From positions 1 to 64,000 of the forward strand of contig CAMXIF010000003.1 of NCBI GenBank assembly GCA_947243845.1: a stretch of DNA of 64,000 nt, read 5' to 3'. Numbering within the stretch: position 1 is the stretch's first letter; each line of letters opens with the position of its first letter. Made by a program: the position numbers and the translations under genes. This document shows, in pieces, positions 1 through 64,000 of this stretch. The notes beneath the pieces were generated by a model. It did not search any database. It saw nothing but the letters and a program-made list of their open reading frames with translations, and was not told the origin of the DNA. The stretch is from an uncultured bacterium. GTDB lineage: Bacteria > Bacillota > Clostridia > Lachnospirales > Lachnospiraceae.

Positions 1-199
1 GTTGTTTCCCATTTCAGAAAGATAATCTTATCAAACATATTGAAGTGGCTCATTTCAAAATCCGGGAAAATGGATTTGATTTTATTCAAGTTCACTTATA
101 CCCCACCTTTATAACTTTATGAATTTGATTATATCACTCCTCCACTCCATTTTCCACAAAAATATAGGGCATAGCAACCGCTATTCCGCATATTTCTTA

Positions 200-830
200 T
201 CATTCCGGCAACTTCTCAATCTTCCATTTCTGTCCCTTCAAGTCATTCTGTTTCTCATACAAATTATTTTTCTCTCTACATAACTCTTTCATGCGCTCAA
301 ACTGCGCCCGCACTCCCTCCCGGCAATCCGGTTCAATTTTTTATATTCCCCGGTCAGATTGCGGATTATATTATTGTTAGTCTTTATCTGCTCCGACAGG
401 CATACCCAGCCTATCAGATAGCGAACTTCCTTATCTGTTTCGTAAATTTGTAGCAGAAAGTTCCGATACTTCCTGCCGGATCGCTTCGCCCTCTTTCCGT
501 ATCCGCTCCGTTTCCCGTCCTGCCGCTATCCGCTGATGAAGAATAGACGATAATTCTTCCTTACTGCCGGAAATTGTCTGCCCGTCCATATGCAAGAGGC
601 TTGAAAATACAAACAGGCCCGGATTACTTTATGAAACTGTTCCATAATCTCACATAAAATATCTTTCGCCAACTGCCCCTCATTGCTCTGCACGCTCATA
701 TCGTCCTTATTGCCGATTTGGAAGATTACCTTATAAAATAATTTTTCCTGCTTGCCCCGGCTACGCTCCTTATCTACGTTCTTTGCGCTAAGGCTCTCGT
801 ATTGTGATTGACTGAACCTTTTCCCACCAT
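200..830 (-). pseudogene. MobV/TnpZ-type relaxase (plasmid mobilisation protein), decayed remnant
   Basis: Read on the minus strand, the start ATG at 830 opens MVGKGSVNHN, the usual N-terminus of MobV/TnpZ relaxases of Firmicutes mobilisable elements. The reading then shifts frame to NVDKERSRGKQEKLFYKVIF, then IGNKDDMSVQSNEGQLAKDI, both family-typical. At least two more frame changes follow. Around 595-430 is a piece reading MDGQTISGSKEELSSILHQR, and the tail ends ...KGQKWKIEKLPE with a stop at 200-202. Compared with the family, the segment between DKERS and the KQEKLFY region is missing, and so is the HxDE-type catalytic part. In life such proteins nick oriT for conjugative mobilisation; this copy cannot. 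It marks an old mobile element next to guaA. Bases 1-199 hold nothing I can identify. Family assignment is from recall of motif strings, with no alignment. Confidence 0.7.
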
Positions 831-895
831 GCCGCTAATTGTCCTTTCCAATAGGCATATCCTCCATATTCTATAGTCTGATTTTACTGCGCCAA

Positions 896-1391
896 CTAAG
901 ACGCAAAGCGAAGTTTATTCGCTTCGGCTTTATCAAAAGTGCCTTTGCGCCCTCTGGGGGGGCAAGATGTCCGGCCGTGTTTTATGCCACGTTTCAACAT
1001 GCCTATGACTTTTCTCGCTTTTTGCTCAATCTCTTTAGCGGTATGCTCACTTGTTAACATCAGATGATTTCCGGCGATTGTGTATTCTCGCTCTATGTAT
1101 TCTTCCGTTATCGGGAACATATCCTGTATCAGAAATGCGCTCTCTCGGCTGTCATCTAGTTTAACAATATGGAGAATATCGCAAGGTTTCCCGGCTTTTT
1201 CTTTTTTCTCCATAATTCGTTTGTATTTGTCAGTGCGGCTGGACAATGGTATCATCCAGTATAATTCTGGTACTTGTATCTTCAAAACAGTAATAATGCA
1301 GTCTGTTTCCCGCCTTATTTCCTTTGAGACACGAATTGGGCATATCTTCAAAGAATTTGTCTTTGATAATATAAAAGCCTGTTTTCTTCAT
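896..1391 (-). pseudogene. Type III toxin-antitoxin toxin, CptN/ToxN-like endoribonuclease, frameshifted
   Basis: The ATG at 1391 follows a GAGGA ribosome site and opens MKKTGFYIIKDKFFEDMPNS, then ...RLHYYCFEDTST. The frame then goes out of register. The next frame continues ELYWMIPLSSRTDKYKRI and runs through ILHIVKLDDSRESAFLIQDM to KEIEQKARKVIGMLKRGIKH. Dropping one base near 1268-1274 joins the pieces into one CptN/ToxN-type protein with the family's YWMIPLSS core, so this looks like a single-base insertion. The C-terminal 30 residues (from about KHG) do not look like the family and may be replaced sequence. ToxN-family proteins are RNases held inactive by a repeated antitoxin RNA encoded just upstream. 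The right RNA repeats, terminator and promoter are present here (1411-1574), so the locus is type III by layout as well as by sequence. The toxin is probably dead unless frameshifting occurs. Confidence 0.72.
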
Positions 1392-1410
1392 TTGCCTGTC
1401 CTCATTACGG

Positions 1411-1438
1411 AAAAGTCCTCCGCCTTACGGCGAAGGAC
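1411..1438 (-). terminator. Terminator between antitoxin RNA repeats and toxin gene
   Basis: A 10-bp stem (GTCCTCCGCC / GGCGAAGGAC) with a TTAC loop on the plus strand is followed on the minus strand by TTTT. In type III toxin-antitoxin loci a leaky terminator at this spot sets the RNA-to-toxin ratio. Confidence 0.75.
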
Positions 1439-1439
1439 T

Positions 1440-1540
1440 ACACTTTCGACCCAACCATTTATATACCGCATATCGGTCAGCGGTAAACTTTCAACCCGAC
1501 CATATATACCACATATCGGTCAGTGGTAAACTTTCCTTGT
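1440..1540 (-). ncRNA. Type III antitoxin RNA, two ~44-nt tandem repeats (CptI-like)
   Basis: Two near-identical units lie at about 1490-1533 and 1446-1490. On the minus strand both share AAGTTTACC, CTGACCGATATG, GGTATATA and a GGGT-containing end, and a short start of a third copy (AAGTG) follows. Unit length and copy number (about two) fit antitoxin RNAs of the CptIN group, where each repeat folds as a pseudoknot that binds one toxin monomer. The unit sits between a good promoter and a terminator and directly ahead of the toxin remnant. No protein is encoded. The pairing with the toxin is inferred from position and family. Confidence 0.72.
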
Positions 1541-1546
1541 GCTTTT

Positions 1547-1574
1547 ATTCTAGAAGCGTAAGGAGGAAAGTCAA
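1547..1574 (-). promoter_or_regulatory. Promoter of the type III antitoxin-toxin transcript
   Basis: On the minus strand TTGACT (1574-1569) and TAGAAT (1552-1547) are 16 bp apart. Transcription would begin near 1540, just before the first RNA repeat. It lies about 55 bp beyond the guaA stop codon. Confidence 0.65.
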
Positions 1575-1627
1575 TAGAGCTTTCAAGTAAAATTCAATGC
1601 AAATATTTGCTAATTATTCATATTCCG

Positions 1628-3184
1628 TTATTCGAATTCAATCGTCCCAGGCGGCTTACTCGTCAGATCATACACCACCCGGTTAACCCCCTTCACCTCA
1701 TTGATAATCCTGTTCATAACCCCCTGCAGCACCGCCCACGGAATCTCCGCGCTCTCCGCCGTCATAAAGTCGATCGTCTTCACTGCCCGCAGCGCCACCG
1801 CATAGTCATAAGTCCGCTCATCCCCCATCACGCCCACACTGCGCATATTGGTAAGCGCCGCAAAATACTGGTTAATCTCCCGGTCAAGCCCTGCCTTCGC
1901 AATCTCCTCCCGGTAAATTGCATCCGCATCCTGAACGATTCTTACCTTCTCTGCCGTCACTTCACCGACAATCCGAACCCCCAGTCCCGGACCGGGGAAC
2001 GGCTGTCTATACACCAGATACTCCGGAATCCCAAGTTCCAAACCAACTTTACGCACTTCATCCTTAAAAAGATCTCGAAGGGGTTCAATAATCTCCTTAA
2101 AATCCACATAATCAGGGAGTCCGCCAACATTGTGGTGGGATTTGATAACGGCGCTCTCGCCGCCCAGACCGCTCTCTACCACATCAGGATAAATGGTTCC
2201 CTGTACGAGAAAATCCACAGCGCCGATTTTCTTAGCCTCCTCTTCAAACACACGGATAAACTCTTCCCCGATTATCTTTCTCTTCTGCTCCGGCTCCTCC
2301 ACGCCGGCCAACTGCTGATAGAAACGCTCCTGCGCATTGACACGGACAAAGTTAAGATCATAATTTCCTGTAGGCCCAAAAACAGCCTCCACCTCGTCTC
2401 CTTCGTTTTTACGTAGAAGACCATGATCCACAAAAACACAGGTCAACTGACTGCCGATTGCCTTGGAGAGAAGCACTGCTGCCACAGAAGAATCCACACC
2501 ACCGGAGAGGGCGCAGAGAACTTTGCCATCTCCCACTTTATTGCGAATGGCCTCAATCGATTGCTGAACGAAAGAATCCATTTTCCAATCGCCTTTACAA
2601 CCACACACCTGATAGACAAAATTGGACAGCATTTTCGTGCCCTCCACCGTGTGAAGGACTTCCGGATGAAATTGAATCGCATATAAGCTTTTGGCCGGAT
2701 TCTGTGCCGCCGCCACGGGACAGTCTGCTGTATGGGCGCAGATGGTAAAGCCCGGCGCCGTTTTTGAAATATAATCATTATGGCTCATCCAACAGATTGT
2801 CTGCTGGGATACACTTTGAAAAAGAGCGCTGTCGTTGTCCACCGTAACTCTTATCTTCCCATACTCTCTGACCGGCGCCTTCTCAACTTTACCACCCAGC
2901 ACCTGCATCATGAGCTGTGCGCCATAGCAAAGACCCAACACAGGAATCCCCAGTTCAAAAAGTTCCGATGAACATGTTGCCGCTCCCGGCTCATAGCAGC
3001 TGTTAGGACCTCCTGTCAAAATAATGCCCTTCGGATTCATCTCCCGTATTTTTGCCAAATCCGTTTTATAAGAATAAATCTCACAGTAAACATTGCACTC
3101 TCTGACGCGGCGCGCTACCAACTGATTATATTGCCCACCGAAATCAATTACTATGACGGTTTCTCTGTTCATGCTGTCAACCAT
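1628..3184 (-). CDS. guaA: GMP synthase (glutamine-hydrolysing)
   Basis: Converts XMP to GMP with ATP and glutamine, the last step of guanine nucleotide synthesis. The protein has the class I amidotransferase domain first ([11 protein letters not shown]; the nucleophile-elbow Cys in LGLCYGAQ; His in QFHPEVLHT), then the PP-loop ATPase ([15 protein letters not shown]), then the GMP synthase dimerisation domain ending [18 protein letters not shown], the standard C-terminus. I chose ATG 3184 because GAGGG lies 6 bases upstream; the ORF stays open further upstream but without homology. About 518 residues is normal for GuaA. It follows the MATE gene by about 65 bp on the same strand. The 3' end of guaA is a known integration spot for genomic islands, and decayed mobile genes lie right behind it here. 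Confidence 0.97.
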
Positions 3185-3249
3185 GCCTTTCCCTCTGTCT
3201 GTAAATTGCTTATCCTGCCCATAAAGTATACTATTAACCAATAAGTATT

Positions 3250-4641
3250 TCAACCCTGCTTCCCGACCGCTTCCCTCTTTTGCATAATCGTCTCCCACTT
3301 ACTGCCTCGATAACGTAGAGTGTAGCAGATTGCCCGAAACGACCAATCAATGGTCATAGCAATCCATATCCCCATCAGCCCCAAATGAAATATATAGCTG
3401 AAAATATATGCCGTGATAATCCGAAAAGTCCACATGGACAGAATCGCTATGACCATCGTCCACACCACATCTCCCGCCGCTCGCAGGGTATTTGGCAGAG
3501 AAAAAGATGGCACCCAGGAAATCATACACATAACCGCATGGAATCGGATAACTTGCATCGCCAGTGTAGTGGTCTCAGGCGTCAAATGATAAATTTTTAG
3601 GAAAAGCGGTGCACCCACTATCATGATTACTGACACGCCGCTCATACAAAGCCATGTAAGGCGCATCATCTTGCGGGTATAATATCTGACTTGTCCGATC
3701 TCTCCCGCCCCGATGCAGACACTGCATACCGAAAGAATAGCCATCCCAATAGCCATCCCGGGCAGAATATTAAAATTCGTGATGGTGCCGCAGACTGCAT
3801 TCGCGGCAATCGCAGAAGTGCCAAAGGTGGACACCAAACTTAATAGCAGGATTTTTCCTAACTGAAATAAGCTGTTTTCCAGTCCATTAGGTATGCCGAT
3901 AAAGAGGATTCTTTTAACCCGTGAAAAATCCATCCGCAACGTAAGACGCCCTCTGAAATGAATATCTCTTTTGTCATCAAGCATCAATCTGAAAATGAGA
4001 ACCGCAGACACCGTTCTCGCCACAAGCGTGGCGATTGCCGCCCCTGAGACTCCCATACCAAAAACAAAGATAAGGATTGCATTTCCCACCAGATTGATGA
4101 GATTCATCAGCAGGGAAATATACATAGTTGTACGTGAATTTCCCATGGCTCTGAAAAGCGCGGCACAGCCATTATAAAGCGCCAGCGGACAGATAGAAAG
4201 CCCCGTAATGATCAGATACGTAGTCGCACTGCTCATCACCGCCTCTTCCACCTGCCCGAACACAGCCCGCAGAATAACCTTATGCGCACCCAAAAGGAGT
4301 ATCGTTGTGGCAAAGGATGCATAAAGCAAGAAAAGCACCATCTGCCACGCCGACTTGCCTGCCTGTTCCTTATTTTTCTGTCCCAGAGCATGCCCCGCCA
4401 CAACGGCACCGCCCGTAGCCAGTGCCGCAAAAATATTGATCACCAGGATATTGACACTGTCCACCAAGGATACGCCGGACACCGCTGCCTCTCCTACACC
4501 GGAAATCATGACCGTATCCAGCATTCCCACTAAAATGGCGAGAAGCTGCTCCATAATCAATGGCAGGATCAGTCTTCTCAGATCCGCGTTGCTATATAAA
4601 AATCCCTGTGTCTCTTCTCTCATGATATCCTGTGTTTTCAT
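3250..4641 (-). CDS. MATE family multidrug/cation efflux transporter
   Basis: Inner-membrane Na+/H+-coupled antiporter of the MatE family, about 463 residues with roughly 12 hydrophobic helices in two MatE repeats. The N-terminal repeat begins [20 protein letters not shown], followed by [20 protein letters not shown], the classic MATE opening with helix 1 and its following Asp. ATG 4641 has AGGGAATGC upstream; an overlapping GTG at 4644 is possible. The substrate cannot be read from sequence. It is encoded just downstream of the C-terminal half of spoIIID and upstream of guaA, all on the same strand, and may be cotranscribed with guaA. Confidence 0.93.
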
Positions 4642-4726
4642 CACTGCATTCCCTGTTAAAATTAAGCCTGATTTTCAATTTAAGAATACTGAGAATATTC
4701 TATGCTCATTTCATGGGAATGTAAAG

Positions 4727-4870
4727 TTAGTTCATATGCTGATGAAGATATTTTTCTCTGGTTGCCAATCCACCGCGAATATGCCGTTCTGATTTATTGA
4801 CATCCAGCACTTTCCTTGCTTCCGCTGCAAGACTTGGGTTGAGCTGAGCGAGACGATCGGTTACGTCTTT
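4727..4870 (-). CDS. spoIIID: SpoIIID sporulation regulator, C-terminal half of a split gene
   Basis: 47 codons and a stop: KDVTDRLAQLNPSLAAEARK, then VLDVNKSERHIRGGLATREK, ending YLHQHMN. This matches the second half of SpoIIID (compare the KDLTERL..NPDLA...HKSIRHLRGGEATKLKY pattern of Bacillus SpoIIID), including the conserved RH(I/L)RGG basic tail that contacts DNA. It has no start codon or ribosome site of its own. Its frame opens exactly at the attachment core, immediately after a His codon shared with the N-terminal half 13.8 kb away (18,826-18,695). Joined at the core, the two pieces give an 85-codon gene. Before excision this piece is not translated as SpoIIID. SpoIIID is the mother-cell DNA-binding protein that tunes the sigma-E regulon. 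Confidence 0.93.
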   Translation of the reverse strand, partial: KDVTDRLAQLNPSLAAEARKVLDVNKSERHIRGGLATREKYLHQHMN

Positions 4871-4895
4871 ATGTATAGTTGTGTGTATTTAGAGC
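4848..4895. other. Attachment site at the recombinase end of the spoIIID element
   Basis: Contains TATGTA at 4870-4875, identical to 18712-18717 at the other end. The left part (below 4870) is spoIIID coding DNA; the right part (4874-4895) is element DNA ending in TAGAGC. The recombinase stop codon (4869-4871) lies in the core. The likely crossover dinucleotide is TG at 4872-4873 (CA on the minus strand), the centre of the dyad seen when the element ends are joined. Confidence 0.85.
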
Positions 4896-6440
4896 GGTAT
4901 CGTTCACAGTTCCGCTACCCTCAATCAATACGGTTTCCTCCAAGCCCAAGTCGCCAAGCAAGCTCAAGAAAATTTCTACGTTTCCCTCCTTGTCTACTTC
5001 AATCTTCTGAATGATACGCTTGAGCTGAGTATTAGTCATTTCACGGACATCCGTAATGTCTTCTATTTCCTTGAATGTGTGATTTAGCACACTTTCAAGC
5101 TGCTCTCCTTTCGTCAAATGATAAGATACCATTTTCAACTCGTTTTCCAATCGTTCTATCTCTTTTCTGGACCCGCCGATTTTATCATTCAGTTCCTGTC
5201 TGGAAATCAAATCATCGGCATACATATCCATGTATTTCTGTCTGGATTTCGTCAATTTGTTTAGCTGACTTTTCAGTTCCTTTTCATATTCCAGATTTTC
5301 ATCTTTTGCCTTGTATGTGCGTTGAAATTCTCCCACTACATACTGAATCACCTTCTTTTTCTGGCTGAGAATATGATTAAAATACTCTTGCAAAACATCA
5401 ATCAACTCATCTTCATCAACCGTGACAGCATTAGGGCAACTGTCTGCTCCTTTTCCGTTATGCCCTGAACATACCCAACGGACATACGTATTTTTGTAGG
5501 TGCGCACTGTCCTACGGAAAGACCATCCACATTCCTTACAACGGATCAAAGTGGAAAAAAGATGTTTATTACTCTGACGCTCTCTGTTCATGTTAAAAGA
5601 AGCATGTCTGCCATGCAGAATTTCCTGTACCTTTTCAAAATCCGCTGGTTCAATTATTTTCAAATCAGGGCGTTCCACAACCATCCATTCCATTTCATCC
5701 TTGGCTTTCCGCTTCCCGGTAAGGAAGTCTTCCACCTCTTGTTTGCCATTGATGATCTTGCCGGTGTAAAGTTCGTTCGTTAAAATCCGGCAGACCGCAT
5801 TCTGGCTCCATTTGCAATTTCGTTTTGTCTTTAATCCTCTTTCATTTAGCATATTTGCGATCTTGGCAGCACCATAACCTTCCTGCAGATACCATTGGTA
5901 AACCTGCTTGATTACTTCCTCTTCCGATTTATTGATTTCCAAATTGAAATAATCACCTATGGTTTTATCGTAACCATAAACAATGTTTGGGACACGTCCC
6001 TTTTCTGCATTCATCTTTTTACCGAACTTCACACGCTTAGAAGTATTGGCGCTTTCCTCCTGTGCCAAAGCACCAAAGATAGTTAGCACAAATTCACTGT
6101 TTCCCATGCTTGTCATATTAGCGGTGAGAAACTGAGTTTCAATACCTAGAGATTTTAATTTGCGAACATTTTGGAGTAAATCCACTGTATTTCTTGCAAA
6201 ACGGGAAATATCCTTTACCACTACCATGTCAAATAGACCGTGTTCTGCATCAGACATCATACGCAAGAATTCCTTGCGGTTTTTAATTTTGGTGCCAGAT
6301 ATACCTTCGTCAGCATAAAGGCGCACAAGATTGTCCCCTGTGCGCTGGGTGTATTCGGAAAAGAAAGCTTTTTGGGCTTCCAAGCTGTTTAATTGGTCAG
6401 CTTTGTCGGTGGAGACGCGGCAGTAAGCGGCGATGTTCAT
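4869..6440 (-). CDS. Large serine recombinase of the spoIIID element
   Basis: About 523 residues. The resolvase catalytic domain is at ~1-145 (IAAYCRVSTDKADQ with the nucleophile Ser; YADEGISGTK; KDISRFARN). A recombinase DNA-binding domain follows at ~160-265 (YGAAKIANMLNERGL). Next come a zinc ribbon at ~300-350 (CKECGWSF...WVCSGHNG...SCPN) and a long coiled coil at ~365-470, as in large serine integrases. ATG 6440 has GAAAGG upstream; the ORF extends to 6512 without family sequence. The gene ends inside the attachment core, so its last codons (...LNTHNYT) form the left attP arm. It would cut at the two spoIIID-flanking sites and excise or insert the element, as SpoIVCA does for skin. Whether an accessory directionality factor is needed is not visible. 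Confidence 0.95.
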   Translation of the reverse strand: MNIAAYCRVSTDKADQLNSLEAQKAFFSEYTQRTGDNLVRLYADEGISGTKIKNRKEFLRMMSDAEHGLFDMVVVKDISRFARNTVDLLQNVRKLKSLGIETQFLTANMTSMGNSEFVLTIFGALAQEESANTSKRVKFGKKMNAEKGRVPNIVYGYDKTIGDYFNLEINKSEEEVIKQVYQWYLQEGYGAAKIANMLNERGLKTKRNCKWSQNAVCRILTNELYTGKIINGKQEVEDFLTGKRKAKDEMEWMVVERPDLKIIEPADFEKVQEILHGRHASFNMNRERQSNKHLFSTLIRCKECGWSFRRTVRTYKNTYVRWVCSGHNGKGADSCPNAVTVDEDELIDVLQEYFNHILSQKKKVIQYVVGEFQRTYKAKDENLEYEKELKSQLNKLTKSRQKYMDMYADDLISRQELNDKIGGSRKEIERLENELKMVSYHLTKGEQLESVLNHTFKEIEDITDVREMTNTQLKRIIQKIEVDKEGNVEIFLSLLGDLGLEETVLIEGSGTVNDTALNTHNYT

Positions 6441-6480
6441 AGTGAGAACCTTTCTGTTAATTTGATAAATTTCAGTTACT

Positions 6481-6509
6481 ACTATAATACAAGAATTTAT
6501 ATACGACAA
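6481..6509 (-). promoter_or_regulatory. Sigma-A-like promoter of the recombinase gene
   Basis: TTGTCG (6509-6504) and TATAGT (6486-6481) on the minus strand are 17 bp apart, about 40 bp before the recombinase ATG. A GTATATA string overlapping the spacer resembles a sigma-E -35 box, but no matching CATACAAT-type -10 follows, so mother-cell control is not shown by this region. Confidence 0.5.
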
Positions 6510-6516
6510 CAAATAT

Positions 6517-6557
6517 AAAAAGAAACCGTCTCATTTCATTGAAGACAGTTTCTTTTT
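6517..6557 (-). terminator. Terminator after the helicase-nuclease gene
   Basis: A 15-base arm AAAAAGAAACCGTCT and its partner AGACAGTTTCTTTTT pair with one mismatch around an 11-base loop, with T-runs on both strands. It separates the defence genes from the recombinase unit. Confidence 0.75.
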
Positions 6558-6564
6558 GCGCACT

Positions 6565-7590
6565 CTATCTTTCGCGTTTTTTTACATCTTCTGCATATTT
6601 TGAGATGATGCTTCCATCATCTAATTCATGCATTTTAAGACAATTATAAATAAAGGCATCCTCTAGATTATATAAATCATACTCCTTTAATTCTTTGAAA
6701 AAACCTATAATATTATTTCTCAACAACATTAATTTTTTCTTACGCATAATCTTTACATCATGTGTAAAATCTGCATCATATGCCAAATACAGAGTTGGAA
6801 TAACCATAACTATGTATACTTTTGCATCTAAATACTCCTTTTCAAACCAGCCACAATGATTATTCATTTGTCCTGCCTCAGATTTATAAATATCTTTTCT
6901 CCCTTGCGACACTTCACTTTTGCATTCAATCATCACAAAAGAATTATTCCCCAATCCCCAAAGATTATCTGGTCCCTTTTTTATAGTCTTATCCGGACGT
7001 TGGCTTATATATCCCAATAGATCTCCTATGCTTTTCATTGCTGCTTCAAATTTATCTGCTTCTGTACCAAAACTCAAAAGTTCACATAATTTATTAATCT
7101 CCAACATTAATTCTTCATATGATGGAAATTGCTGAATATATTTAATGATATTTTGAGTTCTATTTAGATTAATATTCTCAATCTTTTTATATGCTAATCC
7201 CTCTTTGGGTTTTAATAACTCAAAATTTTTTTCAAAAGCACTCCTCTGCAATTTTTGTGAGTCAAGTTTACTACCATAATATCTGCAATGCGCTACTCTT
7301 TGCAAATACCATCCAATTTCACTCTCATCCTTTTGCGTCAAATCAATAATTTTTTGATATTCCTCAGCCGCATCATCATACCTTTTACTAAAAAACAACT
7401 TTTCTGCTCTTTGTTCCATTGATAATATTTCTAATTCATGATCTCTGACCTTTTCCTCCACAACAATACTATTCATCTCACTTTCATAATACTCCTTCCA
7501 GCCCCTGTCTCTTTTTAAACATTGATTAATCAGCGAAAACAAATCATTTAAGGTAACTTCTTTGTTCCCTTCTTTAGACCATTCAACCAT
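6565..7590 (-). CDS. C-terminal PD-(D/E)xK nuclease part of a helicase-nuclease, cut off by an in-frame stop
   Basis: 341 codons from an internal ATG. The frame is the same as that of the helicase ORF (7663-9093): it stays open upstream of this ATG for 24 codons (FIRSVSTRELFSDQTQKQIE...) back to the TGA at 7663-7665. The full gene was therefore one frame of about 842 codons. The segment has helical repeats at ~35-110 (TPR-like YDDAAEEYQKII) and a restriction-endonuclease-like core at ~200-240: GPDNLWGLGNNSFVMIECKSE, with the D...ExK triad of PD-(D/E)xK nucleases. No ribosome site precedes ATG 7590, so separate translation is doubtful. Likely role: the nuclease end of a phage-defence enzyme. 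It ends 8 bp before a terminator. Confidence 0.75.
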   Translation of the reverse strand: MVEWSKEGNKEVTLNDLFSLINQCLKRDRGWKEYYESEMNSIVVEEKVRDHELEILSMEQRAEKLFFSKRYDDAAEEYQKIIDLTQKDESEIGWYLQRVAHCRYYGSKLDSQKLQRSAFEKNFELLKPKEGLAYKKIENINLNRTQNIIKYIQQFPSYEELMLEINKLCELLSFGTEADKFEAAMKSIGDLLGYISQRPDKTIKKGPDNLWGLGNNSFVMIECKSEVSQGRKDIYKSEAGQMNNHCGWFEKEYLDAKVYIVMVIPTLYLAYDADFTHDVKIMRKKKLMLLRNNIIGFFKELKEYDLYNLEDAFIYNCLKMHELDDGSIISKYAEDVKKRER

Positions 7591-7662
7591 TTGTAACCCA
7601 ATTTCAATCTGTTTTTGAGTTTGATCAGAAAATAATTCTCTAGTTGATACACTTCTAATAAA

Positions 7663-9093
7663 TCAGACTAATTCCGCTCCTATAACTATAATGCAACTAT
7701 AATCTTTTTCCCCCCTCACGCTTCGTCCTAATCCTTGTTCAATCTTTTGAGCAATTTTCTTTTGAATTAATCCACTCTCTCTTCTTGCTTTCTCTTCATA
7801 TTTATCGCTCATATTCGTAAAAAAAGGAAGCGAATCCAAAATCAATATACGACATGCATTATCTGGTAAATCTATACCATCATATCTATTTGTTAATACT
7901 CTGAGTTTTTCAAATTTTCCTTGCTGTAAGCCGCTAATTTCAGAAAATATATTGTCTTTATCAATTAATATGCATCCAAAATCTTTATAAGCATCTTGCT
8001 TTTTCCATGTAGGAGTCAATGATACTGCTCCAAATTTATAAGTTATATTGCTAAAGCTTTCTATCATAGAGTCTCTTGTAAAACCGTCAGATATCAGCTC
8101 TGGAATTAATATCATTTTCTCCCCAGACCATTTCATCTTTTCGTTAACAATAGGGGTTTTAATTGCATCTACTGATATACCTAATGTCTTTACAAAAAAA
8201 CTATCGTCCTGCGTTGTTGCCGACATCAATACTCTATGTTTTGCCTTTGCAAAACTTCCAAACATATCAATAGGCGCAACCAATGGCATTATTTGCAATT
8301 CCCCTCCATTAATAAATGCCTGACACTTATCCAAATTATCCTTAATTAATGGCCACACAAAAGTTATACATTTATTCTGTTCATTAGATGCCAAAATTTT
8401 TAATACTTGAGATTTTTTATCTATCCATGCCCAATACGGAATCATCATCAAGTTTTCATAATCTTCATTATTTTGAATATCCCAAAAAGTTCCTTCACCT
8501 TGTTCCACTAAGTCATCTTCGAATATCTTCAATAATTCTGAATACAATTCTTTATCGGAATTTCTTTTAACACTAATCACAAAAGATTCTCGTATTGCAT
8601 CCAGACATGCGTGTGCATCATCAAGGACAACCGCTCCAACTTGTTCTGACGAATTCCCTGTTCCAAATATAGTTCTTCCATTAAACATTTTCTGCACATG
8701 AGTAACTAGAATTCTATTCCCTGCCAAAAAATCATTCGGTAATTGATTATTTTCACCAATTGTGCAAATTGGTATTCCAAATTTAGTAGCTTCTTTACAA
8801 ACCTGCTGCACTAAATATTTATTGGGGCAAATATAAATACAAGGTCCCTCTCCCTTATTCATTTTTGTCATTAGTATTAATAAGCCTATTAATGTTTTTC
8901 CTTCTCCAGTATGCAACTTAATAATAACGTCCTGCTCTCCAATTTTTTCATCATACCATTTCGACAATACCATTTCTTGAGATGCCCTTAGTGGTCCAGC
9001 TACACTTGTTCTGTCTAATCCATTATAAATATCTATTGGATTATCACTTTTTGTTACTAAAGTTCTTTTCATTTTCTTTGAAAAATCAATCAT
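7663..9093 (-). CDS. DEAD/DEAH-like helicase domain of an anti-phage helicase-nuclease, truncated by TGA
   Basis: 476 codons from ATG 9093 (AAGGAAGG 8 bases upstream). Superfamily 2 motifs are visible: Q-like RASQEM, motif I HTGEGKTLIG (~61-70), motif II LDDAHA (~165, a DEAH variant), motif III SATTQD (~290), motif VI QGLGRSVRGE near the end. The reading stops ...IIVIGAELV-TGA-FIRSVSTREL. Relatives of this family carry Arg at that point (GA.LVRFIR), so CGA to TGA is the simplest explanation. The downstream frame remains open for 365 codons with nuclease motifs. The protein as read therefore lacks its nuclease. Stop-codon readthrough cannot be excluded. The gene lies 38 bp behind the rloB-like gene and is probably in the same transcript. 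Confidence 0.82.
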   Translation of the reverse strand: MIDFSKKMKRTLVTKSDNPIDIYNGLDRTSVAGPLRASQEMVLSKWYDEKIGEQDVIIKLHTGEGKTLIGLLILMTKMNKGEGPCIYICPNKYLVQQVCKEATKFGIPICTIGENNQLPNDFLAGNRILVTHVQKMFNGRTIFGTGNSSEQVGAVVLDDAHACLDAIRESFVISVKRNSDKELYSELLKIFEDDLVEQGEGTFWDIQNNEDYENLMMIPYWAWIDKKSQVLKILASNEQNKCITFVWPLIKDNLDKCQAFINGGELQIMPLVAPIDMFGSFAKAKHRVLMSATTQDDSFFVKTLGISVDAIKTPIVNEKMKWSGEKMILIPELISDGFTRDSMIESFSNITYKFGAVSLTPTWKKQDAYKDFGCILIDKDNIFSEISGLQQGKFEKLRVLTNRYDGIDLPDNACRILILDSLPFFTNMSDKYEEKARRESGLIQKKIAQKIEQGLGRSVRGEKDYSCIIVIGAELV

Positions 9094-9130
9094 AATTTTT
9101 CCCTTCCTTTGCACTTAATTATCATAGATT

Positions 9131-9817
9131 TTATTGTAATTCCTCCGGCAAATACCTCGCCAATTCCTCCACCAACTCATACACCTTAGTCCCCGGCGCT
9201 ATGTCCGACGGTGTCTTTCCTTTATTCTCCTCTATAATTCTTTTTGCATATCGTATCGCCAGCTTGGGATTCCCCTTCTCCATCAGAATATGAAATATAT
9301 CTTTCATATTCTTTTGATACTTCCCGACCCCCAACTCTCTAAATTTATCATTGAGAAACTTGACATACTCTGATCTATGATTGTTTGAAGTATAGTAAGC
9401 AAAATGCAAAACAAACCAAAACTCAATACACTCATTGCTCCACGCCGCATGATACTGTAACTCTGGATTTTCAAAATTCAGCTTGTCCACTCGTTCTGTG
9501 ACACCATTAAAATCCTTTGCTGGAAAACTGTCTTTATCATACACACACCAAATCTGCCCTCTGTCAATCCCATTTTTATGGACATATCGTTCTGCCATGC
9601 CAATTACCCGCATCGTCTCTGCAGCGCAGGGCTCAATTTCAATCAAGACCATATCCCTATAAATCGGGTTATCCTCTATTATCCGCTTAAAACCTTCAAA
9701 ATAAAGCGGTTCCGTTTGCTCACCCTCACAGAAAATATAATAGCGATATTCCTTTTTCTCCAGATATTCTTTGCGTCTTTGTTTCCTCCACTGTGCCGTT
9801 CCAACCTTCTTAGGCAT
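9131..9817 (-). CDS. RloB-like TOPRIM-fold protein
   Basis: About 228 residues. The RloB family opening, a basic stretch followed by YRYYIFCEGEQTEPLYFEGF, is present, with the acidic E-G-E and T-E-P-x-Y-F signature. Next come WCVYDKDSF (~95), the D-x-D pair of a TOPRIM-like site, and AWSNECIEFWFVLHF (~130), also family-typical. ATG 9817 has GGAG 8 bases upstream and overlaps the end of the ATPase gene by 8 bases, so translation is coupled. RloA/RloB were first noted as R-linked ORFs beside hsdR genes of type I restriction loci, as here. By analogy with the AriA/AriB (PARIS) and OLD families, the ATPase may sense phage and release this protein as an effector nuclease. That role is inferred. 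Confidence 0.82.
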   Translation of the reverse strand: MPKKVGTAQWRKQRRKEYLEKKEYRYYIFCEGEQTEPLYFEGFKRIIEDNPIYRDMVLIEIEPCAAETMRVIGMAERYVHKNGIDRGQIWCVYDKDSFPAKDFNGVTERVDKLNFENPELQYHAAWSNECIEFWFVLHFAYYTSNNHRSEYVKFLNDKFRELGVGKYQKNMKDIFHILMEKGNPKLAIRYAKRIIEENKGKTPSDIAPGTKVYELVEELARYLPEELQ

Positions 9818-11036
9818 TGACATCACTCCAATCTATAATCTTTTTCAGATATGGATCTGCGCCATACTTGCCCTCTAAATATTGCTTGTCATATTTTGCA
9901 TCCATACGGACAGATTCGCCCTTCGTATTCTTAAATTCTACCAAAGAATAAAGTTTAGAGTTCTGCTCCTTTCCCTTTGCCACAAACCAGATTTCATCCC
10001 GGCGAAATATATCATTATTCATGGTTGACAAATCATGTGAAGTGAAAATGAGTTGCGCACCATTCTTGTTAATCTCCATATTATTGAATAACATGATTAC
10101 ATATCGCAGCAATATCGGATGAATTTTTGCATCCAACTCGTCAATCACTAAGGTTGTTCCAACAACAAGACTTCTTGCAATAAAAGGCAATAGTCCAAAC
10201 AGTTTCCTTGTTCCGCTAGATTCCTCTGCCAAAGTTAATTCCGTATTATATCCATTTACAGTATGCTTTGTATATACTTCAATATAGTTTTCTTCCTTCT
10301 CTTCAATCCGAAAGTCCTCAATATCCAAATCCATCTCGCGAATCATATCAAGCACAAGTTTTTTTACCTCATCTGTCTTAGCTATGGCTGTTCGCAATTC
10401 CTGCCTCGGATTTCCATAATTCAAAAAGTCAATGGACTCCTCAAACCATTCAATCACATCAGAAATTACTTCATTCTTTTTATAGGTAATTCCCAAATAG
10501 GATAACAACGGCAGCGTCTCTGAAATCTCTTCACTGATTTTAATTTTTCCGAACACTCCCTTTAATTCGATTACATTCCCATTTCTTACAAAAAGTGCCG
10601 AACGTCTTCCGGTATCTAATTTAATCCGGTCCAAACTCTCATAAACAACAACATCCTGCTTCACATGAAGGATATAACGGTATTCTGCAATATCAGTCCT
10701 GAAAAACATTTCAAACTCCGTTGGCTTCTTTCTCGTTTCTTCTGAAAAAGCAAAAGGCTCTACTGGAATCTTCCTTGCTTTGTATTCGCACTCCGTCTTA
10801 TCACAAGTTGCACACAAAGGTCTTAACACTTTTGCATCCAATGTATGCAGTGCTTCCAATACATTAGATTTACCGCCGCCATTCGGACCGTAAATCACTG
10901 ATACCGGCAAAAAATTTTCGCGGTCCTTCGTTTGGATAATTCTATCTCTGTGTTCCATGATTGCTGTTGCCTGCATATCAAACGTCATCTCTTCACGGAT
11001 ACTTTTGTAATTCTTCACGGTAAACTGACACAACAT
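9810..11036 (-). CDS. RloA-like AAA15/OLD-type ATPase
   Basis: About 408 residues of the AAA_15/AAA_21 ATPase group (COG1106-like), related to SMC/ABC ATPases. Walker A is YGPNGGGKSNVLEAL (~45-60), with the signature-like LAEESSGTRKLFGLL (~270), Walker B VIDELDAKIHPILLRYV (~300) and a following SHD switch (FTSHDLSTMN). Cys pairs in LCATCDKTECEY (~93-105) may bind zinc. ATG 11036 has GGAGG 8 bases upstream; the ORF start at 11051 has none. It is the first gene of the rloA-rloB-helicase unit and has its own promoter and a dyad upstream (11064-11116). Probable sensor partner of the RloB-like protein. Confidence 0.85.
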   Translation of the reverse strand: MLCQFTVKNYKSIREEMTFDMQATAIMEHRDRIIQTKDRENFLPVSVIYGPNGGGKSNVLEALHTLDAKVLRPLCATCDKTECEYKARKIPVEPFAFSEETRKKPTEFEMFFRTDIAEYRYILHVKQDVVVYESLDRIKLDTGRRSALFVRNGNVIELKGVFGKIKISEEISETLPLLSYLGITYKKNEVISDVIEWFEESIDFLNYGNPRQELRTAIAKTDEVKKLVLDMIREMDLDIEDFRIEEKEENYIEVYTKHTVNGYNTELTLAEESSGTRKLFGLLPFIARSLVVGTTLVIDELDAKIHPILLRYVIMLFNNMEINKNGAQLIFTSHDLSTMNNDIFRRDEIWFVAKGKEQNSKLYSLVEFKNTKGESVRMDAKYDKQYLEGKYGADPYLKKIIDWSDVNA

Positions 11037-11063
11037 ATCTTCTACCTCCATCTTTTATCTATT

Positions 11064-11116
11064 ATTATACACAGAATCTTTCTTTTGTAAACAACATTTG
11101 AGATTTTTTCTCAAAT
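11064..11116 (-). promoter_or_regulatory. Promoter and upstream dyad of the rloA-rloB unit
   Basis: On the minus strand TTTACA (11091-11086) and a perfect TATAAT (11069-11064) are 16 bp apart, ending about 28 bp before the rloA ATG. Just upstream of the -35 box is an 8-bp inverted repeat, ATTTGAGA / TCTCAAAT (11096-11116, 5-base centre), a possible operator. Confidence 0.6.
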
Positions 11117-11152
11117 ATCTTCCAATAATTTTCCATTTTCCTTAATACACTA

Positions 11153-11182
11153 AGGCCGCAGAAATCATATGATTCCAGCGAC
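11153..11182 (-). terminator. Hairpin after the small ORF
   Basis: GGCCGCAGAAATCATATGAT is followed by TCCAGCGACC, making an imperfect 13-14 bp hairpin immediately behind the 60-codon ORF. The T-run is weak, so termination may be partial. Confidence 0.45.
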
Positions 11183-11188
11183 CTTAAT

Positions 11189-11371
11189 CTATTCTTTCTT
11201 TACTTCGCCCGCTTCCTCACTCTCCGACAGTTCTATAAGTTTCCTCTCCACCTTTCCCGCATTAGCTTGAATACATATCTCCAGCAATACTTTCGCTGTT
11301 TCTTCCACTGTATTGGGATTATGTACAATATAATTTAGCTTTCTTACTTTTCCATCCGTAAAATTTTTCAT
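11189..11371 (-). CDS. Small protein of unknown function inside the element
   Basis: 60 codons from ATG 11371, which has GGGAGG 11 bases upstream; a start at 11410 is also open but has no ribosome site. The product begins MKNFTDGKVRKLNYIVHNPN, has a helical middle (TVEETAKVLLEICIQANAGK) and an acidic-basic tail. I do not recognise it. Short TnpW-like proteins of this kind occur in Clostridia mobile elements, and a recombination directionality factor or a small regulator would be possible, but nothing in the sequence decides this. It stands alone between two hairpins. Confidence 0.5.
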   Translation of the reverse strand: MKNFTDGKVRKLNYIVHNPNTVEETAKVLLEICIQANAGKVERKLIELSESEEAGEVKKE

Positions 11372-11410
11372 GGTGGGAAACACCTCCCAGCCCTCATGGT
11401 CTTTGTCCAT

Positions 11411-12138
11411 TCTATGAAAATCGATCTAAATTTATTAAACATTCTGAGATAAATTTTCACAATTTCTTTCCTCATTTCCTGTCAGCAAATTTTCACAAAC
11501 ACGAAAAGGACAGCCCAGACCGGTTCCCTACGGTCTGTGACTGCCCTTACGCTGTGTTGGATAAAAACATCCAAAATCCCTGATTATTCTGCAAACAGTT
11601 GGGGAAGATTGCAGTATCATTTACAGGATTATATATTCTACTTTTATATTTTTTATTTCTAACCTATCCAGCAGCTATTTACAAACAGGTATCAATAAAA
11701 TTTCTGTCTTTCATCTTCTGTCTAACTTATAATATTATTGTAAATGGCAAAGAGGCAAAAATCTTCCTATTTTGAAAAGAGTTTTTAACAAATTTATATT
11801 AAAATACTCATGCAATTTTTACACAATATTTCGGTCTATACTATATAATCCTCAATCTTCCTGCGGCAGATTAAAGCAGTACAGCAAGCACTACCTGTGT
11901 CATGACACAAGGCAAAATAGCAAGCATTGCTTGCGTATATACTCAAATTCATTTTTCAAAACACCCCTGCTGAAACTTTTGAAACTCTTTCTGCTTTTAC
12001 TTACTAAGGTACACTTCCCTAATCCTTGAAAAAACATGATTAAGTCATAATAAAATGTACCGCATTGGAAAATTCTGTCCACTGCGATACACTTTAATGT
12101 TCTGAAAACACATCTTATAAAATGCACCTTTATATCCG
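11411..12138. other. Non-coding gap in the element with palindromes, no supported gene
   Basis: 728 bp, AT-rich, between hsdR and the small ORF. Open frames here (80-85 codons) have no ribosome site or recognisable composition. It holds a perfect 14-bp palindrome TGTGTCATGACACA (11896-11909), a second GCAAGCA-T-TGCTTGC (11920-11934) and a strong terminator at 11504-11546. A small RNA made toward that terminator is possible. Confidence 0.5.
11504..11546 (-). terminator. Strong terminator 0.6 kb downstream of hsdR
   Basis: On the minus strand GGGCAGTCACAGACCG pairs with CGGTCTGGGCTGTCC (one bulge) and is followed by TTTTCGTG. It would end hsdR readthrough or an unannotated RNA from the gap. 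Confidence 0.7.
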
Positions 12139-15099
12139 TCAATCAATTAACGAAGCAATCTCCGGCATAAGAACATTCTTAAACTCATCAATCATCAGCG
12201 TCCTGAATCTAAACTTAGGCAAGGCATCTTCCTTTTCTTCTTTATAAACCGCATAATCTGCACTGTCCTTCAATTTATTTTCATTTGCAAGTTCGCCGTC
12301 CCTGAATTGAAAAACTTCATACTTCACATCTTCAAAATCCAGATACCATTTTTCAGCATACTTCTTGATTTCCGTATCAATAACAGCATAACGCATCTGA
12401 TTGATAATAACGGAAATATCTTGTCCCAGAAATTTCTCTTTATCCTTTTCAATTTCTTCCACAACCTGCATAAGAAGCGCACTTAATTTCGGATTATCGC
12501 CCGCAAATTCTGCTATAATCTCTTTGATAGTCCTTATTCTAGTCTCAAATTCAGCCTCGTTAAAATCATTTTGTGACTGGTCTAAGGACTCCACAACTCC
12601 CCGCAACAATTCTACAATATACTCAAAGTCAATCCTTAGTTTGCTGTAGGCTACCAGATCATAGTCATCCCATACAGGTTCTTCATCCGAGTTTGAGTCA
12701 TCACTCGACTTTTTCAGTTCCTCCATCACATTCTTATACATTGCCGCATAATTTTCATATTCATCTTCCGAAAAACCGAACTCATCTAGCACATGCGGTT
12801 CATATACAGAAAATGATTTTAAGTGTGCAAAATCGTGATCTAAATCCCTGAAAAGTTGGACAAATGCCTTCTTCTGCTTTCGGGACAGCCCTGCTATGTC
12901 TTCGGGTTTATGTGCCAGATTGCGGATTGTTTTAAGGGATATGGAAAAAGATGTTTTCACATCATCCCAATCCTCCGCAATGGGATTGCCATCACCTCCA
13001 CGCGAATACAGCTTGAGTGCCTTATTAATTGCGTTTTTATACTCTTTGGGCGCCTGAAATGTCACAATCTGACCGTACTGCTTTGCATAATCAAAAAGCC
13101 TGTTAGTACGGGAAAATGCCTGAATGATATTCTGCGGAGCCATAGGCTGTCTGTCAATAAATAAAGTAGACAGACAAGGTGCATCAAACCCGGTTAAAAG
13201 CCGATCGACCACAATCACCAAATCAAGCTGCTGACTTCGATCCAGATACTTTTTCTCTTTTCTTGCCAAACGTTCATTGAGGTTATTATTGTAGGCATTT
13301 ATGGCATCTATCTGATAATTGCTGCCAAACATTTCCTGATAATCTTTTAACGCTTCCTTCATTTTATCTTGGTTAATCGTAGAAGTCTCTTCATTTTCCG
13401 ACAGCGAATAGGTTATGGCAAACTTCGGGAAATCGGGCAGTGCCTTATGTACGGTATCGCTGATTTTCAACTCGTCTTGTCCCGCTTTTACCTTTTTCAG
13501 CAAGTCATAATATTTTTGTGCCCTCTCAATCGAACTGGTTGTCAATATCGCTTCATAGGTTCTGCCTTTATTATTGTTCATGCCAAATTTGTCATAGGAC
13601 TGGTTCAAAATGACATTCAGAACTTTCCGCATATGTTCTTCCGTTTCATATACCTTTTTGGCCTCATCGTCATTTAAATCCTTTGCTCCAAGATTTTCAA
13701 CCATGAATCCCAAAACTGCCTCATCATGGATAGCCTCTTTGATGGTATAACTATGCAGGCATTCACCATACATCTGTTCTGTAGTCTGTGGTAAATCACC
13801 TTTCTGTTCATATTTATTTTCCTCAAAAATGGGCGTACCCGTAAAACCATACCACAACGAATTAGCAAAAAATTTCTCCAGTTCTCTTTTGGTATGCGGT
13901 GTTATAGCCCTGTGGCATTCATCAACAACAAAAGCGACTTTTAAGGATTTAATTTTTTCATATCGCTTTGTTCCTTCCTTCAATCGCCGATTTACCATGA
14001 TCTGCATTTTCTGTCTGGTGGTAACTATCATCTGGCGGTTGTCATCCGCTATCTTTTCTATGAGTGAATCAACATAATCCGTATCATCCACGTCAATCGT
14101 ATCGTTATCCGCATAGGACTGAAAAGCCATTTTGGTCTGCATATCAAGGTCTTTTCTGTCAATGAGGAATACCGTTTTCTCAATTGCTGGAATGTCCATC
14201 AGCAGATTTCTGGTAGCCTTGTAGGAAGTCATCGTCTTCCCGGATCCTGTCGTATGCCAGATAAATCCTGATTTTCCCAGCTTCGATGCTGCCCGCATTA
14301 CTTCAATCGCATGAATCTGATAGGGACGCAGTATTAAAAGTTTCCTTTTATCGTTGTCAAGAACCGTATATCTGGTAATCATCTCATGCGCTTCCGGTAT
14401 TTTAAGGACTGCCTTAGCAAACTCAATATAATCACAGACAGGCTGATTTTCTTCGTCAAGCCATCCTGTGATAAATTTTTTGTTTAGTTCCGTATCCCTC
14501 GCGGCAGAAAAATACTTTGTATCTACGGCATTGCTCACCACAAACATCTGCACATTGGAAAAAATGCCGTGGAACTTCCCCTCTGTAATATATTTCTTGA
14601 TCTGACGGTAGGCATCCATATAGGAATGTTCTTTGTTCTTAAGTTCAATATGGATCAAAGGAATTCCATTAATAAGGAGCGTTACGTCAAAGCGTCTGTC
14701 CCTGTCTCCCTCTGCATCTTCTGGCTTAAAAGCTTGATATTGATTGATGACCTCGTACACACTTGTCCCACCAGCCACATGCTCATTATTCATCACCATA
14801 AGATGCAGAGTTTCATTTCCACGCTGGACATGAACATATACCTTGCCGTTTTCACCTACCAGCCATTCCCCCGCATCATAGAATGATGCGTGAGACAAAT
14901 CATTCTTAATCTTTGCAAATTCAGAATCGCTGAGAGAAACATCATTAAGTTTCGCTTTATTATTCTGTTCCAAGATATATTTAAAATTATTCCATAGCTG
15001 TTCCTCTGTTCTGATATCAGGTCTGTATGTCCATTGAGACTCATCACAGCAAAGCTGGTCTATCAATCTCTTTTCCATTACGGATTCTAATTCTGCCAT
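12139..15099 (-). CDS. hsdR: Type I restriction enzyme, R (endonuclease/translocase) subunit
   Basis: 986 residues, normal for HsdR. It cuts unmodified DNA after ATP-driven translocation in complex with HsdM and HsdS. The N-terminal PD-(D/E)xK nuclease is at ~135-160 (RRFDVTLLINGIPLIHIELK). SF2 translocase motifs follow: HTTGSGKTMTSY (~290), VVDECHRA (~395, DECH box), GFTGTP (~420), VVDRLLTGFDAP and QAFSRTNRLF (~620-660). A helical C-terminal domain binds the methylase core. It starts 3 bp after the hsdS stop and is the last gene of the operon from 18,442. All motifs are intact. Confidence 0.96.
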   Translation of the reverse strand: MAELESVMEKRLIDQLCCDESQWTYRPDIRTEEQLWNNFKYILEQNNKAKLNDVSLSDSEFAKIKNDLSHASFYDAGEWLVGENGKVYVHVQRGNETLHLMVMNNEHVAGGTSVYEVINQYQAFKPEDAEGDRDRRFDVTLLINGIPLIHIELKNKEHSYMDAYRQIKKYITEGKFHGIFSNVQMFVVSNAVDTKYFSAARDTELNKKFITGWLDEENQPVCDYIEFAKAVLKIPEAHEMITRYTVLDNDKRKLLILRPYQIHAIEVMRAASKLGKSGFIWHTTGSGKTMTSYKATRNLLMDIPAIEKTVFLIDRKDLDMQTKMAFQSYADNDTIDVDDTDYVDSLIEKIADDNRQMIVTTRQKMQIMVNRRLKEGTKRYEKIKSLKVAFVVDECHRAITPHTKRELEKFFANSLWYGFTGTPIFEENKYEQKGDLPQTTEQMYGECLHSYTIKEAIHDEAVLGFMVENLGAKDLNDDEAKKVYETEEHMRKVLNVILNQSYDKFGMNNNKGRTYEAILTTSSIERAQKYYDLLKKVKAGQDELKISDTVHKALPDFPKFAITYSLSENEETSTINQDKMKEALKDYQEMFGSNYQIDAINAYNNNLNERLARKEKKYLDRSQQLDLVIVVDRLLTGFDAPCLSTLFIDRQPMAPQNIIQAFSRTNRLFDYAKQYGQIVTFQAPKEYKNAINKALKLYSRGGDGNPIAEDWDDVKTSFSISLKTIRNLAHKPEDIAGLSRKQKKAFVQLFRDLDHDFAHLKSFSVYEPHVLDEFGFSEDEYENYAAMYKNVMEELKKSSDDSNSDEEPVWDDYDLVAYSKLRIDFEYIVELLRGVVESLDQSQNDFNEAEFETRIRTIKEIIAEFAGDNPKLSALLMQVVEEIEKDKEKFLGQDISVIINQMRYAVIDTEIKKYAEKWYLDFEDVKYEVFQFRDGELANENKLKDSADYAVYKEEKEDALPKFRFRTLMIDEFKNVLMPEIASLID

Positions 15100-15102
15100 A
15101 AG

Positions 15103-16317
15103 CTATCCTTTCTGTGGAAACATATTCTGTAGCATAAACTTCTTTACTTCTTTTAACTCATCACACTTACGCTGGTGAAGGGTGATAAGGTGGTCGAGAG
15201 CTTCAAAATAACATCCAATCCGTTGTTGTTCTTCTAATGATGGCACATCGATTTTAAACTCTCTAATATCGTTCAAACTCAAATGTGGCACCGCAGTTTC
15301 CGTTTTATTCATTGCAATATAGTTTAGAAAATCTCTCTGTATTGTTTGATACATAAAATTTGAATCTGCAATTTTTCTTTTAGTCCTTGCTCTAGTCACG
15401 CGTTGAACCAAAAGCGCCGGAAGCTGCGATTCCTCAATTTTTGCATAGCTTTTTCCAATAAGGGCACCATCCATTTGAATCAATATATCATTACTTTCAA
15501 GTAAAAAATTCTCCAATCCCTCTGAAGAGCTCCATCTCATACAAATTTCATCGGCAAAATCTAAATATCCTCTTTTCACATTCATTCCACGAACTAATTT
15601 TATTCCTTGCTCTGCAAATTTCTCACTCTCAAAAGGATATCCTGTTATCAATTCATTACAGTCACCAAACTTACACTGTTCCCAAGCATCAGTAAATCCT
15701 GCAAATCGAATTTCCGGATTTTTCTTACCATTCCGGGGGAACATTTTTTGCAACATATATCTCTTCAGTTCTTTTGTCTCATCACACTTATGCTGGTGAA
15801 AGGTGATGAGGTGGTCGAGAGCTTCAATATAATCACCAATTCTCTTCTGTTCTTCAAAACTCGGATACGGAATTTCGACACTTTTCATTCCTTCTACATC
15901 AATGCTTTTCCCATCACGAATACCATATATATGTGGCACCAATTTTTTCTTAATAAATTCATATGACCGAAAGAATGCATAATAGAATCTTGCATCAGCC
16001 GATACACCATGAAATGTATGATATGCAGGGCTTATGATGCCATCACAAGTCGCTTTTTCCAATCCACCCTCAAACGAACGCAAGTGCAAAATAAAGTCAT
16101 CTTTTCGCACTAATTTATATCCTGTCAGACTAGCCTTATCATACATAATATTTCTGTCTGATTCGTCCCTTCTGACAGTTCCGCCACCTTGAATTATTGT
16201 AAGTGCAGGCAACTCTGGATGATTCTTTTCTACATACTCTTCAAATACTTCCCCCAGCTTACGTTGTTCCCAAGCATCCACAAATCCCTTAAATCTTATC
16301 TTCGGTGTATCTGCCAC
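15103..16317 (-). CDS. hsdS: Type I restriction enzyme, S (specificity) subunit, two target-recognition domains
   Basis: About 404 residues. Two half-repeats each begin IRF.GF.DAWEQ and end in the conserved helix (EALDHLITFHQHKCDETKEL ... and EALDHLITLHQRKCDELKEV). They hold two target-recognition domains for the two halves of a split recognition site. I chose GTG 16317 because GGAGG lies 8 bases upstream; the coding end of hsdM supplies that site. The helix repeats are also similar at DNA level (15125-15233 and 15747-15856), which permits domain shuffling. The recognition sequence cannot be deduced. Confidence 0.93.
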   Translation of the reverse strand: MADTPKIRFKGFVDAWEQRKLGEVFEEYVEKNHPELPALTIIQGGGTVRRDESDRNIMYDKASLTGYKLVRKDDFILHLRSFEGGLEKATCDGIISPAYHTFHGVSADARFYYAFFRSYEFIKKKLVPHIYGIRDGKSIDVEGMKSVEIPYPSFEEQKRIGDYIEALDHLITFHQHKCDETKELKRYMLQKMFPRNGKKNPEIRFAGFTDAWEQCKFGDCNELITGYPFESEKFAEQGIKLVRGMNVKRGYLDFADEICMRWSSSEGLENFLLESNDILIQMDGALIGKSYAKIEESQLPALLVQRVTRARTKRKIADSNFMYQTIQRDFLNYIAMNKTETAVPHLSLNDIREFKIDVPSLEEQQRIGCYFEALDHLITLHQRKCDELKEVKKFMLQNMFPQKG

Positions 16318-16319
16318 AA

Positions 16320-17915
16320 TCACACCTCCTTAAGAACACTGATAAATTCTTCCACAGCATCCTTCGTTTCAGTATTTGTAAAAGTCAATTCCCCAAGCAT
16401 TTCCAACAAAGCGCCATTTCCCTCTTTGATTGCCCTGTTTGTCTCCCTTATAGATACGGAAAGCTGCCGGATATCTACTTCTGGTTCTTCTTCACTGGTA
16501 TCTACATATCTTGGAATGTTCAGATTATAGTCGTTTGCCTTGATATCCTCAAATGATGCAAGATAAGCCACCTTATCGACTGGTTTTCTGTCCGTATACA
16601 ATTCCATCACTCTGTCAATATGTTCCTCGCGCATGACATTCTGTTTCTTTTCCCTTTCATACAGCTTGGAAGCATCAATAAACAATACATCTCGTCTTTC
16701 CCTGTGCTTTTTTAATACTACAATGCAGGTTGGAATAGAAGTATTATAAAACATATTTGACGGAAGCCCAATAATAGCATAAATCGACCCATTCATGAGG
16801 AGTATTTCCCTGATTGCCCCTTCTGCCGCTCCCCTGAATAGAACACCGTGGGGAAGAACAATTGCCATCGTTCCCTTCTGCTTTAAATGATAGAACCCAT
16901 GTAATAAAAATGCGTAATCCGCTTTTGACTTAGGAGCCAATTTACCCCCATAATCCATAAACCGCTCATCCTGTTTGAATCCCTCTGCGGCAGACCAATT
17001 CGCCGAATAGGGAGGATTCATCGTTACAACATCAAACTCTGTCTCTTCATCTGTTGGCCAATCAGCATCAAGAGTATCCCCATTACGCAGGTGCTGGTTT
17101 TCAGGCAGGACTCCATGCAGGAACATATTCATGCGTGCCAGATTATAGGTTGATGGCATAAGTTCCTGTCCATAGAATTTAATGTAATCCGGCTCTTTTG
17201 AGTAATTTCTACAGCTAAGCATCAATGAGCCGGACCCCATACACGGATCATATACCTGTAATCCCTTTTTCCCTTCCTGGCCAGATATGGCAATCCTGCA
17301 AAGGATCTGCGCGGGGCCATGTGGCGTATAAAATTCTCCAGCCTTTTTACCTGTCTCAGACGCAAACTGGCCAATCAGATACTCATATGCGTTACCAAGG
17401 ACATCTCCTTCCGTATGGATAATGTCCACGCCATCCAATACCTTGATGACTTCCGCAATTGTGGCACTCTGCTTCTGGTCACCGGTGCCAAGTCGGTTTG
17501 AATATAAATCTACATCCGCAAATAGGCCGTTGAATAATTCATCAGATTCCTCTATACGGTTAAAAGCCGCCTGCAGTTTTTCTCTATTAAAAGAATTATT
17601 TTTAGCAGCATTTAACATACTTATATATGTCATGTCAGGATCAAGCGTATAATGCTTTGATTCTTTTATTTCACTCAGTAATTCTTCGGCATCATCTGAT
17701 TTCATCGCATCCTCATACACGTACTGTGCTTCTTCAAGACTATCTGGATTTTTGTCCTTAATGAGGTCATAAACTTTTGCTAAATATGAGTCTGATAGAT
17801 ATTTATAGAAAACCAATCCCAAAAGATACGTTTTGTACTCATTTGCATCCATTTTCCCTCTAAGTACATCCGCACCGCTCCACAATACCTGTAATAAATC
17901 TTTCCCTTCAGCCAT
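16320..17915 (-). CDS. hsdM: Type I restriction enzyme, M (N6-adenine methyltransferase) subunit
   Basis: 531 residues. The HsdM N-terminal helical domain (LLQVLWSGADVLRGKMDANE) is followed by the N6-adenine methylase: GEFYTPHGPAQILCRIAI (~193), SAM-binding VYDPCMGSGSLMLS (~220) and the catalytic NPPY motif in FDVVTMNPPYSANW (~300). The protein methylates the site that HsdS chooses and forms the M2S core of the restriction enzyme. It starts 2 bp after the half-hsdS gene and its end carries the ribosome site for hsdS, so the three are translated as a chain. Confidence 0.96.
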   Translation of the reverse strand: MAEGKDLLQVLWSGADVLRGKMDANEYKTYLLGLVFYKYLSDSYLAKVYDLIKDKNPDSLEEAQYVYEDAMKSDDAEELLSEIKESKHYTLDPDMTYISMLNAAKNNSFNREKLQAAFNRIEESDELFNGLFADVDLYSNRLGTGDQKQSATIAEVIKVLDGVDIIHTEGDVLGNAYEYLIGQFASETGKKAGEFYTPHGPAQILCRIAISGQEGKKGLQVYDPCMGSGSLMLSCRNYSKEPDYIKFYGQELMPSTYNLARMNMFLHGVLPENQHLRNGDTLDADWPTDEETEFDVVTMNPPYSANWSAAEGFKQDERFMDYGGKLAPKSKADYAFLLHGFYHLKQKGTMAIVLPHGVLFRGAAEGAIREILLMNGSIYAIIGLPSNMFYNTSIPTCIVVLKKHRERRDVLFIDASKLYEREKKQNVMREEHIDRVMELYTDRKPVDKVAYLASFEDIKANDYNLNIPRYVDTSEEEPEVDIRQLSVSIRETNRAIKEGNGALLEMLGELTFTNTETKDAVEEFISVLKEV

Positions 17916-17917
17916 AG

Positions 17918-18442
17918 CTAATCTTCCTCCATCCTGCGTATCAAGGTCATTGTAAATTTTCTTACATCCTCTGCCTGCTTTATCATTAAATCATTTTGTA
18001 TAATTGACTGTCTGTATAAATTTCCTATTGTCCTTTGTTTTTCTATATCCGGTAAAATAATTTTTAATTCTCCGATAGTTTTTATATTCAGTTTCTTGAC
18101 ACTCAAGGTTGTCCCCTGATGGTACATTTCTATCTGTTGTTCAAAACCTTTTCCCTCGTTAAATTGATAACAAAAATACCAAGGATAGATTTTTTCAGTA
18201 TCAAAATCACATCTTAGAAAATTTGATGTAATACACTTTGCTTCTGTCTGTTCCGATATCGGAGAACATTTGGATTTTATCAAATTTATGATACAACCCA
18301 TCCCCTCTTTCGTTGAATGAATGCAGTGCAAATCATTCTCAAAATCCTCCGGGGTATATAATTCATCAGCCTGCTCTCTTATTCGTGTAGGATTTTTACC
18401 TAATGTAAATTGTATAATCTCATTTAATGGTATAGATTCCAT
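17918..18442 (-). CDS. Half-size HsdS-like specificity protein (single target-recognition domain)
   Basis: 174 residues, less than half a normal HsdS. MESIPLNEIIQFTLGKNPTR, then ...HQGTTLSVKKLNIKTIGELK and ILPDIEKQRTIGNLYRQSII give one target-recognition domain with the usual LP..EQ..IG helix after it. It is the first gene of the hsd operon, with AAGGAG before its ATG and an operator-flanked promoter. A half-S can dimerise to a palindromic specificity or compete with the full HsdS. Which it does is not visible. It differs in sequence from both halves of the full HsdS, so it is not a simple duplicate. Confidence 0.82.
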   Translation of the reverse strand: MESIPLNEIIQFTLGKNPTRIREQADELYTPEDFENDLHCIHSTKEGMGCIINLIKSKCSPISEQTEAKCITSNFLRCDFDTEKIYPWYFCYQFNEGKGFEQQIEMYHQGTTLSVKKLNIKTIGELKIILPDIEKQRTIGNLYRQSIIQNDLMIKQAEDVRKFTMTLIRRMEED

Positions 18443-18456
18443 CGAGTCTCCTTATT

Positions 18457-18530
18457 GTAATTTAATTAAATTACATTATGACAATAACTCTTTTTAGCTA
18501 TTTTGTCAATAAGTAATTTAATTAAATTAC
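18457..18530 (-). promoter_or_regulatory. hsd operon promoter between two identical 18-bp palindromes
   Basis: TTGACA (18509-18504) and TATTGT (18486-18481) on the minus strand are 17 bp apart. A perfect palindrome GTAATTTAATTAAATTAC occurs twice, at 18457-18474 (over the transcription start) and 18513-18530 (just upstream of -35), 56 bp start to start. This is a strong candidate repressor or activator site pair. No obvious regulator gene lies in the element. Confidence 0.7.
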
Positions 18531-18605
18531 AAAATTATGCTTTACTTCTATATTGCCTCATTTTTTACTTCTTTACAAAACTTTTCAAAATTCTGCATGG
18601 CACGC

Positions 18606-18627
18606 AAAAAGCGCCATCTACGGCGCT
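18606..18627 (-). terminator. Terminator between the spoIIID N-half and the hsd promoter
   Basis: Stem AGCGCC/GGCGCT with a 6-base loop, followed on the minus strand by TTTTT. It would stop sigma-E transcripts that enter the element from the spoIIID promoter before they reach the restriction operon. Confidence 0.65.
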
Positions 18628-18691
18628 CCTCCGCAAACAGCGTTTCTCCATTCCCCCTATTCGATTACCCAAATTACTCCATTTTTATACA

Positions 18692-18739
18692 GCTCTATTT
18701 TGTTACGACCATATGTACCGTAGATTTACTAATCCCAAA
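18692..18739. other. Attachment site at the spoIIID N-terminal end of the element
   Basis: TATGTA at 18712-18717 matches 4870-4875. Bases above 18717 are spoIIID coding DNA; bases below 18712 are element DNA starting GCTCTA at 18692. The probable crossover dinucleotide is TG at 18714-18715. Confidence 0.85.
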
Positions 18740-18826
18740 CTCCTTCGCCGTCTGTCTCACCGTAGCATTATTCTCAATGATATAATTGGCAATCTGAATT
18801 GCACGTTCCTCAATATAATCTTTCAA
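18695..18826 (-). CDS. spoIIID: SpoIIID sporulation regulator, N-terminal half of a split gene
   Basis: Start TTG 18826 with GAGGGG 7 bases upstream. The product begins MKDYIEERAIQIANYIIENN and continues ATVRQTAKEFGISKSTVH, the SpoIIID helix-turn-helix (the AKEFG.SKSTVHKD pattern is nearly invariant). After His38 the frame enters the element, adds five foreign codons (MVVTK) and stops at 18697-18695. The intact protein continues with KDVT..., which is exactly what lies at 4,870. The unexcised product would be a 43-residue peptide that keeps the helix-turn-helix but lacks the basic C-terminal DNA contacts. A sigma-E promoter lies just upstream, as expected for spoIIID. Confidence 0.93.
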   Translation of the reverse strand: MKDYIEERAIQIANYIIENNATVRQTAKEFGISKSTVHMVVTK

Positions 18827-18854
18827 AAGGAAACCCCTCAGAACACTTTTTTAC

Positions 18855-18883
18855 ATTGTATGAAGTGATGTGAGGGGTTATGA
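18855..18883 (-). promoter_or_regulatory. spoIIID: Sigma-E-type promoter of spoIIID
   Basis: On the minus strand CATACAAT (18862-18855) exactly fits the sigma-E -10 consensus CATACAMT. TCATAAC (18883-18877) fits 5 of 7 positions of the -35 pattern, and the spacing is 14 bp. Transcription would start about 22 bases before the TTG codon. It implies mother-cell expression. Confidence 0.75.
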
Positions 18884-19092
18884 CTTCTGAAAAATAGTAT
18901 TTCATAGTTATTTTTGAGGTAGTAATTCTTTTAGGCCCCGCATTGATACAACGCCCATCAACCACCTTACCATTCTCAATTCTTCTAACATGTTTTCCTT
19001 AATCGATAATATCTGAATTTATTCAGTTACAATAAATATATTCCACATTTCATATAAGTATAGAATTCTTTGTGCATCTAACGGATGATTCC

Positions 19093-19430
19093 TCATTCCA
19101 ATTCTCTCATCATCATAATAATTCTGAGGCAACTTATTATTATAATATTCCAACGAATTTTGTATTTGTATTCTTTCTTATCTTCGTAACCACATAACCT
19201 TGCATCAACATGTCCACAGAAAATATAAGCATATTCATGAAATACTATAAAATACAATCTATACTCTATCACGGCATCAAAATATTCCGCTCTCCATTTC
19301 GTTTCAGGCATAAAACGCCACACTAAACTTTCCAGATAAGATTCCTGTTCTTCAATAACTCCCTCATTGATAAAGATACAAAATTCATCATTTATTATTG
19401 TCACTGACGCCTCTATGGTCTGACCATCCA
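19093..19430 (-). pseudogene. Remnant with a degenerate HExxH metallopeptidase motif
   Basis: The minus-strand frame reads ...TIEASVTIINDEFCIFINEG... and then YRLYFIVFHEYAYIFCGHVD. This looks like the FHEYAHI.CGH zinc-peptidase motif of domesticated mobile-element proteins, with the second zinc His changed to Tyr. It has no start of its own and runs out of frame with the ATPase remnant upstream. The family call is tentative. Confidence 0.4.
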
Positions 19431-19920
19431 ACAGTTGCAAATGACAACGTGGAATTAATATGATTCCACACCGTATATCCCGTTTTCCTATCCTTTTTTG
19501 CCACGATAATATTTTTATACTCAAAACTATCCAATACTCTGGGCGACTGAGTTACCATAATCACCTTTGGCAAAAGCTCCGGCGGCTGTAAAAACAATGT
19601 CGCCAAGGCAATAAACCGTTATCTATCATCCGAAAAATGCTCCGGTCCTAACACATATTTACTATTCCTCTTTTCAATCCATTGGGAATTTAAAGCTTCC
19701 GAAAAGGTTTTGTGAAACTGAAAGGTTTTACAGCCAGATAAGATTAGCCGAGCAGCCCGTTCACTTGCACTAGATGCTTCATCCGTAAGCAAAAAACTCT
19801 CTTTTTGTCCACTGCTTAGTTCATATCCATTTTTCCGTCAGTAACTGCATCTTCTGCAAAAATCAAGGTATCATTTACTGCTTTCACAAGTGAAAACTCA
19901 TATACTTTCTTGATTACCTC
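19388..19920 (-). pseudogene. AAA-family ATPase (OLD/AAA_21-like) remnant
   Basis: The frame pieces LSSGQKESFLLTDEASSASE, then SQWIEKRNSKYVLGPEHFSD, a stop at ~19,620, and ATLFLQPPELLPKVIMVTQS with PRVLDSFEYKNIIVAKKDRK match the C-terminal part of predicted defence-type ATPases (the LSDG...ATLLQP...TQSP.L.D.F pattern). The Walker B/switch segment between LLQP and VIMVTQS is deleted, and stops break the frame. A dead gene. Confidence 0.6.
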
Positions 19921-20012
19921 TTCATGCTCACTATATTGAATAATGAAAAACAAATAAATAACTAATCACTCCCGCTATTTGTGCAAGCAAACATATTGTT
20001 CCAACTAATTTT

Positions 20013-20476
20013 CTATAAACATACTACTCTACACATACCAATCAATAATAGCAGAATAGACCTTAGAATTTTATATCTAACATGCTTTCCACTATTTTCT
20101 TTCCCCAATCTAAAACTTTTCAGTTCAACATACTTTTTCCCACAAATAATATAAGATAATATATGCTCCTTCCAGTCAAACATTCTGCATTCTATTTCCG
20201 TTCTCTTTTCATGATTTAATATCATTGGCAGCATAATGTTTTCTTCTACGATCAGTGTATCTAAAAGGTTATAGTCCTGAAATACAAACTCAGGATTTTT
20301 CTGCCAAAAGTCGGATTTAAGATTGTGCTTTTTCCAGAGCCGTGAACTCCCATAATACCGATAAATTTATCTTGATCAACATAAATGTTGGCATAATCAA
20401 TCGCTCTTACTCTCACTTTTCTTGTATCATAATTCTTTACAAGACTATTCACTTCGATATAATAATGCTCTATCAT
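20013..20476 (-). pseudogene. BceA-like ABC transporter ATPase remnant
   Basis: From 20476 the frame reads EVNSLVKNYDTRKVRVRAID, ...FIGIMGVHGSGKSTILN (Walker A), then shifts frame and jumps to PEFVFQDYNLLDTLIVEENI (Q-loop), then MLPMILNHEKRTEIECR. The stretch between Walker A and the Q-loop is shortened and nothing resembling the signature or Walker B follows. The order matches bacitracin-type (BceA/LolD-like) ATPases. It lies just downstream of an XRE membrane regulator and was probably its partner transporter. Confidence 0.65.
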
Positions 20477-20497
20477 AGAACGTTACCGTTCCTTCCT

Positions 20498-21319
20498 TTA
20501 GAGAGGCTGCTTGTGTTGATTTCGGAGCAATACGGAGTAAGACCAATACACCCCTGCACAAAAAATCATGACGAATGTACAAGCGCCCACAAATACCATG
20601 TATAATACATTGTCGCGCATTATTTCAGCTTCACTCAGAAGATACATTGTCTCCCATGTGACTCTGATATTACAGGCAAAATACATTTCACCGACACCCA
20701 CAGCCACCAGACATACTATAATACCCGCCAGCAGCACTTTTTTCATATTTCTAAATTCATCCAACAGCTCTCTTCTCACATCTTCTGAAAGCAACAGTTC
20801 CTTATCCCTGAAATTTCTATAAGGATTTTGTTTTAAAATAACGTAAAATACAATCGCAAGCAGTGCTATAATTGACACCGCGCCAAGAAGTGGCTGTACT
20901 GTCAGTTCATAAAAACCGGGCTCCGTTGAAGAATAGGAAACTCCGTTACAGCCTATCATGAGTCCGCAGGCCGCCGCTATCCATAAAAACTTCTTTCTAT
21001 AATAAAGCAGGAATCCATTCGCCGTTTCTCGGTTTACATAATATTCATTCTCTTCTGTTCTTTTGTCACTACACCTGCTTTCCAAATCTCTACCTGTACT
21101 ATCACTCTCTACAGCCATCTCCCGCTCTTCCATAAGCAGATCATCCAGTGTTATTTGAAATATCTTACTAATCAAAATAATTTTCTCTGTTTCGGGATAG
21201 CCATTATCATTCTCCCACTTGCTGATTGCCTGTCTGCTGGTATGCAGTTTTTCTGCCAATGCTTCCTGTGAAAGTCCCTGTGCCTTTCTCAATTGATACA
21301 GCTTTTCTCCAAATGTCAT
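20498..21319 (-). CDS. XRE-family regulator with C-terminal membrane helices
   Basis: 273 residues. An HTH_3 DNA-binding domain is at ~3-60 (LRKAQGLSQEALAEKLHTSR, then QAISKWENDNGYPETEKI). A hydrophilic linker with many charged residues follows, then four to five hydrophobic segments at ~125-145, 155-175, 195-215 and 240-262. Such membrane-bound XRE proteins often sit beside an ABC transporter and respond to cell-envelope stress; here the neighbouring ABC gene is a remnant. ATG 21319 has GAAAGGA upstream. It is divergent from the small membrane gene at 21596 with shared operator-like repeats between. Ligand unknown. Confidence 0.82.
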   Translation of the reverse strand: MTFGEKLYQLRKAQGLSQEALAEKLHTSRQAISKWENDNGYPETEKIILISKIFQITLDDLLMEEREMAVESDSTGRDLESRCSDKRTEENEYYVNRETANGFLLYYRKKFLWIAAACGLMIGCNGVSYSSTEPGFYELTVQPLLGAVSIIALLAIVFYVILKQNPYRNFRDKELLLSEDVRRELLDEFRNMKKVLLAGIIVCLVAVGVGEMYFACNIRVTWETMYLLSEAEIMRDNVLYMVFVGACTFVMIFCAGVYWSYSVLLRNQHKQPL

Positions 21320-21464
21320 ATTATTTATCCTTTCTGTGCTTCTTTATTATTTGCTTCATCATAGCAAAAATACCGGGAATGTCTATCATTTTGTTGTGGC
21401 AATTCCGCAACTTTGCGTTGCAACAGCAAGACAGCTAATTCCTAACACCCCAAAACCATCCAAC

Positions 21465-21504
21465 CTTACACAATTGTAAGTTACAGCACATAAATTGTAA
21501 GTTA
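21465..21504. promoter_or_regulatory. Operator-like repeats between the XRE gene and small membrane gene
   Basis: AATTGTAAGTTA occurs at 21472-21483 and 21493-21504, exactly 21 bp apart (two helical turns). The first copy also forms the dyad CTTACA-CAAT-TGTAAG (21465-21480). A likely binding site for the XRE protein or another regulator. Confidence 0.5.
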
Positions 21505-21595
21505 AATCGATGGATACAGAGCATCTCATTTGATATCCTTATTTCAGATAAAGAAAACACCTCGCGGTAATACAAAGAAAAGGAGCTATCAACAC

Positions 21596-21778
21596 ATGAA
21601 AAAATTAATTATTCCAGCAGCTTTCATAGTAGCCATTATTGCAGTACGTATGGTATTATCAGTCGCCTTCAACGAACAGGCAGCTGAAGTATTTGGCAGA
21701 GTATCCGTTAGCTTTTTGTTCTTTTATTATATCTGTCAATTATCCAAAAACAAATGTAAGAGCGCCCAGAGTCACTGA
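21596..21778 (+). CDS. Small membrane protein of unknown function
   Basis: 60 codons from ATG 21596, 11 bases behind AAGGAG. Two hydrophobic helices are visible: LIIPAAFIVAIIAVRMVLSV and VFGRVSVSFLFFYYICQL, with a short Lys-rich cytoplasmic tail. No family recognised. It is divergent from the XRE regulator and shares its putative operator, so it may be a target of that regulator. Confidence 0.55.
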   Translation: MKKLIIPAAFIVAIIAVRMVLSVAFNEQAAEVFGRVSVSFLFFYYICQLSKNKCKSAQSH

Positions 21779-21796
21779 GCGCTCACAAATCCATCT

Positions 21797-22912
21797 CTAA
21801 TCAAAACGAAAATTTCCACTTCCCGATAAAGCACTGGACACCCAACTGTTTGCCTGCGCCAATGAGATTGGATTCTCTGAGGTAAACACAGCCCTGAAAT
21901 GATTTCCCACTTTATCTGTGGGCGTTACCGATACAAGACTTATACCGTTTGGCAGCTGGCTTCTGACCAGATCATAGACCTGATTCCTGCCGCCTGTATA
22001 GGTAAACGCAGTGGAAGTCCTTCTATGATTGTTTCCATTACAAACACACGCTAATTCAAGTCTTGCCGCCTGCATCCTTGCCAGAACCTGATCACAGGCT
22101 GCCTTATCCTGGGCCAGCTGTAAGTTCGTCAGTTCGCTGATCTTACTGGTAATCTCTTTCATACGGTCATTCATCAGCTTTACTATATTTTCCAGCTTAT
22201 TGAAATTCTCGATATAATCTTCATCATCTATATCCAATTCCATCTGCTTCTGACCCAGCTTTTCAATCGTTTTACGGTATCTCTGTTTCTGATCCTCATA
22301 CACCTGAAGATCGTTTAATGCAGACTGCTGCTTCCCTTCCTGAATAGAATAGCATACCTTGAAAACAAAGATGGTCTGTATAATCGATTCATTAGTAAAA
22401 AACTTTTTAGTGGAAAAAGCATTATTTTCTACACCGATAAACAGGGTCATTCCCGGTGCAATCGGTTTTGCATCCGATTTTTTCTCCACAGAAGTACTGG
22501 TGGAACTGCTGAAACTCCCCACGATTGCCTGCACAACTGCAAATGCCTCATTGGCAATATAACGTTCCCTTTCTTTCAGAGCAAGGATGGACTCGCTGGT
22601 AGGTTTATCCACCTCTTCCACTTTACTTCCCTCCGGCGCCTTCTTCGTTCCCAGAAGGGCCTTGCTGCAACTGTCAATGATTGCACTGACAGAATTCAAA
22701 GACCATTCACTGACCGTTGTCAGATGGCTGTATCTGCCTTCGACCAACAGTTTCTTATCAGAAATGTTTTCATAATGCTTCTGTTCCATTTCCTCAAGTT
22801 CCTGTTGCAGCGCCTGCTGTCTTCGATCCATATCGCTGTTCATCTTAGTTACATACTCCTGAAACTCTGTGTTCTGTAATTCCTGTTTCTGGATTGAATT
22901 TGATTTTCCCAT
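21797..22912 (-). CDS. Unknown coiled-coil protein, 371 residues
   Basis: No family recognised. It begins with a Gln/Glu-rich coiled coil (~5-50, QQALQQELEEMEQKHYEN). The middle (~100-200) contains a Ser/Thr stretch and hydrophobic segments such as MTLFIGVENNAF and IIQTIFVFKVCYSI. A second long coiled coil spans ~200-280. The C-terminal ~70 residues read as a folded domain (VYDLVRSQLPNGISLVSVTP). There is no signal peptide. It is a single-gene unit with two hairpins upstream. Helical layouts like this occur in pore-forming toxins and in scaffold proteins, but I see no decisive motif. Confidence 0.7.
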   Translation of the reverse strand: MGKSNSIQKQELQNTEFQEYVTKMNSDMDRRQQALQQELEEMEQKHYENISDKKLLVEGRYSHLTTVSEWSLNSVSAIIDSCSKALLGTKKAPEGSKVEEVDKPTSESILALKERERYIANEAFAVVQAIVGSFSSSTSTSVEKKSDAKPIAPGMTLFIGVENNAFSTKKFFTNESIIQTIFVFKVCYSIQEGKQQSALNDLQVYEDQKQRYRKTIEKLGQKQMELDIDDEDYIENFNKLENIVKLMNDRMKEITSKISELTNLQLAQDKAACDQVLARMQAARLELACVCNGNNHRRTSTAFTYTGGRNQVYDLVRSQLPNGISLVSVTPTDKVGNHFRAVFTSENPISLAQANSWVSSALSGSGNFRFD

Positions 22913-22987
22913 TTGTTTTCCTCTCCTTTAATTGTTTTGGGTTTACAGGTAACTATGTACTAAGTATATAGGATGAATAAGCATATA

Positions 22988-23022
22988 AAATGCTTAGTGG
23001 CGATTTATCGCCGCTAAGCATT
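22988..23022 (-). terminator. Hairpin upstream of the coiled-coil gene
   Basis: AATGCTTAG-TGGCGAT and ATCGCCG-CTAAGCATT pair around TT, and TTTT follows on the minus strand. It is the second of two tandem terminator-like hairpins behind the GH3 gene. Confidence 0.6.
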
Positions 23023-23092
23023 TGTCAATGGTAATTTTTACAACAGATAACTGCGTAACGGGATGAAAGATTACAATGCCATGCAAACTATC

Positions 23093-23123
23093 AAAAACGT
23101 GGCATGATCAAAATCATGCCACG
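23093..23123 (-). terminator. Terminator of the GH3/Opp operon
   Basis: Perfect 11-bp stem CGTGGCATGAT/ATCATGCCACG with a 4-base loop and TTTTT on the minus strand, 25 bp after the GH3 stop. Confidence 0.85.
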
Positions 23124-23147
23124 CCCCAAAATACCATAAATATAATC

Positions 23148-25412
23148 TTAATCGCGATTCATCTCCGCAAGCATAGCATCCATTTGCTCTTGCGTGATAC
23201 CACCGCCAAAACTCATTGCACCGCGCAGCGGCATGTACTTGACCATCGCCATATTCATTTCTTCGCTGACAGCCTCTTTCGCTGCATCCGTAGAATCATC
23301 GGATCCGGAAGAGAATGCTTTCTTCATCTCATCCAGCATAGGCTTGATTACCTGAGCCGCCTTGGGATCTTCCAGAATATCCATATAGATGGAGTCCATT
23401 GTGTAATGCTTCTTCAGTTTCACAGTAGAATTTACGGTAACTGTGCCGCAAACCTCAAGATCACGTGAGGACTGTCCGACCTCAACAGTAAATTCGCCCG
23501 TCTCCACGTGCCAATCTCCCAGTTCGGTGTTCCAGTAAGCGAAAGCACGCTTATCCAATACGAAACTGATATCCTTGCCTTCTCCAGGTGCAAGTTCTAC
23601 CTTCTCAAAGCCTTTCAGTTCACGCACAGGGCGCAGCACTGTGCTGACTTTATCGCCCACATACAGCTGAACCACTGTCTTACCGGCGCAGGAACCGGTG
23701 TTGGTTACAGTAACTGTCGCAGTCAATGTCTCCTGATCCGTAATCTCTGATGCACTCAGGCGCAGATTGGAACATGCAAAAGTGGTGTAACTCAGACCAT
23801 AGCCGAAGGGGAAGAGAACCTCCATATCCTTCTTGTCATAATAGCGGTAACCCACAAAAATGCCTTCCCTATAGTCCGCCTCGTTACCTTCTCCGCCATA
23901 GTACAGATAGGATGGATTATCGGACAGTTTTACGGGGAATGTCTCCGGCAAACGACCGGAAGGATTCACATCGCCAAACAAAACCTTAACGACAGCCTGA
24001 CCGACAGCCTGACCGCCCAGGTATGCTTCCAGGACACCTTTCACTTGATCAAGCCAAGGCATCTCCACCGGAGAACCGTTGTGCAGTACCACAACCGTAT
24101 TGGGATTAGCAGCCGCCACAGCCTCGATCAGTTTGTTCTGGCAGGCAGGCATCGCCATATGGGTGCGATCGTAGCCCTCGGATTCATAAGCATCAGGAAG
24201 TCCTGCAAAAACTACCGCTACTTTGGCTGCCTTAGCCGCTGCCACAGCTTCTGCAATCATCTCATCGGTGGCCTCATCTTTATCCACGCTGTAGCCCTGC
24301 GCATAGGTAACTTTCAAGCCGTCAATCGCCTCCATTGCGGAAGTGGTCTTGAAGCAGTTGATATGAGAGGAACCGCCACCCTGGAATCTGGGCCTCTTAG
24401 CAAATTCGCCAATAAACGCAACATCATCCTCTTTGCACAGAGGAAGCACACCCTCATTCTTGAGGAGAACCATACACTCTGCCGCAATCTGTGCAGAGAA
24501 CTCATGATCAGCCTCTTTATCCCAGGGTGTCTCCGGCTTCGCATTGTCAAGATATCTGTAATTGATCTTGAGAATCCGCTCCACAGCCTGATCGACAAGG
24601 GCTTCATCCAGCTTACCTGCCCGGACAGCCTCTACAATCTTCTTATCATTAATGCCGCCTGATGCAGGCATTTCCAGATCCAGACCTGCCGCCACACCGG
24701 CAACTCGGTCGGACACTGCACCCCAGTCAGACATCACATAACCTTCAAAGCCCCATTCTTTGCGTAGCACATCCGTAAGCAGCCAGGGATGCTCGGAAGC
24801 ATAGGTACCGTTTAAACGGTTATACGAGCACATCACCGTCCAGGGCTGTGCCTTTTTCACAGAAATCTCAAACGCCGGGAAATAGATTTCACGCAAGGTA
24901 CGTTCATCTATATTGGAACTTGAACTCATACGGCGATGTTCCTGATTGTTGGCAGCAAAATGTTTGATGGATGTGCCTACATTGCGGCTCTGTACACCGT
25001 TGATATAGGAAGCTGACATTTCACCTGCCAGATAGGGATCCTCTGAAAAATACTCAAAATTTCTGCCGCACAGGGGAGAACGTTTAATATTTACAGCAGG
25101 GCCAAGGACCACGCTGAGTTTCTCATGCTGGCAGCTATCTCCAATAGCCTCTCCCATATGTCCGATCAATTCCCTGTCAAAGGAAGCTGCGGTGGCACAT
25201 GCGGCAGGCATGCAGACAGCCTTAATGCTGTCATTGATACCAAGATGATCCGACTCCTCATCCTGTTTGCGCAGACCGTGAGGGCCGTCAGAAACCATGA
25301 CTGCAGGCACGCCCAGCCGCTCCACAGGTTTTGTGTGCCAGAAATCCAGGCCGGAACACAACCCTGCCTTTTCTTCCAGAGTCATCTTGGAAATAAGTTC
25401 TTTGATATCCAT
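23148..25412 (-). CDS. Glycoside hydrolase family 3 (beta-glucosidase/beta-xylosidase type)
   Basis: 754 residues. The TIM-barrel domain is at ~1-300, with VLGPAVNIKRSPLCGRNFEY, SIKHFAANNQEHRR (substrate-binding KH) and the nucleophile Asp in GYVMSDWGAV (~225). The second domain at ~310-540 has the GGGSSHIN.. motif. A fibronectin type III-like domain covers ~560-660. A C-terminal tail of ~80 residues is extra. There is no signal peptide, so it acts in the cytoplasm on imported sugars. ATG 25412 has AAGGAG 8 bases upstream. It is the last gene of an operon with an Opp-type ABC transporter, so the transporter probably brings in the oligosaccharide that this enzyme splits. The exact linkage is unknown. 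Confidence 0.93.
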   Translation of the reverse strand: MDIKELISKMTLEEKAGLCSGLDFWHTKPVERLGVPAVMVSDGPHGLRKQDEESDHLGINDSIKAVCMPAACATAASFDRELIGHMGEAIGDSCQHEKLSVVLGPAVNIKRSPLCGRNFEYFSEDPYLAGEMSASYINGVQSRNVGTSIKHFAANNQEHRRMSSSSNIDERTLREIYFPAFEISVKKAQPWTVMCSYNRLNGTYASEHPWLLTDVLRKEWGFEGYVMSDWGAVSDRVAGVAAGLDLEMPASGGINDKKIVEAVRAGKLDEALVDQAVERILKINYRYLDNAKPETPWDKEADHEFSAQIAAECMVLLKNEGVLPLCKEDDVAFIGEFAKRPRFQGGGSSHINCFKTTSAMEAIDGLKVTYAQGYSVDKDEATDEMIAEAVAAAKAAKVAVVFAGLPDAYESEGYDRTHMAMPACQNKLIEAVAAANPNTVVVLHNGSPVEMPWLDQVKGVLEAYLGGQAVGQAVVKVLFGDVNPSGRLPETFPVKLSDNPSYLYYGGEGNEADYREGIFVGYRYYDKKDMEVLFPFGYGLSYTTFACSNLRLSASEITDQETLTATVTVTNTGSCAGKTVVQLYVGDKVSTVLRPVRELKGFEKVELAPGEGKDISFVLDKRAFAYWNTELGDWHVETGEFTVEVGQSSRDLEVCGTVTVNSTVKLKKHYTMDSIYMDILEDPKAAQVIKPMLDEMKKAFSSGSDDSTDAAKEAVSEEMNMAMVKYMPLRGAMSFGGGITQEQMDAMLAEMNRD

Positions 25413-25459
25413 AAATCACACTCCTTTTTCTAATAATAAGAAACAAGTGGTAAATAGCA

Positions 25460-26320
25460 TTATTTTGTTTCAGTCAGCAGATCCACCGTGGACAGATCCC
25501 ACTCCTCATGAATCTTAGGAACATCACTGATCAAACGCTTGGTGTATGCCGCTTTAGGCTCCAGAATGACCTCGTCAGCTTTACCGTACTCTACAAACTT
25601 ACCGTGTTCCATAATATACACGGTATCGGATATGTAATAAGCCAGACCGATATCATGGGTGATAAAGATAACCGTCATGCCGATCTCATCGCGAAGATTC
25701 AACAGCATATCCAAAATTGTTGCCCTGGAACAGGCATCCACCATGGATGTAGGCTCATCTGCCAACAGAATCTTTGGCTTCATCAGGAAGATTCTGGCAA
25801 TCATCAGACGCTGCATCTGACCACCGGAAAGTTCGAAGGGATATTTGTTGGTAAGTTCTGCAAACTTCAGATTCACGAAGCTGCAGGCTTCCGTCATCAT
25901 AGCCACCTTCTCTTCCTTGGAAAGATTCTTGCCGCCGCGCATATTGATACAGTCAAGCAGCACGGAATCAATTTTGTGAAATGTATTGAAAGAAGAGAAC
26001 GGATCCTGGAAAATAGCCTGGATTCCCTTCCAGTATTCTTTCTTCTTTTTACCGCTTGAAATATCTCTGGGTTTCCCCTGAAACAGGATCTCCCCCTCGG
26101 TAGCGTTCATCAAACCCAGCAGCATCTTGGAGAGCGTGGTCTTCCCGGAACCGGATTCACCAACAATAGAGACAAACTCTCCTACATGAAAATCAAAATC
26201 TACATGATCGACAGCCACTGTCTTTTTGTCGCCCATACCAAATATTTTGGTGACGCCACGGCCGGACAGACACAGCGGCTTATCAGTAAAATCCTTCTGC
26301 TCCATCGCTTTTTCATTCAT
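25460..26320 (-). CDS. Opp/Dpp-family ABC transporter ATPase (OppF-type)
   Basis: 286 residues. Walker A is [15 protein letters not shown]-loop [11 protein letters not shown], signature [14 protein letters not shown], Walker [14 protein letters not shown], and switch His [10 protein letters not shown]. It overlaps the upstream ATPase gene by 8 bases. It lacks much of the C-terminal oligopeptide-binding extension of OppF, ending DLLTETK. It powers import together with the OppD-type partner. Confidence 0.93.
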
Positions 26321-27320
26321 GGCTATACACCTCCTTTAATTTATCCACACCCATCAGGCAGCGATACATGCGGTTGTCATCAAAAGTTCTTTCAGGAATA
26401 TTGGTATATCGGCAGTCTGCGGTCGCATACTTGCAACGCTCCGCAAAACGGCAACCCTCCGGAGGCTTCTTTAAGTTAGGCGGTGTGCCGGGAATGGCCG
26501 TCAGTTTGTTGCCCCTGGTTCCTTCTTCGGGAACCAGAATAGAGTTCATCAGACCATGAGAGTAAGGATGTACAGGGTCAAAGACCATCTCCTTAGCGCT
26601 TCCTTTCTCCACAATCTGGCCTGCATACATGACCATGATATCGTCCGTCACATTATACAGAAGCGGCAGTTCATGCGTAATAAACAGCATGGACTTGATA
26701 TAGCCCTTCTCCATCAGTTCACGCATCATCTTGATGACCATCTTCTGGCTGGTAACGTCCAGTGCCGAAGACGGCTCGTCAGCGATGAGCACCTTGGGAT
26801 TCAGGATCGTGGACACCGCAATAACTGTTCTCTGCTTCATACCGCCCGATAACTCTACGGCATGCTTATCCAGTACGGAAGGCGGCAGACCAAGTTCTGC
26901 AAAACGTGATTCAGCCATCTCCCTGATAGATTTTTTATCCTTCTTGGGATCGTGGGCATGAACCACATCCTCCATAAAGCGGATAATCTTCTGGGTAGGA
27001 TTTAAAGCATTCATGGCCGCCTGAGGAATGTAAGCAATCTCACTACCCAAAATGGTCTTGCGGACATCGTCCGGCTTCATTCCTGAGATATTGGTTCCGT
27101 CTATGATAATGTCACCGCTCATGTAGTGTAACGGCGGGAAGTAGTAGCCCATCATAGAGAGGGCCAGGGTTGATTTACCGCAGCCGGACTCACCGGCGAT
27201 ACCAAGAGACTTTCCCTCCTCAATAGTAAAGGAAACGCCGTCCACCGCATACACATCCTCATGAAAGCGGGTAATGTATTTTGTCTTGAGGTTTCTAACC
27301 TCCAACATAACTTTTCCCAT
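26313..27320 (-). CDS. Opp/Dpp-family ABC transporter ATPase (OppD-type)
   Basis: 335 residues. Walker A is [14 protein letters not shown], signature [14 protein letters not shown], Walker [15 protein letters not shown]. The C-terminal oligopeptide-transporter extension carries the Cys-rich FeS-like loop [15 protein letters not shown].., typical of OppD/DppD. It is followed by the OppF-type gene with an 8-base overlap. Confidence 0.93.
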
Positions 27321-27330
27321 AATGACCTCC

Positions 27331-28581
27331 TTAATCTCTCAGTGTTGGGTTAAATACCTGATCCAGACCTGTATTCATCAGGTTCAAGGAGAACGAGATG
27401 AGCGCAATGGTCAGAATAACAGGGAAGTATGCCCACCAGGACCCATTCGTGTGTGCCGAGTAAAGCATTGCCCAGTTCATCATCAGACCCAACGTAGGCA
27501 CTTCGGTCATCTTAGGGCCAAGACCCAGCATACTGATCTGTGCCTCAGCGAGAATACCGGAAGATACCTGTAAAATGAAAGCCATCACCACATAGGATGC
27601 TATGTAAGGCAGAATATCCGTCAATATAATACGAGGTAAGCTGTGACCGGAGAGTTTACTCAGGTTCACATGATCACGGTTACGCAGGGAAATTACCTGG
27701 GAACGGACACTTCTGGTCGTCCATGTCCAGCTGGTCAACCCAATAACCGTAGCCACCACAGCGGCGCCGCGCTGATCCTGGCTGATTGAATAAGTGATCA
27801 AAATCAAAAGTACAAAACTGGGGATGACGGTGAAAACATTGGTAACAAACATGATAATGTCATCCACGATGCCGCCCACATATCCGGACAGCAAGCCTAA
27901 GGTAAGACCAATGAGCGTTGCCACACAGCCCGCCAGCAGACCGATCATGATAGATGTACCTATCGCGCTGACCAGTTCCTTCAGCACATCACGGCCAAAG
28001 TTGTCAGTACCTAATGGCAGGAATTTGACATTTACCACACTGTTGACATTGACATAGTCCGTTTTATTCACCTGGCCGGTCTCTTCCAACTCGCCGGTCT
28101 CCTCATTCGTATCGGCAAGAACAATGATATCTGCACTCTGCAGCTCCTGTATGGAATTGTTCAGACGCCTGAAATAGTTGACCTTAGCCTTAGTCATTCC
28201 CTTGACCTTGAATGCTGGGTCATAATTGTCGTTCCACAGTTCCAGCAGAGCATCCGTATCTTCCATATCCAGATTAGAAATATCAACACTTGCAAGGTCA
28301 AACCACTCTATCATTGCCACCCGGTCCTCAGCACTCAAGTAGGCATCCAGACGCTTATCATCCGCATCAGTAAGACGCATGGGCTCATATTTGGCCTTGG
28401 TAGCATCATACAGGGAAACATAGGTGCCCGGTTTGGCAAAGGTATTGACACCTATCATCTCCAACGGATCGCCGGGATTGATCAAAGGATATATGATCAT
28501 TAAAAGCAATATTGCAACAAAGATCACAAAGCCTCCCACAAATTTGGGAGAATGGAAAATTTGACGTAATGTATTTTTCAT
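27331..28581 (-). CDS. Opp/Dpp-family ABC permease (OppC-type)
   Basis: 416 residues. After helix 1 ([17 protein letters not shown]) comes an unusually long extracytoplasmic insert (~35-190), then the BPD_transp_1 domain: [20 protein letters not shown], five helices, and the EAA-type loop [18 protein letters not shown] contacting the ATPase. The insert makes it about 120 residues longer than usual OppC, which may fit a bulky sugar substrate. Confidence 0.92.
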
Positions 28582-28595
28582 CTTCGCTCCCTCCC

Positions 28596-29600
28596 CTAAT
28601 CAACTTGTGCGGCCTTGACTCTGGGATCAATAAAGCCGTAAATAATATCCAACACAAAATTAGCCAGCAGGACCATGATTGTAATGATCAGTGTTGTCGC
28701 AGAAATCAGAGGATAATCTGCTGCAGTTACCGCCGAATACATGGTACTGCCTAATCCAGGATAGGAGAAAATAATCTCAGCCACCAATGCGCCGCCGATC
28801 ATAGTACCTATGCTGAGAGCCAGACCAGTTACCTGAGGCAGCATGGCATTGCGGAACACATAACCCACAATCTTGCGATCCTTGATACCGAGGAACCGAG
28901 AATATTTTACATAATCAGCATTTAACTCATAAATAGACATAGAACGCATACCAACAGCCTGACCGCCAATGGAAATCAGCACGATGGACCAGAAAGGCAG
29001 CTGATAATGTGTAATCACAGATTTAATGAAATCCCAACTTAAATGGGGAATCATATCAAAGGCGTAACCGCCCGCAGTAGGCGCTATATTCAGATAGACG
29101 CCAAACACCACCAACAGGATTACTGCCATACCGAAGGCAGGAATGTTACTGATAAATAAAAATGTCGGAAGCAGTACTTTGTCAAATCCCTTGCGGATAT
29201 AGGCGGCAAGGGCGCCCAGAATATTTCCCAGCAGCCAGCCGACTAAGATTGCCGGAAGCTGCAGCGCTATCGTCCAGCCAATGGCACTGCCAATAATATC
29301 GCTGACAGGGCGGGGATACTGGCTGAAAGATAAGCCGAAGTTGCCCCGAAGCGCATTCTTACAAAATATAAAGAACTGTTGGTACATGGGCTTGTTGGTT
29401 CCGAATTCCTCCTGATAGCGCTCATAGACCTGCTGCACCGCAGCAGCATCGCTGGTGCCGGACATCAACTTACCGGTAATAGCAGCCACAGGATCTGACG
29501 GCATGAGCCGGGGCAGAACGAAATTCAGGATAACAGCCGCAATAAAAGTGATAATAAACCAGATAATTTTTTTTCCGAAGTATTTGCGGTAACCTTTCAA
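28596..29600 (-). CDS. Opp/Dpp-family ABC permease (OppB-type)
   Basis: 334 residues, six predicted helices. Family opening [20 protein letters not shown] with [11 protein letters not shown]-terminal [14 protein letters not shown] and GFIDPRVK, standard for OppB. It lies 14 bp from the OppC gene and 73 bp after the binding-protein gene, with a hairpin between. Confidence 0.93.
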
Positions 29601-29629
29601 GCTATATTCCTCCTCCCAAGAAAATGTAT

Positions 29630-29660
29630 GGGGACCATGCTCTATTGGAGCATGGCCCCC
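29630..29660 (-). other. Intercistronic hairpin between binding-protein and permease genes
   Basis: GGGGACCATGCTC and GAGCATGGCCCCC form a 13-bp stem around a 5-base loop without a following T-run. Such hairpins commonly stabilise or partly terminate the binding-protein mRNA so that it exceeds the permease mRNA. Confidence 0.65.
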
Positions 29661-29673
29661 ACCATATTTTAAA

Positions 29674-31593
29674 TTACTGTACTAACTCGAGCTCATACAG
29701 AGCGGCAATACCATAACCGTCTGTACAGTCAGCAGGAGGAATATTACGTCCATCATCTCCAGAAGGGTAATTGGTCCATACGGACTCATTTACTGCGTGG
29801 AATACGGAAGGACGATACATCAATGAGAAGCTGGGAACTTCTGTCAGATAAATCTTGGTCAATTCCGTATACAGCTTCTTCAGTTCAGTCTGATCTGTGG
29901 TCAACGGAATCTGCTTGATCAAAGCATCAGCTTCTTCGTTCTTATACTGTCCCCAGTTACCGGACCAGTTGTTCTGAACACCTACATAATCCATACCCAT
30001 AAACTGGTTTACACGAGTCCAGGGATTGGAAGGAGATGCAGCCTCAGGAGACCACATAAAGATTGCATATTCAGTCTGGTTAGGATCGGTAAATACGGTC
30101 TGATAAATATCATACTCAGGATAGAAAGTAGTAATCTCAACACCGATCTTCTCACCGGCTGCTGCCACGTCAACCATGGAAGCCTGCCAGTCAGACCAAC
30201 CGTTCGGGCATACAGCGTTCAGGGAGATCTTCTCACCGTTCCACTCGCGGTAGCCGTCACCATCGTTATCAACGATACCTGCCTCATCCAACAGTGCGAT
30301 AGCGCCATCCACATCATTGCCTTCCCACTGCAGGTCGGCAACTTCACTCTTATTGTACAGAGCCTGCTCACCATCGGTAGGATTCATCACGGAACGAGGA
30401 ACATCCTTGAAGGTAGGAGACTGGTTCGTCATAGCTGCGGAAATAATGTGATCATAATCAACTGCCATTGCGATAGCCTTACGCAGAGCAGGATTCTCAG
30501 CCAATACAGGCATGTTCATGTTGTACCACGCGGTAGGCATGGTCAGGCATACGCCGTAAGGAGCTTCTTCATAATATGTAGAAATGGGAAGCCCATCATT
30601 CAGCCACAGATCCTGGATATTACCAATGAACTGCTGGCAGACATCAACTTCACCGGCTTTCAGAGCAACTTCACCGGCTGCATTATCAGCATAAATTGTA
30701 TGTGCGATATACTTCGGAACAGGCAGGGATCCCCACATGGAAGCATCCTGTCCCCAGTAGTTATCGTCACGTACCAGAACGACACGCTGATCATCCGAAT
30801 GATATTTGGTGTAAGGACCGGACCATACAACATCTTCACCGGGATCATTCAAGATTGCCGTAGCATCGCCGCCGCAACGATCATAAAGAGTATCAATCCA
30901 TGCCGCCTGTGCGATAGGAGCGCCGGTCAGGAAATCCAGAACCTTTAACGGATTCACGGGCTGTCCTGCGTCATTCATCTTAGAATTAATGGTAACGGTA
31001 TTGCCGTCAGCATCGATGGATTCAATGTAAGCACCGTAAGTAGAACCAGTTCCGTTTCCGATCTCAACACTGACATCCCAAGTGCGTTTTACATCATCAG
31101 CCGTAATGGGAGTTCCATCGGACCACTTAGCAGCATCTTTGATTTTTACTGTCAGCTGAGTCATGTCATCGTTCCACGCATAATCACCGTCCGCCAACAG
31201 ACCAATCATTTCACCGTTCATAAAGTTGTACATGTACAAGGTCTCAAACATCAGGGTACGATATCCGGAAGGTGTACCGGCAATCGTCATTGCGTTATTC
31301 TGGTTAGTACCCATTATGTTCCAGCTATTGACAGCGCCCCACTGTTGTCCTGCGAAGTACAGAGTCTCTTCCCTGGGCAGCACATTGACGTCATCGGTTC
31401 CGGAAGCAGCAGGCTCCTCAGCTGCAGGTTCTTCAGCCTCAGGCGCTTCAGCCTCAGCCCCCCCCCCAGAAGTTTCGGTGCCGGTATCCTGAGCAGGGGT
31501 GTTTCCACTGTCGGGAGTGCCAGCATTGTTGCCGCATGCCACAAGACCAATCGTCATGGCCGCAACAAGCAACATTGCAGTAAGCTTTTTCAT
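29674..31593 (-). CDS. Extracellular solute-binding lipoprotein, family 5 (OppA-type)
   Basis: 639 residues. A lipoprotein signal with lipobox LVAC is cut before Cys20, followed by an acidic Ala/Glu/Pro linker (~25-60). The SBP_bac_5 fold follows: [20 protein letters not shown] with [13 protein letters not shown], and a C-terminal EF-hand-like [13 protein letters not shown] loop (~425). It captures the substrate outside the cell for the permease. Located first in the operon with a GH3 hydrolase last, it is more likely to bind an oligosaccharide than a peptide; family 5 proteins of gut Clostridia and Thermotogae often do. GGAGG precedes ATG 31593. Confidence 0.92.
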
Positions 31594-31690
31594 TGTAATA
31601 CCTCCTTTTTTTTTAGTTATGACTTGTCAGCCATACTTACAACATGAAAATGCCGGGCTTTTACCGCCCTAATAGCAATCTGCACAATAA

Positions 31691-31752
31691 GTTTACTTAA
31701 ACCTTTGAGCAGTTGATATTTTTATTGTAATTAATTTCTGATTTTTTGTCAA
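31691..31752 (-). promoter_or_regulatory. Promoter and operator-like dyad of the Opp-GH3 operon
   Basis: TTGACA (31752-31747) and TACAAT (31729-31724) on the minus strand are exactly 17 bp apart. About 20 bp downstream lies the dyad GTTTACTTAAAC (31691-31702), a possible LacI-type repressor site. A leader of about 125 bases precedes the binding-protein gene. Confidence 0.7.
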
Positions 31753-31831
31753 TAACAGATATTTTCCTGTGCATTTTTCCCAACACCTCTATGTGCACAA
31801 ATGACAAAAATCGTTTGTTACTGGTTACTCT

Positions 31832-33940
31832 TTACCATAGCTGCCTCTTAATCGTATTCACAGCTGCCCTATATACGGCATAAATGAAGCCGCCGATCAG
31901 GCCAATGATACACAGGCATATTCCCATAGCCGCCCACTCTGTCATGACCATCCTGCCGTCATTAGCATACAATATCATGGCAAACAACAGGAACATGGCA
32001 AACATGCCCACCAGGGAAGGCACTTTGAAGACGTTGTTACACTGGCTGCGCACTTCTTTATCCAGAAAAGCCGGCGATGCCCCCAGTTTCTTTAAATCAT
32101 CAAAGATATAGCGGTTATTCAACGCAATACTCTGACAACGTGTATAGCACACCACCATCGCCGTAATCATACACACGATAAAGATAAAGAGGAACATCAT
32201 AAACATCACAGCCATATTCCGCAGGTAATCGTTCTGATTCAGGATCCTAAAATCCGGCTGATACACCCAAAAAGATCTGAATGCAAAGGAATCAGCCGAT
32301 TCATAACTGATGATCACATAGTCATCCGTATCCCCCCAATACTCTTGACCTTCCTCGTTCTCCCTGATCTTCTGAACCCGGTCATAGTAAGCAGTCCGTT
32401 CACAGGTCTCATCAAAGGACGACACAAAAAGATGGTAAAAGGCATTGGCAAAGGAATAAGAATCCTTTCCGTCCACATTAAACGCTGCGAAGCGCCCTCT
32501 CCAGTCATCCGTCAGACCCTCAGAAATCTGGGCATAATCCCCATTGTCAAGAACACAGCATGTGGTATCCGCCGTTGCCAGAAGATCATAGTGCAAGTAT
32601 CCGGCAAACTCCGTACGCAGCTGCCTTCGTGTCACCATATTGGTAAATTCCTTTGCCGATTCGTTCGTACCCAGCGCGGTTTCTTCCTGATTCGTAAGAT
32701 TTAAATAGGTTCCAGGTTTCACATCAACCTCCAGCCCGGTAATTACCCTGTAGGCATCTTCAGAAAGCACCTTGGCTTCACTTTGCATGGGCACATATTC
32801 GATATGATAACGCTGTTCGTCCTCCTCAATCATATCGTTCCCGCCTATGCCCAAAGTGACATAGCCGCACTCCTTCCACTCCTGAAACGACAGACCGTAT
32901 TCCCTGCCAAGCGCTTCCACCTCCTCCCTGCCGGGCACATCCTGATCTGCCTGATAATTATAGAAATAATCATAGGGCTGTGATGCGTAGCGAAACATGG
33001 CTGAAATACCATTGGTAGGCAGATAAAAGATTGCAAAGCATCCCCCTGCAATCAGCAGAGTGATCACCAGCATATTATTGACTGTCTGTTTTCCCTGAAA
33101 CTTCATCATGCTTCTGGAAATAATATTCTTATAGGGATTTTTCTTACGGCTCTTCCAGCCATGCACCACAGTATGCAGCATGACCATATAAAGTCCCACA
33201 AAAACCGGCGCATAAAGCACGCTCATCCATGCCGGCGGATAGATATGGAACCATCTATGACACGCCACCGGCGCTCCATATCCCAGCACAGCGCCTGCAA
33301 GAAGCGCCAGAAATCCCACCGGGCCGCACCATCTGCCCAATTCTTTCACAGACTCGTTGATATGTTCTTCCCGAATCACTTCCATAATATTGGTTCTCTT
33401 CAAATACCGCCACGCCGTCAGACAGGCAAATCCCACCACCATCAGCAGAAACAGCAGGGAAATAAACAGGCATCTAAAATCAAAAGTAAGTACCATATCT
33501 GAACTATCCACTAAAAGCAGCCGAAAAGCATGCCAGATCATCCACACAAAGGGAAAACCGGCAATCGTACCCGCAACAGCAGACACACCGCTTAAAACGA
33601 TTACTTCCCGAAACAATCCCGGCGCCAGCCGCCTTCTGGAAGCGCCAAGCGCCATCAGAATGCCAAGCTGTCCGGACTTATGTCTAAAAAACAAACCAAG
33701 GGCGTATATGGTAAAGACCACGCACCCCATCAGGGTCATCACAAAAATCATATACATCTGTTTTCGACTGTCTCCGCCCTCCGGGAACACCCTCTGCACC
33801 GTGGGCGAAAGCATCAGCGCAGAATACGCCGATATGATCATCAACGCCATAAAATTACAAAACAGATAAAGCCGCGACTGTTTCCAGTCAGCCCTCTGCA
33901 GCTTCTCTTCCATTTGTTTCATATTCTTTATCTGACTCAT
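31832..33940 (-). CDS. FtsX-like ABC permease (BceB type)
   Basis: 702 residues. The first helix is at ~28-48. A two-helix FtsX unit follows (~65-190; HKSGQLGILMALGASRRRLA is the usual cytoplasmic FtsX loop). Then come more helices and a ~250-residue extracytoplasmic domain (~320-560), with three closing helices. This BceB layout belongs to transporters that detoxify or sense cell-wall antibiotics and bacteriocins. It is preceded 30 bp upstream by its ATPase. GGAGG lies before ATG 33940. Substrate unknown. Confidence 0.88.
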   Translation of the reverse strand: MSQIKNMKQMEEKLQRADWKQSRLYLFCNFMALMIISAYSALMLSPTVQRVFPEGGDSRKQMYMIFVMTLMGCVVFTIYALGLFFRHKSGQLGILMALGASRRRLAPGLFREVIVLSGVSAVAGTIAGFPFVWMIWHAFRLLLVDSSDMVLTFDFRCLFISLLFLLMVVGFACLTAWRYLKRTNIMEVIREEHINESVKELGRWCGPVGFLALLAGAVLGYGAPVACHRWFHIYPPAWMSVLYAPVFVGLYMVMLHTVVHGWKSRKKNPYKNIISRSMMKFQGKQTVNNMLVITLLIAGGCFAIFYLPTNGISAMFRYASQPYDYFYNYQADQDVPGREEVEALGREYGLSFQEWKECGYVTLGIGGNDMIEEDEQRYHIEYVPMQSEAKVLSEDAYRVITGLEVDVKPGTYLNLTNQEETALGTNESAKEFTNMVTRRQLRTEFAGYLHYDLLATADTTCCVLDNGDYAQISEGLTDDWRGRFAAFNVDGKDSYSFANAFYHLFVSSFDETCERTAYYDRVQKIRENEEGQEYWGDTDDYVIISYESADSFAFRSFWVYQPDFRILNQNDYLRNMAVMFMMFLFIFIVCMITAMVVCYTRCQSIALNNRYIFDDLKKLGASPAFLDKEVRSQCNNVFKVPSLVGMFAMFLLFAMILYANDGRMVMTEWAAMGICLCIIGLIGGFIYAVYRAAVNTIKRQLW

Positions 33941-33970
33941 CTTTATGCCTCCTTTATTCTCTACAACTTC

Positions 33971-34711
33971 TTACACACTGCTCATTTCCTTAATCGCATC
34001 CAACAACTGATCCTGGAACACGCTGCGGTTTTCCCATTTTTCCAATTGACGATATATCGCCCCGTCTTTTAACAGAATCACTCTGTCACAAAAAGACGCC
34101 GCAAAACTGTCGTGTGTGACCATAAAAATGGTTGCGTTCATCTGCGTCTTTGCATTGTTGAAGGTCTCGATCACGGCCCAGCTGGATTTGGAATCCAGAT
34201 TACCGGTAGGCTCGTCTGCCAAAATGATCAGCGGATTGTTGATCAGACTACGGGCCACTGCCGCGCGCTGTTTCTCACCGCCGGATATTTCCGCCGGATA
34301 TTTATCCAAGATATGTCCGATACCAAACATGGATGCCAACTGCTCTGCCTGCTTCTCAGCCTCCCTTTCTACCTTTCCCTGCACGATGCGGGGCACCAGA
34401 ATGTTCTCCCGTATGGTAAGTCCGTCCAGAAGCATGAAATCCTGAAATACAAAACCAATCTTCGTGTTTCTGACACTGGCAAGTGCATCCTCATTTAAAC
34501 CCGCCAGCTCCATACCGCCCAGCCTGATATTTCCTTTATCAAAAGGAACATAACAGGAAATACAATTTAACAGGGTAGTCTTGCCGGAACCGGAAGGGCC
34601 CATGACCGCCACAAACTCTCCCTGCGCCACATGAAAATCAATTCCCTTTAATACTTCATACTTGTTCTTACCTGATTCATAAGATTTGTAAAGTTCTTTT
34701 ACATATAACAC
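33971..34711 (-). CDS. ABC transporter ATPase (BceA/LolD type)
   Basis: 246 residues. Walker A is [17 protein letters not shown]-loop GFVFQDFMLLDGL, signature EISGGEKQRAAVARSL, Walker B IILADEPTGNLDSK, and switch His VTHDSFAAS. GTG 34711 has GGAGG 8 bases upstream. It is the partner of the BceB-type permease and is transcribed away from a LytTR/AgrC-type two-component pair across a region of direct repeats, so it is probably their target. Confidence 0.92.
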   Translation of the reverse strand: MLYVKELYKSYESGKNKYEVLKGIDFHVAQGEFVAVMGPSGSGKTTLLNCISCYVPFDKGNIRLGGMELAGLNEDALASVRNTKIGFVFQDFMLLDGLTIRENILVPRIVQGKVEREAEKQAEQLASMFGIGHILDKYPAEISGGEKQRAAVARSLINNPLIILADEPTGNLDSKSSWAVIETFNNAKTQMNATIFMVTHDSFAASFCDRVILLKDGAIYRQLEKWENRSVFQDQLLDAIKEMSSV

Positions 34712-34842
34712 GTCTGCTTCCTCCTTTTAATGCCGGAATAAGAACCTGTTGTCCATTCCGTTTCTTCTTTATATCTGATCTGCTATGACCATAACATAAA
34801 ATCTTTTTCCCAAAAGAAAGGCTGTCATTTCTGACAGTCTGC

Positions 34843-34910
34843 ATGTAATGTTTGGATGGCTTCTACGTGAAATGTAAAATTTGACCGGATGGAATGTAAT
34901 GTTTGACATG
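34843..34910. promoter_or_regulatory. Three direct repeats between the ABC operon and LytTR system
   Basis: ATGTAATGTTTGGATGG (34843-34859), AATGTAAAATTTGACCGGAT (from 34871) and AATGTAATGTTTGACATG (34893-34910) are imperfect direct repeats about 22-28 bp apart. LytTR-type response regulators bind such repeats. A CTGTCA-TTTC-TGACAG hairpin lies just beside at 34822-34837. Confidence 0.6.
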
Positions 34911-34995
34911 ACGGCATGAGATTGTGCCTTAAACAGCACACTAAAATATGATAAAATAATTTGGAAGCACACATAAGGAAAAGGAGACTTCCCGC

Positions 34996-35712
34996 ATGTT
35001 ACGAATCGCAATCTGTGATGATGAAATGGAGGCAAGAGACGCCCTGCGCATCCAACTTGAAAAATTGATGATTGAGGACTCCGAGGAAATTATCTACGAA
35101 TTTTCTTCCGGCACCAACGCTGCCTCATGGCTCAGTAAGCATCCGGGCGAGATAGATCTGCTTTTTCTGGATGTGGAAATGAAAGGTTTGAACGGCATGG
35201 AAACTGCCGAGAAGATCAGAACCTTTGACGACCAGCTGAACATTGTCTTTGTGACCGGCTATTCTGATCATGTCTTTGACGGCTATCATGTAGGAGCCCT
35301 GGATTATCTGATAAAACCTGCCACGGAAGAAAAACTGCGGTCATTGCTTGGACGGGTGCGCACTAAAACAGCCCGCGAGGAAGCCCGGACTTATACGATC
35401 AAAACCATAGAAGGCACATGGCGTTTCCCTCTGTCTGACATTCTCTATTTCTATTCTGACAAGCGCAAAGTGTCTCTGGTAACCTCCAGGGGACAATCTG
35501 CATTCTATGCCAGACTGGACGAGATAGAGGCACAGCTGTCTCCCCATTTTATAAGGATTCATCAGCGCTATCTGATCAATCCGGCTCACGTTGATTATCT
35601 GGGCAGCGATTCTGTCACCATTCATGGACAGGCGCTTCCCTGCAGCAGAAAGTACAGAGAAACCGCTTCTCACAAAATCGCCAGATCTATGATGGGAGGT
35701 AACCTTACATGA
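34996..35712 (+). CDS. LytTR-family response regulator (AgrA-like)
   Basis: 238 residues. The receiver domain at ~1-120 begins LRIAICDDEMEARDAL, with the phosphorylated Asp in LLFLDVEMKGLNG (~55) and the Lys in DYLIKPA (~105). The LytTR DNA-binding domain is at ~135-235 (YTIKTIEGTWRFPLSDILYF ... RIHQRYLINPAHV). AAGGAG precedes ATG 34996. Its stop overlaps the kinase start in ATGA, so the pair is translationally coupled. Likely controls the divergent BceAB-like transporter. Confidence 0.93.
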   Translation: MLRIAICDDEMEARDALRIQLEKLMIEDSEEIIYEFSSGTNAASWLSKHPGEIDLLFLDVEMKGLNGMETAEKIRTFDDQLNIVFVTGYSDHVFDGYHVGALDYLIKPATEEKLRSLLGRVRTKTAREEARTYTIKTIEGTWRFPLSDILYFYSDKRKVSLVTSRGQSAFYARLDEIEAQLSPHFIRIHQRYLINPAHVDYLGSDSVTIHGQALPCSRKYRETASHKIARSMMGGNLT

Positions 35713-37004
35713 TAACTGCATTAAAATTCCTTCATGCCGCCGCAATCCTTTCTTCTGCCTGGCTGCTTATGCATACAATGTCATACCTGATTAAAATTTC
35801 CCCGAAAAAACCCGGACGTCTTCTGATGTTTGGCGGATGCGGTCTGCTCTGCAGCATGATAATTTTTATTGGAGATCCTATTAATATCCTGAGCACCACA
35901 CCGGTTTTTCTGATTGTTGTCCTGCTTACATGCGAAGGAAGTTTCTGGAAAAGAGTAACGATCGGACTCATGTTTTCCAGCACCATCCTTTCTTTCAATG
36001 CCCTGCGGGACAATTATATACACGATCTCCTTCCTCAGACACTCTGTCAGGTAGAACACGGATTCACCGTTTCCTGCCTGTTCAGTCTGCCATTTGCGAT
36101 CATACTATATCTTTGTACCAGAAAACTTGCCCCTGAAAGGGATTATACCCTTTCGGACAGCATGTGGCGTCTGCTGTTTCTCCTTACCATAACGCCGCTG
36201 GGTATTGTATTAAATGTAGTTTCTTTATTTCAACTTTCCGGCCAAAAAAGCATTAACATTCAGTCTCACCGGGAATATGCCGTTTTACTCCTCATCGCTC
36301 TGCTTGCCTTCATCAGTCTGCTCTGGTGTGTCACCGTATTAGCCAGACAGCAGGAACTGGAACAGCAAAGCCTGTTTGCAGAAATCAACCGCAAATATTA
36401 CGAAGCCATGGAACAACAGCATTTTGAAATCCGGCGGCTGAAACATGACCTTGCCAACCACATTCAGGTACTATCCTCCCTGCCTGAAGACAAGCAGAGG
36501 TCTTATGCCCAGGAACTTGCTGGCAATACTGCGTTTACACAGTCTTTCTCTTACTGCGAAGATCCCACGGTCAATGCCGTGCTGACAGTCAAAAGAAGCA
36601 TCATGGAACGGTGTCACATCTGCTCGAAAATAGACATAGAAATCCCCGCCCAGCTTCCCTATCATAAAACCGATCTCTGCGCCCTGTACGCCAATGCTCT
36701 GGACAATGCCATAGACGCCTGCATGAAATTGGAGGAAGCAAGGCGGGAAATTTCCCTGAAAAGCAAAGCCGGCAAGGGCGTGTTCTGTCTGGAAATCAGT
36801 AATCCGGCACCGGATGCTGTCACAACATCCGATAAGTCATCAGGATCCTTCCTGCTTTTTCCCACCTCCAAGCCGGACAAAACAAATCATGGTTTCGGGC
36901 TGAAAAGTATTCAGGAAATTGTAAAGCGCTATCACGGCCATATGGAGATCAAGACCGAAAATCAGGTTTTTGACCTGTTTCTCTATCTTCCGCTGGCAGA
37001 GTAA
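35709..37004 (+). CDS. GHKL sensor histidine kinase (AgrC-like)
   Basis: 431 residues. Six to seven N-terminal membrane helices (~1-215) form the sensing part. A short coiled coil leads to the phosphorylated His in RRLKHDLANHIQVL (~240). The GHKL ATPase has NALDNAIDACMKL (N box) and TNHGFGLKSIQEI (G box). Typical AgrC-type peptide-sensing layout, but no agrB/agrD genes are nearby. Its 3' end overlaps the convergent diguanylate cyclase gene by 22 bp. Confidence 0.92.
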   Translation: MITALKFLHAAAILSSAWLLMHTMSYLIKISPKKPGRLLMFGGCGLLCSMIIFIGDPINILSTTPVFLIVVLLTCEGSFWKRVTIGLMFSSTILSFNALRDNYIHDLLPQTLCQVEHGFTVSCLFSLPFAIILYLCTRKLAPERDYTLSDSMWRLLFLLTITPLGIVLNVVSLFQLSGQKSINIQSHREYAVLLLIALLAFISLLWCVTVLARQQELEQQSLFAEINRKYYEAMEQQHFEIRRLKHDLANHIQVLSSLPEDKQRSYAQELAGNTAFTQSFSYCEDPTVNAVLTVKRSIMERCHICSKIDIEIPAQLPYHKTDLCALYANALDNAIDACMKLEEARREISLKSKAGKGVFCLEISNPAPDAVTTSDKSSGSFLLFPTSKPDKTNHGFGLKSIQEIVKRYHGHMEIKTENQVFDLFLYLPLAE

Positions 37005-38314
37005 CCAGGGGAAGATTCCTTGCATTTACCCTCATATACGATTCTGTTGCGGCCGCTGTTTTTGCCCTCATACAACTTCTCATCCGCATCCCGGATCATA
37101 TGTTCAATTTTACCATCATTGCCGTCTGTGATACCAAAGGTCATCGTGATACTAAGGGTTGTATCTCCGTATGTAATGGGGTGGGTACAGATATCTTCCC
37201 GCAGTTCTTCCATACAGCCAGCTGCCTTTTCCAACTGCATATTTTCATATACCACCAGCAGTTCTTCGCCGCCCCACCTGGCTGCAAAGCCTTTGCCTTT
37301 CATATGCTCTTTTACCCGTGCAGAAATCTCTATCAAGGCCACGTCTCCACATTCATGGCCATACGTATCATTCACTCTCTTAAAATGGTCTATGTCTCCC
37401 AACGCAACACAGAAGGGAATCCCTTCTCCACGATATTTTTCGCTTGTCCTTCGCAGCAGATTCTCCCCGCTCCTTCGATTGTATAATCCGGTGAGAATGT
37501 CCTGTTCCACCAGATTTTGAAGTGACTTCTGCATCCTGATCAGATAGCGGCTCATATCCCCCAGTTCATCTTTCCTGTTTAGAACATCGTCATCAAATCC
37601 CGTGTGCAGTTCTCCTTTGGCAATGTTAGCCACAAACGACTCTATTGTACGGATTGCAGTAACAAGTTTATTGGAAAATTGAATCGTCACAACGCACACG
37701 ACAAGCATTGTAAGAATGCCGAATATAATGATTGGATTTAATGAATCAAAAACCAGTTTTTCCACTTCTGCGGATGGTTTCCCCAGGAAGATCATACCGA
37801 TACATGTGCCGTCAGATGCATAAAGCGGCTCATAATAAGAAAAATACTGGACACCTTCCACGATTGTACTTGTATAAAATTGCGGATGACCACCCTTTAA
37901 TACATCGTCAATCACTGTATCGTTTGCCTTTGTCCCAATCGCCCTGACATAATCACCCGTTCGAATCGTAGTAATCACACGGGTATCCCGACAAAAAATA
38001 GTAATATCAATGCCAGTCTTTTCCTTAATGGAATCTACGATCGTATAATCACCATTCAGCACTTGTTCCCCTTTCATCATGTAGACTGTACCGTCCTGAT
38101 CCTCTACATGATAATCTCCCTGATAGGCAGTATCATATAAGGTAATGACCGTCTGGCACATATTCACCAGACCGTCCTTGACTTCCACACTCATGGATGT
38201 GGCAAATCGAGCCGCGCTGAATGTCGTAATGATCAATGTTAATATAATAACCGGCAGCATATTCATTTTGAGCAAAACCCGGAAAAAACCATTCTTTCTT
38301 AATTTCGCTTTCAT
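36983..38314 (-). CDS. Membrane diguanylate cyclase with Cache-like sensor
   Basis: 443 residues from ATG 38314 (GGGAG upstream). Helix 1 is at ~12-38. An extracytoplasmic Cache-like domain covers ~40-195 (ITLYDTAYQGDYHVEDQDGT ... YFSYYEPLYASDGTCIGMIF), then helix 2, a HAMP-like linker and GGDEF at ~285-435. The active-site motif is GGEEL in RWGGEELLVVYE, which keeps catalysis. The GDIDHFKRVNDTYGHECGD stretch binds GTP/metal. There is no RxxD inhibitory site. It makes cyclic di-GMP in response to an external ligand. Confidence 0.92.
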   Translation of the reverse strand: MKAKLRKNGFFRVLLKMNMLPVIILTLIITTFSAARFATSMSVEVKDGLVNMCQTVITLYDTAYQGDYHVEDQDGTVYMMKGEQVLNGDYTIVDSIKEKTGIDITIFCRDTRVITTIRTGDYVRAIGTKANDTVIDDVLKGGHPQFYTSTIVEGVQYFSYYEPLYASDGTCIGMIFLGKPSAEVEKLVFDSLNPIIIFGILTMLVVCVVTIQFSNKLVTAIRTIESFVANIAKGELHTGFDDDVLNRKDELGDMSRYLIRMQKSLQNLVEQDILTGLYNRRSGENLLRRTSEKYRGEGIPFCVALGDIDHFKRVNDTYGHECGDVALIEISARVKEHMKGKGFAARWGGEELLVVYENMQLEKAAGCMEELREDICTHPITYGDTTLSITMTFGITDGNDGKIEHMIRDADEKLYEGKNSGRNRIVYEGKCKESSPGYSASGR

Positions 38315-38435
38315 GTGTATTCTCCCAAGACTAAAAATCCAAAGATGTGTATTTGCCCGCAATATAACGCTATACAACGTATTTATTATACATGAAAGGA
38401 ATTAAAATTGTAACCCTGAGAATACATCGCACTTT

Positions 38436-38975
38436 TTAAGGTATATTTTGTGTTTTTTCTTCCACGGGCATAAAATTATCTGCCTCTGTTTGTGATAATA
38501 ATCTGTTAAATATGTCTCTTGCCTTGACTTTTGCCTGCTGCATAGAACACATCCCCTCCATGACTGCCCCTCTGTTAATCTGCAATGACTCAGAGCGGAT
38601 ATTTCCCATGACAATTGCTGATGTATCAAGAACCGCTGCCCCGCTTACCGTAATATCTCCCTTAACAGCGCCTGCATTCACAATGTTTTCAGCAGAAACA
38701 TTTCCAATGATAATTGAGTTTTCCTCAATTTTAATATTTCCTTCACTCTTTACTTCTCCTGTAATCTTCGCAGATTCTGTATAAATTTCCTTGGCAAACA
38801 GATCCCCGTCAATACAGCCTCCCACAATAATCTTTCCCTGGATTGCCATATTCCCAATAATATTCCCACGCATTTCAATATTTCCGTCACATATCACATC
38901 CCCATTAATCGTCATACTATCCGTAATGACAGCCATATCCGGTATCTCTGGCAAAACGCCTTCATAGTCTTTCAT
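38436..38975 (-). CDS. Bactofilin (polymer-forming cytoskeletal protein)
   Basis: 179 residues. The central beta-helix of ~110 residues consists of short repeats (INGDVICDGNIEMRGNIIGN ... GKIIVGGCIDGDLFAKEIYT), the DUF583/bactofilin fold, flanked by short unstructured ends. Such proteins self-assemble into filaments and scaffold envelope or spore-stage processes. AAGGAG precedes the ATG. It is alone between the cyclase gene and a non-coding stretch (38,976-39,215) in which I see nothing. Confidence 0.85.
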   Translation of the reverse strand: MKDYEGVLPEIPDMAVITDSMTINGDVICDGNIEMRGNIIGNMAIQGKIIVGGCIDGDLFAKEIYTESAKITGEVKSEGNIKIEENSIIIGNVSAENIVNAGAVKGDITVSGAAVLDTSAIVMGNIRSESLQINRGAVMEGMCSMQQAKVKARDIFNRLLSQTEADNFMPVEEKTQNIP

Positions 38976-39215
38976 TTTTCATTCTCCTTTAACGTATATG
39001 AATCTTTCTCACAACGTGCAATCCTTATCACAGCAAGAATCACTCCTGCACGAAATCATACCCCCGTTGACGCAAAAGCATCTTTTCATTAGAATAAACA
39101 ATGTATTATGCGGACAGACGAGGGTTCGTGCATTGAATACTGTATCGAATAAAACCATCAAAAACCGTCATTTGCGCAAAATGCAGTCCAAAGTACGTGA
39201 GCAGCATTCCCATAT

Positions 39216-39470
39216 ATGAAATTACATCGAATATTTGCTTTTCTACTGACCACTATGCTGGTCATGTTATATAGTCTCCCAATAACAGTCGTATATGCAG
39301 GTACTCTGCCAGAAATGTCGAAAGGGCATTCTGCTGTATCTGAAGATAAATCTGACCCATCGGACAATAATCACGACTGCCAAAGTACTGACTGGTATAA
39401 AAGGCGGCAAAATAGCAAAGAAAAAACCTTAAATATGCTATGTTACACAACACAAGAATCCGGCAGTTAA
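39216..39470 (+). CDS. Possible small secreted protein
   Basis: 84 codons. It starts with a plausible signal peptide (KLHRIFAFLLTTMLVMLYSL, cleavage after VYA), then a hydrophilic Ser/Asp/Lys-rich mature part with two Cys. The ribosome site is weak. Its stop lies in the same hairpin that ends the convergent kinase gene, which mildly supports a real transcript. No family recognised. Confidence 0.35.
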   Translation: MKLHRIFAFLLTTMLVMLYSLPITVVYAGTLPEMSKGHSAVSEDKSDPSDNNHDCQSTDWYKRRQNSKEKTLNMLCYTTQESGS

Positions 39471-39484
39471 ACTGCCGGATTCTT
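39452..39484. terminator. Shared hairpin between convergent genes
   Basis: AAGAATCCGGCAG / CTGCCGGATTCTT, a 13-bp perfect stem around TTAAA. It includes the last codons of the kinase gene on the minus strand and of the small ORF on the plus strand. T-runs are weak on both sides. Confidence 0.6.
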
Positions 39485-41395
39485 GATACTCTGGGGAAAA
39501 TGCATTATAAACGTTGTGCCCTCACCCATAACAGACCGAACTCCTATGGTGCCGCCTATTTCTTTCACGATACTCTGTACTATATACAATCCCAGACCGG
39601 TACCGTTTCCTCTGTTATTGCTTCCTACATAAAACCGCCGAAAGATAAGCGGCAGCTCCTCCTCCGGGATACCACAGCCGGTATCTGCTGCAGTCATACA
39701 TATTTCTCCATTCTCTATTCGGGCGGCCACTGTGATACTCCCTTCAGGAGGTGTCACTCGCAGGGCATTATAGATAAGGTTTTCAAATAGCATATTGAGT
39801 TTTTCCGGCTGTGCCATCAGGAACCCGTCCTGTTCAGGGAGTTCCACTCTGAAATACACGGAATGAACTGCGGCCTCTTCATGATAGACGGCGTCAAGTT
39901 CCATAAGCAATTCCCGGATGGATACTCTCGTCCTTTCCTCCTCTATTTTATCAAACGCATTAAGGGTAGAAAGCCCCTGAAGACGTCTTGCCATTTCCTG
40001 CTGCTTGGCTTCCGCCTGATCCAGGTAACCCTGCAGTTCCGCATCCACGCCAATCCCGCTCCCGCGAATAGCCTCGATAAAGGACTGGGTGGCAAACACC
40101 GGCGCCTTTAAATCATGTGCCAGATCAGAGAAAAAGGCCTTTCGTTCCTCCAACAGCCTGGTAACTTCCTCTGTGCGCCTTTGTACCTGTTCTTCCAGAT
40201 GATTGGTGAGCGCATCATTTTCCTGAAGAATGCGGCGGTTGCGTATTACCATCATAGTACCAAACAGCCTTACCAGCAAAAGACCGCACCATTCAAACTG
40301 CCAGTAAAAGTATATGGGTTCAAAGCGGTTAGAAGGCAAAATATTGGAGACCAGCCCTGCCCCAAATATGAGACAGCCCGCCAGCGCATACCTGTTTTCC
40401 CATCCCTTCGATCCAACGCTCTTAATCACCAAAAAGACGGTACAGGCAAACGTATAGATATAATAAACATCAGTTAAGCCGCTATGGACAAAGACCGCCC
40501 AGGATACGGTGGGCATGAGCAGGCATAACAGCAGCAGGAATACCGACAGAGCCACCAATATTCTGCGCATCCACCGCCACGCCACATTGTCAGCCGCACC
40601 GGCAGCCAAAGCCGTAATCTGCACCACACAAAAGCACAGACCATACAATGCAAGACTCTGTGGTATAAACCAGCCGGAAGCAATGGGCAGGGAGAACAGA
40701 AACACAAAATAGCGGAACATATAGAGCGCATAGCAGCAGCATAACAGTGCAAAAAACCGACTGATTCTTCCGCCTGTCCGCCACAAAAACAGCGTAAACA
40801 TTGCCAGCGCAAGAGGAAGAAGAAAGGCCAGTGCATAGGCAAATCCCTGCGCGTTTCTCACCCGTGAGAGCGTCTGCTCCGTACCCAGAGCCGGCGGAAA
40901 ATACATGCCGCTATAATACCCCTGTTCTGAGAAGGTATCCACACACAGCGCATGGTCTCCTTCTGTCAACAAAAAGGTAATCTTCGCATTTCCTAATCCT
41001 TTTGTCAGGCAGGTCTCGTCCACATAAATAGCATACCATGAAGAAATCTGGGGGAAGTCTATCGACACAATCTGGGGCGCTCCCTCATAACGAAGTGTCA
41101 TCTTGTAGTGTGCCTGTCCGTGAGGCGGCACGCTGGGATCGCCTCTCTGCAGATTGGAATATTCGCCTATGTATGTCGGTTTATCTGTCACACGTGCATC
41201 TGTAAGCATCCATCCGTCTATCATATAAATGGGCGTGCTGCGCGACAGCGTTTCCTCATTCAGGGATAAAATACCCGACCTTCCATAAGGCGGAGGTGTT
41301 TGGTATTTATTGTCCCAATAAAAAAGAGCGAGGTAAAAGATGGTCAGCGCAGTCAGGACAGCCAGCGGCTGCCGCCATATGATATGCCGCTTCAT
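39467..41395 (-). CDS. Sensor histidine kinase with 7-helix membrane domain
   Basis: About 642 residues from ATG 41395 (AAGGAGGGG upstream). Helix 1, an extracytoplasmic beta-rich domain at ~30-185 (7TMR-DISM-like), then about seven helices at ~190-385, a coiled coil, HisKA with FSDLAHDLKAPVFATQSF (phosphorylated His ~440), and HATPase with ENLIYNALRVTPP, DTGCGIP and GTGLGLYIVQ boxes. It sits 23 bp behind the double response regulator and is surely its partner. Confidence 0.92.
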   Translation of the reverse strand: MKRHIIWRQPLAVLTALTIFYLALFYWDNKYQTPPPYGRSGILSLNEETLSRSTPIYMIDGWMLTDARVTDKPTYIGEYSNLQRGDPSVPPHGQAHYKMTLRYEGAPQIVSIDFPQISSWYAIYVDETCLTKGLGNAKITFLLTEGDHALCVDTFSEQGYYSGMYFPPALGTEQTLSRVRNAQGFAYALAFLLPLALAMFTLFLWRTGGRISRFFALLCCCYALYMFRYFVFLFSLPIASGWFIPQSLALYGLCFCVVQITALAAGAADNVAWRWMRRILVALSVFLLLLCLLMPTVSWAVFVHSGLTDVYYIYTFACTVFLVIKSVGSKGWENRYALAGCLIFGAGLVSNILPSNRFEPIYFYWQFEWCGLLLVRLFGTMMVIRNRRILQENDALTNHLEEQVQRRTEEVTRLLEERKAFFSDLAHDLKAPVFATQSFIEAIRGSGIGVDAELQGYLDQAEAKQQEMARRLQGLSTLNAFDKIEEERTRVSIRELLMELDAVYHEEAAVHSVYFRVELPEQDGFLMAQPEKLNMLFENLIYNALRVTPPEGSITVAARIENGEICMTAADTGCGIPEEELPLIFRRFYVGSNNRGNGTGLGLYIVQSIVKEIGGTIGVRSVMGEGTTFIMHFPQSIKNPAV

Positions 41396-41418
41396 ATACC
41401 CCTCCTTCTTATGTAGCA

Positions 41419-42870
41419 TCAACTGTTAACCGGAACAAAACGATACCCCTGTCCCCAGACGGACTCGATAAAATGATGTCCATCCCATGCTCTTTCCAAC
41501 TTCCGGCGAAGCTTGGATATATGCGTCTGCACCATCTGCCCGCCGTCCCAAAGCTGGCCGCCCCAAATCCTGTCAAATATTTCCTTTGGCGTATGAATGT
41601 GCTCTGTCTGTTCCGATAAATACCATAAAATATCAAACTCAACCGGTGTAAGATTCAGTTCTTCCTCATACATCAGTACCCGGCGTCTTGTCAGATCCAG
41701 CAGAAGCGGACCGAAGCACAACTGTGTACGCTCCGATCCTGCAAGTTTCATGCGAGTCTCCATCTTGGCCCAGAAAAGTGAAACCGGCGTGTCTTTGGTG
41801 ATATAATCTATACCACCGGCCGTAAAGCCTTTAGTCTGGCTGTCCGCATCCGTCAGACAGCTTAAAAAGATAACCGGCACATCTGCTGCTTTGTGGATTT
41901 TTTCACAGAGAGAAAAGCCGTCCTCGCCCGGAATCAGTACATCCAACAGCACGCAGTCATAAGTTTCCTCTCCCATCAGCTGTAACGCTTCGAAGCCATT
42001 TTGTGCCATCTGCACCACGCAGCCATGATTTTGCAGGATTTTGGCCCATAAAGCATGTTCCGCCAAATCATCATCTACCAGTAAAATCCTCCAGGGCGCC
42101 TCCGGCCCTTTCATCGTTCTGACTGTTTTCTCCGCACTATATGCATCAGCCATCTCCTCTGCACGATGCATAAAACTCATATAAGTCTCCCGTACCTGCT
42201 TGCGGCGCGGTCGTGATACCGGTATGCGGTGTCCGCTCCTGGTCACAACAAAATTTGCATCAATAGACCTGACACAGCCTAAATTGACAAGATAGGCTCT
42301 ATGGGTCTTGACAAAATCCGTCCTGTCTGAAAATTTCTCCTCAAAATCTGTCAGGGAACCACTGACCTCATGGATGACACCATCTGTCAAATAGAAAAAA
42401 ACAGTTTTGTTAATGACTTCCACATACTCAAGGTTTGTGTAAACAATCTTAAAAACACCCTCCCGGTTTCTCAAAAGAAACCCCTGCTCTTCCTGTACCG
42501 TCAATTCATCTTCCACTTTATCCAGCAGTTGAAACAGTAAATTCGAATCCGCAGGCTTGAGCAGATTATGATATGCTCCCACATTGTAACTCTCAACGGC
42601 AAATTCCGGTGTGGACGATAACAGGATAATCCTCACATTTTGATCCCGTTCCCTCAATTCCCGCGCAACCTGTATTCCATTAATCCCCGGCATGAGAATG
42701 TCCAGCAAAACAAGATCATACTCTCCGCCCCGCATCTCGCACAAAAAATCTGTGCCATTGCTATACACACACCAGTCGACACTTCCCCTGCGGTCTGACT
42801 GATACATTGTAAGCAAATCTGAAAGATGGTGCAGTTCTCTCTCATCATCATCACAAATTGCTATCCGCAT
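41419..42870 (-). CDS. Double response regulator: REC-LytTR-REC-winged helix
   Basis: 483 residues combining two complete regulators. REC1 covers ~1-120, with D57 in LVLLDILMPG and K in HNLLKPA. The LytTR DNA-binding domain is at ~133-235 (FVKTHRAYLVNLGCVRSIDA). REC2 is ~260-375, with D310 in CVLLDVLIPGEDG. A PhoB/OmpR winged helix covers ~385-483 (LTPVEFDILWYLSE ... MVQTHISKLRRKLERAWDGH). Both phospho-acceptors and both DNA-binding modules look intact. A single ORF without frameshift covers all four parts. The kinase gene follows at 23 bp. An AgrA-type regulator fused to an OmpR-type regulator is uncommon; how one kinase would drive both receivers is open. Confidence 0.92.
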   Translation of the reverse strand: MRIAICDDDERELHHLSDLLTMYQSDRRGSVDWCVYSNGTDFLCEMRGGEYDLVLLDILMPGINGIQVARELRERDQNVRIILLSSTPEFAVESYNVGAYHNLLKPADSNLLFQLLDKVEDELTVQEEQGFLLRNREGVFKIVYTNLEYVEVINKTVFFYLTDGVIHEVSGSLTDFEEKFSDRTDFVKTHRAYLVNLGCVRSIDANFVVTRSGHRIPVSRPRRKQVRETYMSFMHRAEEMADAYSAEKTVRTMKGPEAPWRILLVDDDLAEHALWAKILQNHGCVVQMAQNGFEALQLMGEETYDCVLLDVLIPGEDGFSLCEKIHKAADVPVIFLSCLTDADSQTKGFTAGGIDYITKDTPVSLFWAKMETRMKLAGSERTQLCFGPLLLDLTRRRVLMYEEELNLTPVEFDILWYLSEQTEHIHTPKEIFDRIWGGQLWDGGQMVQTHISKLRRKLERAWDGHHFIESVWGQGYRFVPVNS

Positions 42871-42919
42871 GGTTTACCTCCAACTGTAAATATATAAAAA
42901 ATAAAACTCTAAAATTTTG

Positions 42920-44011
42920 TCAGGTTATAGTATATCTGTTTCCCTTATGAAAAGCAATTTCTATTATAAGCACTACTATAACAGCCGTCACTCCGCCACT
43001 TATCTTTGCACCGATCAAAGCGCCCAGAAGCTGCGGGTTTGTGCTAAAAGTAAATCCCATATGAGCAGCCAGCATACTGGCCGCACTTACCAGGAAAGCG
43101 GCATTGACCACCTTTCCTTCATCATCCATCTCCTGATACATGGAAAGGGCAGGAATAACGCTGACCGCTCCCACCAATAATCCCGTCACACTGGCAGCAT
43201 TGATTCCTACTTTTCTTCCCAGCAGCCAAAAAGGCTTCTTCAAAAGCCGCTGCAAGCATTCCGTGACAGGAAGACTTCCCAACATCACAATTCCAATCCC
43301 TGCTACCACTTCCATGGCCTCCGTAAGGGGTGTCATGCCCTTGATCACCTGCAAGCCGCACAGATATTCCACCGCCCCCAGCACCAAACCAATGGTGATA
43401 AGAATCCGTATACCTTTTGCAAAGACACAAAAGCCCCGAATCATTCCCTCCGGTATCTTCCACAATCCCAACAGCAAAAGCGCAGACAGTACAAACACCG
43501 GGATATTCTGCCAGAGACATACCGGCACGGTAAGTCCGGCGAGCACACCGCCCACCAGCAGCCCTACAGGCATTGTGACAAGCCCCAGCATGATGCCTCT
43601 GGCAAAGCATTCCCTGTCCTCTTCCCGCACCATGCCCATGCCTACCGGAATCGTGAACACCACCGTACAGCCAAAGATGGAAGCCGACACAATCCCTGCA
43701 TAACTGCCAATCTGCGCATCTACCGCCAGCTCCTTTGCAAGCTGGTAGCCTCCCATATCAATTGCCAGCAGGCTGCCGAACATACCCGGATCCACACCAA
43801 TCATACGATAGAAAGGAACCACTGCCTTTCCCAGAACATCAGCGAACACCGGTGCCAGACATATCATCCCTGCCATGGACAAGGCCGTACTGCCAAGCAG
43901 CTGAAATCCTTCCTCAAACTTTGCGCCATATCCCCAGCGATTCCCCCGGATTCGGTCAAAACCACCGATTATGGCTCCTGCTGCCATAATTATCATAAGT
44001 GCCTGATTCAT
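42920..44011 (-). CDS. eutH: Ethanolamine permease-like protein EutH
   Basis: 363 residues, about ten hydrophobic helices. It opens ALMIIMAAGAIIGGFDRIRG, followed by GNRWGYGAKFEEGFQLLGST, and has PFYRMIGVDPGMFGSLLAID with MGGYQLA; it closes with MLAAHMGFTFSTNPQLLGAL, all EutH-typical. EutH helps ethanolamine enter at low concentration or pH. No other eut gene (ammonia-lyase, microcompartment shell) is in the window, so it stands alone and its substrate here is less certain. Confidence 0.88.
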   Translation of the reverse strand: MNQALMIIMAAGAIIGGFDRIRGNRWGYGAKFEEGFQLLGSTALSMAGMICLAPVFADVLGKAVVPFYRMIGVDPGMFGSLLAIDMGGYQLAKELAVDAQIGSYAGIVSASIFGCTVVFTIPVGMGMVREEDRECFARGIMLGLVTMPVGLLVGGVLAGLTVPVCLWQNIPVFVLSALLLLGLWKIPEGMIRGFCVFAKGIRILITIGLVLGAVEYLCGLQVIKGMTPLTEAMEVVAGIGIVMLGSLPVTECLQRLLKKPFWLLGRKVGINAASVTGLLVGAVSVIPALSMYQEMDDEGKVVNAAFLVSAASMLAAHMGFTFSTNPQLLGALIGAKISGGVTAVIVVLIIEIAFHKGNRYTIT

Positions 44012-44121
44012 TTACTTATATCCCTTCTGCATAGCAGCTTCATTTTACTCATTTTTTCTGGAGGTGTCAAATAAACTCCATCTTTTGCCTTGCGAATCTG
44101 TTGAGGCAGACATATAATAAA

Positions 44122-44223
44122 AGTAATTTGCTTTGCAAATTACTTTACGAGATCCGCTTCGCGGACTCGGATATGCGAAAAGTTTATTTTGCTTTGCAAA
44201 TTACTTTACGAGATCCGCTTCGC
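44122..44223. repeat. 35-bp direct repeat with internal dyad upstream of the CotH-like gene
   Basis: A 35-bp unit starting TTGCTTTGCAAATTACTTTA lies at 44128-44162 and again, identical, at 44189-44223, 61 bp apart. AGTAATTTGC-TTT-GCAAATTACT forms a hairpin at the first copy. GC-box-like CGCTTCGC ends resemble the sequence at 900-930. It may be a dispersed intergenic repeat or a regulatory site. The rest of 44,012-44,259 holds nothing else. Confidence 0.65.
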
Positions 44224-44259
44224 ACAATTAAGAAATCCAATTCGCGGATAAGGAGAAAC

Positions 44260-46305
44260 ATGCAAAAGAATAAAAAGGTTCTGATATTGCTGGTATTGGC
44301 AGCAAGTTTGGTACTGCTTGTCATGCTGGGATATCCTGCATTGGACGAACATATACACAGAAAACACAGAGATGATATCTTTCTGGAACAGGCGCTTGAA
44401 ATCAGTTCCCCCAATCCTGCCGCCTCACCTGTCAGTTCGGATAGTCAGGCGTTTGACACAGACCCCGGAGAACCGCTTCCGGAGATTATCCTTTCTTTCG
44501 AAAATGGGACTGCAGAATTTCAGGTCACCTTATGGCAGAGCAATGAAGGCACCTGCTATTTTTTTCTGCCCGGATTTGCCCGGAATATGGGCCTTACCCT
44601 GAAGGACAACAGTCATAACAATATCTATATTAATGACGTACAGATTGCGGAAACGGATATCTTACGGGATATTTCCGATGAAAAAACCTACGACCTCTCT
44701 GTGGTGAATCCGGAGGGTAATCCCATCCTGCATAAATCTGTTATTTTTATGTACTCCTCTTCCCTGCCTGTGATGTCGCTTACCACCAGGTCTGGAACCA
44801 TGGATTATATCAATGCGGACAAGAGCAACGAGGAGGCCGGTTCCACGGCCCTGTTTGATGCAAATGGCCAGTCTCTGTATACAGGTAATGTAAAAGCAAT
44901 CCGCGGGCGGGGCAATTCCACCTGGGGGCTCTCCAAAAAACCATATCAGATAAGACTGAATGAAGCAACTGATTTCTTTGGATTTGGTTCAGCCAGTTCA
45001 TGGAATCTCATCGCCAACGGCTATGACCAGACCAAACTCCGCAATCAGATTGTTACCGAACTGGCTGCAGCGCTTGACATGGATTATGTGCCCCAGGGGC
45101 AGATGATAGATTTATATATCAACCATACCTATTACGGAAATTATTACCTGACGGAGAAAGTCCGGGTAGCCAAAGAAGGTGTGGCCATCAGAGATATGGA
45201 CAACTATGTGAATGATGCCTACGATTCCCGGGAATTAGATAAACTGAATCGTCATGAAAATGCAGATGGCAGCAGAAAATGGGTTGCAACCGATATTGCA
45301 CTGGAGGACATCAGCGGCGGTTATCTTCTGGAGCGGGAACTGACCGATCGATTTAATATGGAAATCAGCGGTTTCATCACCAGCCAGGGAGATTGTTACA
45401 CCTTGAAAAGTCCGGCCTATGCCTCAGAAGAGCAGGTGAATTATATAGCCGACCTGATGCAGGAATTTCAGGATGCTGTGGCTGCTGCGGACGGCATCCA
45501 TCCGACCACCGGCAGGCACTATTCAGAATACATAGATTTGGATTCCTTTGCACAGAAGTATCTGGTGGAAGAAATTTCCAAAAATTATGACGGTGGTGTC
45601 ACAAGCAGTTTTTTCTATAAACCGGACGACAGCGTGAGCGAAAAGATTTTTGCCGGCCCCATTTGGGATTACGATGTAGCTTTCGGAAACTGCAATCTGG
45701 ACAGGATTGCCAGCAATCCCATCGGCATCTCCAGACTTCAGGATCATGTATTTGCTACGGAACTATTTGCGCAGCTCTATGCCCAGGATGATTTTTATGA
45801 TCATATGGTAACCATGTACAGAGAGCAGGCCCTTCCCTACCTCAACGACCTGCTGGATCACAAGTTAGACGAACTGGTTGCTCAAAGCCGCGATTCCATC
45901 GCCATGGATCAGGCCAGATGGGAGGCCCCCGAAAACCGTTACCAGTATTACAAAGAATATGACAACAGCATTAGATTCTTAAGATATTTTATTGAACAAC
46001 GGCGGGATTTTTTGAATGAAGTCTGGTTAGATGGAGCCAACTACCACAATCTGTCTTTTGTGGTGGACGATGAGATATGGCAGCGCTACTGCATCAAGGA
46101 CGGGGAGCTTCCAGGTGATGAACCGGTACCTGTCCGCTATACTTCCAGTTCACTATTTCTGGGATGGATCACTGAAAACGGCGTCCCCTATGATATGTAT
46201 AAGCCCATCTACGAAGATGCGACTTTCTATGCCATCTGGCAGGAATTGGCTCCAGAAACAGTTTATCCTGCTGAATCTATGGAGGAAAACGGCAGTGCAA
46301 ATTAA
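44260..46305 (+). CDS. CotH-like kinase domain protein, membrane anchored
   Basis: 681 residues from ATG 44260 (AAGGAG upstream; the longer ORF from 44101 runs through the repeats and is unlikely). An N-terminal helix (VLILLVLAASLVLLVMLGYP) anchors it outside. A beta-sandwich part follows (~60-190), then the CotH domain at ~195-590: AIRGRGNSTWGLSKKPYQIR, YGNYYLTEKV, and GPIWDYDVAFGNCN, where WDYD supplies the metal-binding Asp. A short C-terminal repeat-like module ends it. CotH proteins are atypical secreted kinases; in Bacillus CotH phosphorylates spore-coat proteins, in others cellulosomal or surface targets. The target here is unknown. Confidence 0.9.
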   Translation: MQKNKKVLILLVLAASLVLLVMLGYPALDEHIHRKHRDDIFLEQALEISSPNPAASPVSSDSQAFDTDPGEPLPEIILSFENGTAEFQVTLWQSNEGTCYFFLPGFARNMGLTLKDNSHNNIYINDVQIAETDILRDISDEKTYDLSVVNPEGNPILHKSVIFMYSSSLPVMSLTTRSGTMDYINADKSNEEAGSTALFDANGQSLYTGNVKAIRGRGNSTWGLSKKPYQIRLNEATDFFGFGSASSWNLIANGYDQTKLRNQIVTELAAALDMDYVPQGQMIDLYINHTYYGNYYLTEKVRVAKEGVAIRDMDNYVNDAYDSRELDKLNRHENADGSRKWVATDIALEDISGGYLLERELTDRFNMEISGFITSQGDCYTLKSPAYASEEQVNYIADLMQEFQDAVAAADGIHPTTGRHYSEYIDLDSFAQKYLVEEISKNYDGGVTSSFFYKPDDSVSEKIFAGPIWDYDVAFGNCNLDRIASNPIGISRLQDHVFATELFAQLYAQDDFYDHMVTMYREQALPYLNDLLDHKLDELVAQSRDSIAMDQARWEAPENRYQYYKEYDNSIRFLRYFIEQRRDFLNEVWLDGANYHNLSFVVDDEIWQRYCIKDGELPGDEPVPVRYTSSSLFLGWITENGVPYDMYKPIYEDATFYAIWQELAPETVYPAESMEENGSAN

Positions 46306-46314
46306 TGCACTGCC
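46291..46314 (+). terminator. Terminator at the CotH-like gene end
   Basis: GGCAGTGCA/TGCACTGCC stem with a 6-base loop over the stop codon, then CTTTATTTAT. It separates the convergent CotH-like and chemoreceptor genes. Confidence 0.7.
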
Positions 46315-46329
46315 GCTTTATTTATCCTT

Positions 46330-48351
46330 TTATGCCTGATATTTAAATCTACCCACCAGTTCCTTCAGCAGGTCTGCCTGACTTGACAATTCTTCGGAAG
46401 CCGCTGCACTCTCCTGAGATGTTGCTGAGTTGGACTCCACAACGCCGGCAATCTGATTGATGCCCTCCGTAATCTGTCCTGTTGCCTCCGCCTGCGTGTC
46501 AGACGCTTCTGCGATCTCAGCAACCGCCTCACTCACTACCTTTGCATTATCCACTACCAGCAACAGGGATTCTGCTGTGGAATTTGCCAGTTTGGTTCCA
46601 TCCTCCACGGCCGTAATTGCATTTTGTATCAGGTTCTTTGTATTCTTGGCTGCCTCACTGCTCTGCTCTGAGAGAATACCCACCTGTGTAGCAACCACTG
46701 CAAATCCTTTACCTGCTTCACCCGCCCTGGCTGCCTCGATAGATGCATTTAAGGCGAGCAGATTGGTCTGGGACGCAATTTCCTCAATACTGCTGATAAT
46801 CTCTGCGATCTTATCGGAAGCTTCTCTAATCCTTGACATCGCCTCCGTGCTCTGCTTCATCTGCTCATTGCTCTCAATAACCTGATTATTCATACCGGAT
46901 ACGATTACCCGGACTTTCTCAGCGTTTTCTGCATTGACCTGAATCTTTTCGGAAATATCCGTCATAGTCGCCGTCAGTTCCTGAATCGCGCTGGCCTGAT
47001 CGGTTGCGCCTTCCGCCAATACCTGGGATGCTCCCGCAAGATCCATTGCACCCTTGCGGACGCTCTCCGCATTGTTATCAATATCCCGCATGGCAATGCT
47101 GAGCGCCTCGACAATGCCCCTGAAAGATTCGCTGATCTGGATAAAGTCTCCTTTATAGTTCTCATCCACATTAATCAGGAAATTGCCATCCGCCAGTTCT
47201 GCCATATTATTGCTGATATCTATGATGACCATGTTCAAATCATGAATCGTTTCTGACAGACAGTTCATCAAAATTGCCGTCTCGTCATTCTCCGTAGGAG
47301 CAGGCACTTCCGAATGAATATCTCCTGCCGCCAGAAGTTTCAGCCTGTCTACCGTTTTAATGAGCGGCTCCGCAACTGCCTTACCAAGCTTAACGCCACT
47401 TCTGATTCCAACAAATGTAAAGATAACGACAAAGACAATAGTAAGTACAAGTGCAATAAAAAACATCACCAAAAATTCATTTCTTACCGCGGCAACACCT
47501 ATACTCCATCCATCCGTTTCCGGAACCGGAGAATAAGCAACCACTTTCGTCTTACCATTATAACTATATGTACCCGTGCCGTTCTCTCCCGCAACCATAC
47601 GCTCACAGATCTGACTGTACTTCTTCAACTTTCGATTTGTCTTGCCAAGAGCCAGACTGTCCTCAACCCCGACAAGCGATGAATCTATATCCGCAATCGT
47701 GATGCCGTTCTTGTCTAACATGAAAGCCGTGCCACCTTCTCCCACCTTGATGGAGCGCATGACATTATTTAAGAACTCACCATTGGGAACATACGCGATA
47801 ACGCCAACCGGTGTCGTACCGGGAATGCCGCCCTCCCATAAAGGCGCCGACACAACATATGATACTTTCTGGGTCACTTCACTGTATGTCGGCGTTGAAA
47901 TATAAGTGCTGCCTTTCATACCCGCTTTAAAGTATTCCCGGTCGGAAAGATTCGCCCCCGAAATGATATCCACTCCGCTGCTGTCAATTATATATCCGCC
48001 GTCAAAATCATGATCCTTGATCCTCTGGTTTAATATATCTGCCTTTTCCTCTACAGTCCGCTCCGGATCTGCCAACCGCGCAATGCTCCCGGTCTCATAA
48101 GCAATGGCGACATATTCCTGCAGAGCTGCCGAAACATAATTCGCTGCTACATCTGAAGTATTATTAATCGTCTCCGATACTGCGCTGATAGATGAGATAT
48201 AACTCAGAACAGAAGAGATAATGCCCAATATGATACAACAAAACATGACAATCTGTCCAAATCGCCATGAAATTTTTTTCTCAATACTAACAAATTCCCC
48301 CTCTTTTTGCTTCCCAAAAAATTTACCTTTCCCGGTCTTTTCCTTTTGCAT
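46330..48351 (-). CDS. Methyl-accepting chemotaxis protein with dCache sensor
   Basis: 673 residues. Helix 1 is at ~32-55. A periplasmic-type dCache domain at ~60-300 has YIIDSSGVDIISGANLSDRE, PTYSEVTQKVSYVVSAPLWE and MLDKNGITIADID. Helix 2 (~305-330), HAMP, and a cytoplasmic signalling hairpin follow, with the conserved tip EIASQTNLLALNASIEAARAGE. ATG 48351 follows GGGGGA. No che or flagellar genes are in view. The 265 bp upstream (48,352-48,615) is AT-rich and I can name no site in it with confidence. Confidence 0.94.
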   Translation of the reverse strand: MQKEKTGKGKFFGKQKEGEFVSIEKKISWRFGQIVMFCCIILGIISSVLSYISSISAVSETINNTSDVAANYVSAALQEYVAIAYETGSIARLADPERTVEEKADILNQRIKDHDFDGGYIIDSSGVDIISGANLSDREYFKAGMKGSTYISTPTYSEVTQKVSYVVSAPLWEGGIPGTTPVGVIAYVPNGEFLNNVMRSIKVGEGGTAFMLDKNGITIADIDSSLVGVEDSLALGKTNRKLKKYSQICERMVAGENGTGTYSYNGKTKVVAYSPVPETDGWSIGVAAVRNEFLVMFFIALVLTIVFVVIFTFVGIRSGVKLGKAVAEPLIKTVDRLKLLAAGDIHSEVPAPTENDETAILMNCLSETIHDLNMVIIDISNNMAELADGNFLINVDENYKGDFIQISESFRGIVEALSIAMRDIDNNAESVRKGAMDLAGASQVLAEGATDQASAIQELTATMTDISEKIQVNAENAEKVRVIVSGMNNQVIESNEQMKQSTEAMSRIREASDKIAEIISSIEEIASQTNLLALNASIEAARAGEAGKGFAVVATQVGILSEQSSEAAKNTKNLIQNAITAVEDGTKLANSTAESLLLVVDNAKVVSEAVAEIAEASDTQAEATGQITEGINQIAGVVESNSATSQESAAASEELSSQADLLKELVGRFKYQA

Positions 48352-48615
48352 AGAACATCCCCCATTCCCACACTAAATTAAAGCTTGGATTTAATAAAAT
48401 AGACATAGTGACAAAAAATCGAATACTAAAGAGCATTAGAAAATTAGAGAAAAAACGATTTCAAAATGGCACAAAAAAATCATCTAAATTATTAAAAAAC
48501 AACGTTTACTTTATTATTGTATCACAAGATAACTCTTTTTACCATAAATTTGTCATATTTTATTAGATAAAATTACCAATGGGGATGTATAATTGCTGTA
48601 AATTGTGTGATTATT

Positions 48616-49500
48616 CTACAAATTACTATGTCTTTCGTTTACTCTCCTGCGAAAATAATTGCCCAGATTTGTAAGGCATACAAGCGTTGTTACCAGAAAA
48701 ATCCCCGGTATCATGATCATCCACCAGGCGCGTTGTGCCAGGGCCTGCTCCGCCAATGACAGCATACTACCCCAAGAGATTGTTTCCACCGACAGACCGA
48801 TTCCCATAAAACTTAGGGTGGATTCAGACACGATCGCAGTACGGACACTCATAATCACCATAAACATAACAGAGGATATAAAGTTCGGAGCCAGATGGTG
48901 CCACAAAATATGAAAAAATCTACCGCCCATACACCGGGAGGCTGTCACATACCCACTGTTCCTAATCTGCCGCACCTCTGTGCGAATCACTTTAGACATA
49001 CTCATCCATCCGGTAACCCCGATGACAAGGGCAATGCTTAAGACACCGGCCTTCCCCAGGACAGCCTGCAGTAAGATCACCACCAAAAGGCTGGGCACAC
49101 TGAGCAGAATATCCACCGCCCGCATGATCACACCGTCCATTCTCCTGGAAGCACAGCCACTGACAGCGCCCAGAACTACCGCCATAGCTGTTGCAATGAA
49201 CGTGGACACAAGTCCAATCCACAAAGAAATCCTGCCGCCATACCAGATCATGGAGAAAATGTCCCGTCCCATGGTATCCGTGCCGAACACAAATTCACGG
49301 TTCGGAGCTACACTGCTATGCGCAAGATCCAGATAGGTTGGATCTCTTTGTACAAAAATATCACAGGTCAGGCATCCCACTACAAGCAGCAAAAGAACCA
49401 GAACAGATATGACCGGTTTCCCCTGCCGCCGGCTGCCGGAAGCAGGAACCGGCGGCTTAACCGTCTGACGTATACCCACTACCTGGAAACCGTCCCTCAT
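48616..49500 (-). CDS. Opp/Nik-family ABC permease (DppC/NikC type)
   Basis: 294 residues, six helices. FGTDTMGRDIFSMIWYGGRI is the family motif after helix 1, and SGYVTASRCMGGRFFHILWH is the EAA loop. It overlaps the partner permease gene by 4 bases (ATGA). Last gene of the lar-transporter cluster. Confidence 0.92.
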   Translation of the reverse strand: MRDGFQVVGIRQTVKPPVPASGSRRQGKPVISVLVLLLLVVGCLTCDIFVQRDPTYLDLAHSSVAPNREFVFGTDTMGRDIFSMIWYGGRISLWIGLVSTFIATAMAVVLGAVSGCASRRMDGVIMRAVDILLSVPSLLVVILLQAVLGKAGVLSIALVIGVTGWMSMSKVIRTEVRQIRNSGYVTASRCMGGRFFHILWHHLAPNFISSVMFMVIMSVRTAIVSESTLSFMGIGLSVETISWGSMLSLAEQALAQRAWWMIMIPGIFLVTTLVCLTNLGNYFRRRVNERHSNL

Positions 49501-50504
49501 GATCTGTCCACCTCCTCATATCTTCTACGGTCATCCATGCGGAGCCGCGGATCGATCCGTTCGCTGACCGTCCGGGCCAACATATTACAGGAAATCACTA
49601 TCATTCCGGTAAGCAGACTCAACAGCATCAGCAGGTTATAATCCTGATATCTGGCACTTTCATAAGTGAGTGTTCCAATTCCCGGATAGGAAAAGACTGT
49701 CTCCACAATATAGGTACCTCCCAGCACATGGGGGACCGACAGCGCCATAAGACTGAAATAGGCGGGCATCACATTGCGCAGACAATGTCCAAGTAATACC
49801 TGTCGTTTACACAATCCTTTCATTCTGGCAAGCAGCACATACTCCGCCCGCACTTCTTCCAGCAGTTTATTACGAATCATATAGGCATAATACCAAAGGT
49901 GGCTGATAACCACTACAGACAGCGGAAGGATCAAGTGCCGAACCCTATCCGCCAGATTATTTTCTTTGCCGATAGAATAAGCCCCGGAACTGGGAAGCCA
50001 CCGAAGCGCTGCGGCAAAAATAAGAATTAATGCCAATGACAGCCAAAATTCGGGAATACAGCTCGTAATGGTCCCCACCTTACATATCATCCGGTCTGCC
50101 AGCTTATCTTCCTGCCATGCGCACAGGACACCAAGCGCCAACGCCAACACAAAAATAAGGATAAATCCAATACCACCGAGAATAAGTGTATTACCGATCC
50201 TGCCGCCAATCACCTCTGTCACGTCCATCTTATACTTATAAGAGATACCAAACTCCCCCCGAAAGGCATTCTGCAGCCAGCGGATATACTGCACATGAAT
50301 AGAATCCTTAAGACCCAGCTTATTCTCCGCCCACTCCCGTTCTTCGGCACTCATCTTCTCAGCCCGTTCTCCATAATAGGACACCAAGGGATCCCCTGGC
50401 GCAAGACGGGATACATAGAAGACCAGAACTGATAAAACAAACACGCTGCCAAGAAAAAACAATACTTTTTGTATCAGAACCTCAATGTGCCTTTTGTTGA
50501 TCAT
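49497..50504 (-). CDS. Opp/Nik-family ABC permease (DppB/NikB type)
   Basis: 335 residues. Opening LIQKVLFFLGSVFVLSVLVF ... RLAPGDPLVSYYG; closing ETVFSYPGIGTLTYESARYQ and ERIDPRLRM, standard for the B subunit. It overlaps the fused ATPase gene (4 bases) and the C permease gene (4 bases). Confidence 0.92.
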   Translation of the reverse strand: MINKRHIEVLIQKVLFFLGSVFVLSVLVFYVSRLAPGDPLVSYYGERAEKMSAEEREWAENKLGLKDSIHVQYIRWLQNAFRGEFGISYKYKMDVTEVIGGRIGNTLILGGIGFILIFVLALALGVLCAWQEDKLADRMICKVGTITSCIPEFWLSLALILIFAAALRWLPSSGAYSIGKENNLADRVRHLILPLSVVVISHLWYYAYMIRNKLLEEVRAEYVLLARMKGLCKRQVLLGHCLRNVMPAYFSLMALSVPHVLGGTYIVETVFSYPGIGTLTYESARYQDYNLLMLLSLLTGMIVISCNMLARTVSERIDPRLRMDDRRRYEEVDRS

Positions 50505-52489
50505 CTGCCCCGCCTCCTTTCTTGACCAATCCGGTCAAAATCCAGAGTCGGTATCGATTCCACCAGTCTCCGGGTATAGGGATGTTTCGGATGACGGAAA
50601 AGTTCCTTCACAGACGAAATCTCTACCAGCTTTCCCCTGTGCATCACACCCACCCGGTCGCAGAGAAACCGAACCATAGCCAAATCATGTGCAATAAAGA
50701 GAAGGGAAAAACCGAGTTCTTCCTGCAGCTGCTTGAAAAGATTCACCATCTGTGCCTGCATGGACACATCCAGAGAAGCAACAGGCTCATCTGCCACCAG
50801 AAACGCCGGCTTCATGGAAAGGGCGCGGGCAATGGCCACCCGCTGTCTCTGACCGCCGGAGAGCACACAGGGATACTGATCCAGATACGCCGTATCCATT
50901 CCCACGCGTTGCAGCCAAAATGCCGCTTCGGCGCGCACGGTTCCCCTGCGCGGCTTCACACGGTGCAGCTTCATGGGTTCTGCAATGATATCACAAATCT
51001 TTTTGCGTGGATTGAGACTGGCATCGGCATCCTGAAAAATAATCTGTCCGGAAGACTGCAATAACTTTTTATGGGTGCGAAATGCCTTCGTATCGCAGAC
51101 ATCTATGCCCTGATTAATGATCTTACCACTAACAGGCCGGTATACATTCATGATACATCTCGCCACCGTGGATTTGCCCGAACCGGATTCTCCGATCAGA
51201 CCCAAAATTTCGCCTCTGTGAACCTGAAAAGAAACATCGTCCACCGCTGTCAGTGTCTCCTTTTTAGACAATGGGAATATATGTGTCAGATGCTGTACAT
51301 CCAATATAATGTCCGATTCCACAGGCTCGTCTGTCCGCTTCAGCAATCTGCTTCCCGATTCCACAGACTCATCTGTCTGCTTCACCAATCTGCTTCCCGA
51401 TTCCGCAGACTCGTCTGTCTGCTTCACCAGTCTGCTTCCTAACTCCGCCGCAGGCTTTGCGCCCGTCTCTCCTGCATCCCGCCAGCCAAAGTCCGGTGCT
51501 TTGATTTCAAGCCCCTTGGCCCTCTCATCCAACAGCCATGTGGCCGCAAAATGAGTATCTGTCACCGGAAACATGGGCGGCTGTTCCTCATAGTCTATGT
51601 CCAGCGCATATTCATTACGACAGGCAAAGGCATCTCCCTTCGGCGGATTGATCAATGTGGGCGGCATTCCCGGAATCGAGTACAGCCGTCTGCATCCGCC
51701 GGACAATATCGGCAAAGCCCGCATAAGTCCCCAAGTATAGGGATGCCTGGGATCCAGAAAAATCTCCTCCACCCTGCCAATCTCCACAATCCTGCCGGCA
51801 TACATCACCGCCACCCGATCAGCCGCCATCGCCGCCACACTCAAATCGTGGGTAACAAAAATCGAAGCCATATGAAGTTTGGCCTGTACTTCCCTGAACA
51901 GATCCAATATCTGCGCCTGAATCGTCACATCCAGCGCTGTCGTAGGCTCATCCGCAAACAAAAGCGCCGGTTCCGCCGCCAGGGCAATAGCCAGCACACA
52001 CCTCTGCCGCATACCGCCCGACAAATGTCCGGGATATTGCCTGCTCCGCTCCTCTGGATGGTCTATTTTCACCATACGTAACAGTTCCAGCACTCTTTGA
52101 TCCACGGCCTGTCCGGACATTCCGGGTCTATGTATCTTTATCGCCTCCGCTATCTGCGCTCCCACGGACAGGGAGGGATTCAGAACCGTCATCGGATTCT
52201 GGAATACCATGGCAAAAAACCGCCCTCGCAGTCCGCACATATCACGCTCCCGATAATCCGTGATATCCGCACCGTTTAACCAGATCCGCCCTGCCTTAAT
52301 CCTGGCAATATCCGGTAAAAGCCGTAGAATGCTCTTGCACAGTACACTCTTACCACAGCCGGTCTCACCCACAATCGCCAGCACTTCCCCCGCTTTAACC
52401 GTAAAACTCACATCCCGCACGGCTTGTATCTCCCCTGCCGGCGTATCAAAGCTGACTGACAGATTCCTTACTTCCAATAATTCCGACAT
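50501..52489 (-). CDS. Fused ABC ATPase (OppD-OppF / NikD-NikE type)
   Basis: 662 residues with two nucleotide-binding domains in one chain. Domain 1 (~1-320): Walker A GETGCGKSVLCKSI, signature HLSGGMRQRCVLAI, Walker B LLFADEPTTALD, with the OppD-type tail (PPKGDAFACRNEYALDIDYE, a Cys loop with fewer Cys than usual). Domain 2 (~400-655): GESGSGKSTVARCI, LSGGQRQRVAIARA, FLVADEPVASLD. Between them, at ~350-395, is a linker of three 14-residue repeats (GSRLVKQTDESAES type). The fusion fixes the pair at 1:1. GAGG precedes ATG 52489. Confidence 0.93.
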   Translation of the reverse strand: MSELLEVRNLSVSFDTPAGEIQAVRDVSFTVKAGEVLAIVGETGCGKSVLCKSILRLLPDIARIKAGRIWLNGADITDYRERDMCGLRGRFFAMVFQNPMTVLNPSLSVGAQIAEAIKIHRPGMSGQAVDQRVLELLRMVKIDHPEERSRQYPGHLSGGMRQRCVLAIALAAEPALLFADEPTTALDVTIQAQILDLFREVQAKLHMASIFVTHDLSVAAMAADRVAVMYAGRIVEIGRVEEIFLDPRHPYTWGLMRALPILSGGCRRLYSIPGMPPTLINPPKGDAFACRNEYALDIDYEEQPPMFPVTDTHFAATWLLDERAKGLEIKAPDFGWRDAGETGAKPAAELGSRLVKQTDESAESGSRLVKQTDESVESGSRLLKRTDEPVESDIILDVQHLTHIFPLSKKETLTAVDDVSFQVHRGEILGLIGESGSGKSTVARCIMNVYRPVSGKIINQGIDVCDTKAFRTHKKLLQSSGQIIFQDADASLNPRKKICDIIAEPMKLHRVKPRRGTVRAEAAFWLQRVGMDTAYLDQYPCVLSGGQRQRVAIARALSMKPAFLVADEPVASLDVSMQAQMVNLFKQLQEELGFSLLFIAHDLAMVRFLCDRVGVMHRGKLVEISSVKELFRHPKHPYTRRLVESIPTLDFDRIGQERRRGR
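51315..51440 (-). repeat. Three 42-bp tandem repeats encoding the linker of the fused ATPase
   Basis: Units start at 51315, 51357 and 51399, each 42 bp, in frame, differing at a few positions. They encode the 14-residue GSRLVKQTDES(A/V)ES-like repeats. Copy number may vary between strains without breaking the frame. Confidence 0.85.
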
Positions 52490-52558
52490 TTATAAACCTC
52501 ATTTTACTGTTTCATCTGTTTCTGTCCGGGCGCCGTCTGTACGTCCTCCGGACATCTT

Positions 52559-54094
52559 CTACTCCTCTATTGTCCAATCGACAATATTCCAGAAAATCCC
52601 CACGCCATGGTGTCCCATAACGGTATCCGGGGAAATCCCCCGAATCGAAGCATCCGCCACATAATCGGCGTCTATATAGCAGATAAACGCATAGGGCGGA
52701 TCCCCAGCCAGCGCTTCCTGGAACCGGTCATAATTCTCGACCCGAATGGATGAATCGTCAGACTGGCGAGCCTTTATCAGATACTGGTCCACCAACGCAT
52801 TGGAATAACCGCTGTAATTGGCTCCCTTATCTGTACCAAATACCTTATAGGTGTGGTCATCCGCATCAAACGGACTGCCCCAGCCGATCAGATAGGCCAT
52901 CTGTCCGCCCCAGTCCACACGAGTGGGAATCTCCACACGGCAGTCAATTCCCACTTCCCGAATCTGCTGTGCCGCCGCCTGGGCAATATCCAGACGCACC
53001 TGGTCACCCGCGCCTACGCTGATCACAAAGGAAAGCCTTTCCCCATCCCTTGTATAGATACCGTCTTCTCCCAATACACAGCCCAGATTTTCCAGCACAG
53101 CCCTGGCTTTAGCCGGATCATAGTCATAATGTTCCACCGCTTCATTGTTATAAATATTGCGCTGTAACGGCCCATAGGCCGGAACTCCCTGTCCAAGCAG
53201 AACCGCGTCAATGATTGCCTGTCTGTCAATGGCATAACAGACTGCCGGAATAATATCCCTGTTTTTCTGCCAGAATGGATTATGAAAGTTAAAAAGAATC
53301 CCCCGATAATCCGAAGTCCTCATGTCATAACAGACATACCCTTCTCTATCGGCAAAGTTCCTGGCATCCTTCGGTGTCAGGCGCGCAAGGTCAAGCTCTC
53401 CTGACTCCATCTGGATTGCCCTGACATTATCGTCCGGAACAATTTTAAAAATAATCTTTTTTATTTCCGGCCGTCCCTGAAAATATGCTTCATTTCTGGC
53501 CAAAACAATGGCCTGCCCCTCATCCCAGCTCTCCAATCGATAAGGGCCAGTGCCGATCGGATGCCGAAAGAAAGCTGACTCCTGCATATCCTCCCCCTGC
53601 AATAAATGCGCCGGAAGCACCGCCATGGTCATATAGTCGAGAAATGCCACATTAGGCGCCGCCAGCCGGAAAGAGATGGTCTGCTCATCCACCACCATGA
53701 TTTCTTCCACATCCTCATAATTAGGAGCATTCTCTGATCCGTTATTGGGATCCATAATAGCTTCTATCGTAAATTTCACATCCGCTGCCGTAAACGGTTC
53801 TCCGTCATGCCATGTTACACCTTCTTCCAGATAGAAAGTATAGGTGCAGGAAGCCTCATCATACTCCCAGCGCTTCGCCAGACCCGGCACCACCTCATTA
53901 TCACCATTGTGGGCTGTCAGTCCGTTAAAGAGAAGGAGATTGATTTCTCCATGCTCATCCATGGCCGGATTGATCCGCGTATAGTCACCGCTGCCATAGA
54001 CCAAGGTATCCATCTGTTTCGTATTACTGCCACATGCCGTCAGCATAGATACCGCCACGATCAACGCAGCTGACATCCAAATCCTTATATTCAT
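52559..54094 (-). CDS. Solute-binding lipoprotein, family 5 (probable nickel or Ni-chelate binding, NikA-like)
   Basis: About 511 residues from ATG 54094. Signal with lipobox LTAC, then the SBP_bac_5 fold (YTFYLEEGVTWHDGEPFTAA with DVKFTIEAIMDP; HPIGTGPYRLESWDEGQAIV). It lies 66 bp after larC and 70 bp before the fused ATPase gene, with a weak GTCCGG/CCGGAC hairpin between. Family 5 includes peptide, sugar and nickel binders. The lar neighbours, which need nickel, make nickel or a nickel chelate the best guess. No binding residue is diagnostic in sequence. Confidence 0.85.
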   Translation of the reverse strand: MNIRIWMSAALIVAVSMLTACGSNTKQMDTLVYGSGDYTRINPAMDEHGEINLLLFNGLTAHNGDNEVVPGLAKRWEYDEASCTYTFYLEEGVTWHDGEPFTAADVKFTIEAIMDPNNGSENAPNYEDVEEIMVVDEQTISFRLAAPNVAFLDYMTMAVLPAHLLQGEDMQESAFFRHPIGTGPYRLESWDEGQAIVLARNEAYFQGRPEIKKIIFKIVPDDNVRAIQMESGELDLARLTPKDARNFADREGYVCYDMRTSDYRGILFNFHNPFWQKNRDIIPAVCYAIDRQAIIDAVLLGQGVPAYGPLQRNIYNNEAVEHYDYDPAKARAVLENLGCVLGEDGIYTRDGERLSFVISVGAGDQVRLDIAQAAAQQIREVGIDCRVEIPTRVDWGGQMAYLIGWGSPFDADDHTYKVFGTDKGANYSGYSNALVDQYLIKARQSDDSSIRVENYDRFQEALAGDPPYAFICYIDADYVADASIRGISPDTVMGHHGVGIFWNIVDWTIEE

Positions 54095-54159
54095 TCGCAA
54101 AACAGGCCTCAACTCTCTATTATTTTAAGGGGATATGCTGACAAAGATCACTCTACTTT

Positions 54160-55566
54160 TCAGCTTCTTGGCAAAGATGCCTGCACTTCTCCCACAGAAA
54201 TGCCCCTCTCTCTTGCAATGCGCGCAAGATCCTCATACTCATACTTTTCCCTGGTCACCCCATATCCACTGCAAACCTTCCTTCGAACTTCACCATACTG
54301 TGTCTGCACCTTTTCTATGGAGCGGTCAAGCGTATATCTTCTGGAAATATTTTCCCGGATACCAATGGTAGTCGTATGTCTGAAAATCAACCGCACCATT
54401 TCATCTTTCATGGACTCCTTGCACATCACATTGAGTACGATACCCGGACGTGATTTCTTCATACCCACAGAAGTTGTATAAACCTCCAATGCACCTGCCG
54501 CCAGAAATGTCTCCGTGGCAAACCCAATAGCCTCCGCCGTCATATCATCCACATTACAGCACAGTTCTGCCACCGTATCCCCGGCGCTTTCCGTCTCACC
54601 CAGAAGGGCACGCACACAGTTGGCCGCCGGAAAATCTTTTTGTCCCATGCCGTAACCGATGGCTGTGGTGCGCATCACCGGCATGACACCGAAATGATCC
54701 GCATAATATTTCAACAGAGCAGCCCCGGTAGGCGTACACAATTCTCCCCTTATCTCTCCTGCGTAAATCGGCACATCCCGGAGAATATATGCTGTTGCCG
54801 GCGCCGGCACAGGCAAGACCCCATGGGCACACTTTACCTGTCCGCTGCCCACATGAACTGGTGATACAATGACCTGATCCGGTGCAAGTCTGTCCATCAG
54901 CATACACACAGCCGTAATATCCGCCACCGCATCCATGGTTCCGACCTCATGGAAATGAATCTCTGTGACAGGCATCCCGTGTACATGACTCTCCGCCTCC
55001 GCAATCAGGCCAAAAACTGCCAGAATGTCTTTCTTAACATGCTCCGCTACAGCCAGTTTCTCTACAATATGTTCTATTTCATGCAGTCCGCTGTGATGGT
55101 GATGCGGGTGGTCATGATGATGCTCGTCTATCTGTTCGTGACTGTGATTGTGTGTATGGTCGTGTGCATGCTCGTGTGTATGCTCATGTGCATGTTCATG
55201 TGTGTGCTCATGTGCTTGCTCGTGTATATTTTCGTGTGCGTACTCATGTGCTTGCTCGTGTGTGTGCCCATGTGCTTGCTCGTGTATGTGCTCATGTGTA
55301 TGCTCGTGCTGTGAATGTTCATGCTCGTGGACCGGCTGAAATTCATACATATCCTCAAGCTCTTCCTCTCCATGAACCCGCACCGCAATATGCGTACCGC
55401 CGATGCCGCATTTACTTGCCGCTTCCGCCTTCACCTTCACACCCGGAATCCCCAGATTGTTTAATTCTTCTAATATCTCCTCCCGCTCCGGCAGAAGTTC
55501 CAACAATGCCGCCGTCAGCATATCACCTGCAGCGCCCATGCCGCAATCCAGATATAATGTCTTCAT
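54160..55566 (-). CDS. larC: LarC, nickel insertase (cyclometallase) of the nickel-pincer cofactor
   Basis: 468 residues from ATG 55566 (GGAGG upstream). LarC uses CTP to insert nickel into the pyridinium bis-thioacid made by LarB and LarE. The family opening MKTLYLDCGMGAAGDMLTAA and the central EIHFHEVGTMDAVADITAVC are present, with RELCTPTGAALLKYYADHFG-like downstream (here GELCTPTGAALL) and the C-terminal CNVDDMTAEAIGFATETFL. A very long His/Glu tract at ~80-160 (repeats of HEHTHEHA type) is inserted before the HEVG core and should store or guide metal. It is encoded as one frame, unlike Lactiplantibacillus plantarum, where larC is made by ribosomal frameshifting from larC1/larC2. Confidence 0.94.
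   Translation of the reverse strand: MKTLYLDCGMGAAGDMLTAALLELLPEREEILEELNNLGIPGVKVKAEAASKCGIGGTHIAVRVHGEEELEDMYEFQPVHEHEHSQHEHTHEHIHEQAHGHTHEQAHEYAHENIHEQAHEHTHEHAHEHTHEHAHDHTHNHSHEQIDEHHHDHPHHHHSGLHEIEHIVEKLAVAEHVKKDILAVFGLIAEAESHVHGMPVTEIHFHEVGTMDAVADITAVCMLMDRLAPDQVIVSPVHVGSGQVKCAHGVLPVPAPATAYILRDVPIYAGEIRGELCTPTGAALLKYYADHFGVMPVMRTTAIGYGMGQKDFPAANCVRALLGETESAGDTVAELCCNVDDMTAEAIGFATETFLAAGALEVYTTSVGMKKSRPGIVLNVMCKESMKDEMVRLIFRHTTTIGIRENISRRYTLDRSIEKVQTQYGEVRRKVCSGYGVTREKYEYEDLARIARERGISVGEVQASLPRS
55095..55330 (-). repeat. Low-complexity 6/12-bp repeats encoding the LarC His-rich tract
   Basis: Degenerate tandem units of the GTGTGCTCATGT / GCTCGTGTGTAT kind on the plus strand encode alternating His-Glu-His-(Thr/Ala/Ile/Glu). 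All codon shifts stay in frame. The tract gives long spurious open frames on the other strand. Confidence 0.85.
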
Positions 55567-55590
55567 CCCCAACCTCCGATTTGTCTGTTA

Positions 55591-56346
55591 TTAACTCTTT
55601 GCCTCCATATGATTGATCCGGCTGGCCAGATAACCGGCCCCGTAACCGTTATCAATATTTACCACCGAAACACCGCTGGCACAGGAATTTAACATGGACA
55701 ACAGGGCTGATACCCCCTGAAAAGAGGCCCCGTACCCCACGCTTGTGGGCACCGCGATTACCGGACAGTCCGCCAGGCCGCCGATCACACTGGCTAATGC
55801 CCCTTCCATACCGGCGATGGCAATGATCACCGAAGCGCCCATAATATCATCCATACAGGCCAGCAGTCTGTGCAGTCCTGCCACTCCCACATCATAGAGC
55901 CGTACCACTTCATTGCCGTGCACCTGCGCAGTGAGCGCCGCTTCTTCCGCCACCGGGATATCCGAAGTACCGCCCGTGGCTACCACGATTTTACCAATAC
56001 CGTCAGGTTCCGGTATTTTACCGATTATGCCAATCCTTGCCTGTTCATGATACTCCATCTCATGTTCCTGCTCCACAATCCGGGCAGATTCCGGCGACAG
56101 CCGCGTGATCAGGATAGTTTCCTGCCCGTTCTTTTTCATGGCAGACACAATGCCGATGATCTGTTCCGGTGTCTTGCCCGCACCATATATGACTTCCGCC
56201 GCTCCCTGCCGGATGCCCCGGTGCATATCCACCCTGGCATAGCCGATATCCTCAAACGGCTGTTTCTTGATGGTAAGCAGCGCTTCCTCCACCGTAAGTT
56301 CCCCGTCCCGCACATGTTCCAAAATCTTCTTGATATCGCTGTTCAT
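55591..56346 (-). CDS. larB: LarB, pyridinium-3,5-biscarboxylate mononucleotide synthase
   Basis: 251 residues. It carboxylates and hydrolyses nicotinic acid adenine dinucleotide, the first step to the nickel-pincer cofactor. The C-terminal PurE-like domain shows VVATGGTSDIPVAEEAALTA, DVGVAGLHRLLACMDDI, VIAIAGMEGALASVIGGLAD and CPVIAVPTSVGYGASFQG, all LarB-typical. It overlaps larE by 4 bases and lies 24 bp before larC. Confidence 0.95.
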   Translation of the reverse strand: MNSDIKKILEHVRDGELTVEEALLTIKKQPFEDIGYARVDMHRGIRQGAAEVIYGAGKTPEQIIGIVSAMKKNGQETILITRLSPESARIVEQEHEMEYHEQARIGIIGKIPEPDGIGKIVVATGGTSDIPVAEEAALTAQVHGNEVVRLYDVGVAGLHRLLACMDDIMGASVIIAIAGMEGALASVIGGLADCPVIAVPTSVGYGASFQGVSALLSMLNSCASGVSVVNIDNGYGAGYLASRINHMEAKS

Positions 56347-57089
56347 TCTCTCACCTCCAAATCCAGCAGAACCATCTTATAATACCGTTTCAATACCGCA
56401 AGAATCTCTTCCCGCTTCAAAAGCACTTTTCCAAGCTGTTCTGCCGGAACTTGCAGTCTGGCATCGTCCCCCATCCTACGCACCCTGAAGTCCGTAAACC
56501 CTATGGAGAACAGATACTCCTCCGCCGCCTCCGTGGCCAGAAGCTTCTCCCGGGTAATGAGTTCTCCTGTGGGAATCCTTGTAGCCAGACATGCATAGGC
56601 CGGCTTATCCCAGGTAAACAGACCCGCTTCCTTAGATAAACTGCGTATTCTCTCCTTGGTAAGCCCACACTCCCGCAGCGGCGAACGCACCTCAAGTTCT
56701 CTAAGCGCCCGCATACCCGGCCGGTCACCTTCCTCATCGGATGCGTTGGTTCCATCCAGCAGCAGCTGATAGCCATCCCCGGACGCAGCCTGTGCAATGG
56801 CTGAAAATATCATCTTCTTGCAGTGGTAACACCGATCACATGGATTCTCAGCAATCGTTTGGCAGGCAAGCACATCCACCTCCAAAACCCGCAGTTCGAC
56901 TGACAACTGTTCTGCCAGGCGTCTGGCATCCTCCAGTTCAAACTGTGGCTGAAAAGCGCTTTTCACATAATATGCCCGCACATCCGTCCCAAAATGCCTG
57001 GCCGCATAAAGTAAATAGGCCGAATCCACACCACCGGAAAAAGCCAGCGCTACTTTGGGATTTTCCCCAAAAAAATCATTAAGTTTCAT
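56343..57089 (-). CDS. larE: LarE, sulfur-transferring adenylase of nickel-pincer cofactor synthesis
   Basis: 248 residues from ATG 57089 (AGAGG 6 bases upstream; a longer start at 57161 lacks support). The PP-loop ATPase motif VALAFSGGVDSAYLLYAARH activates the carboxylates by AMP. PCDRCYHCKKMIFSAI is family-typical. The Cys in YACLATRIPTGE matches the sacrificial sulfur-donor Cys of single-Cys LarE proteins (inference by position). First gene of the lar cluster. Upstream are a short hairpin and a GTATAC-N8-GTATAC dyad. Confidence 0.94.
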   Translation of the reverse strand: MKLNDFFGENPKVALAFSGGVDSAYLLYAARHFGTDVRAYYVKSAFQPQFELEDARRLAEQLSVELRVLEVDVLACQTIAENPCDRCYHCKKMIFSAIAQAASGDGYQLLLDGTNASDEEGDRPGMRALRELEVRSPLRECGLTKERIRSLSKEAGLFTWDKPAYACLATRIPTGELITREKLLATEAAEEYLFSIGFTDFRVRRMGDDARLQVPAEQLGKVLLKREEILAVLKRYYKMVLLDLEVRE

Positions 57090-57139
57090 CTCATACCTCT
57101 TTTGCGCAAAAAAAGTACACAATCCTTCTTGGAAGGATC

Positions 57140-57159
57140 GTATACCCTCTTGTGTATAC
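57140..57159. promoter_or_regulatory. GTATAC-N8-GTATAC dyad upstream of larE
   Basis: GTATAC at 57140-57145 and 57154-57159, itself palindromic and repeated 14 bp apart, 50-70 bp before the larE ATG. A hairpin ATCCTTC/GAAGGAT lies between it and larE. A regulator site is possible. It does not fit the NikR operator. Confidence 0.35.
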
Positions 57160-57303
57160 ATTATTCATCTATATATGATATTATTCCTGTTTCCCCAGCC
57201 GGCTTCCTGCCAGCAATTACTGATATCTTATCTTGGAATCTAATGAAAAGTCAAGCCCTTTATTTCGCCTGCGCCTTTTGTCTGTCGACCTTTGACTTCT
57301 CCG

Positions 57304-58563
57304 TCACACAATCCGCCGCACCGTAATAATGTTGCGATAGGTGGCCGCCGTAATCTTGATGCCTGTCCGTTCCGTACTGGCATGCACAATCTTTCCGTCT
57401 CCTATGTAAATACCCACATGACCGCCGTAATAGATCACATCACCCGGCTTGGCATCCGAATAAGACACTTCCTTGCCATAGGTGGACTGTGCGTAGGAAC
57501 TTCTGGGAAGGGAAATCCCATATTCTTTAAAGACCGACATCACGAACCCGGAACAATCCGCTCCATTGGTCAGGCTGGTACCTCCCGCCACATAAGGATT
57601 GCCAATAAACTGACAGGCAAAATCCGCTATCTGTTGTCCTTTCCCGCCGCCAGAGGATGAAGGTTTGGGCTTTTCCTCTTTATGGCTTTCGGAAGAATCG
57701 CTTTCATCATCGTCATCCTGATTCTGGGCCTGCATGGATTCCTGTTCCTGACGCTGTCTTTCCTCTTCTTCCCTGCGTTTGCGTTCTTCCTCTTCCTTAC
57801 GTCTGCGCTCTTCTTCCTCCCTGCGCTTCCGCTCTTCCTCTTCCAGTTTCCTGATCTGGGCAGTCTCCTGCTTAATCTTGGCAGTATAAGTCGCAGCTTC
57901 CTGCTTGGCCTTAGCAAGCACATGGCCATAATTCTCATACTCTTCCTTTTTCTGAGCCATCATTTCTTCCATGTAGGCCTGCCCTTCCTCTAATTCAATC
58001 TTGGAAGTCTCCAACTCCGATTTATCTTCTTCCAGTCTGTCCTGAAGGGCCGCCACCAGCTGTACTGTCTCCTCATACTCGGCCAACAGTCTGCGGTCAT
58101 ACTTATAAAGTTCCTCCACATAGTTCGCCTTATTAACCATGTCGCCCATGCTCTCGGAGCCAAAAAACATTTGCAGATAGGATATCTCTCCTTTTTCATA
58201 CATAAACTGAATCCGTATCTTCATGGATTCATACTGTTCATCCTTATCCGCCACTGCCGCCTCATATTCTACCTGTGTAGCCGCAATCTCCTCTTCTTTA
58301 TCTTCGATCGCATCCTCGATCAAGTTGATATCTGTTAAAATCGCCACCATTTCGGCATCCAGATCGGCAATCTCTTCCTCCACACCCTCCTGGGCATCCT
58401 GAGCATCAGAAATCTTGTCTTTGGCTTTATCCAGCTGGGCCTGGTTTTTCTTAACATCCTCCTGCAAATCGGAAATAGTGGTAGCCGATATCGGTTCTAC
58501 CACTAACAGGCACAATATGAAAGATAACAGGAAATACATCCCTCTCGTATATCTTCTCTTCAT
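57304..58563 (-). CDS. Secreted NlpC/P60 peptidoglycan endopeptidase with coiled-coil N-terminus
   Basis: 419 residues. A signal peptide at ~1-28 (YFLLSFILCLLVVEPISATT) is followed by long CwlO/PcsB-like coiled coils (~29-265) with a charged RKREEEE-type end, a Ser/Lys-rich linker, and the NlpC/P60 domain at ~305-419. Catalytic Cys is in GADCSGFVMS, His in GGHVGIYIGD, third residue in IVHAS. It cuts gamma-D-Glu-mesoDAP cross-linked stem peptides; PcsB/CwlO-type coiled coils couple such enzymes to FtsEX. It stands downstream of asnS on the same strand. Confidence 0.92.
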   Translation of the reverse strand: MKRRYTRGMYFLLSFILCLLVVEPISATTISDLQEDVKKNQAQLDKAKDKISDAQDAQEGVEEEIADLDAEMVAILTDINLIEDAIEDKEEEIAATQVEYEAAVADKDEQYESMKIRIQFMYEKGEISYLQMFFGSESMGDMVNKANYVEELYKYDRRLLAEYEETVQLVAALQDRLEEDKSELETSKIELEEGQAYMEEMMAQKKEEYENYGHVLAKAKQEAATYTAKIKQETAQIRKLEEEERKRREEEERRRKEEEERKRREEEERQRQEQESMQAQNQDDDDESDSSESHKEEKPKPSSSGGGKGQQIADFACQFIGNPYVAGGTSLTNGADCSGFVMSVFKEYGISLPRSSYAQSTYGKEVSYSDAKPGDVIYYGGHVGIYIGDGKIVHASTERTGIKITAATYRNIITVRRIV

Positions 58564-58598
58564 CGCCGTCTTCCGTCCGCTGCCGGATTTTATCCTGA

Positions 58599-59990
58599 TT
58601 ACAGTTCGCAGTTATTTACCGTTCTGGGGAAAGGCACCACATCGCGAATATTTCCCATGCCGGTCAGGTACATGACACACCTCTCAAAGCCCAAGCCAAA
58701 GCCCGCATGTCTCACAGAACCGTATTTTCTGAGATCTAAGTAGAACTGATAATCTTCCTTATTCAGCCCCATTTCTTCCATCCTGCGCTCCAAAAGTTCC
58801 AGGCTGTCCTCTCTCTGGCTGCCGCCGATGATCTCTCCGATACCCGGCACCAGACAATCCATGGCGGCTACCGTTTTGTCATCCTCATTCAATTTCATAT
58901 AGAAGGCTTTGATCTCCTTCGGATAATCCGTCACAAAAACAGGGCGCTTGAACTCCTGCTCCGTCAGATAGCGCTCATGCTCTGTCTGCAGATCACAGCC
59001 CCAGGACACTTTATACTCAAACTCATCATTATGCTTCTCTAAAATATGGATCGCATCGGTGTAGGTCACATGGGCAAAATCAGAATTTAACACATGATTG
59101 AGCCGCTCGATCAATCCCTTGTCTACGAACTGGTTAAAGAAATTCATCTCCTCCGGCGCATTTTCCAGCACATAGCGGATCACATGCTTTAACATAGCCT
59201 CCGCTACCATCATATCATCCGTCAGATCCGCAAAGGCCATCTCCGGCTCAATCATCCAGAATTCCGCCGCATGTCTTGTGGTATTGGAATTCTCTGCCCG
59301 GAAAGTGGGGCCAAACGTATATACGTTTTTGAACGCAAATGCATACGTTTCCACATTAAGCTGTCCGCTCACTGTCAGGTTGGTGGGCTTGCCGAAGAAA
59401 TCCTGACTATAATCCACTTCCCCCTCTGCGGTCATGGGCAGATTCTTCATATCCATGGTAGTCACCTGGAACATTTCGCCTGCACCCTCACAGTCACTGC
59501 CCGTGATGATCGGCGTATGCACATATACAAACCCTCTCTCCTGGAAAAAGGTATGAATCGCATAAGCAATCAGAGAGCGTACACGGAAAACTGCCTGAAA
59601 TGTGTTCGTTCTGGGACGCAGATGAGAAATCGTGCGCAGATATTCGAAACTGTGTCTCTTTTTCTGTAGCGGATAATCCGCCGTGGAAGGTCCCTCCACC
59701 AGAATCTCGACCGCCTGCATCTCAAATGCCTGCTTCGCCTGAGGCGTTGCCACAATCTTGCCTTTGGCAATGATGGCAGAACCCACATTCAGTTTCGATA
59801 TGGCTTCAAAATTAGCAAGGCTGTCCCCATATACAATCTGCAATGGTTCAAAAAAGGTACCGTCATTGATCACGATAAACCCAAATGTCTTAGAGTCCCT
59901 GATACTCCTAACCCAGCCGCCGACTGTCACTTCCTTATCAATATATGCTTCGCTGTTACGATATAACGCTTTAATATCTGTCAAATCCAT
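58599..59990 (-). CDS. asnS: Asparagine-tRNA ligase
   Basis: 463 residues from ATG 59990 (GGAG 7 bases upstream; ATG 59996 is too close). The N-terminal OB-fold anticodon domain ([20 protein letters not shown]) is followed by the class II catalytic core: motif 2 region [20 protein letters not shown], then [11 protein letters not shown] (Asn-type), and motif 3 [15 protein letters not shown]. Charges tRNA-Asn. Confidence 0.97.
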
Positions 59991-60021
59991 TACCATACTC
60001 CTGCCTTTCTCTTCTTAATCT

Positions 60022-61092
60022 TTAATTTATATCCGTCCCTGTCTGCTGAATATTGCCGTTCTCCATCAGGAACGCCACCACGTTCTTGCGCATCAGATCC
60101 TCACCGAGATTTTCCTTGCTTTCCTGCTGTAAAAGTTCCTCCTCTGAAGCAAAACCGTAAACCGTCACCAAACTGTCAATCTCCTGCTCTACCTCCTCCT
60201 CTGTGGGCATAAGTCCCTCGATATCAGCAATGGCCTGATACATGATATAACGCTGCGCCATCTCAACTGCCGCCTTGTCAAACTCCGCCCGGTATCCTGT
60301 CTCGTCAAGCCCTGTGGTTGCCAGCATATACTGTGCCAGCGTCATTCCGTTGCTGGCGGCCTTACTGTTCTCTGACTTCTCGATACTTGTCTTGTACCGC
60401 TCCACCAATCCGGCCGGAGGCTCCTTCTTAAAAGTGGATCCCGCCATGATCGTGCTGGACATGATCATCTCAATCTCATTCTCGTAAGCGGCCACCTCAT
60501 TCTGATAATAGAGATCATAAATCGCATCTTCCAACTGCTGTGCTGTCTGGCAGCCGCCAATCCCCAGAGACTGTACAAACTCATCTGTCAATTCCGGCAG
60601 GATACCATTGACCGTCACATCAAACACCACCGGCGCACCGGACAAATCCGGATTGTGCAAATAAGGATCGGGAAATGACAAATCGAGGCTTACCTGCTCT
60701 CCGATCTCCACACCGATCAGCCCTTCCTCAAACCCTTCGATAAATTGTCTGGAACCAATGGTCAGATTGTATCCCTGTCCTGTGCCGCCTTCAAAAGCCA
60801 CACCATCCTGATAACCCACAAAATCAATATTTACGATGTCTCCTTTAGCAATGGCCCTGCCGGCCTCTTCTTTCGTCAGCATATTTGGTGTCAGATATTG
60901 CTGCTGTATGAAATAGTCCACCTGCCCGTCAGGCACAGAAGGCGCTTTTGCAGAGGCCTCAATCCCCATATAGTTACCCAGTGTAATATAATCACTGGCT
61001 TTGATATCCTTCAAAAACTGTTTATCCTTATCGCCGCAGCCCGTCAGAAGCACCGCTGACACAAGCAGCGCTGCGATTATGCCCTTTTTCAT
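60022..61092 (-). CDS. Trigger-factor/FKBP-like lipoprotein (peptidyl-prolyl isomerase)
   Basis: About 356 residues. Lipoprotein signal with lipobox LLTGC. The FKBP domain at ~85-170 (GDIVNIDFVGYQDGVAFEGG with TGQGYNLTIGSRQF, IEGFEEGLIGVEIGEQVSLD) and a trigger-factor C-terminal-like helical part (~175-350) follow. It is a surface-anchored relative of trigger factor that probably helps fold exported proteins. An upstream TTG (61098) has better spacing to AAGGAG than ATG 61092, so the start is uncertain by two codons. Confidence 0.88.
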   Translation of the reverse strand: MKKGIIAALLVSAVLLTGCGDKDKQFLKDIKASDYITLGNYMGIEASAKAPSVPDGQVDYFIQQQYLTPNMLTKEEAGRAIAKGDIVNIDFVGYQDGVAFEGGTGQGYNLTIGSRQFIEGFEEGLIGVEIGEQVSLDLSFPDPYLHNPDLSGAPVVFDVTVNGILPELTDEFVQSLGIGGCQTAQQLEDAIYDLYYQNEVAAYENEIEMIMSSTIMAGSTFKKEPPAGLVERYKTSIEKSENSKAASNGMTLAQYMLATTGLDETGYRAEFDKAAVEMAQRYIMYQAIADIEGLMPTEEEVEQEIDSLVTVYGFASEEELLQQESKENLGEDLMRKNVVAFLMENGNIQQTGTDIN

Positions 61093-61305
61093 TTTCAATC
61101 TTCTCTCCTTAATAATTCTGCTCCAAATTCTGTTCCATGCGCGAACCCATACTATATATTTATATCACAAATCCCCGCTTCTTAAAAGGGGTTCTTACAC
61201 AACTTTTTATTGGCTGTAAAGAGTTTCTTCGGAAATTCTTGCGCAATACCCAAATCAATGATAAAATATCCAATACGTGGAGCAAGTGATTTCGGAGGTA
61301 AAATA

Positions 61306-61782
61306 ATGAGCACACTTACTATTGTCCTGTTAGTGATCCTGGCAATTCTGATCGTTGCCGTAGTTGTATTATATTTTCTGGGAAAGAGAGCTCAGAAGAA
61401 ACAAAGCGAACAGCAGGCACAGATCGATGCCATGAAGCAGACCGTGTCCATGCTGGTCATTGATAAGAAACGTATGAAACTAAAAGACGCCGGACTGCCG
61501 GCAATCGTGTTAGAACAAACCCCCAAGTGGCTTCGCGGTTCCAAACTCCCGGTGGTAAAAGCCAAAGTCGGCCCTCAGATTATGTCTTTGATCTGTGAGG
61601 AAAAAATATTTGATTCTGTTCCGGTTAAGAAAGAGGTAAAGGCAGTTGTCAGCGGCATCTACATCACCGATGTAAAAGGCCTGCATGGCAAACAGCCTGT
61701 TGTGGAGCAGAAGAAAAAGAGTAAATTCAAACAACTGGTGGAGAAAGCGCAGGAAAAAGCAGGCGCAAAACCTATTAAATAG
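61306..61782 (+). CDS. Conserved membrane-anchored protein of unknown function
   Basis: 158 residues from ATG 61306 (GGAGG 7 bases upstream). One N-terminal helix (IVLLVILAILIVAVVVLYFL), a short coiled coil, then a soluble domain with KDAGLPAIVLEQTPKWLRGS and KVGPQIMSLICEEKIFDSVP, and a Lys-rich tail. I recall uncharacterised proteins like this in Lachnospiraceae but no function. A good terminator follows. Confidence 0.78.
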   Translation: MSTLTIVLLVILAILIVAVVVLYFLGKRAQKKQSEQQAQIDAMKQTVSMLVIDKKRMKLKDAGLPAIVLEQTPKWLRGSKLPVVKAKVGPQIMSLICEEKIFDSVPVKKEVKAVVSGIYITDVKGLHGKQPVVEQKKKSKFKQLVEKAQEKAGAKPIK

Positions 61783-61789
61783 TTTTTGA

Positions 61790-61826
61790 CAGGGACTTTA
61801 GGATAATAACGAAAAGTCCCTGTTTT
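61790..61826 (+). terminator. Terminator after the membrane-anchored gene
   Basis: CAGGGACTTT/AAAGTCCCTG with a 13-base loop followed by TTTTC on the plus strand. It also contains the last codons of the convergent DUF1934 gene. Confidence 0.8.
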
Positions 61827-62250
61827 CTTTGGAGCAGATGTCTATTTTGATGTGACAATCGGAAAAAAACTCATAATTGATGTCCAATGCATAGTCCACA
61901 TCCACTATGATATTATCTTCCTGTTCGTTAATCTGTATTTTCTTGGTATCAATGCCTACCAGAATTTGGCCAAAAGGCGTGTTGTAATTGGACATGTTCT
62001 TTTTGTTTTCCTGAAAGACCATGTGCACATTTACCAGACCGTTGCGCGTCAATTCCAGCATATGTTCGCTGAATTTGAGCCGGTTTTTGGTAGGCTGGCT
62101 GAATCCTTCCGTAATCTCCTCATAGATCACATAATGTTTATCATTCTTTTTATAATAATCGCCGATCATGACCATCTCAATCTTATCGGCATCCTCTTCC
62201 CGCTGATCAAACTGCAGCCCCTGCAGTGTCAGCAGCACTTCCTTTGTCAT
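61798..62250 (-). CDS. DUF1934 (YwiB-like) beta-barrel protein
   Basis: 150 residues from ATG 62250 (GGAGAG 7 bases upstream; ATG 62265 has no site). A lipocalin-like beta-barrel of the YwiB family: VLLTLQGLQFDQREEDADKI, YVIYEEITEG, LKFSEHMLELTRNGLVNVHM, YNTPFGQILVGIDTKKIQIN. Function unknown; commonly found near murI or argS in Firmicutes, here next to murI. Confidence 0.85.
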   Translation of the reverse strand: MTKEVLLTLQGLQFDQREEDADKIEMVMIGDYYKKNDKHYVIYEEITEGFSQPTKNRLKFSEHMLELTRNGLVNVHMVFQENKKNMSNYNTPFGQILVGIDTKKIQINEQEDNIIVDVDYALDINYEFFSDCHIKIDICSKENRDFSLLS

Positions 62251-62338
62251 AGCAATACTCTCCATTTCTTACTGAACTTTATTCCCGCAGACACGTGCCA
62301 AATGGCTGCTGGCAGACATTTGACGGCTATCGGGAAGA

Positions 62339-63172
62339 TCAAAATTCGTCAATATTGATGACCTTGGCCGAAAGAATGCCATAGGTCAGGATGGAATTGG
62401 CAAACCGCTGGAACTTATCCGCCGCATCACTGACAAAAAACCGGTACAGCTCTGTGCCGAGTCCGGGACGGTGTTCACTCTCAAGCCCCTTTTCCAAAAG
62501 CATCTCCTTCAACTCCCTGGCTGTCTCGTATGCCGGATTGACCAGTGTCACCTGCTTCCCCATAATCCTGCCCACAGTAGAACGGATCATCGGATAGTGG
62601 GTGCAGCCCAGTATCAGAGTATCAATATCGCTGTCTATCAGCTCTGTCAGATACCGTCTGGCGATCTCGTCTGTCACCGGATCCTCCCATAGCCCCTCCT
62701 CTACCAAAGGCACAAAAAGAGGACAGGCCTTACCCATTATCTTGATACTTCTGTCGTTTTGTTGTATGTATCGGTTATAGATACCGCTATTGATCGTAGC
62801 TTCCGTGGCAATCACACCAATCTTGCCGTTCTTCGTAGCCTCGATTGCCGCTTTGGCGCCGGGCCTCACCACCCCGATGATTGGAACATCCACCTCATGT
62901 TCCAATTCATCCAGCGCATAAGCGCTGGCCGTGTTACAAGCCACCACAATGGCTTTCACCTGCTGCGTCATCAGGAAATTTACAATCTGTCTGGAATATT
63001 TCATCACGGTTTCCTTTGACTTACTGCCGTAAGGCACCCGCGCCGTATCCCCAAAATATACAATCCTCTCGTTGGGAAGCTGCCGCATGATCTCCCGCGC
63101 CACCGTAAGTCCCCCGACTCCCGAATCAAACACCCCGATCGGGCTGTTATGCCATTCTTCCTGTCCGTTCAT
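62339..63172 (-). CDS. murI: Glutamate racemase
   Basis: 277 residues. Makes D-glutamate for peptidoglycan. PIGVFDSGVGGLTVAREI at the N-terminus, first catalytic Cys in VVACNTASAYAL (~80), second in LILGCTHYPMI (~190), both present. It ends where the UDP-activator extension of the E. coli enzyme would not be found, as in Gram-positive MurI. The small ORF upstream ends one base before its start. Confidence 0.97.
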   Translation of the reverse strand: MNGQEEWHNSPIGVFDSGVGGLTVAREIMRQLPNERIVYFGDTARVPYGSKSKETVMKYSRQIVNFLMTQQVKAIVVACNTASAYALDELEHEVDVPIIGVVRPGAKAAIEATKNGKIGVIATEATINSGIYNRYIQQNDRSIKIMGKACPLFVPLVEEGLWEDPVTDEIARRYLTELIDSDIDTLILGCTHYPMIRSTVGRIMGKQVTLVNPAYETARELKEMLLEKGLESEHRPGLGTELYRFFVSDAADKFQRFANSILTYGILSAKVINIDEF

Positions 63173-63173
63173 T

Positions 63174-63419
63174 CTATTCTTTGCCTTTCCCTGTCATTTT
63201 CTCTTCCATCCATTCCAGAAATCTGCTCCTGATTACAATCTCGTCTCCCGAAGCCTCCAACAGATGCTCATAGATTTCCTGTTCCGTCATCTCCTGACAT
63301 TCCTCCGCTACAAATATCTGCTCAAAGGTCTCTTCCGTAAAGCACAGCTCCGGATATAAAATCCCCCACCAAGCCACCGCAAAAGCCGTGACCGCAAGGT
63401 TTCTCAGTTTATTCCACAT
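63174..63419 (-). CDS. Small protein of unknown function upstream of murI
   Basis: 81 codons from ATG 63419 (GGGAG 8 bases upstream). A hydrophobic N-terminal segment (LAVTAFAVAWWGILYPELCF) is followed by an acidic helical part (EETFEQIFVAEECQEMTEQE). It stops directly ahead of murI, so the two are probably translationally coupled. No family recognised. Confidence 0.6.
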   Translation of the reverse strand: MWNKLRNLAVTAFAVAWWGILYPELCFTEETFEQIFVAEECQEMTEQEIYEHLLEASGDEIVIRSRFLEWMEEKMTGKGKE

Positions 63420-63547
63420 ATGATACACTCCCATCTGCCAGCATTCGCTGACATTAAGAGTGTACCCGCCAGACAGCTTCCTATTCAGATTCTATCTATC
63501 TGTTTCTTTCTGTTTTTACTGCTTCTTATTATTTTTTACTTTATCTT

Positions 63548-64000
63548 TTACTGTCTCTTATCCTTTTTCTTTAGCTGCTGTTCCCGCTCTAAATGAATCT
63601 GCCTGATAATTGATTTTTCCTGATTGTCAATATGCAGTTTGGCCGCTTCCGCCGCCTTCTTCTTATCGCCCTGCAGAATACTTTCATATATCATCCTATG
63701 CTCATTTACCAGGTTATCATGCCCCTTCTCATCCTTGATGTATTCAAAGCGATACCGGTACATCTGCTCCGACAGGTTATTGATCAGCTGAATCAGACGC
63801 TGGTTGCCCGTAGCCCGCACGATAATGTCATGCAGGGCCACATCCGCACCCGCGATCGTAGTCACATCACCGGTTCTCGTTGCCTCTTCAAATTCGTCAC
63901 AAGCCCTTTTCAGCGCTTCCTTTTCTTCGAACGTAATGCGGTCACAGGCCAGTTCCACACAGAGTGCATCCAATGCCCGCCGTACCTCCAGGACATCCTG
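63548..64000 (-). CDS. GntR/FadR-family regulator, C-terminal ligand-binding part (partial)
   Basis: The frame is open to the window edge (…QDVLEVRRALDALCVELACD), so the winged-helix N-terminus lies outside. The visible part is an FCD domain: EVRRALDALCVELACDRIT, DVALHDIIVRATGNQRLIQL, NEHRMIYESILQGDKKKAAE and AAKLHIDNQ, with the Asp and three His that bind metal in this family. Such regulators respond to sugar acids, lactate or other carboxylates. Ends with a Lys-rich tail. Confidence 0.88.
   Translation of the reverse strand, partial: QDVLEVRRALDALCVELACDRITFEEKEALKRACDEFEEATRTGDVTTIAGADVALHDIIVRATGNQRLIQLINNLSEQMYRYRFEYIKDEKGHDNLVNEHRMIYESILQGDKKKAAEAAKLHIDNQEKSIIRQIHLEREQQLKKKDKRQ

Follow-up and report, generated by a model that had tools for sequence, protein, structure and literature searches.

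A defence-gene element that splits spoIIID in a Lachnospiraceae genome: a mobile, skin-like insertion predicted to be excised in the sporulating mother cell

Introduction

SpoIIID switches on the excision of the sigK element in B. subtilis and C. difficile. In the window, the 64,000-nucleotide stretch of DNA analysed here, the gene for this mother-cell regulator is itself interrupted, and the question is whether the insertion simply disables spoIIID or is removed when the cell sporulates. The answer judged probable is that the insertion is a mobile, spoIIID-specific, skin-like element; its serine integrase and a small protein acting with it are predicted to excise it in the sporulating mother cell and so rejoin the gene.

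The split gene

The break lies between codons 38 and 39 of spoIIID, where an element of 13.84 kb (13,842 bp) is inserted between two copies of the core TACATA (18717-18712 and 4875-4870). The 5' part (18713..18826, minus strand) comprises codons 1-38 with a TTG start, ends in SKSTVH, matches PF12116 1-42 (E 8e-18) and has 38/38 residues in common with several intact relatives. The 3' part (4727..4870, minus strand) holds codons 39-85 and the stop codon (PF12116 34-81, E 2.5e-20). Sequence and profile bear out the preliminary description, in which these two pieces were joined through TACATA. Joining the flanks in silico yields 258 bp with a single open frame of 85 codons. Of 40 genomes of the genus that gave a full-length match, 30 were taken for blastn comparison with the joined site; the junction was spanned in 30/30 of these intact loci, the best alignment being gapless at 88.6% over 1672 bp, and the intact genes of relatives do read across the junction that had been predicted. 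A PF12116 profile search of the window's own assembly (3,390,255 bases, 77 contigs, 95.7% complete) returned exactly the two pieces and no second, intact copy. A second copy, or intact genes that failed to read across the junction, would have told against the original proposal, and neither was seen.

The similarity between the empty site and relatives extends up to the spoIIID promoter and stops upstream of it. This promoter (18855..18883, minus strand; TCATAACC-13 bp-CATACAAT) is sigma-E-like. The 13.8-kb split was correctly described, but the end first stated, 18883, is the start of the promoter's -35 box.

Integrase and attachment sites

The large serine recombinase reported at one end of the element was confirmed as an integrase of 523 aa (4869..6440, minus strand), with its ATG at 6440 and its stop at 4869, within the core at the junction. 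It has Resolvase, Recombinase and zinc-ribbon domains (PF00239, PF07508, PF13408) and matches phrog_95 integrase; a PDB search returned N-terminal recombinase domains only. The protein is strongly constrained (median pN/pS 0.07). attL (18690..18740, minus strand) consists of a spoIIID half site and the element half site P' (TACATATGGTCGTAACAAAATAG), and attR (4845..4900, minus strand) of the element half site P and a spoIIID half site, each around its copy of the core. The same P' half comes after the N part in the other elements, and the attP implied by the two element ends is near-palindromic. The integrase domains, together with an attP whose inverted repeats flank a short core that also occurs in attB, place the insertion among large serine integrase elements. 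Like the skin elements, it lies within a sporulation gene of the mother cell, encodes a site-specific recombinase next to one of its junctions, and restores the reading frame when precisely removed.

Cargo

On profile matches, the cargo of the 13.8-kb element is predicted to be phage-defence genes, all on the minus strand. The C-terminal part (6565..7590, E 7e-96) and the DEAD/DEAH helicase part (7663..9114, E 7e-195) of the PADLOC PDC-S28 model are followed by an RloB-like protein (9131..9826, AbiLii model) and an AbiLi/RloA-like AAA ATPase (9810..11051), both identified by Pfam and PADLOC, as were the type I restriction subunit HsdR (12139..15099), the specificity subunit HsdS (15103..16323) and the methyltransferase HsdM (16320..17915). 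A partial specificity-subunit-like protein of 174 aa (17918..18442; PADLOC Specificity_I, E 3e-9) lies beyond them. Neither Pfam nor PADLOC found a phage structural family in ten ORFs of the window, and the element is not classed as a prophage. An Rfam scan of window positions 1-24000 gave no match.

The same split in other Clostridia

A search that started from the integrase yielded 80 loci from named records of Lachnospiraceae, Oscillospiraceae and others, and in 75/80 the spoIIID 3' part stands at the integrase end. All 75 of these 3' parts are open with RHIRGGxAT intact, the N parts recovered in related loci are undamaged, and in 59/75 loci the integrase frame ends at most 5 bp from codon 39. 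Since 75 of the 80 related loci are split at this very codon, a chance origin is discounted, and chance splitting or assembly error was rejected as an explanation. Of 20 named genomes checked, 19 contain spoIIID pieces and none an intact copy; the cultured strains Extibacter muris DSM 28560 and Blautia massiliensis GD8 are among those with a split gene. The search initially proposed, for N-terminal pieces ending in STVH near a serine recombinase, finds many.

The split is a minority state in family and genus. Starting from spoIIID, pieces alone were found in 23/194 Lachnospiraceae genomes over the cut-off and an intact gene in 171/194; in the genus of the window the gene is intact in 40/48 genomes. 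Besides the window's genome there are 22 pieces-only family genomes, 12 of which have an integrase of the window's family (70-93% identity) at the 3' part. A second type of element at spoIIID, with three recombinases in tandem, occurs in genomes G156, G238 and G207. Genome G389 has a split type without explanation, and in G193 the split is cut by a contig end. The genus also carries arrays of extra copies of the promoter with codons 1-38; a first reading of these arrays, as repair of the intact gene by each element, was dropped.

The sporulation proteins SpoIVA and SpoVAC/AEB are kept in 41/41 distinct genomes that have spoIIID pieces and lack an intact copy. Both were present in 16/16 genomes with intact spoIIID (16 of 171) and in 3/20 genomes without spoIIID (the first 20 listed of 98). 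A limited literature search turned up no spore assay for any strain with the split.

Candidate directionality factor

A protein of 60 aa (MKNFTDGKVRKLNYIVHNPNTVEETAKVLLEICIQANAGKVERKL...; 11189..11371, minus strand), recognised by a profile match and with its start chosen by the ribosome-binding site, is the candidate recombination directionality factor (RDF) of the element. The profile matches in 71/80 loci, in 22/22 complete elements and also in phages. Neither Pfam nor PHROG holds a relative, a PDB search gave nothing convincing, and the structure model is one long helix. Ahead of the gene (11401..11437, minus strand) lies a sigma-E-like promoter, TAATAAAT-N13-CATAGAAT, followed by GGACAAAG, which resembles a SpoIIID box.

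Upstream regions were scanned with a sigma-E consensus, after dereplication only at 80% identity and exclusion of the duplicates L034, L039 and L138 and of upstream stretches below 140 bp. A match of at least 12/16 stands upstream of the candidate RDF in 39/51 regions (12% of shuffles) and one of at least 13 in 25/51 (1.8% of shuffles), while CATA-N2-6-GGACAAR occurs there in 28/51 against a shuffle mean of 0.03. Upstream of the integrase, matches were at background (10/62; 18% of shuffles), and sigma-E control of the integrase itself was rejected for want of enrichment. The promoter of the RDF candidate and the retention of host sporulation genes together point, indirectly, to mother-cell control of excision.

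Mobility and alternative readings

Divergence of the integrase hardly follows that of the host genes (Spearman 0.06 for non-synonymous and 0.24 for synonymous differences, 2775 pairs), from which it is concluded that the elements move horizontally; hosts that are nearly identical can have different integrases, and nearly identical integrases occur in distant hosts. Descent of the element as an old skin passed on only vertically was rejected, as the two divergences do not track each other. Median pN/pS is 0.33 for the spoIIID 3' part and 0.22 for the N part, and with fast turnover this constraint could stem from intervals in which the gene was intact. An uninterrupted attP is found in IMG/VR phage contigs. 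The viral-contig search with the integrase alignment gave seven loci, four of them with an uninterrupted attP (L135-L137, and L138, which is the same contig as L133), the other three being 44% relatives that lack it; a viral-contig scan with the window integrase alone had no match. Annotated phage records hold 44-58% integrase relatives, and the best match among them, MT838016, retains the 3' part of spoIIID beside its integrase. By these sequence comparisons the element family is mobile: its phage relatives share the integrase and have an attP without interruption, and the integrase passes between hosts far more quickly than spoIIID diverges. The skin-like strategy first proposed for spoIIID is supported, with the change that the elements form a family that spreads horizontally and has relatives among phages, instead of a stable switch owned by the host.

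Such turnover, and the restriction of the split to so few of the family genomes, would also suit a plain gene-disrupting defence island that uses spoIIID as attB, with sporulation lost or weakened and the halves intact as the insertions are recent and transient; SpoIIID is moreover described as less crucial than sigma-K in C. difficile (PMC5025042). This reading is considered unlikely. No damage was seen in any of the 75 3' parts or in the N parts recovered, all 41 hosts keep SpoIVA and SpoVA, which are mostly missing in genomes without spoIIID, and a promoter of mother-cell type on the RDF gene would be useless to a mere disruptor.

Constitutive low-level excision, by which some growing cells would always be restored and sporulate without developmental control, has a precedent in yin of yabG, reported as excised at all growth stages (PMC10747680), but is regarded as very improbable. 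The sigma-E-like promoter is on the RDF candidate and not on the integrase, and no attP circle appeared in the assemblies searched. An attP pattern that covers 14/23 reconstructed attP, the window's own not among them, had 0 matches in 397 family genomes; a shorter pattern (20/23, window included) had 1 match in 41 genomes, which fell by chance within unrelated coding sequence. The absence of a circle counts against the favoured reading as well. That a second spoIIID or another regulator renders the split irrelevant is a negligible prospect, for although the assembly is a draft at 95.7% completeness, no intact copy was found in the window's genome, in the 19 named genomes with pieces or in the one-contig family genome G289.

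Proposed mechanism

For the favoured reading, developmental excision, we infer the following course. The integrase would be present in growing cells and hold the element integrated. The 5' part of spoIIID and the gene for the RDF would both be transcribed by sigma-E, whose activity is confined to the mother cell, and integrase and RDF would then recombine attL with attR at the CA of TACATA, giving a circle and a restored spoIIID. The SpoIIID made would drive the next mother-cell stage and may shut off the RDF gene through the GGACAAAG box over the RDF start. The forespore would retain the element, which would therefore be inherited through the spore.

A wider reading is rated at slightly below even odds: spoIIID may serve gut Clostridia as a common landing pad, where mobile phages and defence islands, and the second, three-recombinase type, insert at codons 38-41. 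A sigma-E-driven RDF would release each in the mother cell, new SpoIIID would shut the RDF off, and where sigK is also split there would be two serial excisions, the earlier one yielding the regulator in command of the later.

If developmental excision is true, it reaches one step earlier than sigK, the spore formation of many gut commensals hinges on a mobile defence island, and the cost-free persistence of the island is explained, as the mother cell dies and the spore keeps it. A new set of integrase, attP and RDF would also be supplied.

Comparison with known systems

No spoIIID-intervening element was known to the preliminary description, and a literature search likewise found none. A close parallel is the C. 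difficile skin, for which PMC5025042 describes an integrase, CD1231, expressed from a sigma-A promoter and an RDF of 72 aa, CD1234, expressed from a promoter dependent on sigma-E and SpoIIID. Both systems have a split mother-cell regulator, a serine integrase with a small RDF (here a candidate) and an RDF promoter of sigma-E type, putative here (PMC5025042). The target is sigK there and spoIIID here; SpoIIID activates the skinCd RDF (PMC5025042), whereas the RDF here cannot depend on SpoIIID; and the window cargo is restriction and Abi/Rlo-type genes, without phage structural genes in ten ORFs. The gin element, which interrupts the small regulator gene gerE of B. cereus and is not a phage, is excised in sporulation by a serine recombinase with an RDF (PMC5595907). 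It has three recombinases; the window has one, and three in tandem occur in the other kind of element found at spoIIID. Two active phages that sit in sporulation genes, SPbeta (spsM) and phi3T (kamA), have their RDF under a mother-cell promoter (PMC4191935, PMC6957869). They differ in gene, host clade and integrase, and at spoIIID a single attB serves both phages and islands that are not phages. In yabG, the yin element is likewise a clostridial sporulation-gene element with a putative RDF promoter; yin was unique among the isolates that its authors checked (PMC10747680), whereas members of the spoIIID family turn up in many different genera.

Structure of the split gene

The minus-strand spoIIID of the window lies in two parts, codons 1-38 at 18826-18713 and codons 39-85 at 4870-4727, as the preliminary description had placed them. 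Codon 38 (CAT) is the last of the 5' part, codon 39 the first of the 3' part, and TACATA is common to both. Joining the flanks by script gave a single 85-codon frame, as required by the claim in that description that precise excision would restore the gene. The same account is supported by the lack of any further spoIIID in the genome's own assembly (3.39 Mb, 77 contigs, 95.7% complete) and by the intact genes of relatives, which read across the predicted junction at all 30 of 30 intact loci of the genus (best locus 88.6% over 1672 bp, gapless). Upstream of spoIIID, homology to relatives ends at the -35 of a sigma-E-like promoter. The sigma-K- and sigma-E-type genes of the window genome are both intact.

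From the integrase to the 5' part, the element encodes the serine integrase, two proteins matching the candidate defence model PDC-S28, RloB/AbiLii-like and RloA/AbiLi-like proteins, a 60-aa protein, HsdR, HsdS, HsdM and a partial specificity protein. No phage structural genes were recognised among the ten element ORFs scanned.

Recurrence at spoIIID

A spoIIID match above the cut-off was present in 194 of the 298 Lachnospiraceae genomes with a completeness of 90% or more; classified by E-value, 171 were full-length and 23, including the window genome, were present as pieces only. The window integrase family adjoined the 3' part in 12 of the other 22. Two had a distant serine integrase at the same junction (48% in G140, contig C158, locus L179; 45% in G321, contig C49, locus L180), four (G156, G207, G238, G385) showed, on the N or the 3' side, a junction with a second type of element, and two (G098, G308) had only the N part with its P' half; G193 was cut by a contig end and G389 was placed in no class. 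Independent integrase lineages may have converged on the spoIIID attB. A different 60-aa ORF lies immediately upstream of the integrase in G140. The second type carries three tandem serine recombinases in G156, G238 and G207 (loci L173, L174, L176; Pfam scans covered G156 and G238), an arrangement resembling that of the gin element of gerE, and its half sites, TTATGACGCCA / TGGCGTCATAA, differ from those of the window family.

Within the genus, the gene was full-length in 40 of the 48 genomes with a spoIIID match, and 13 of these 40 also had extra N-terminal pieces. Tandem copies of the spoIIID promoter and codons 1-38, each followed by a P' half site, occur in genus mates (loci L033, L034-L038, L040-L051; e.g. 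G046:C24, G044:C2) and divide defence-type gene blocks upstream of intact or split spoIIID; the pattern suggests an accretion array.

Searching the contigs of named genomes with the integrase revealed 144 relatives. In 75 of the best 80 the spoIIID 3' part starts at the integrase end; the contigs of L053 and L117 end at the junction, and three loci, L075, L079 (Christensenella) and L086, occupy other sites. These last three are close integrase relatives (84-85%) whose 3' ends lie away from spoIIID, at what we read as secondary or different target sites. All 75 3' parts have an open frame and retain the motif RHIRGGxAT; the integrase stop lies at most 5 bp from codon 39 in 59, the frame continues beyond it in 13 and ends 19-86 bp short of it in three. 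The 22 loci also containing the N part gave element sizes of 3.7-10.8 kb. Hosts by record title include Blautia, Schaedlerella, Extibacter, Acetatifactor, Flavonifractor, Pseudoflavonifractor, Angelakisella and Anaerotignum; Muribaculum and Bacteroidales titles more likely reflect mis-binned MAG contigs. The gene was in pieces in 19 of 20 such named genomes checked and intact in none of them; the remaining one, Christensenella, had no spoIIID match.

Attachment sites and mobility

The half sites beside the 3' and 5' parts form an almost perfect inverted repeat centred on the CA of TACATA. The uninterrupted joined site was found in IMG/VR in one 62.4-kb contig (pattern search; REC 69%) and in three further contigs of 50-119 kb (REC 73%). 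These sites adjoin the integrase, whose frame continues through the site, and genes nearby gave matches to families of endolysins, tail fibres and head proteases; phages with this site thus exist.

Integrase and spoIIID 3' part divergence are scarcely correlated (2775 pairs; 0.06 non-synonymous, 0.24 synonymous). The integrases of Blautia schinkii and B. massiliensis are near-identical (pS 0.04), against well separated spoIIID (0.68), and pairs of the L057/L060 type share the same host gene with different integrases. Since new insertions require a restored attB, precise restoration probably occurs in nature, through excision or recombination with an intact allele.

Regulatory sequences

The window's candidate recombination directionality factor (RDF) gene (11371-11189, minus strand; family profile) belongs to a family of ~60-aa proteins, KRKLNYRFHNPNT..., with no Pfam or PHROG match; it comprises 455 protein clusters, and among the 120 listed the named ones are all hypothetical. 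It is present in 71 of the 80 loci, all 22 complete elements, the window and both phage types. Dereplicated upstream regions were scored against a sigma-E consensus (maximum 16), with shuffles as control. At least 12/16 was reached by 39 of 51 candidate RDF regions (12% of shuffles) and at least 13/16 by 25 of 51 (1.8% of shuffles); integrase upstream regions matched at background (10/62; 18%). Downstream of the -10, 28 of the 51 regions have GGACAAR, against 0.03 in shuffles, a sequence that resembles the B. subtilis SpoIIID box. The promoter spacing agrees with that for sigma-E in PMC517825. Of the 62 dereplicated regions upstream of integrase genes (6441-6530 in the window), 32 share a conserved GTAACAGA, against 0.2 in shuffles, which could be an integrase self-binding site or a SpoIIID-like box. 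This sequence resembles the spoIIID/P' half sites (GTAAC).

Sporulation genes of the hosts

SpoIVA and SpoVAC/AEB occur in all 41 distinct genomes with spoIIID in pieces only (42 handles; G082 = G315) and in 16 of 16 with intact spoIIID (16 used of 171); among genomes without spoIIID, only 3 of 20 (20 used of 98) had them above the cut-off. By gene content, hosts of split spoIIID look sporulation-competent. SpoIVA is itself in two pieces in G089 (Pseudoflavonifractor sp. Marseille-P3106; G089:C20:236830-237279 and 489491-489769, ~250 kb apart on the same contig), through rearrangement, an assembly join or another intervening element. sigK is also two-piece in 3 of the 41 genomes, G094 (L183, G094:C23), G282 (L184-L185, G282:C1) and G384; as judged by eye, a large serine-recombinase-like ORF adjoins its 3' part in G094 and G282. 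In hosts with both genes split, two excisions would need to run in order.

Proposed mechanism and comparison with known elements

From the observed element anatomy and regulatory sequences we infer excision and its timing: integrase and RDF would excise the element in the mother cell, sigma-E would start the process and SpoIIID would perhaps end it. Against mother-cell excision stands the lack of an excised circle in the assemblies. A first attP pattern, covering 14 of the 23 reconstructed sites and excluding the window's, matched 0 of 397 genomes; a broader one, covering 20 of 23 with the window's included, revealed no circle in the 41 split genomes, its single match being chance in coding DNA. 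As the source assemblies are mostly of growing cells or MAGs, the missing circle is compatible with both the presence and the absence of developmental excision.

Searches of the open-licence literature revealed no spoIIID-intervening element. Where PMC5027557, PMC12713726 and PMC10294663 name spoIIID together with phages, the subject is sporulation genes carried by phages, not a split gene. Split mother-cell genes named in PMC6957869 include sigK, spoIVFB, spoVR, spsM, gerE and kamA, and those in PMC10747680 include spoVFB and yabG. The spoIIID element shares the anatomy of skin and gin, and is predicted to be excised as they are.
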